Origin: Deltaproteobacteria bacterium
GTDB lineage: Bacteria; Desulfobacterota_C; Deferrisomatia; Deferrisomatales; JACRMM01
DNA: 21,206 nucleotides
Reading direction: 5' to 3'
NCBI GenBank assembly: GCA_016218905.1
Contig: JACRCS010000563.1
Span: 1 to 21,206 of the forward strand
Below, piece after piece: positions 1 to 21,206 of this stretch (position 1 is its first letter; each line of letters opens with the position of its first letter). The notes below the pieces were generated by a model that did not search any database, had not been told where the DNA came from, and saw nothing but the letters and a program-made list of their open reading frames with translations. The position numbers and the translations under genes were made by a program.

Positions 1-614
1 ACGGCATGGACATGCGGCGTTATGTAGCGGTGGTCGGGATCTGGATGCGCCTGGTCATGGACAAGACACGGGCGCCATTCCCAGACGTCGATCAACCCAT
101 TGAGCATCAACACGATCTGGGGTTTATCCCACTGATCGTGTTTCTCGGCGCGGAAGTCCCCGATGGCGACGCTGACCCTGCTTCCCGCCTTCACGTCGCC
201 CGGGTTGCCGAAGAAGATGAAGTAGGTCCTTCCCGCGATGGGATCGTTCGAGCTGCGAAGGGGACCGGTCTTGGCCGTGCTCGCCACCGTGAGGCTTCTG
301 CCCGTGGCCTCTTCCACGAGCTGCGGCTTGTTCCTTCGGGCGAAGAGAGGCCGGGCCTTCTCCGGGTCCACGACCCGGTAACGAAAATCCACCATGTGGC
401 CGGCGGCCGCGAGCCGCACCGAAACGACTTCGACGCCCCATCGCTGGGCGAGGGAGAGCGTCGGCTCATCGGCACCCCCGGGCCCCGGGCTCTTCCCTGC
501 CTCCTCCACGGCCCACGCGCGCTCCGCGCCGCCCGCCACACCGGCCCCGAGGGCGCAGGCGGCGATGAGGACCATCCACTTGAACCGCCAGGCGCATCGT
601 GTCTGTACCGTCAT
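1..614 (-). CDS. Secreted protein of unknown function, last visible gene of the multicopper-oxidase operon (3' end outside window)
   Basis: The frame opens at ATG 614-612, with GGGAG six bases upstream, and stays open to the window edge (about 204 codons). It starts with a signal peptide: basic residues, a hydrophobic core from about residue 13 to 30, and an AWA cleavage-like site near 33-35. The recognisable core runs from about residue 75 to 155: FRYRVVDPEKARPLF, then GRTYFIFFGNPG and KAGSRVSVAIGDFRAE. From memory this resembles small secreted proteins of unknown role encoded near multicopper oxidase genes; I cannot verify that. It begins 55 bases after the preceding operon gene. Residues after about 157 (QWDKPQIVLMLNGL and beyond) do not match the pattern I recall and may be a separate extension. 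The role may be accessory to the copper proteins, which is inference from position. Confidence 0.6.
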   Translation of the reverse strand, partial: MTVQTRCAWRFKWMVLIAACALGAGVAGGAERAWAVEEAGKSPGPGGADEPTLSLAQRWGVEVVSVRLAAAGHMVDFRYRVVDPEKARPLFARRNKPQLVEEATGRSLTVASTAKTGPLRSSNDPIAGRTYFIFFGNPGDVKAGSRVSVAIGDFRAEKHDQWDKPQIVLMLNGLIDVWEWRPCLVHDQAHPDPDHRYITPHVHA

Positions 615-669
615 CTGTGACTCCCGCGCCGAGGGCCGGCGATCCGAGGGGACGCCGGCCCTCGACTCC

Positions 670-2532
670 TCATTTCACGTTTACGCGCACGGTCGCCCAG
701 TTCGACGCCGCTCCGGCCGAGTCGAGAACCCGGTACGTGAACACGTCGGTCCCGCGGAAGTTCTTCTTCGGCGTGTAGGTGACGACGCCGGTCGGCGCCG
801 CCGTAGCGGTGCCGCCCCGCGTGGGCGGAGTCACGATGGTGACGGAGCTTTGGTTGATGGTGCTTCCGGACGTCCGTCCGGTCGTACCGGCGGGGTCGTC
901 GGGATCGTAGTCGTTGGCGATCACGTCGACGACCACGGAACGGTTCTTGGGCGTGCTCGCGGAGTCGCCCACCGCGACCGGAGCGTCGTTGAGCGGCGCA
1001 ACGGCGATGGAGACCGTCGCGGGGTTTCCGTTCACCTGCCCGTCGTTGGCCTTGTAGGTGAAGGAGTCGGGACCGTTGAAGTTCGGGTTCGGCGTATAGG
1101 TGAAGGCGCCGTTCGGGCTCAGGGTAAGCGCGCCGTTGGCCGGCCCGCTCACCAGAACCGCGGCGAGGGAGTCGCCGGGGTCGGGGTCCGCGTCGTTTCC
1201 GAGAACCCCCGGGGCGGCCACCGTCAGGACGGCGTCCTCTGCGGCGGCGTACGCGTCGGGGTTGGTGGTGGGCGCCCCGTTGCCCACCACCGTGATGCTC
1301 ACCGTGGCGGAAGCGCTGCCGCCGGCATTGGTCGCCGCATACGTGAAGCCGTCGGTACCCGAGAAGCCCGCGTTGGGAGTGTACGTAAAGGATCCGTCGG
1401 CGTTCAGGGCGACGAGAGTTCCGTTCGCCGGCCCCGAGCCGGGGACCAGGGACGCCGTCAGGTTGGCCCCGGTGTCGTTTCCCAGGACCCCGGGGACTGG
1501 GACGGTGAGGTTCGTGTCCCGGTCTACCGCGTAGGCGTCCGGGTTCGCCACGGGAGCGGCCACCGTTCCGCCCACGGCGAGGGTGGTGCGCATGCCCCCG
1601 TTGTAGGCGCCCGCGCTGGTGAGGTGCAGGGACCGGTCATAGATCGTGTAGGCGCCCGGCAATTCGGGGGTCCACAGAACGTCGATCGTCTTTCCCGCCG
1701 GGAGGAGGACCGAGTACTGCTGCCTCGGGTAGGGGTATGGGTTCCCGTCCTCGGCCAGGACGCTCCAGTAGCCGCCCTCGAGCGCCGGGACGTGGGTCTT
1801 GAGGCCCGCGTTCAGGAGTCTGAGGAGGATCCTCCCGTCGGCCAAGAGCGGCGGGAACGTCCCTTGATCGCCGGGGAAGGACTGCCCGTTGACGAGGTAG
1901 TACTGCGGCTTGTAGCGGAGGGGCTTGGCCGGAGCGGGAGCCGCATTCAGCGTAGCGTCGAGCTCGCTGTAGAGGAGCACCACCTCCGCGTCGTAGGCTA
2001 CGCCCGGGTACGCCTGGCCCGCCGCCGCGTCCGCGGTCACCGCGCCATAGAGCCCCATGGGCACCTGCTTGGCCGGGTTCGTGCCGCTCTGGTAGAGGTA
2101 GGTGCCCGGCCTCAATCCAGTCCAGGTGTAGGTGCCGGCCGCCCCGGGCGCAGTCTCCGCCGTGAAGGCCCTCACGCGGGTCCTTCCCAGGAAGTCGGTG
2201 ACGGTCACGGGGGTCAACGTCGCCGGCTGCCCCGGGATCACCAGCGACACCGGCTCCGGCAGGTTGTTGGTCAGGTGGATCGTCAGCGTGGTATCGCCGG
2301 GCGGCACGACCAGCCGCGGGCCCGGTATGGTGACGATCCCATTGCCGGGACCGGCCGTGGTGTCGTCGGCGAAGCCCCAGACCTGGACGACCGTCGAATC
2401 GGGCATGGTCTTCGAGGACGCCGCTGCCCTCAGCTCATAGGTCGCGCCCGCCGACACGCCGGCCGTAAGCGCTAGAGCCGTGAGGAGCAGCGCCGAACCT
2501 CTCAGCCCCTTTTCAAGCACCGTGCGGTTCAT
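670..2532 (-). CDS. Secreted degenerate multicopper-oxidase-like protein with three C-terminal cadherin/VCBS-like repeats
   Basis: 620 residues from ATG 2532, preceded by AAGGAGGAAG. It has a signal peptide at about 1-29. Residues 45-320 follow the cupredoxin layout of protein B upstream: VWGFADDTTAGPGNG, IPGPRLVVPPGD, RPGTYLYQSGT, MGLYGAV and YYLVNGQSFPGD. Copper ligands are nearly absent. Only three His occur in that part (about 86, 247 and 303), and the YHSGT of protein B is YQSGT here. It is therefore unlikely to hold a trinuclear copper centre. Three tandem Ig-like repeats follow, at about 328-416, 422-513 and 517-620. Each has the NPDAYAV...VLGND...G(S/A)FTYTPN...F(S/N)G.D.FTY pattern of the cadherin-like/VCBS superfamily, which is typical of surface adhesion proteins. 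It starts 18 bases after the gene before it, in the same operon. A structural or surface-anchoring role is inferred. Confidence 0.8.
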   Translation of the reverse strand: MNRTVLEKGLRGSALLLTALALTAGVSAGATYELRAAASSKTMPDSTVVQVWGFADDTTAGPGNGIVTIPGPRLVVPPGDTTLTIHLTNNLPEPVSLVIPGQPATLTPVTVTDFLGRTRVRAFTAETAPGAAGTYTWTGLRPGTYLYQSGTNPAKQVPMGLYGAVTADAAAGQAYPGVAYDAEVVLLYSELDATLNAAPAPAKPLRYKPQYYLVNGQSFPGDQGTFPPLLADGRILLRLLNAGLKTHVPALEGGYWSVLAEDGNPYPYPRQQYSVLLPAGKTIDVLWTPELPGAYTIYDRSLHLTSAGAYNGGMRTTLAVGGTVAAPVANPDAYAVDRDTNLTVPVPGVLGNDTGANLTASLVPGSGPANGTLVALNADGSFTYTPNAGFSGTDGFTYAATNAGGSASATVSITVVGNGAPTTNPDAYAAAEDAVLTVAAPGVLGNDADPDPGDSLAAVLVSGPANGALTLSPNGAFTYTPNPNFNGPDSFTYKANDGQVNGNPATVSIAVAPLNDAPVAVGDSASTPKNRSVVVDVIANDYDPDDPAGTTGRTSGSTINQSSVTIVTPPTRGGTATAAPTGVVTYTPKKNFRGTDVFTYRVLDSAGAASNWATVRVNVK

Positions 2533-2550
2533 GGCTTCTTCCTCCTTCGC

Positions 2551-3912
2551 TCAGGGGATCGGCGCGCCGGGCGGCTCGAGGATGAGCATGGTCATCATGC
2601 CCCCGGGGAAGATGTTGTAGTTGGTCAGCTCCTTCTCCGCGTGGGAGTGCCACATGTAGGTGAAGCCGCCGTTGGGGTTGAGTCCTCCCTGGCCCGGCGG
2701 CAGGGAGCTGAGCGTCCCCAAGAAGGGACTTCCGCTCCAGAAGCCTCCGAACGTGAGGTCCTGCTGCTGCGGCAGGGTGACGGGCAGAGGTTTTCCGTGG
2801 TCGGGACAGTACTCTCCGGTCACGGGGTCGAAGCCCGGCGACGCCACGGTGCCGGGGGCGTTCACCGAGATTCCGTTGCAGGAGTGCTCGTGGTCCGGGC
2901 CGGTCCCGTACATGTCCCAACCCAGCTTCTCGCCCGTCCACTGGAAGATCGCGTCCACGGTCTCCCCCGGCACGGACTGAATGGTGAAGACCTCGTGGCT
3001 CAGGTCCAGGGCGCCGGGCAGGGTCTCCAACGGGCGGCCGTCGCGGGCGATCACCCGGGCGTGGTTGCCGTGGTGGTGGAAGGGGTGCAAGTCCCGTCCG
3101 GCCACCACGACGCGCATGAGCAGCCGTTCACCGGGATGCATCCTCGGCATGCAGTCGTACGGCTGGGTCGGGAGCCAGGCCGCCATGGCCGGCGCCATGG
3201 TGTCAGGGGCGTTTCGACCGTTCATGAACCAGTAGTTGGGGAAGTAGTCGGAGAGATAGTCGGTGGCTGCCAGAGCCGCGGGGCCCTGGGTCTCGACGAG
3301 TTCGTGGACGCGAGGGTCCATTTCGCTCAGGACAAAGAGGGTCTCGTGGGTATAGGCGGAACCCGGACTGCCGTAGGCCGTGGGCGCCATAGGGTCGAAG
3401 CCGGCGGGCCGGACGATGATGGCGCCGACGAGGCCCATCTCCACCTGCAACTCCGGACGGGTACCGCTGTGATAGAGGTAGGTACCCGGCTTGGCTGCCG
3501 TGAAGGTGTAGGTGACGCTGGGATCCGGGAAGGCGCCCGTGTAGGCAGGCACCTCCTGGGTGAGGAGCCCGCCGCTTCCGCCGGCGGCCGTTACCCGCTG
3601 CCCCGGAAAGACGAGGGAGACGGGCACAGGGAGCCGGTTTCTTAAGGTGACGCTGACCATGTCGCCCTGGTTGACGATGAACGTGGGTCCCGGGTATTGG
3701 GCGCGGCCCATGCCGGTGGCGCTCCCGTCGGCGTAGCCCCAGAAGTAGACGCTTCGGCCGTCGCCGGTGGTGATGTGGTCCGCTTTCGCCACCAAATCGA
3801 AGGCAGGCCCCGGAATGCCGTCGATCATGGCCTCTGCCCGGAACGCCCCGAAGGCGAGTAGCAGGGCCGCGAGGACGGACGGTCTCGCGATGCGAAGCAA
3901 ACTCGTGTTCAT
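2551..3912 (-). CDS. Secreted multicopper oxidase-like protein B (HPxHxHG motif present, type 1 Cys replaced by Ser)
   Basis: 453 residues from ATG 3912, with AGGAGG six bases upstream. It has a signal peptide at about 1-28. Cupredoxin motifs in order: YPGPTFIVNQGD (about 73-84), TYLYHSG (about 144-150), HPFHHHG (276-282), a His-rich stretch DHEHSCNG (about 340-347), and MWHSHAEKELTNYNIFPGGMM (about 420-440). HPFHHHG matches the HPxHxHG signature of the C-terminal domain of multicopper oxidases. The final signature is normally HCH followed by His and Met; here it is HSH, so the type 1 copper Cys is Ser423. The protein may bind type 2/3 copper but should lack a classical blue site of its own. 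It begins 22 bases after protein A, which carries the HCH motif. Electron transfer between the two, or a mixed assembly, is inference. Confidence 0.85.
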   Translation of the reverse strand: MNTSLLRIARPSVLAALLLAFGAFRAEAMIDGIPGPAFDLVAKADHITTGDGRSVYFWGYADGSATGMGRAQYPGPTFIVNQGDMVSVTLRNRLPVPVSLVFPGQRVTAAGGSGGLLTQEVPAYTGAFPDPSVTYTFTAAKPGTYLYHSGTRPELQVEMGLVGAIIVRPAGFDPMAPTAYGSPGSAYTHETLFVLSEMDPRVHELVETQGPAALAATDYLSDYFPNYWFMNGRNAPDTMAPAMAAWLPTQPYDCMPRMHPGERLLMRVVVAGRDLHPFHHHGNHARVIARDGRPLETLPGALDLSHEVFTIQSVPGETVDAIFQWTGEKLGWDMYGTGPDHEHSCNGISVNAPGTVASPGFDPVTGEYCPDHGKPLPVTLPQQQDLTFGGFWSGSPFLGTLSSLPPGQGGLNPNGGFTYMWHSHAEKELTNYNIFPGGMMTMLILEPPGAPIP

Positions 3913-3934
3913 TTGATCCTCCTGACCGTTTCTG

Positions 3935-5248
3935 TCACAGGACCCGAATCTCGGTCAGCATGCCGCCGAGGGCCTCCTGGCCGCCGAGGGTGGCGTCGTT
4001 TTCGCCGTTGTTCAGGTAGTTGAGGTTGCTCGTGTACAGGAAGTAGGTCGTGCCGGGAGCCGCCCCGGCCGGCACTTGCAGGAGCACGTCGGCCGACTCC
4101 CCGCCGCCCAGGGTCACAGAGCTCGTGGTGTAGTAGAGGTCCTTACCGAGGAGTGGACCGGGCCCGTCCGGGTCAGCCCCCCTCAGGAGCCGCGCGTTCC
4201 AGCCCACGACCTTCAGGGGGACGCCCAGGCTCTGGAGCGTGAAGAACCTCTGAATGCTCACGTTGGAGACCCGGAGCAGCACCCGCTGGCCTGCTGCCGC
4301 CGTCACGAGGGAACTCAGCTTCTGCGAGGGGTACCCCGTCGGATGCGAGTCCGTAGCGTTCATGAGCGCGCCGGTCTCGTCGGCCGGCGGGGGAAGGGGA
4401 GCCGGATTGACCGTGTCGGGATAGCCGCGACCGTTGATCATGGCGTAGTCGTCCCTCATGGCCGCGAAGGGAAGCGGCTGCACCGCCAGGTGCAGGTCGT
4501 GGAAGTTCGAATCGAAGGAGCTCAGTTGGACGGGGAAGTCGACGTCGTAGCGGGTGGAGCCGTCGCCGTCGTTGTAGGCGTAGCGGTAGCCCGGCTGGTG
4601 GACGAACCCGCCGGCGAGAACCGTTCCGGCAGGGAGCTTGTCCTGGGCCGGCCGGACGTAGAGGTTCCCGAGCATCCCCATCTGCATGTGCTCCGTGGCC
4701 TCCACGTGGCAGTGCCACAGATAGGTCCCCGGCTCGGCGACGTTGTAGTAGTAAGTGAAGGTCGAGCCCATGTTGATGACCATGGACGACTCGGGAACAC
4801 CGTCGAAAACGGCCGCTGCCTGCGGGAACCCGTGCCAGTGGATGCTGTGCGGGTCGAAGAGGTCGGGCCGCATCATCATGCCCACGTTGGTCAGGCTGAG
4901 GTAGAGCTCGTCCCCCTCGTCCGCGACGATCGTGGGCGCCGAGTAGTCGGCGGCGAGAAGCCCCGCCAGGACCCGCTCGTCGGGCGGGGTCGCGGGCTCG
5001 TCCGCCACTCCCGTGAGATCCATGAAGCTGAAGATGTACTGGAGGTGCCCGTCGGCCATGGTCACGAAGCCGTCCCCCGCGCCCACGTGCATGCACTTGA
5101 CGCCGGGCGGGACTGGGCCGTCCGGGATCGCGTCACCGTTCGCGTCGCCGGGGCACTGGACGGCTACCACCGCTCGAGACGGCTCCGTCCCGAGCACCCC
5201 TACCGCGGCGAGCAGAGGGAGAATCCGTAAGAGACTGCGGCAGTTCAT
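3935..5248 (-). CDS. Secreted multicopper oxidase-like protein A (IHWHG and HCH copper motifs)
   Basis: 437 residues from ATG 5248, with AAGGAGGAAACG directly upstream. It has a signal peptide at about 1-26. The first-domain copper motifs are intact: HSIHWHG at 134-140 and WHCHVEATEHMQMGM at 178-192. The latter supplies His179, Cys180, His187 and a Met (190 or 192) as a possible type 1 site, plus His181. The second half (about 230-437) has a cupredoxin-like outline (MINGRGYPDTVNP, then QRVLLRVSNVSIQRFFTLQSLG). It lacks the HPxHxHG and second HCH motifs of a full laccase; the place of HPxHxHG reads QRFFTLQ. The missing pair is partly present in protein B next door. Likely an extracytoplasmic oxidase of metal ions or phenolics; the substrate is not determinable. 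It follows the giant protein after 64 bases. Confidence 0.85.
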   Translation of the reverse strand: MNCRSLLRILPLLAAVGVLGTEPSRAVVAVQCPGDANGDAIPDGPVPPGVKCMHVGAGDGFVTMADGHLQYIFSFMDLTGVADEPATPPDERVLAGLLAADYSAPTIVADEGDELYLSLTNVGMMMRPDLFDPHSIHWHGFPQAAAVFDGVPESSMVINMGSTFTYYYNVAEPGTYLWHCHVEATEHMQMGMLGNLYVRPAQDKLPAGTVLAGGFVHQPGYRYAYNDGDGSTRYDVDFPVQLSSFDSNFHDLHLAVQPLPFAAMRDDYAMINGRGYPDTVNPAPLPPPADETGALMNATDSHPTGYPSQKLSSLVTAAAGQRVLLRVSNVSIQRFFTLQSLGVPLKVVGWNARLLRGADPDGPGPLLGKDLYYTTSSVTLGGGESADVLLQVPAGAAPGTTYFLYTSNLNYLNNGENDATLGGQEALGGMLTEIRVL

Positions 5249-5312
5249 CGTTTCCTCCTTCCCTGATCCGGCCCCGCCGGGCTCGTGGCCCGGCAGGACC
5301 GATCGGTTCTCG

Positions 5313-8300
5313 TCACGGGAGCTCGTCCGCCCCGATGTCGGGCCTCGTGCTCACCGGCGCCGGCCGGACCTGCCGATCGAGGTCCAGCCGCAGGTCGGGG
5401 AAGGCCGTCGCGCGGGTGTTGAAGGTCGCCACCGGCATGCCGTCGCGCCGGGTGAGGACGTGATAGTCGCCGTAGGGCTCGGGCGGGTCGACCGGGAGCC
5501 CGGTGAGCGGGTCGATCCGCAGGAGCGTCAGCGGTCCGTAGCGGGTGCGGATGAAGTTGCCCCCTTCGTCGAAGGCCGGCTGCACCTGGATGGCCGTCGT
5601 GATCTCGGGTTGGAGCACGGTCGAGCCCCGGTCGACGTTGACATACTCGTGCACGAAGTTCGGGTCCACGGAGACATTGCTCGGCGAATAACCCGCCGTG
5701 CTCGTGAGGATGCAGTGCTCCGGGCGGAGGAGCGGCGCGGGGGAGAGCCCCGTGCCGAGGACCGCCAGGTCGGAGTACGCGGGCGTATCCGGATCCGGCA
5801 GGAGCTGGTACGGCACCGGGGGATCCGCGTTCGGGTCGCCGAAGAAGTAGAAGCTCCGGTTGTGCCAGATGATGTTGTCTTCCAGGAACTGGGGGTTCGA
5901 GAAGACGCTGTAGCGCCTCACGGCCTGTGCGTTGCCGAAGGCGGACGCCAGGGCCGGGGTGTGGGCGCGGCTCACGATGCCCGCCGGCTGCGGGGTCGAC
6001 TGATTGGGACTACCCGGCGCGAAGGCCTCACCGGCCGTGGCCGTGCTGTCGTTGTTGGCGATGGTGTTGTGGAGGATGTTGCTCATCGCGGTGTCCTGGA
6101 GCGAGATCCCGCCTCCTGCCAGGGCCGCGGAGTTGTTGGCGATCACGTTGTTGAGGATGTCGACGTTGTACCAGCGGTCCGGCCGGTTGCGGGCCGCCCT
6201 CCCGGCCACGTCCTGGCCGTTGACCCGTTGGGTCCGGATGCCCCCGCCGTCGCCTGCGGCGGCCGCGTTGCCGAGAACGAGGTTGGAGAGGATCTTCACG
6301 TTGCCGGAGCCGGGGCTCAGGCTGGCCGCCCCGGTCAGCGCCAGGGGCGCTGCGCCTCCCACGAGGATGCCTCCGCCGTTCACCGTGATCCCCTGGTTGA
6401 AGGACTCGTTGAAGACGACGGTGTTGTAGGCGATGACTCCGTTGGGGCTGAGCCCCTCGTGGCCGATCCCGCCGCCTCCGCCCGCGCTGAAGTTGCCGCA
6501 GAGGAAGTTGCTCGTCACCTGATAGCCGTCGCACCCGGTGTAGAGCGACACGCCGCCGCCGACGCCGTTCAGGCCTGAGTTTTCGATTACCTGGTTATGG
6601 TGGATGTTCAGGTTGTCGTTGAAGCCGCTCTGGTAGTCGAGCTCCGGAGTCTCGACCGTCAGGTCGGCGTGGCCGACCCGGATGCCGCCGCCGAAGACGC
6701 CGTTGTTCCCGACGATCCGGTTGTTGGCGATCTCGAGCCGGTGGGCGTAGCCGTTAACGACGATCCCCCCGGCGTGGTCGGCACCGGTGATCGTGAGCCC
6801 GTCGATGCGGGCGTTCGATACCCCGCCGGTCCCGAACTGGCCCTCCTTCGGCAGGACGAGGATTCCCGGGCCCTCCTCGTTGAAGAGGAGCGCGGGCTCG
6901 ACGCCCCCGGCCGCGCCGGTCTCCTGGCCCGGGAGGAGGGTGACCGCCCCCGTCGCCACGAGGTTGCGGACCTTCTCGCGCCAGAAGGCGAGCTTCTCCG
7001 CCGGCACCTTGACGGCATTGATCACGGTGGAGCCGGTTCCCCACCCCTGCAGCCGCAGCGGTTTCCAAAGGACTACGAGCTCGTCGTAGGTGCCCGGCGC
7101 CACGGTGACGAGGCTCCCGGCGGGAGCCGCGTCGACGGCTTCCTGGATCTTGGAGTAGTTGCCTCCCGCCTGACTGACCACCACCGGCGCAGCGCCTCCC
7201 ACGGTGAGGGTCACGCCCACGGGCGTGGTCTTGCCGTTGTCGCCGCGGCTTACCATCACCTGGCCGGCGGTCACGCCCGCGGGGACCGTAGCCACGATGG
7301 TCGTGTCGGTCCAGGAGCCGACCGCGGCCCGGATACCGCCGACGGTGACCGTTCCCGTAGCAGCTCCGAAGCCGAAGTCCCGAGCGATGGTGATCCGGCA
7401 GGCCACCGGAGCGCCCGGAAGGGTCGGGTCGACGCCCGCGCACAGCGGATCGAGGTTGTTGAACGAAGGATTCGGGACCTGCGTCGGCCCCTGGGACGTG
7501 ATGGCGATCTGCTGGCCCGCCGCCGGTACCCACGGCCCAACCGGGGTCCCCGCCGCGTTGGAGACGCTGTGAATCATGGGCGTGCCCTCGCCGAACTCGC
7601 AGTCCAGCGGGAACTGCCCCGGCCCGGCGAAGGCTGCCACCGGAATGACCGGCGTGTCCAGGTACGTGGTGGTGCCGGGCATGTACTGGAAGGTGTAGCA
7701 GAACTGGCTGTACTGCCGGTTGAAGTTCGGGTCCGGGATGTAGCTGTCCGGATTGGCCGGATCGGGCATCACGGGCGTGTTGAGGCACACTGTGATCATG
7801 CCGGGCGACATGCCGCTCGGCTGCGGCAGGTTCGCCGAGTAGGTCGACGGAACGAGCGCGTTGTAGACGCCGTACTGGTCCGAGTACGTCCGGGCGATCT
7901 CCCGCCCCGTCCAGTCGCGGATCGAGATCGGCATCCACGGCGGCGCGTACTTTTCCCCAAAGTTGGGGGCCGCCGGGTCGAACTCGTTCTGGGTGTCGTC
8001 AAGGATGAACCCGTAGATATGCCCCGCGATGGGCGCGTGGGTGAAGAGGAAGAAGTCCGCGGCCGCGTTCTGCCCCTCGGCCAGGGCGACCTTCTTTCGG
8101 TCGCAGAGCGCGCGAGGCTGCCCGGCGGTGGCCGCCGGGACGCCCGGGAAGAGGCTCAGCTCCGGCGGGACCGTGTACCCCGGAGCCCCATCGACGTCCA
8201 CGTCGTCCCAGTTCACGCACGACGGAGGCAGGGCGAGAAGGCTCGGGACGCGATCCTCGCCGAAGTCGACGTTCTTGTCCTGGTTCTTCACGATCTCGTA

Positions 8301-10718
8301 CCCGGGAGGAGCCACCGCCTCGACGATGTAGGTGCCGGCCGGAAGGTAGCCGCCCGCCGCCTCCCCGAAGGCGTAGCCGCCGTCGAACACGGCGGGCCGC
8401 ACCTGGTTGAAGTTCCGCAGGCCGTCGTAGCAGTCCTTGGGGTAGAGGCCGAGGAATTGGAAGACCTCCCCCTGGCAACCGGCGGGAAGGCTGTCGTCCC
8501 AGCTGTCGGTGTGGGTGATCTCCACGGCGTCGCCGAGATCGAAGACGCCGTTGCCGTTCCGGTCAAGATCCTCGGCACCCTTGAGAGCCGTGCCGTCGGA
8601 CCAGCCCAGGGGATGGTTGTCCACGTCGGCCAGGTTCGGCGCGGTCGCCGCCGAGCCGAGAGCCAGGCAGGCGCTCGAGCCGGGCGTCAGGTCGGGAACG
8701 TCGATGACGCCGTCGGCGTTGCAGTCCCGATAGAGGTTCACCTGCACCCGCGGGATCCCGGGCTCCCACACCTCGGGCGCGCCGTCCTGCGCTTCGTCCT
8801 CGGCCCGGGTGGCGGAGTAGTAAACGACGCCCGAGATCCCGCCGTTCTCGGCCGGATCGAGGAGGGCGTTGCCGTTCCAGTCCTTGTCCCCCGGCCCGGG
8901 GAAGTCGCCCAGGGGAGGGTTGTCCTCGTCGGCGGGATGGTAGGCCGCCTTGCCCCACTCGAGGACGCTCGTCTGGCCGATGAAGCCCTGAAAGCCCATC
9001 ACGAGGGCGGGACCGGCGTACGTGGCGGCGAGGTTGTCCCCCCGGTTGGGATTGATCCGCGGGAGACCCGCGCTGCCGGCCGGACACTCGGGCACGCCCG
9101 CGTCGATATCGCTCTGGGTGCAAGACTGGGGTTGCGGGCTGAGCTGACCGCCCCAGGAGAGCGGATTCGCCGGATCGATCGGCCCTCCGTCGTCGACGGT
9201 GACCGTTACGCCCGTCGCCTTGAGCCGGGCGAAGTCCACCTCCGCCACCTGCCAGGCGAAGAAGGGGAACACCTGGTCGAACGGCACGAAGCCCGCGCCG
9301 TCCGTGGGCGCCGATTGATACATGGTGCCGTCGCGCCAGCGCAGGTTCACCGGCACCTCCGGGATGCCGGGCTCGCCGGAGTCGCGGAGGCCGTTCCGGT
9401 TGAGGTCGTTGAAGACGTGGTGCTCCAGGCGGGTGAACCATTGGAACACCGGAACGTCGCCGAGGTTCAGGTCGCTCGCCTCCACGGTGACTTGGTGGAA
9501 CGCGAAGATGAGGTCCAGGTTGTCGTCCCAGACGGCGAGCTGGTAGGTACCGGGCGGGACGTTGGGGATGGCGAACGTGCCGTCAGGATTGCACCGGGCC
9601 GCGTAGACGCCCCTTCCGGCGCCGGCGGCGCCCTGGTTCAGACCCACCCACGGGGTGGTGTGCACGAAAGGGCCTCCGTTATAGAAGGCGTAGTCCGGCG
9701 GCCTCGAGAGGTGGAGGTTCACGACCTGTCCCGTGACGGTGCTGCCCCCGGTGAGCACGGTCGCGTCGGCGAAGGGCTCCACGAAGCCCACGAACACGTG
9801 CCAGCCGGGAGGCCCGAACTCTTGGAAGAAGGCGGGCTCGTCGGCCTTGACCCAGGCGTCGATGACCTTGGTCCCCTCGATCGTGGACGTCTGCTGCCAG
9901 TTCGAACCCGGCGGAGGCACGGCCTGGATACCGTACTTTCCCGGCGCCAGGTGCTTGATCGTGGCCTCGCCGTTGGCGTCGGTGGTGATGATCCCCGTGC
10001 CCAACTGGGCGACCACCGGGGTCCCGTCCGGGTTGAAGCAGAACTCCGTCCCCGAGGCGCCGCACGTCTGGTTGTACGTCGTGCCCAGAGGATTGCCGAA
10101 GGCGTCCATCATCTGCATGCCCGCGGACATGCCGTATCGGCCTCCGCCGTCTTCCAGGAGGATCCGGAAACCTTCCAGCCCGCTCTCCTGGGGTGTGTCG
10201 GGGGCACCGTTGATGGGGAAGTTGTCCTCGAACACCAGGATCGTGATCTGGGCCGTGGGGATCGGCTGCTGATGCACGTACACCGCGACGGCCGCCTGCT
10301 GGGGCGCGATCTGGGCTCCGCCGATGGAGTAGCTCCCCGGCACCGTCGGCATCACCGAGACGTAGTAGTGCTTGGTGGGATCCAGGCAGAGGCCGGTGAC
10401 GTCGGGCCCGCACGCCGGCGGGAGGGTATTGCCGATACCCTGGGCCACGACCGGCATATAGCTCCGGTGGAACCCCACCGAGAGGGTATTCGCGTCCGGA
10501 ACCCCCGGGTTGACGTGGTAGGTGTTGTCCTCCTCCAGTGTCCAGCGGTAGTCCGCCACCTCGGCGGGGGTGCCGCCACCGGGGGGCACGCTCCTCACGC
10601 TCAGGCTCACGGCCTCGGCCTGCCCCCGAACTACCAGGGCGGCCAAGACGACGAGGACCGCCGTGACCCACGACGTTCCCCTCTTCCTTCGACGATCAGT
10701 TCCGGTTCGTGGTGCCAT
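5313..10718 (-). CDS. Giant secreted protein: SdrD-B-like domains, IPT/TIG domain and right-handed parallel beta-helix
   Basis: 1801 residues from ATG 10718, with AGGAGG seven bases upstream. A basic N-terminus and hydrophobic segment end in an AEA site (about 1-36). Prealbumin/SdrD-B-like beta sandwiches follow: about 240-266 (TTDANGEATIKHLAPGKY), 370-400 (PDGTFAIPNVPPGTYQLAV), 433-475 (VFNDLNRNGLRDSGEPGIP, the calcium-binding-like SdrD B signature), 610-680, 715-815 and 900-955. An IPT/TIG-like domain lies at about 1045-1173. A parallel beta-helix lies at about 1183-1620, beginning YSKIQEAVDAAPAGSLVTVAPGTY and carrying repeated turns such as ANNRIVGNNG, FGGGIRVGH and ILNNVIANNS. The C-terminus has RPDIGADELP, common at the end of bacterial beta-helix proteins. 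It is the first gene of the operon with three cupredoxin proteins, so a surface scaffold or mineral/ligand-binding partner is plausible but inferred. Confidence 0.85.
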   Translation of the reverse strand: MAPRTGTDRRRKRGTSWVTAVLVVLAALVVRGQAEAVSLSVRSVPPGGGTPAEVADYRWTLEEDNTYHVNPGVPDANTLSVGFHRSYMPVVAQGIGNTLPPACGPDVTGLCLDPTKHYYVSVMPTVPGSYSIGGAQIAPQQAAVAVYVHQQPIPTAQITILVFEDNFPINGAPDTPQESGLEGFRILLEDGGGRYGMSAGMQMMDAFGNPLGTTYNQTCGASGTEFCFNPDGTPVVAQLGTGIITTDANGEATIKHLAPGKYGIQAVPPPGSNWQQTSTIEGTKVIDAWVKADEPAFFQEFGPPGWHVFVGFVEPFADATVLTGGSTVTGQVVNLHLSRPPDYAFYNGGPFVHTTPWVGLNQGAAGAGRGVYAARCNPDGTFAIPNVPPGTYQLAVWDDNLDLIFAFHQVTVEASDLNLGDVPVFQWFTRLEHHVFNDLNRNGLRDSGEPGIPEVPVNLRWRDGTMYQSAPTDGAGFVPFDQVFPFFAWQVAEVDFARLKATGVTVTVDDGGPIDPANPLSWGGQLSPQPQSCTQSDIDAGVPECPAGSAGLPRINPNRGDNLAATYAGPALVMGFQGFIGQTSVLEWGKAAYHPADEDNPPLGDFPGPGDKDWNGNALLDPAENGGISGVVYYSATRAEDEAQDGAPEVWEPGIPRVQVNLYRDCNADGVIDVPDLTPGSSACLALGSAATAPNLADVDNHPLGWSDGTALKGAEDLDRNGNGVFDLGDAVEITHTDSWDDSLPAGCQGEVFQFLGLYPKDCYDGLRNFNQVRPAVFDGGYAFGEAAGGYLPAGTYIVEAVAPPGYEIVKNQDKNVDFGEDRVPSLLALPPSCVNWDDVDVDGAPGYTVPPELSLFPGVPAATAGQPRALCDRKKVALAEGQNAAADFFLFTHAPIAGHIYGFILDDTQNEFDPAAPNFGEKYAPPWMPISIRDWTGREIARTYSDQYGVYNALVPSTYSANLPQPSGMSPGMITVCLNTPVMPDPANPDSYIPDPNFNRQYSQFCYTFQYMPGTTTYLDTPVIPVAAFAGPGQFPLDCEFGEGTPMIHSVSNAAGTPVGPWVPAAGQQIAITSQGPTQVPNPSFNNLDPLCAGVDPTLPGAPVACRITIARDFGFGAATGTVTVGGIRAAVGSWTDTTIVATVPAGVTAGQVMVSRGDNGKTTPVGVTLTVGGAAPVVVSQAGGNYSKIQEAVDAAPAGSLVTVAPGTYDELVVLWKPLRLQGWGTGSTVINAVKVPAEKLAFWREKVRNLVATGAVTLLPGQETGAAGGVEPALLFNEEGPGILVLPKEGQFGTGGVSNARIDGLTITGADHAGGIVVNGYAHRLEIANNRIVGNNGVFGGGIRVGHADLTVETPELDYQSGFNDNLNIHHNQVIENSGLNGVGGGVSLYTGCDGYQVTSNFLCGNFSAGGGGGIGHEGLSPNGVIAYNTVVFNESFNQGITVNGGGILVGGAAPLALTGAASLSPGSGNVKILSNLVLGNAAAAGDGGGIRTQRVNGQDVAGRAARNRPDRWYNVDILNNVIANNSAALAGGGISLQDTAMSNILHNTIANNDSTATAGEAFAPGSPNQSTPQPAGIVSRAHTPALASAFGNAQAVRRYSVFSNPQFLEDNIIWHNRSFYFFGDPNADPPVPYQLLPDPDTPAYSDLAVLGTGLSPAPLLRPEHCILTSTAGYSPSNVSVDPNFVHEYVNVDRGSTVLQPEITTAIQVQPAFDEGGNFIRTRYGPLTLLRIDPLTGLPVDPPEPYGDYHVLTRRDGMPVATFNTRATAFPDLRLDLDRQVRPAPVSTRPDIGADELP

Positions 10719-11068
10719 CCCGTTCCTCCTCTCACATTCAGGTCGTTCACTTACGGCCCGACTCTTGGTCCTTCGCCAGCCCTTTGGTCATAAGAGCTCT
10801 CAACCTGAATATCTTGGAGACACAAAGGTGTCCACTGGGTCGGTTTCGTACCCCCAATAGACCATTGGAATAAAGTCACGGTATGGGGACCTTCGCTATT
10901 TCAGTCGGGGGGAGTCCCCTATAGGCTTGTAAGGAAATTACGTACATTCAGAAGTAAGGCGAGCCAAAGAGCCAAGACCGCAGGATCCCTTAGCGTGTTA
11001 CCAACATGCTGCGGGACGTTCTTGCTTTATTTGCTTACTTACGGCTGGGAGATCTTGCTACTCTACCT
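10719..11068. other. Intergenic region carrying the 5' leader of the copper-protein operon
   Basis: About 350 bases, visibly richer in A/T than the flanking genes. On the minus strand it lies upstream of the giant secreted protein and must hold the operon promoter unless transcription enters from the transposase gene. I see no strong sigma-70 match; TTGGCT followed 17 bases later by TACGTAAT on the minus strand (about 10935-10970) is a weak candidate. Small inverted repeats are present: GGGGA-G-TCCCC (10909-10919), CCAAT-5-ATTGG (10854-10868) and an imperfect one around 10815-10834 with GAGACAC / GTGTCC arms. No known riboswitch class was recognised. Confidence 0.5.
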
Positions 11069-12112
11069 TCAAGGCGGAATGCTCTTCTGTTCCAACCCAA
11101 TCAGGAATGAATTTCCTGTCATCGTTCTTGCAGCGACGAAGCACCGCGAGGCCTCCTCGTTCCCTCTCCGTTTCCCGTTCTCGGAACGAGCGAGCTCGAC
11201 CGCGCGGCTCACCGAAGCGGGGTTCATTCCGCAAATGCGTCCGAGCTGCGTGATGGAGAGACCGCCTTCCTCAAGGCTCCGCAACAAGAAGTGCCTGCGC
11301 ACACGAGAGACCGCGCGCTCGCGGGAAGCGCTCAGGATCCGCGCCTCCCCGATGCCGGACTCGGCGGTGACCTCCCTCAAGATCGCTTCCCAACCCCGCC
11401 GGGGCGTGTCGAGTCCGTTCTGTTCCGAAGCTCGCCGCACGGCCTCGACGAACTGCTCGCCACCGAGGATCCGTTCGTCCGCCCTCCCTCGCCCTGGTTC
11501 GAGCGGCCGGTACCCGTGCGGCTTGCCGGTCGCCGGTAGGTTCGTCTTTCGCCCCTGGCCACAGCCCTCGACGACGAACTCCCGATACCGGGCCACCGCT
11601 TCCTCCCGGTCGGGCGCGAACCGTCCCAGCACGGCCTCGATATCCTGCCACGGGACGGACCGGGCTCCCACGAGCGCTGCATGCCCGGACCAGGGATGCC
11701 GATCGAGTTCCTCGATCGACCGCACGGTATTCCTGCGCACCAGGTGCAGCGCCACGTACCGGACGAGGTCACAGAAGTACGGCTCCTCCTCGACCACCAC
11801 GCTTCGGTAACGGCTCTGGAAGACGTGCCCGGACCGTCCGTGGCGGAGGTTGTAGCTCACGGCGTGGCCCGTCATCAGTCGCCGCATGAGCCACGCCAGG
11901 CGTCGGTCTCCGGGCCTCAGCACGAGGTGGAACTGGTCGGGCAGCAGGCACCACGTATAGAGGCTGGCGCCGGCCGCCGTGACGAGTTCCCCGAGCCTCG
12001 CGACGAACTCCCCCCGGTCGTGATCGTCGCGAAAGATAGCCAGGCCCTCGATCCCTTGGGCCGTCACGTGCTGCAGCAGGTCTGGGCCGTCCAGACGGGG
12101 TCTTCTCGGCAT
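11069..12112 (-). CDS. REP-associated-type tyrosine (HUH/Y1) transposase with C-terminal helix-turn-helix
   Basis: 347 residues from ATG 12112, chosen because AGGAG lies seven bases upstream; a TTG ten codons earlier has no good site. The N-terminus MPRRPRLDGPDLLQHVTAQGI matches the usual opening of this transposase family (IS200-like Y1 fold). The family's HUH motif normally reads like NHxH. Here it reads LPDQFHLVL, giving Gln60 and His62. The Tyr helix is present as LVRYVALHLVRR (Tyr119), with SGHVFQSRYRS before it. The C-terminal part (about 280-320) has SRERAVSRVRRHFLLRSLEEGGLSITQLGRICGMNPASVSRAVELA, a helix-turn-helix with DnaA-C-like spacing. These proteins mobilise or process hairpin sequences as single strands. 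The first metal-ligand His is replaced, so activity is uncertain. Otherwise it is a full-length, uninterrupted member of the family. Confidence 0.85.
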   Translation of the reverse strand: MPRRPRLDGPDLLQHVTAQGIEGLAIFRDDHDRGEFVARLGELVTAAGASLYTWCLLPDQFHLVLRPGDRRLAWLMRRLMTGHAVSYNLRHGRSGHVFQSRYRSVVVEEEPYFCDLVRYVALHLVRRNTVRSIEELDRHPWSGHAALVGARSVPWQDIEAVLGRFAPDREEAVARYREFVVEGCGQGRKTNLPATGKPHGYRPLEPGRGRADERILGGEQFVEAVRRASEQNGLDTPRRGWEAILREVTAESGIGEARILSASRERAVSRVRRHFLLRSLEEGGLSITQLGRICGMNPASVSRAVELARSENGKRRGNEEASRCFVAARTMTGNSFLIGLEQKSIPP

Positions 12113-12451
12113 CCCGTCGCTCCTGAAAGGCAAGAGGGTCAACAGTGTCCCGATGTCTCCTTTTGACTACACGCTACAGCGGGACCCAGAGCCTTCAATG
12201 GGGCGGAACTCGGATACTCGTGCCGGTTTCTTGCCCTTCCGCGTGTAGGCGTTCTCCTATGGCGTCCAGGTCCGGTCCGAATCGGTCGGCGGATGACAGG
12301 GCGGGGCAGCGATCATCATTGAGCGCGCGGAGGATGCGATGGACTCCCGACTCCGCAAGGAAGCGGGACCGAAATCCCGCAATTGCGGATAGTGAGCTAC
12401 CCGACTCGCGTGCCGCTGGGTGCAGGGGCTAGACCATGAGGGCGACGAGGG
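12113..12451. other. Intergenic region upstream of the transposase, no gene recognised
   Basis: About 340 bases between the transposase start and the oxidoreductase remnant. A plus-strand frame of about 95 codons (12145-12432) is open, but its Arg/Ser-rich product resembles nothing and it has no convincing ribosome binding site, so I do not call it. The sequence GTGTCCCGATGTCTCC at about 12145-12160 resembles GTGTC/TGTCTCC motifs on the other side of the transposase (10815-10834). A small hairpin GCGGGA-6-TCCCGC lies at 12363-12380. Confidence 0.4.
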
Positions 12452-12813
12452 ATGACCCGCCGTCAGTTCATCACCGCCGGCGCCCTGGCCGGCGGGGGAT
12501 TACTTCTGGCTTGGCACCTGCCGTTCGAAAGGCGCGACGCCCTGGCCGCGACGGGGGCGAATGGGCCCCTAACGCCTTCCTGCGGGTCGCACCCGACGGG
12601 CGCGTGACGATCATCCTCAACAAGTCGGAAAGGGGGCAGGGTGTCTACACCAGCCTCGACGAGAAGGGGCTCCCGCTCGCCTGGCAGGACCGGATCGTGG
12701 GGCAATCCATCGGGGCGGGCACCGCGTTCGAGGCCGGCCTGATCAAGGAGGGCATCGACCAGACGTCGGTCGAGGGGGCAGCCGACACCCTGGCTCTGCC
12801 GTTCCGGCGGTGA
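12452..12813 (+). pseudogene. Remnant of an isoquinoline 1-oxidoreductase beta-subunit-type molybdenum hydroxylase (frameshifted, internally deleted, truncated)
   Basis: From ATG 12452 the frame encodes a twin-arginine leader, MTRRQFITAGALAGGGLLL, as in periplasmic IorB/aldehyde-oxidase-like molybdopterin subunits. Near 12550-12570 the reading shifts by -1 (or +2). The next piece, APNAFLRVAPDGRVTIILNKSE followed by GQGVYTSL, is the conserved start of the mature protein. Directly after VYTSL (about 12657) comes DEKGLPLAWQDRIVGQSI and then EGIDQTSVEGAAD. In full-length members this lies several hundred residues further on, so a large central block is missing. The frame then ends in ALPFRR-stop, without the C-terminal half. 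Full-length proteins are around 700 residues or more; barely 120 codons remain. Family assignment is from recalled motifs. No partner [2Fe-2S] subunit is visible. Confidence 0.7.
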
Positions 12814-12846
12814 ACGGTCGGTCTTCCCGCGAGGTCTTCTTCCTCT

Positions 12847-12870
12847 CCCCCTCCCCACCGCGGGAGGGGG
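12847..12870. repeat. Inverted repeat with 9-bp perfect stem in a C/G-run element
   Basis: CCCCCTCCC at 12847-12855 pairs with GGGAGGGGG at 12862-12870 around the loop CACCGC. A second GGGGGAGGGGG follows at about 12874-12884 and could pair with the same left arm. There is no T-run after it, so it is not a classical terminator. Confidence 0.6.
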
Positions 12871-13060
12871 TCAGGGGGAGGGGGCGCCGGAGGCCCTGCG
12901 GGTTCCCCCTCACCCCACCCTGATCTCTCCCGCATCCCTGCGCTTCGTGATCCGAACCGCTCGTCGGTTCGTCTCCCGCAAGGGGAGAGGGGGCCAATTC
13001 GAGGTGTTGCGGGCATGTATGCCCAGGATGGAGCAGCAGGCCCCCTCGGGGGGCCATCCT

Positions 13061-13087
13061 CGAACCACCCGCTATGCGGGTGGTTCG
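13061..13087. repeat. Perfect 12-bp hairpin (REP-like or terminator-like) beyond the 3' end of the DUF1329 gene
   Basis: CGAACCACCCGC (13061-13072) and GCGGGTGGTTCG (13076-13087) are exact inverted copies separated by TAT. It lies 45 bases past the stop codon of the minus-strand DUF1329 gene, so it could end or stabilise that transcript. No U-tract follows on the minus strand (AGGATGGCC). Alternatively it is a REP-type palindrome of the kind processed by the transposase family encoded at 11069-12112. Confidence 0.6.
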
Positions 13088-13131
13088 TGATTCCTCTCCG
13101 CTGGGGACATCGTCTGCCCTCCTTCTTTCTC

Positions 13132-14598
13132 CTACTTCGCCTTGCCTACCAGGCCCTGCAGGCTGATGTCATCTCGAGTCCAGAAGGCCGGAAGTTGGTA
13201 AGACTGCTGGGGCCCGGAGTGCAGATCAATGTGATCGGCGGCCAGTCCCAAAGCGCCGGACCAGGAGAACATCCCCATTTCTGGAAAGAAGGACAAGGAC
13301 GTGTTGAAAGTCCGATAGAGCCGTCCTTTTTGGTCGTAGTTCTCTACGTGAATGTAGTTGAACGTCTCCTTGTCCACATAGAAAAGCCTGTAGCTGTAGA
13401 CGTAGTTCGGGTCCTGCTGCGTCAGCTTCACCACGTACATGGGTCTGCGCTCGAACTTCATGTTCCGGAATTCCACCCCCTTCGAGCTGATGTATTCCGC
13501 GCCGTCCAGCGTGGGAGCCGGGACGAGAAACTCTCGATCCTGGATGACCTCGAATTTGTAGGGATACCGGGCTGGGGAGAGCTTCTGCATCCAGCCCTCG
13601 TTGTCGTCGTAGATCAGGTCCTGCCCCATCACGGGGTCCTGGGTGTCCGTCGCCGACAACTTGCGGATTCGCCGGAGGGAGGGCAGGTACATCATCAACT
13701 GGTCGGGTTCCGCCGGATCCTGGTAGTAAGCGGCGGATTGGGCCGCGCCGTAAATGTCTCGGGGCGCCAGGAAGCTCAGGATGAATTGCTTGGCCTCACC
13801 GCGTTTCTTGGCGCGCTCGTCGAACCAGCCGTAGGGAGCCATCAGGGTCCTCCCGCCCAAACGGAGGTGCCTGACCTGGTACTTGCCGTCGAAGTCCATC
13901 TTGAGGTCTTTGGTGAAGCCGTTGATCCACCCCACGATGAACATGTTGCCTTCCCAGGCCAGCGGGCGTTTTTCGATGTTGTACATGATCTGCTGGGCCT
14001 TGAAGGCGCCGGACGGTTGGGGGAAGGGCGTGCCTCCCTCCCAGCTCTCCGGGATGAGATAGCCCTTGGCGTCGAGCTTCGTCTTGCCCAGGTTCTTCTT
14101 GGTCGCTTCGGCGACCGGGAGTGCCCAGTAGTATTGCCGCGTGGGGACGACTTCGAACTCGGGAATGCTCCCGGCGTGGGGCGGGCTGCCGGGCTTGATC
14201 CGCTTGTAGAAGTGGTCGGGGATCAGCTCCTTCAGGCCGGGGTGTTTGGCCAGGTCCTTGTAGCTGTACTTGCCGGGCTTGATCTCCGGCGCGATCTTCC
14301 CTACGACGTCCGGGGCCTTGAACCCCACCAGCTCGGCCCAAAGGCGCTTCATCGCGTCCACGTCGTAGGTAAGTCGTGCATAGAGCTCCGGCGGAAGCAG
14401 TTGCTTCGGGCCGAACTGCGTCAGGTACGGGCGGGGATCATCATAGTGGGCCTTGTGCTTCAGCACCTCGGCTTCCGTCGGGATGTAGGTGTTGGGGTGC
14501 GGAACGTCATCCTTTCCGGCGGACGCCGCCGGTCCTGCGAGAACCGCAATACAGAGGGATCCCAGAATCAGCGAAATCTGCCACTTTGTCTTCGCCAT
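13132..14598 (-). CDS. DUF1329 family secreted/periplasmic protein
   Basis: 488 residues from ATG 14598, with AGAGGAG eight bases upstream. It has a signal peptide at about 1-27 (hydrophobic core ISLILGSLCIAVLAG, cleavage near ASA). The sequence has the features I associate with DUF1329 proteins, which have a LolA/LolB-like outer-membrane lipoprotein-sorting fold: PGSIPEFEVVPTRQYYWALPVAEATKKN near the middle, RLGGRTLMAPYG (about 247-258), PSLRRIRKLSATDTQDPVMGQDLIYDDNEGW (about 307-337), and VYSYRLFYVDKETFNYIHVENYDQKGRLYRTF near the end. Length is normal for the family. These genes usually sit beside a DUF1302 outer-membrane protein gene. Only a possible remnant of such a partner is visible just upstream (14638-14776). 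A role in envelope lipid or hydrophobic-substrate handling is family-based inference. Confidence 0.9.
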   Translation of the reverse strand: MAKTKWQISLILGSLCIAVLAGPAASAGKDDVPHPNTYIPTEAEVLKHKAHYDDPRPYLTQFGPKQLLPPELYARLTYDVDAMKRLWAELVGFKAPDVVGKIAPEIKPGKYSYKDLAKHPGLKELIPDHFYKRIKPGSPPHAGSIPEFEVVPTRQYYWALPVAEATKKNLGKTKLDAKGYLIPESWEGGTPFPQPSGAFKAQQIMYNIEKRPLAWEGNMFIVGWINGFTKDLKMDFDGKYQVRHLRLGGRTLMAPYGWFDERAKKRGEAKQFILSFLAPRDIYGAAQSAAYYQDPAEPDQLMMYLPSLRRIRKLSATDTQDPVMGQDLIYDDNEGWMQKLSPARYPYKFEVIQDREFLVPAPTLDGAEYISSKGVEFRNMKFERRPMYVVKLTQQDPNYVYSYRLFYVDKETFNYIHVENYDQKGRLYRTFNTSLSFFPEMGMFSWSGALGLAADHIDLHSGPQQSYQLPAFWTRDDISLQGLVGKAK

Positions 14599-14637
14599 CG
14601 TTACTTCTCCTCTTTGACACCGCCTGGAGCGGCTTGA

Positions 14638-14776
14638 TCAGAACCGATAGCGCACGGCCGCCTACGCTTGATCCTTTGTACTCGTGAAGGTCGCCCTCCA
14701 CCGGGGCGCTGAAAGACGCCGACTGGAAGCCCCCCTTCGTGTCGAGGTGGACGCCTGCGTGTCAGTTCTTGCGCAT
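14638..14776 (-). pseudogene. Possible remnant of a DUF1302-type outer-membrane protein (start and C-terminal end only)
   Basis: A strong site AGGAAGGAGGAG precedes ATG 14776, which opens MRKN and then hits TGA at 14764-14762. The same frame continues as HAGVHLDTKGGFQSASFSAP and then VEGDLHEYKGSSVGG, reading like the end of a beta-barrel. A one-base shift then gives AVRYRF-stop (TGA at 14640-14638), a typical aromatic outer-membrane C-terminus. This would be a gene reduced to its first few codons plus its last 40 or so by internal deletion. DUF1302 and DUF1329 genes commonly pair, and this sits immediately upstream of the DUF1329 gene on the same strand. The piece is short, so the family call is tentative. 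Confidence 0.35.
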
Positions 14777-15121
14777 CCGGTCTCCTCCTTCCTCGGGTCG
14801 AGGGTGGGTAGGTTGTGGGCGTTTGTCAACCACCGTATCGGAAAATCCGGGCAAATACAAACTGAGTTTGTGGCTGATCCCTATTTCGTTCACACGTCGT
14901 GCGCTCTTCCTCAACACGCCGTCGCCCGCTGCCGAGCCGGCATCCTTCTGCGCTCTCGTGCCACCCAAAATTGCGTTTTGACCGATTTCGTGGGGAGCGA
15001 GCGGGATCAGGTCTGCACGATTGGGAAGCGCCGCGGGTTCTTCCGGGGGGAAGGGGGCGAGAGCGGGCGTTCGAGCCAGCGCACGTTTCTTCCGGTCTGC
15101 TCAGCTTCCACTGACGGGGGG
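14777..15121. other. Intergenic region, no gene; candidate upstream region of the DUF1329 unit
   Basis: About 345 bases between the barrel-protein remnant and the left end of the insertion sequence. It contains TTGACA on the minus strand (14829-14824) with no good -10 at the usual distance, and the 15-bp palindrome at 14857-14871. Several short frames are open on both strands, but none has a recognisable product. The promoter driving the DUF1329 gene probably lies here. Confidence 0.4.
14857..14871. promoter_or_regulatory. Interrupted palindrome, candidate operator
   Basis: ACAAACT-G-AGTTTGT is a perfect 7+1+7 palindrome, A/T-rich against a GC-rich background. It lies about 80 bases upstream of the start codon at 14776 on the minus strand. 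That symmetry and position fit a dimeric repressor or activator site for the DUF1329 unit. No regulator is assigned. Confidence 0.35.
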
Positions 15122-15139
15122 CCCAGCATCCACCGTCAG
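15122..15139 (+). repeat. Left terminal inverted repeat of the IS1380 element
   Basis: CCCAGCATCCACCGTCAG. Its first 14 bases pair with the right end at 16961-16974 with one mismatch. The internal CCGTCAG also has a nearby inverted copy, CTGACGG, outside the element (15111-15117). Confidence 0.7.
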
Positions 15140-15151
15140 AAAAATAGAAGA

Positions 15152-15220
15152 ACCTCGTTGGGCCTGTGTTGACAGGCAGATAGAATGCGTTTGCCGACAC
15201 AATTCCATCACCAACGAGGT
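15152..15220 (+). promoter_or_regulatory. 10-bp inverted repeat that can sequester the transposase ribosome binding site in read-through RNA
   Basis: ACCTCGTTGG (15152-15161) and CCAACGAGGT (15211-15220) are exact inverted copies 49 bases apart. The right arm contains GAGGT of the Shine-Dalgarno sequence GAGGTGA (15216-15222), seven bases before ATG 15230. RNA starting outside the element would contain both arms. RNA from the internal promoter (start near 15193) would lack the left arm. Confidence 0.55.
15158..15186 (+). promoter_or_regulatory. Candidate sigma-70 promoter of the IS1380 transposase
   Basis: TTGGGC (15158-15163) as -35, a 17-base spacer, and TAGAAT (15181-15186) as -10. The predicted start is near 15193. 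The -35 overlaps the left arm of the inverted repeat. A TTGACA at 15169-15174 is a better -35 by sequence but has no -10 at the right distance. Confidence 0.45.
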
Positions 15221-15229
15221 GAGAGAACG

Positions 15230-16744
15230 ATGCCACAAGGAGTGCTCGCGTTCCAGTACGAAGAGGAGAAGCAGGCGAGCGGTCTGACCGGACTCGGGGG
15301 CCTGCCCACGTACTTGGATCTGATCCATGCAAGTGGTTTGCCGAAGGCGATCTGCCACCGGCTTACGATCCGCTCGAAGGGGCAGGGGTGGTCGGATACA
15401 GGGATGATCGTATCGCTGATCGCCTTGAACGTGGCGGGCGGAGACTGCGTGGAAGATCTCAACGTCCTGGAAGCCGACGAGGGGCTGAGCCGAATGATGC
15501 TTCGGTTCCAGTTCCAGGGGATGAGCCGCAAAGAGCGGCGGCAAGAGGAGCGGCGCTGGCGTAAGGAGAAGAAGCGTGGGGTAGCGTCGCCCTCGGCGGC
15601 TTTTCGCTACTTGAGCGAGTTCCATGACGAGGAGCAGGAGAAAAAACGCCGTCCCCACGAAGCATTCATCCCGGCGGAAAACGCAGGGCTCAAGGGTTTG
15701 TGGCAGGTGCATAAGGATTTCATCGGGTTCGTTCAGCGTCGGCGGCCGGAGTCGGTCGCAACGTTGGACATGGATGCGACGCTGGTAGAGACGAGCAAGG
15801 AAGAGGCGCTTTGGAGCTACAAGGGGTTCAAGGCGTATCAGCCGCTCAACGTCTACTGGCACGAGCAGGACCTGGTGGTCTACTCCCAGTTCCGCGACGG
15901 CAACGTCAATTGTGGGCATCGTCAGACCGAGGTATTCCAACGGGCGATGGAACAGCTGCCGGAGGGGGTGAAGGAAGTCTACGCCCGCACAGATACTCAG
16001 GGTTATGAGCAGGCATTTCTGCAGTACCTGGCGGAAGGCAAGAACGAGCGGTTCGGCGTCATTGCGTTTGCGGTGGGAGCCGACGTGACGGAGGCGTTTC
16101 GCAAGGCGGTGGCTGAAGTCAAAGAGGAGGAATGGAACCCACTGGATGATCGAGGCCAGCAGTGGGCGGAAGTCTGCTACGTCCCGAACTGGGTGGGGCA
16201 CCAGAAACCCAGGGAGGAGGGACCGAAGTACCGGTTCTTGGCGGTCCGAGAGCCCCTAGCCGAACCCGAGTTGCCTGGGCTGGAGAAGAAGCAGGAAGAG
16301 CTGCCGTTCCCGACGATGGAATTCGGGGGGAAGGGGCGCTACAAACTTTTCGGCGTCGTCACGAACCGGGACCTGCCCGGAGCCGAACTGATCCGATGGC
16401 ACCGGCAGCGCTGCGGCGCGAGCGAAATGGCCCACTCGGTGATGAAGGAAGATCTGGCGGGAGGCAAGCTGCCTTCCAAGCTCTTTGGGGCGAACGCCGC
16501 CTGGTGGGCGATCATGCTGCTGGCCTACAACCTGAACAGTGCCATGAAGCGGCTGGTGCTCGGAGGCCATTGGGTGAGCAAGCGGCTCAAGGCGATTCGA
16601 TACGCGCTCATCCATGTCGCTGCACGGGTTCTCGAGAGTGGGCGCCAGTTGATCGTGCGCCTCGCCGGAGGGCATCCCTCCAACGAACTGCTGTGGAGGG
16701 CGAGAGCTCGCATCCTCGAACTGATGCAGCCGGCAACCGGGTAG
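15230..16744 (+). CDS. IS1380-family transposase (DDE type)
   Basis: 504 residues. ATG 15230 is chosen because GAGGTGA lies seven bases upstream; an in-frame ATG at 15185 lies at the -10 and would start before the mapped signals. The product opens MPQGVLAFQYEEEKQASGLTG. Its early region GMIVSLIALNVAGGDCVEDLNVLE is typical of the family. Candidate catalytic residues are the Asp in TLDMDATLVETSKEEALWSYKG (about 180-200), the Asp in EVYARTDTQGYE, and the Glu in RHRQRCGASEMAHSVMKEDL (the family's Tyr/Arg-Glu-Lys-type segment). The end is YNLNSAMKRLVLG, then RYALIHVAARV. It looks complete and undisrupted, so the element may still be active. It is the only gene inside the inverted repeats. Confidence 0.9.
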   Translation: MPQGVLAFQYEEEKQASGLTGLGGLPTYLDLIHASGLPKAICHRLTIRSKGQGWSDTGMIVSLIALNVAGGDCVEDLNVLEADEGLSRMMLRFQFQGMSRKERRQEERRWRKEKKRGVASPSAAFRYLSEFHDEEQEKKRRPHEAFIPAENAGLKGLWQVHKDFIGFVQRRRPESVATLDMDATLVETSKEEALWSYKGFKAYQPLNVYWHEQDLVVYSQFRDGNVNCGHRQTEVFQRAMEQLPEGVKEVYARTDTQGYEQAFLQYLAEGKNERFGVIAFAVGADVTEAFRKAVAEVKEEEWNPLDDRGQQWAEVCYVPNWVGHQKPREEGPKYRFLAVREPLAEPELPGLEKKQEELPFPTMEFGGKGRYKLFGVVTNRDLPGAELIRWHRQRCGASEMAHSVMKEDLAGGKLPSKLFGANAAWWAIMLLAYNLNSAMKRLVLGGHWVSKRLKAIRYALIHVAARVLESGRQLIVRLAGGHPSNELLWRARARILELMQPATG

Positions 16745-16803
16745 GCCGGCACGGTTCCGACACCAACGCGTCCAGGGGAAGCAGGGGGAGAGTGCGCCCT
16801 GAG

Positions 16804-16839
16804 AACGACGAGAAGCGCCCTCAAAACGACGAGAAGCGC
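16804..16839 (+). repeat. Two 15-base direct repeats in the IS 3' region
   Basis: AACGACGAGAAGCGC occurs at 16804-16818 and again at 16825-16839, a 21-base period. Such repeats near a transposon end can be transposase binding sites; this is speculative. Confidence 0.5.
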
Positions 16840-16960
16840 GGTCCGGGTGCGAACACTTCGCGGCGCGGCCACGCTGCATGACTAGCTTACGTCAAAAGCT
16901 AGCCCAGACTCTCGGCGGATGAGCGTTGTGTACCCAAGCTCCCCAACCGAGCGAGGCAGG

Positions 16961-16974
16961 CGGTGGATCCTGGG
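16961..16974 (-). repeat. Right terminal inverted repeat of the IS1380 element
   Basis: Plus-strand CGGTGGATCCTGGG is the reverse complement of the left end's first 14 bases, with one mismatch. It lies 217 bases after the transposase stop codon. Confidence 0.65.
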
Positions 16975-17048
16975 GGCTACGCGGACTTGCGAACGAGCAG
17001 GAAGGGTGAGCGTGGCGTTCGGGCCCGCGGAGCCGTCACATTGCGGTG

Positions 17049-17077
17049 TTGACACGGCGCTCGTCGGAGGATATTGC
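17049..17077 (+). promoter_or_regulatory. Candidate promoter of the IclR-family gene
   Basis: A perfect TTGACA (17049-17054), a 17-base spacer and TATTGC (17072-17077). The -10 is weak. The predicted start near 17084 would leave a leader of about 45 bases before the GTG start codon and argues against the earlier in-frame TTG at 17074. Confidence 0.4.
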
Positions 17078-17127
17078 TGCTTCATGGTACGGATGCGTCG
17101 CAAAACCGTCATGAGGAGCAGCCCGAG

Positions 17128-17904
17128 GTGAAGAACGAGGGACTCGTTGTGCTCGAGAGGGCGTTGGGCGTCCTCCATTTTGTTGCCACCCGGACGGACG
17201 CGAGCCTGGCCGAGATTTCGAAGGGCATGAACCTCGGCAAGAGCACCGTAGCCCGACTCATAACTTGCCTCGAGGCAGCCGGCCTACTCGCGCGGCAGCC
17301 GGAAGCTCAACGTTTTTACGTCGGCCCTCGTGTGTTGGAGTACTCTTTCGCAGCTCGTCGAGGCAGTTCCCTCATTGCCGCGGCGCATCCCCACATGGTC
17401 TCACTGGAGAGCGAAGTCGGCGAGACGGTGGGACTTCACGTGCGCGTCGGAGATCGGAGGCTGTGTGTGCACGAGGTGGAAAGCCATAACCCGCTGAGAT
17501 ACGTGCACGGCGTGGGAAGACCCGGTCCCCTGAACGCCGGTGCCATTGGCAAGGTCATCCTCGCCTTTCAGCCCCTGGACGACCAGAAGGCGGTCTTGGG
17601 GCGGTTGCAGGGCCTGCCGGTCGATTCGCTTGTCGCCTCCGGGGGCCGAGAGCTGGAGGCAGAATTGGCCGCGATCAAGCAACGCGGTTATGGGCTGAGT
17701 CGCGGAGAGATCGTCTCAGGCGCGATTTCTCTCGCCGCTCCGGTCTTCGATCGCTCCGGCAAGCTCGCCGGGGCTTTGAGTATCACCGGCTTGGACGCCC
17801 GAATACCCGAAGAGCGCGTCTCCTCCATAGCAACGAACCTGTGCGACTCCGCCCGCACGATTTCTCACAGCCTCGGGCACGGATCCATCGACCTCACCTC
17901 CTGA
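17128..17904 (+). CDS. IclR-family transcriptional regulator
   Basis: 258 residues from GTG 17128, with AGGAG ten bases upstream. This is the usual family length of about 250. The frame is also open from TTG 17074, but that codon falls on the predicted -10. The N-terminal winged helix-turn-helix covers about residues 1-65: ALGVLHFVATRTDASLAEIS, then GKSTVARLITCLEAAGLL as the recognition helix, then the wing. The C-terminal effector domain (about 75-250) has the usual landmarks: HPHMVSLESEVGETVGLHV, RPGPLNAGAIGKVILAF and the late GYGLSRGEIVSGAISLAAPVFD. IclR proteins bind small metabolites such as aromatic or sugar acids; this one's ligand is unknown. It converges with the selenoenzyme gene, 82 bases separating the stop codons, so it need not control it. 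Confidence 0.9.
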   Translation: MKNEGLVVLERALGVLHFVATRTDASLAEISKGMNLGKSTVARLITCLEAAGLLARQPEAQRFYVGPRVLEYSFAARRGSSLIAAAHPHMVSLESEVGETVGLHVRVGDRRLCVHEVESHNPLRYVHGVGRPGPLNAGAIGKVILAFQPLDDQKAVLGRLQGLPVDSLVASGGRELEAELAAIKQRGYGLSRGEIVSGAISLAAPVFDRSGKLAGALSITGLDARIPEERVSSIATNLCDSARTISHSLGHGSIDLTS

Positions 17905-17986
17905 CGCCCCGAGCTCCCGAAAAACATCCCACGTCTCCCCCTTGGCGGCTCCGCGTCAGGCGCCGGTCCTCTCCGGCAGGCGTCCC

Positions 17987-19327
17987 TCAGCGCAGCGCTC
18001 TTCTCGCCGCGGTCTGGACCGGGTCCCAGACAGGGGAGAAGGGGGGCGCGTAGCTCAGGTCCATGTCCACCAGGTCCTGGGCAGTGAGACCGAGGGTGAC
18101 TGCGGTGGCCAGGACGTCGATCCGCTTCGCGGCGCCCTCGGTCCCGACGATCTGGCCTCCTGCGAGCCTTCCGCTCCGCTTCTCCCACAGGAGCTTCACC
18201 GTGATCTTCCCCGAGCCCGGGAAGTAGTGCGCTCGGGTCCGGCTCTCGATCCGCGCGGTCTCGAACTCCCATCCGAGGTCCCGGAGCTCCTTTTCCTGAA
18301 GCCCCGTGCGGGCTACCTCGAGGTCACAGAGCTTGCTCACCGCGGTCCCGACGGCGCCGGGAAAGGTCGCGTCCCCGCCGCCGAGGTTGATCCCCGCGAC
18401 GCGCCCCTGCCTGTTGGCCACGGTTCCCAGGGCCACGTGGAAGGGCTTCCGGCTCACGCGGTGGAACGTTTCCACGCAGTCGCCGGCGGCCCAGATCCCT
18501 TCCACTTCGGTCCGCATCCGGTCGTCGACCCGGATGCCGCCGCTCTCTCCCACGGGGACCTTCGCCCTCTCAGCCAGGACGGCGTTCGGGCGGACGCCCA
18601 GGCCCAGCACCACCACGTCCGCGGCAAGGGTCCGATTCTCGGTGACCACGGCTCGCGCTTTCCCCGCTTCGGACTCGACCGCTTTCAGACCCTCTTGGAG
18701 GTAGAGCTCCACCCCGAGCCGCTCCAGCGCCTCGGATACCAGAACCGCCATGTCCGGATCGAGCGTGCCCATCACCTGGGGTGCCTGGTCCACCAGCGAG
18801 ACGTGGAGCCCTCGTCGGCGAAACGCCTCCGCCATCTCGAGCCCGATGTAGCCTCCGCCCACGATGACGGCACGGGACGGGCGATCGCGCTCCAGGGCGT
18901 CAAAGAGCTCTGCGGCCTCGGAGAGCGTGTTGACCCCGTACACCCCCGGACCGTCGAGCCCGGGGAGGTCCGGCCGGAGAGGAACGGCGCCGGTCGCGAT
19001 CAGGAGCTGATCGAAAGCCTCCCAGCGCTCCTTGTCGCTTCGGACCCGAACCCGCTGCCTTCCGCGGTCGATCTCGGTGACTTCGTGGGACACCCGGGCA
19101 TCGATGTCGTACTTCGCCCGGAACGTCTCAGGCGTGCGGACAACCAGGTCCTCCCTCTCGTCGACCAGACCGCCGACGTAGTAGGGAATGCCTCAGGCCG
19201 AGTAGGACGTGTAGCGGCCCTTCTCGAACGCGACGATCTCGAGTTCCGGTCTCCTGCGGCGCGCCTGGGAGGCCGCGCTCATGCCCGCGGCGTCTCCACC
19301 GATGATCACCAGCCGCTCTCGCGCCAT
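17987..19327 (-). CDS. Selenocysteine-containing CoA-disulfide reductase / NADH oxidase-type flavoprotein (TGA at codon 45 read as Sec)
   Basis: The gene starts at ATG 19327, with GGGAGG eight bases upstream, and ends with TGA at 17987-17989: 446 residues with one internal in-frame TGA at 19195-19193. The N-terminus has the FAD-binding motif LVIIGGDAAGMSAAS (about 6-20). The TGA is codon 45 in RYTSYSA-U-GIPYYVGG. CoA-disulfide reductases and NADH oxidases of the pyridine nucleotide-disulfide family carry their single redox Cys at exactly this place. A second Rossmann motif AVIVGGGYIGLEMAEAF is at about 153-169, AAGDC of the FAD site at 280-284, and the dimer-domain YAPPFSPVWDP at 426-436, typical of CoA-disulfide reductase. 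Both sides of the TGA are fully conserved, and the TGA is followed by a SECIS-like hairpin. Likely reaction: NAD(P)H-dependent reduction of CoA disulfide, polysulfide or peroxide/O2. A recent nonsense mutation is the alternative. Confidence 0.87.
19159..19178 (-). promoter_or_regulatory. Bacterial SECIS-like hairpin for UGA recoding
   Basis: On the minus strand, starting 15 bases after the TGA, CGUCGGC pairs with GUCGACG (five Watson-Crick pairs, one G-U wobble, then C-G). The loop is GGUCUG. The loop begins 22 bases after the UGA. The E. coli fdhF SECIS has an AGGUCU loop, with GGUCU starting about 19 bases after its UGA. Bacterial SECIS elements need loop guanines and a UGA-to-loop distance of roughly 16-37 bases; both conditions are met. 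Confidence 0.75.
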
Positions 19328-19518
19328 CTATACGGCCTCCCTTCTGCCTCTTCGGGTTTGCGAAACGTACGCAGGCCTGCGCCGACAAAGTGAGCAGACG
19401 GCACATCCCTCCCCCGGCGGGAAGAGCTTAGCCGCGCGGGGAGCAATGAAAAGACCTGAAGGCGCAGACGTGCTACCCCGAGGCGGCCGCGAGCCGGGCG
19501 CTCGGCCGGCCGGTCGCT

Positions 19519-21168
19519 TCAGCTTCGCGGACGCCGGGGAGCGACCGGCTCGGCGAGCCAGTGGGAGACCTTCTGGCGCGGCTCTCCCCGGTGGTAGGAG
19601 TGGCAGCGCTTGAGCACCTCCCGGTCCGCTGCGGTCAGCCGCTCGTGCTGGCGGAGGTGCTCGGCCCACGATTCCACGACGAAGAGTTCCTGGTAGCGCT
19701 CCGGGTCCGCGGGGTCGCTGTAGAGTTCCCAGCGAATCGCCCCGTCGCGGAGCCGGATCTCGCGCACGTCCCTCATCGCGTCGAGGAAACCCTCGACGGT
19801 CCTCGGATCGATCTGGTACTCGACCGTGATCGCCACGGGCCCCCGGGCCAGGAGCGGCGCCGGCGGGGGCTGCGCCTCGCGCCAACGGCCGAAGGGCGTC
19901 AGGTCCCGCCCTCCGGAAGGGATCCGCAGGTGCCGGGTGGCGGCGAAGCCTAGGGCGAGCGCGGCCGCGGCGAGCTCGAGCGCGCGGGGAACGCTCGTGA
20001 GTCTCGCGGCGTACCCCCAGAAGGCGCTCCCGAGGGCCAGGCCGCCGAAGGTCGAGAGGAGGTGGACCGACATCGCTCGCCCGCGGACCCAGGTGGGAGC
20101 GGCGAGCTGGGCGCCGGCGATGAAGCTCGTCAGAAGGAGCATCCACGCCGCCCCGGCCGCCCAGAGCACGAGGCACACGGCGGGAAAGACGCGCAGGTGT
20201 GCGAGCGTGAGCAGCGCCGCCGCGAAGAGGAGCCAGGCGGCGGCGAGGGAGCGGTTTCGCGGGTCGCGGCGGCGCACCGCCGGCAGGAACGTGGCCGTGG
20301 TGAGGGCGCCGACGCCCACGCTGCCGACCATGAACCCATAGCCCTGTGGGCCTCGGCCGAGCTCGGCGCGCGCCAGCAGGGGGAGCAGAGCCCAGAAGGC
20401 GCTGGCGCCGAGGACGAAGGCCGCGCTCCTCCAGAGCACCGCCCGCAGCTCCGGGGCGAAGCGGACGTACCGGATGCCCGCACGCATGGCCCCGAAGAGG
20501 CGCTCGGCGGGGAGCGCGCTCACCTGCCTGGGGCGGTCCCAGCGGTAGACTGTCGCAATGAGGCCGAGATACGAGGCGGCGTTGAGGAAGAAGGCCCACG
20601 CGGGTCCGGCCGCCGCGATCACGGCGCCCCCGAGCGCCGGGCCCACGGCCCTCGAGACGTTCATCGCGACCCCGTTGAGGGTTACCGCGACGGGAACCTG
20701 CGAGACGGGTACGAGCTCGCTCAGCACCGCAAACCAGGCGGGTGCGCTGGCGGCGACGCCGAGACCCATCGCGAACGTCAGCGCCAGGAGCGCCAGGGTT
20801 CCCGTACCGCCTGTGAGTGTCAGGAGCCCGAGGAACGCGGCGGCCACGCACGACCAGCTTTGGGTCGCGAGGAGGAGCCTGCGGCGGTCGACCACGTCGG
20901 CGAGCGCGCCGGCAGGGATCGCCAGCAGGAACATGGGGAGCGTCGTCGCGGCCTGGACGAGGGAGACCATCAGGGGGTCGGCCGTGAGCGACGTCATGAG
21001 CCACGCCGCTCCAAGCTCGTGGCACCAGGTGCCGATGAGCGAGACCACGTTCGCGATCCAGAGCGAACGGAAGACCGGGTGAGCGAGAGGGGCCCATCCT
21101 GCGCCCAGCCCCGAGGAGAGCTCAGCCCCCCGCGCCCCCTGATCGTCCTCGTCGTGCGCCGACGCCAC
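19519..21168 (-). CDS. MFS exporter (MFS_3/EntS-like) with C-terminal ferredoxin-fold domain; start may lie beyond the window
   Basis: 549 residues from GTG 21168; GAGGAGG lies eleven bases upstream, a little far. The frame remains open without a stop to the window edge, so a longer N-terminus is possible. The transporter part (about 25-430) has many hydrophobic segments and the MFS loop motif GALADVVDRRRLL between helices 2 and 3, with NGVAMNVSRAVGPALGG in the following helices, as in the EntS/MFS_3 group. Residues about 445-540 (VEYQIDPRTVEGFLDAM, then ELFVVESWAEHLRQHERLTAADREV) form a dimeric alpha-beta barrel-like extension that occurs in this MFS subgroup. It lies 191 bases upstream of the selenoenzyme on the same strand. 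Whether they share a transcript is unclear. The substrate is unknown. Confidence 0.85.
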   Translation of the reverse strand: MASAHDEDDQGARGAELSSGLGAGWAPLAHPVFRSLWIANVVSLIGTWCHELGAAWLMTSLTADPLMVSLVQAATTLPMFLLAIPAGALADVVDRRRLLLATQSWSCVAAAFLGLLTLTGGTGTLALLALTFAMGLGVAASAPAWFAVLSELVPVSQVPVAVTLNGVAMNVSRAVGPALGGAVIAAAGPAWAFFLNAASYLGLIATVYRWDRPRQVSALPAERLFGAMRAGIRYVRFAPELRAVLWRSAAFVLGASAFWALLPLLARAELGRGPQGYGFMVGSVGVGALTTATFLPAVRRRDPRNRSLAAAWLLFAAALLTLAHLRVFPAVCLVLWAAGAAWMLLLTSFIAGAQLAAPTWVRGRAMSVHLLSTFGGLALGSAFWGYAARLTSVPRALELAAAALALGFAATRHLRIPSGGRDLTPFGRWREAQPPPAPLLARGPVAITVEYQIDPRTVEGFLDAMRDVREIRLRDGAIRWELYSDPADPERYQELFVVESWAEHLRQHERLTAADREVLKRCHSYHRGEPRQKVSHWLAEPVAPRRPRS

Positions 21169-21206
21169 GCGGCGCCGGTCCTCCTCGGAACCGGCGCCGG
21201 CTTGTA

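What the first reader, a model, noticed from the sequence alone, without database searches (positions are those of the whole stretch)
17987..19327. Selenocysteine CoA-disulfide reductase/NADH oxidase hidden behind an in-frame TGA
Seen: a single TGA at codon 45 interrupts an otherwise complete flavoprotein, with family motifs intact on both sides (SYSA before, GIPYYVGG after). Known: this codon is the redox-active Cys (TGC/TGT) in CoA-disulfide reductases and NADH oxidases, and Sec versions of NADH-oxidase-like proteins have, as I recall, been reported in selenoproteome surveys. Inferred: the TGA is read as Sec, giving a more reactive, lower-pKa catalytic residue. Routine annotation would start the gene near 19093 and lose the FAD motif and active site.
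Basis: partly seen in the sequence, partly recalled or inferred. Interest (0 to 1): 0.93.

Follow-up and report, generated by a model that had tools for sequence, protein, structure and literature searches.

The report
Selenocysteine flavoenzyme hidden behind a TGA
A bacterial flavoenzyme gene has a TGA "stop" codon exactly where its relatives have their catalytic cysteine, followed by an RNA hairpin that most TGA-bearing relatives share and most cysteine-bearing ones lack, so the TGA is very likely read as selenocysteine; the selenoprotein family was already known, and this is a strongly supported new member.

Summary
On the minus strand (17987-19327) one TGA (19193-19195, codon 45) interrupts a complete flavoprotein at the catalytic Cys column. 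Evidence: (1) a TGA pattern scan found 63 genome loci with homologues carrying TGA at that codon; broader genome draws gave the same TGA. (2) The hairpin after the TGA fits the published bacterial SECIS model; it is conserved in TGA forms and mostly missing from Cys forms. (3) The three most similar proteins known (89-90% identical) all start after this codon. (4) Most TGA genomes tested carry selB and tRNA-Sec, but Cys-form genomes carry selB too. The host genome is not held, so its own Sec machinery is untested. The family was listed as a selenoprotein in 2006 ("NADH oxidase", now "CoA-disulfide reductase, UGxP"), so this is a new member of a known kind. The substrate is unproven: the curated CoA-disulfide reductase cut-off is not met. 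Less expected: TGA forms occur under seven NCBI phylum names, and Sec and Cys have switched repeatedly.

The parts
17987..19327 (-). Predicted Sec-containing FAD/NAD(P)H-dependent pyridine nucleotide-disulfide oxidoreductase, CoA-disulfide reductase-like; 446 aa when read through codon 45
19193..19195 (-). in-frame TGA, codon 45, predicted selenocysteine at the catalytic Cys column
19159..19178 (-). core of the predicted bacterial SECIS element: 7-bp stem CGUCGGC/GUCGACG with 6-nt loop GGUCUG, loop starting after 21 nt from the UGA
19152..19187 (-). extended hairpin with lower stem as folded by ViennaRNA (-21.3 kcal/mol for the 45 nt from the TGA)
19336..19343 (-). Shine-Dalgarno-like AAGGGAGG, 8 nt before the ATG
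19325..19327 (-). start codon ATG, directly preceded in frame by TAG
17987..19093 (-). truncated 368-aa ORF (GTG start) found by ordinary ORF listing; lacks the FAD motif and active site

Best explanation
The gene at 17987-19327 (minus) encodes a single-redox-residue flavin disulfide reductase of the CoA-disulfide reductase/NADH oxidase type whose codon 45 is TGA, which is very likely read as selenocysteine, predicted to be directed by the hairpin at 19159-19178. Shown: the TGA sits on the catalytic Cys column; TGA recurs at that codon in many genomes; the hairpin fits the published bacterial SECIS rules and goes with TGA. Inferred: SelB with Sec-tRNA(Sec) binds the hairpin and decodes UGA; NAD(P)H then reduces FAD, FAD reduces a selenenyl-sulfide formed between Sec45 and CoA or a CoA-bound (per)sulfide, and the selenolate attacks the next di-, per- or polysulfide. 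The substrate is not established.
For: Pattern scan of genome contigs: 77 stretches, 63 with a homologue (blastp E 1e-3 or better; 52 near full length), TGA at query residue 45 without a gap in 62 of 63; 14 show no homology. Draws not chosen by TGA (their centres G009, G003, G001 were TGA genomes): 22 of 395 genomes had a strong match, 17 with one TGA, 5 without a stop (10 of the 17 new), the 17 TGA all at codon 45 and the 5 others TGC or TGT; 45 of 195: 16 TGA, 1 TAA, 28 none (4 of the 16 new); 7 of 350: 2 TGA, 5 none (neither new). In 120 loci plus the window codon 45 is TGA 95, TGC 23, TGT 3 (63 loci chosen by the TGA pattern). All five bSECIS constraints met in 61 of 74 distinct TGA sequences, window included, against 4 of 26 Cys; stability over synonymous recodings mean z -2.0 against -0.28, Mann-Whitney p 2e-10; 94.8% of stem cells paired and 32 doubly changed cells (shuffled mean 12.7, 0 of 500 as high), against 61.5% in Cys forms, which give no consensus fold. 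The three most identical homologues start after the TGA; the other 117 listed are 430 aa or longer. selB over cut-off in 42 of 50 TGA genomes and 10 of 10 more.
Against: No whole genome is held for the window, so its own selA/B/C/D are untested. selB does not discriminate: Cys-form genomes have it too (5 of 5; 32 of 33 genomes without an internal TGA). bSECIS geometry without the energy limit is loose: 73 of 74 TGA but also 18 of 26 Cys sequences meet it (best of four fold windows). For the window alone the synonymous test is borderline (z -1.91, p 0.05). Two covariation measures (pairs changed on both sides, further pair types) do not exceed shuffles, and the Cys set also shows some covariation (score 0.212 against 0.155, 7 of 500). 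The sequences are related, so shuffle counts overstate independence. In 8 of 50 TGA genomes selB was not over the cut-off; tRNA-Sec missed its cut-off in 3 of 50 and in G106, a TGA genome (1 of 15). No reads and no protein data were seen.
Confidence: 0.95

Rival explanations
1. The TGA is a sequencing or assembly error for TGC/TGT in an ordinary Cys enzyme.
For: One contig without a held genome, no reads seen; Cys is the listed residue in 116 of 120 homologues.
Against: The three most identical homologues are all annotated from after this codon, the hairpin typical of TGA forms is present, and the same TGA recurs in 63 genome loci.
Confidence: 0.02
2. Pseudogene: the gene is decaying and TGA is a nonsense mutation.
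For: An in-frame stop is what a decaying gene would show.
Against: No other stop or frameshift in 446 codons, domains complete; similarity on both sides of the stop; the stop falls on the one catalytic codon, as in relatives. The one non-TGA stop met in the survey (TAA in G857) falls at residue 39, not 45.
Confidence: 0.02
3. The organism reads TGA as Trp or Gly genome-wide (codes 4 or 25).
For: P0066, a relative, shows Trp at this column.
Against: 8 of the 10 main genes of the window end in TGA, this one included. P0066 lies beside a TGA form, L140, in the FastTree, so its Trp probably comes from a gene caller using another code.
Confidence: 0.005
4. The upstream 44 codons and the 368-aa ORF make two separate proteins, or only the short ORF is used.
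For: A GTG at 19093 opens a 368-aa frame.
Against: The short form lacks the FAD motif and the active site, and residues 1-44 are at least as conserved as the rest.
Confidence: 0.01

Closest known systems
Selenoprotein family 'NADH oxidase' / 'FAD-dependent oxidoreductase (CoA-disulfide reductase)', COG0446/TIGR03385, motif UGxP, example WP_011365774.1 (tables of PMC9312934 and PMC13188914); PMC1794560 names Geobacter metallireducens as the holder
   Same: Sec in place of the catalytic Cys; U-G-I-P fits UGxP; Cys homologues common. A bSECIS after the UGA is the general bacterial rule.
   Different: The window is at most about 65% identical over full length to the other TGA forms found here and groups with P0002, P0003 and P0015 in a clade of its own (P0002 and P0003). 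WP_011365774.1 itself was not fetched, so the direct identity is unknown.
Cys-type CoA-disulfide reductases / NADH oxidases of known structure (3cgb, 6ruz; also 4fx9, 3kd9, 5l1n)
   Same: Aligned over nearly the whole length; same active-site column and conserved C-terminal SYAPP..PVWDP region in the alignments shown for 6ruz and 3cgb.
   Different: Residue 45 is encoded by TGA here; these have Cys (seen for 6ruz and 3cgb only).
NADH-dependent persulfide reductases (Npsr; that 6pfz, 3nt6 and 3icr belong here is recalled)
   Same: Same FAD/NAD core; passages of PMC7969121 describe an active-site Cys next to FAD and a CoA that carries the sulfur.
   Different: No rhodanese domain here: the protein is 446 aa and Pfam shows none.

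Membership tests
Sec-type FAD-dependent oxidoreductase (CoA-disulfide reductase) selenoprotein family | In-frame TGA aligned to the conserved catalytic Cys, with Cys homologues | tested here: met
Sec-type FAD-dependent oxidoreductase (CoA-disulfide reductase) selenoprotein family | UGxP motif (table of PMC13188914) | tested here: met
   U45-G46-I47-P48; the motif is not strict, some TGA forms have UA or US
Sec-type FAD-dependent oxidoreductase (CoA-disulfide reductase) selenoprotein family | bSECIS: 3-9 nt loop, 4-16 bp upper stem, G in the first two loop positions, 16-37 nt spacing, energy at most -7.5 kcal/mol (PMC13188914) | tested here: met
   loop GGUCUG, 7-bp core stem, spacing 21 nt, -18.4 kcal/mol
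[quoted passage not shown]
   63 loci besides the window
Sec-type FAD-dependent oxidoreductase (CoA-disulfide reductase) selenoprotein family | Sec machinery in the same genome | not testable with these tools
   no genome held for the window; tested only in genomes of relatives
CoA-disulfide reductase equivalog TIGR03385 | Curated score cut-off 578.8 bits | tested here: not met
   456.3 bits; NF007123 also below, 405.5 against 458
CoA-disulfide reductase equivalog TIGR03385 | NAD(P)H-dependent reduction of CoA disulfide | not testable with these tools
   needs an assay
Npsr (CoADR with rhodanese domain) | C-terminal rhodanese domain | tested here: not met
Pyridine nucleotide-disulfide oxidoreductase superfamily | Pyr_redox_2 plus Pyr_redox_dim domains over gathering score | tested here: met

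The most novel reading that the evidence does not exclude
Selenocysteine is the ancestral state of this branch of flavin disulfide reductases across many anaerobic phyla; Cys forms arose from it repeatedly, some still carrying a fossil SECIS (L135), and most Sec members are hidden as truncated or mistranslated genes, so one of the widespread selenoenzymes of anaerobes has been counted as a rarity.
Probability: 0.4. Interest if true: 0.55.

Novelty: new member of a known kind. Interest (0 to 1): 0.4.

Why it matters
Ordinary gene calling removes the FAD motif and the active residue of this enzyme. A family entered with one sequence each in two surveys whose passages were read (PMC1794560, PMC2398784) turns out to have 63 TGA loci in one scan, under several phylum names, with a hairpin that largely separates TGA from Cys forms. 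Repeated Sec/Cys switching with SECIS kept or decayed makes the family a good test case for why selenium is kept or dropped.

Tried and rejected
Sec machinery in the host: no genome held. Rfam scan of the window at gathering scores: no match. tRNA scan of the window: none. Same TGA pattern in viral contigs: 0. Placing the host: among the few named homologues of its DUF1329 and MFS proteins are 'Deltaproteobacteria bacterium' and a Deferrisomatales bacterium, and for the MFS also other phyla; the 12 genomes in the class of G330 (best DUF1329 match, 67%) had no match to the flavoenzyme at 1e-100. The host stays unplaced; 'Deltaproteobacteria-like' is a guess. selB as a discriminator was rejected because genomes with Cys forms have it too. 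tRNA-Sec at the gathering score was rejected as a clean marker because 5 of 14 control genomes pass it; in the listing 44 of the 50 genomes score 67 bits or more. One clade for all TGA rows was rejected by an AU test (p 8e-7; the group was not named before a tree had been seen). Structure prediction was not run: homology to solved structures was judged enough.

Full report
WHAT IS THERE. On the minus strand, 19327 to 17987, a frame starts at ATG just after an in-frame TAG, with AAGGGAGG 8 nt before the ATG, and runs 446 residues with one internal TGA at codon 45 (19195..19193) and a terminal TGA. Ordinary ORF listing finds only 368 aa from GTG 19093. The read-through protein matches Pfam Pyr_redox_2 across the TGA (217 bits) and Pyr_redox_dim after it, and TIGR03385 CoA-disulfide reductase along its length at 456 bits, under the curated 578.8. 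Its best PDB relatives are 6ruz (called NADH oxidase) and 3cgb; both alignments shown have Cys at the TGA column.

IS IT CHANCE OR ERROR? Of the 120 homologues listed (7999 scored), 108 have Cys-Gly and 8 Cys-Ser at this site, P0066 has Trp, and 3 start after it. Those three, P0002, P0003 and P0015, are the most identical ones (89-90%; the rest 66% or less). P0003 has exactly the 368 aa of the window's own truncated ORF. Eight of the ten main genes in the window stop at TGA, so TGA is not a general sense codon here. Residues 1-44 are 72% and residues 46-446 63% identical to 117 full-length homologues on average: both sides look kept as one protein.

THE SAME TGA ELSEWHERE. A degenerate DNA pattern around the active site with TGA at the Cys codon matched 77 stretches in a collection of one genome for each of 84,980 species and none in viral contigs. 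Sixty-three of the 77 hold a homologue (52 near full length, the rest cut or interrupted; identity 33-67%), 62 with TGA at residue 45 without a gap and one (L053) with a one-residue shift; the other 14 show no homology and are taken as chance. NCBI's phylum names for TGA rows include Thermodesulfobacteriota, Chloroflexota, Thermomicrobiota, Actinomycetota, Synergistota, Bacillota and Candidatus Eiseniibacteriota ('Myxococcota' for 'Deltaproteobacteria bacterium' records I hold unreliable). Draws not chosen by TGA, though centred on TGA genomes, agree; 22 of 395 genomes of one phylum matched at 1e-130, 17 with one TGA (7 of these genomes were already known from the pattern), 5 without a stop; one search shows TGA at codon 45 in the 17 and TGC or TGT in the 5. 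(195 genomes of one class): 45 matches, 16 with TGA (12 already known), 1 with TAA, 28 with none (one of these, G887, is cut by the contig end before codon 45). (350 genomes of the phylum of G001): 7 matches, 2 with TGA (both already known). The single TAA (G857) lies at residue 39 with a Cys codon at 45. In 120 loci and the window codon 45 is TGA 95, TGC 23, TGT 3 (63 of these loci were chosen by the pattern).

THE HAIRPIN. The 45 nt from the TGA fold to -21.3 kcal/mol, z -2.6; 50 nt z -3.5. The core stem CGUCGGC/GUCGACG has loop GGUCUG after 21 nt of spacing from the UGA. Passages of PMC13188914 give the bSECIS rules: loop 3-9 nt, upper stem 4-16 bp, G in the first two loop positions, spacing 16-37 nt, energy at most -7.5. 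The window meets all. So do 61 of 74 distinct TGA sequences (window included) but 4 of 26 Cys sequences; without the energy limit it is 73 of 74 and 18 of 26, so geometry alone is loose (best of four fold windows). Against synonymous recodings the TGA hairpins are more stable (mean z -2.0; 45 of 74 at p 0.05 or less) and the Cys ones mostly are not (mean z -0.28; 2 of 26); Mann-Whitney p 2e-10; the window alone is z -1.91, p 0.05. On 64 of the 74 (10 divergent ones left out; 61 distinct rows) 94.8% of stem cells pair, and two pairs show compensatory changes (18-37 CG to UA, 19-36 GC to AU), 32 cells against 12.7 in shuffles; the number of such pairs and of further pair types does not exceed shuffles. 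The Cys set pairs 61.5%, with a covariation score reached by 7 of 500 shuffles, and has no consensus fold. The 64 TGA sequences also fix third codon positions (C21, C24) that vary in Cys forms. L135, a TGC form, keeps the six inner base pairs and the commonest loop of the TGA forms, though it misses the energy limit: a likely fossil. The sequences are related, so shuffle counts are not probabilities.

MACHINERY. No genome is held for the window. In genomes of TGA loci, selB is over its cut-off in 42 of 50 (controls 2 of 14; 13 further loci not given) and 10 of 10 more. tRNA-Sec passes in 47 of 50 (controls 5 of 14, so the gathering score is lenient; 44 of 50 reach 67 bits or more) and in 14 of 15 genomes, the miss being G106, a TGA genome. 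This meets a necessary condition for most, but Cys-form genomes also carry selB: 5 of 5, and 32 of 33 genomes without an internal TGA. selB therefore does not separate the two forms; the hairpin largely does.

HISTORY. A FastTree of 119 rows needs 15 Sec/Cys changes, 6 forced by starred branches, with warnings about long branches. IQ-TREE on 45 chosen rows needs 5 changes, and the AU test rejects one clade of all TGA rows (p 8e-7). There the window, P0002 and P0003 form one clade, sister to 15 Cys rows (96/90). Direction is not decided without a root. The same hairpin register in most lineages and the likely fossil in L135 favour Sec ancestry with repeated loss; parallel gain is not excluded.

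LIKELY WORKING. From passages of PMC6026696 and PMC7969121: in Cys relatives one Cys forms a mixed disulfide with bound CoA, is reduced by NAD(P)H in a flavoenzyme, and per-, poly- or disulfides are reduced; oxidase activity with NADH occurs in some. By inference Sec45 does the same as a selenolate. There is no C-terminal rhodanese domain. The true substrate is unknown.

KNOWN OR NEW. PMC1794560 (passages) lists a selenoprotein 'NADH oxidase', one sequence, under Geobacter metallireducens; PMC2398784 (passages) one in GOS; PMC9312934 and PMC13188914 (passages) list it as CoA-disulfide reductase, in the latter with TIGR03385 and UGxP. Searches of the held library showed no experimental study of the Sec form among the titles and abstract starts listed; subscription papers are mostly not held. 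The window is a new member of that kind. What the passages read here do not show is its breadth and its frequent Sec/Cys switching.

Noticed in passing
P0066 (451 aa, jgi metagenome): Trp at the catalytic Cys column (TSFSAWGIPY); pairs with the TGA form L140 in the FastTree (100). Probably a TGA translated as Trp by a gene caller using another code: a second way in which such selenoproteins may be misannotated.
   Followed up: partly
L135 (G822), 1633-1677: A TGC (Cys) form that keeps the hairpin's six inner base pairs and the commonest loop of TGA forms: likely fossil SECIS after a Sec-to-Cys switch.
   Followed up: partly
L012, L070, L066, L071, L008, L045, L030, L053: Divergent TGA forms (Chloroflexota, Synergistota, Bacillota and others by title) whose predicted hairpins lie at about the same place but have quite different letters.
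   Followed up: no
G857 (L143): The only non-TGA internal stop met: TAA at residue 39 of a Cys form; private error or pseudogene.
   Followed up: yes
window 17987-19093: The window's own truncated ORF is not among the 120 hits listed, although its DUF1329 and MFS proteins are listed at 100%, so the gene may have been missed altogether in the underlying gene calls.
   Followed up: no
window 670-10718: Run of four minus-strand genes: three with multicopper oxidase domains (Cu-oxidase_3; the first also with bacterial Ig/cadherin-like repeats) and an 1801-aa protein with an SdrD_B-like domain (Pfam).
   Followed up: partly
window 11069-12142 and 15185-16744: REP-associated tyrosine transposase-like ORF (weak, 34.8 bits against cut-off 80) and an IS1380 family transposase (210 bits, over cut-off 180).
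   Followed up: no
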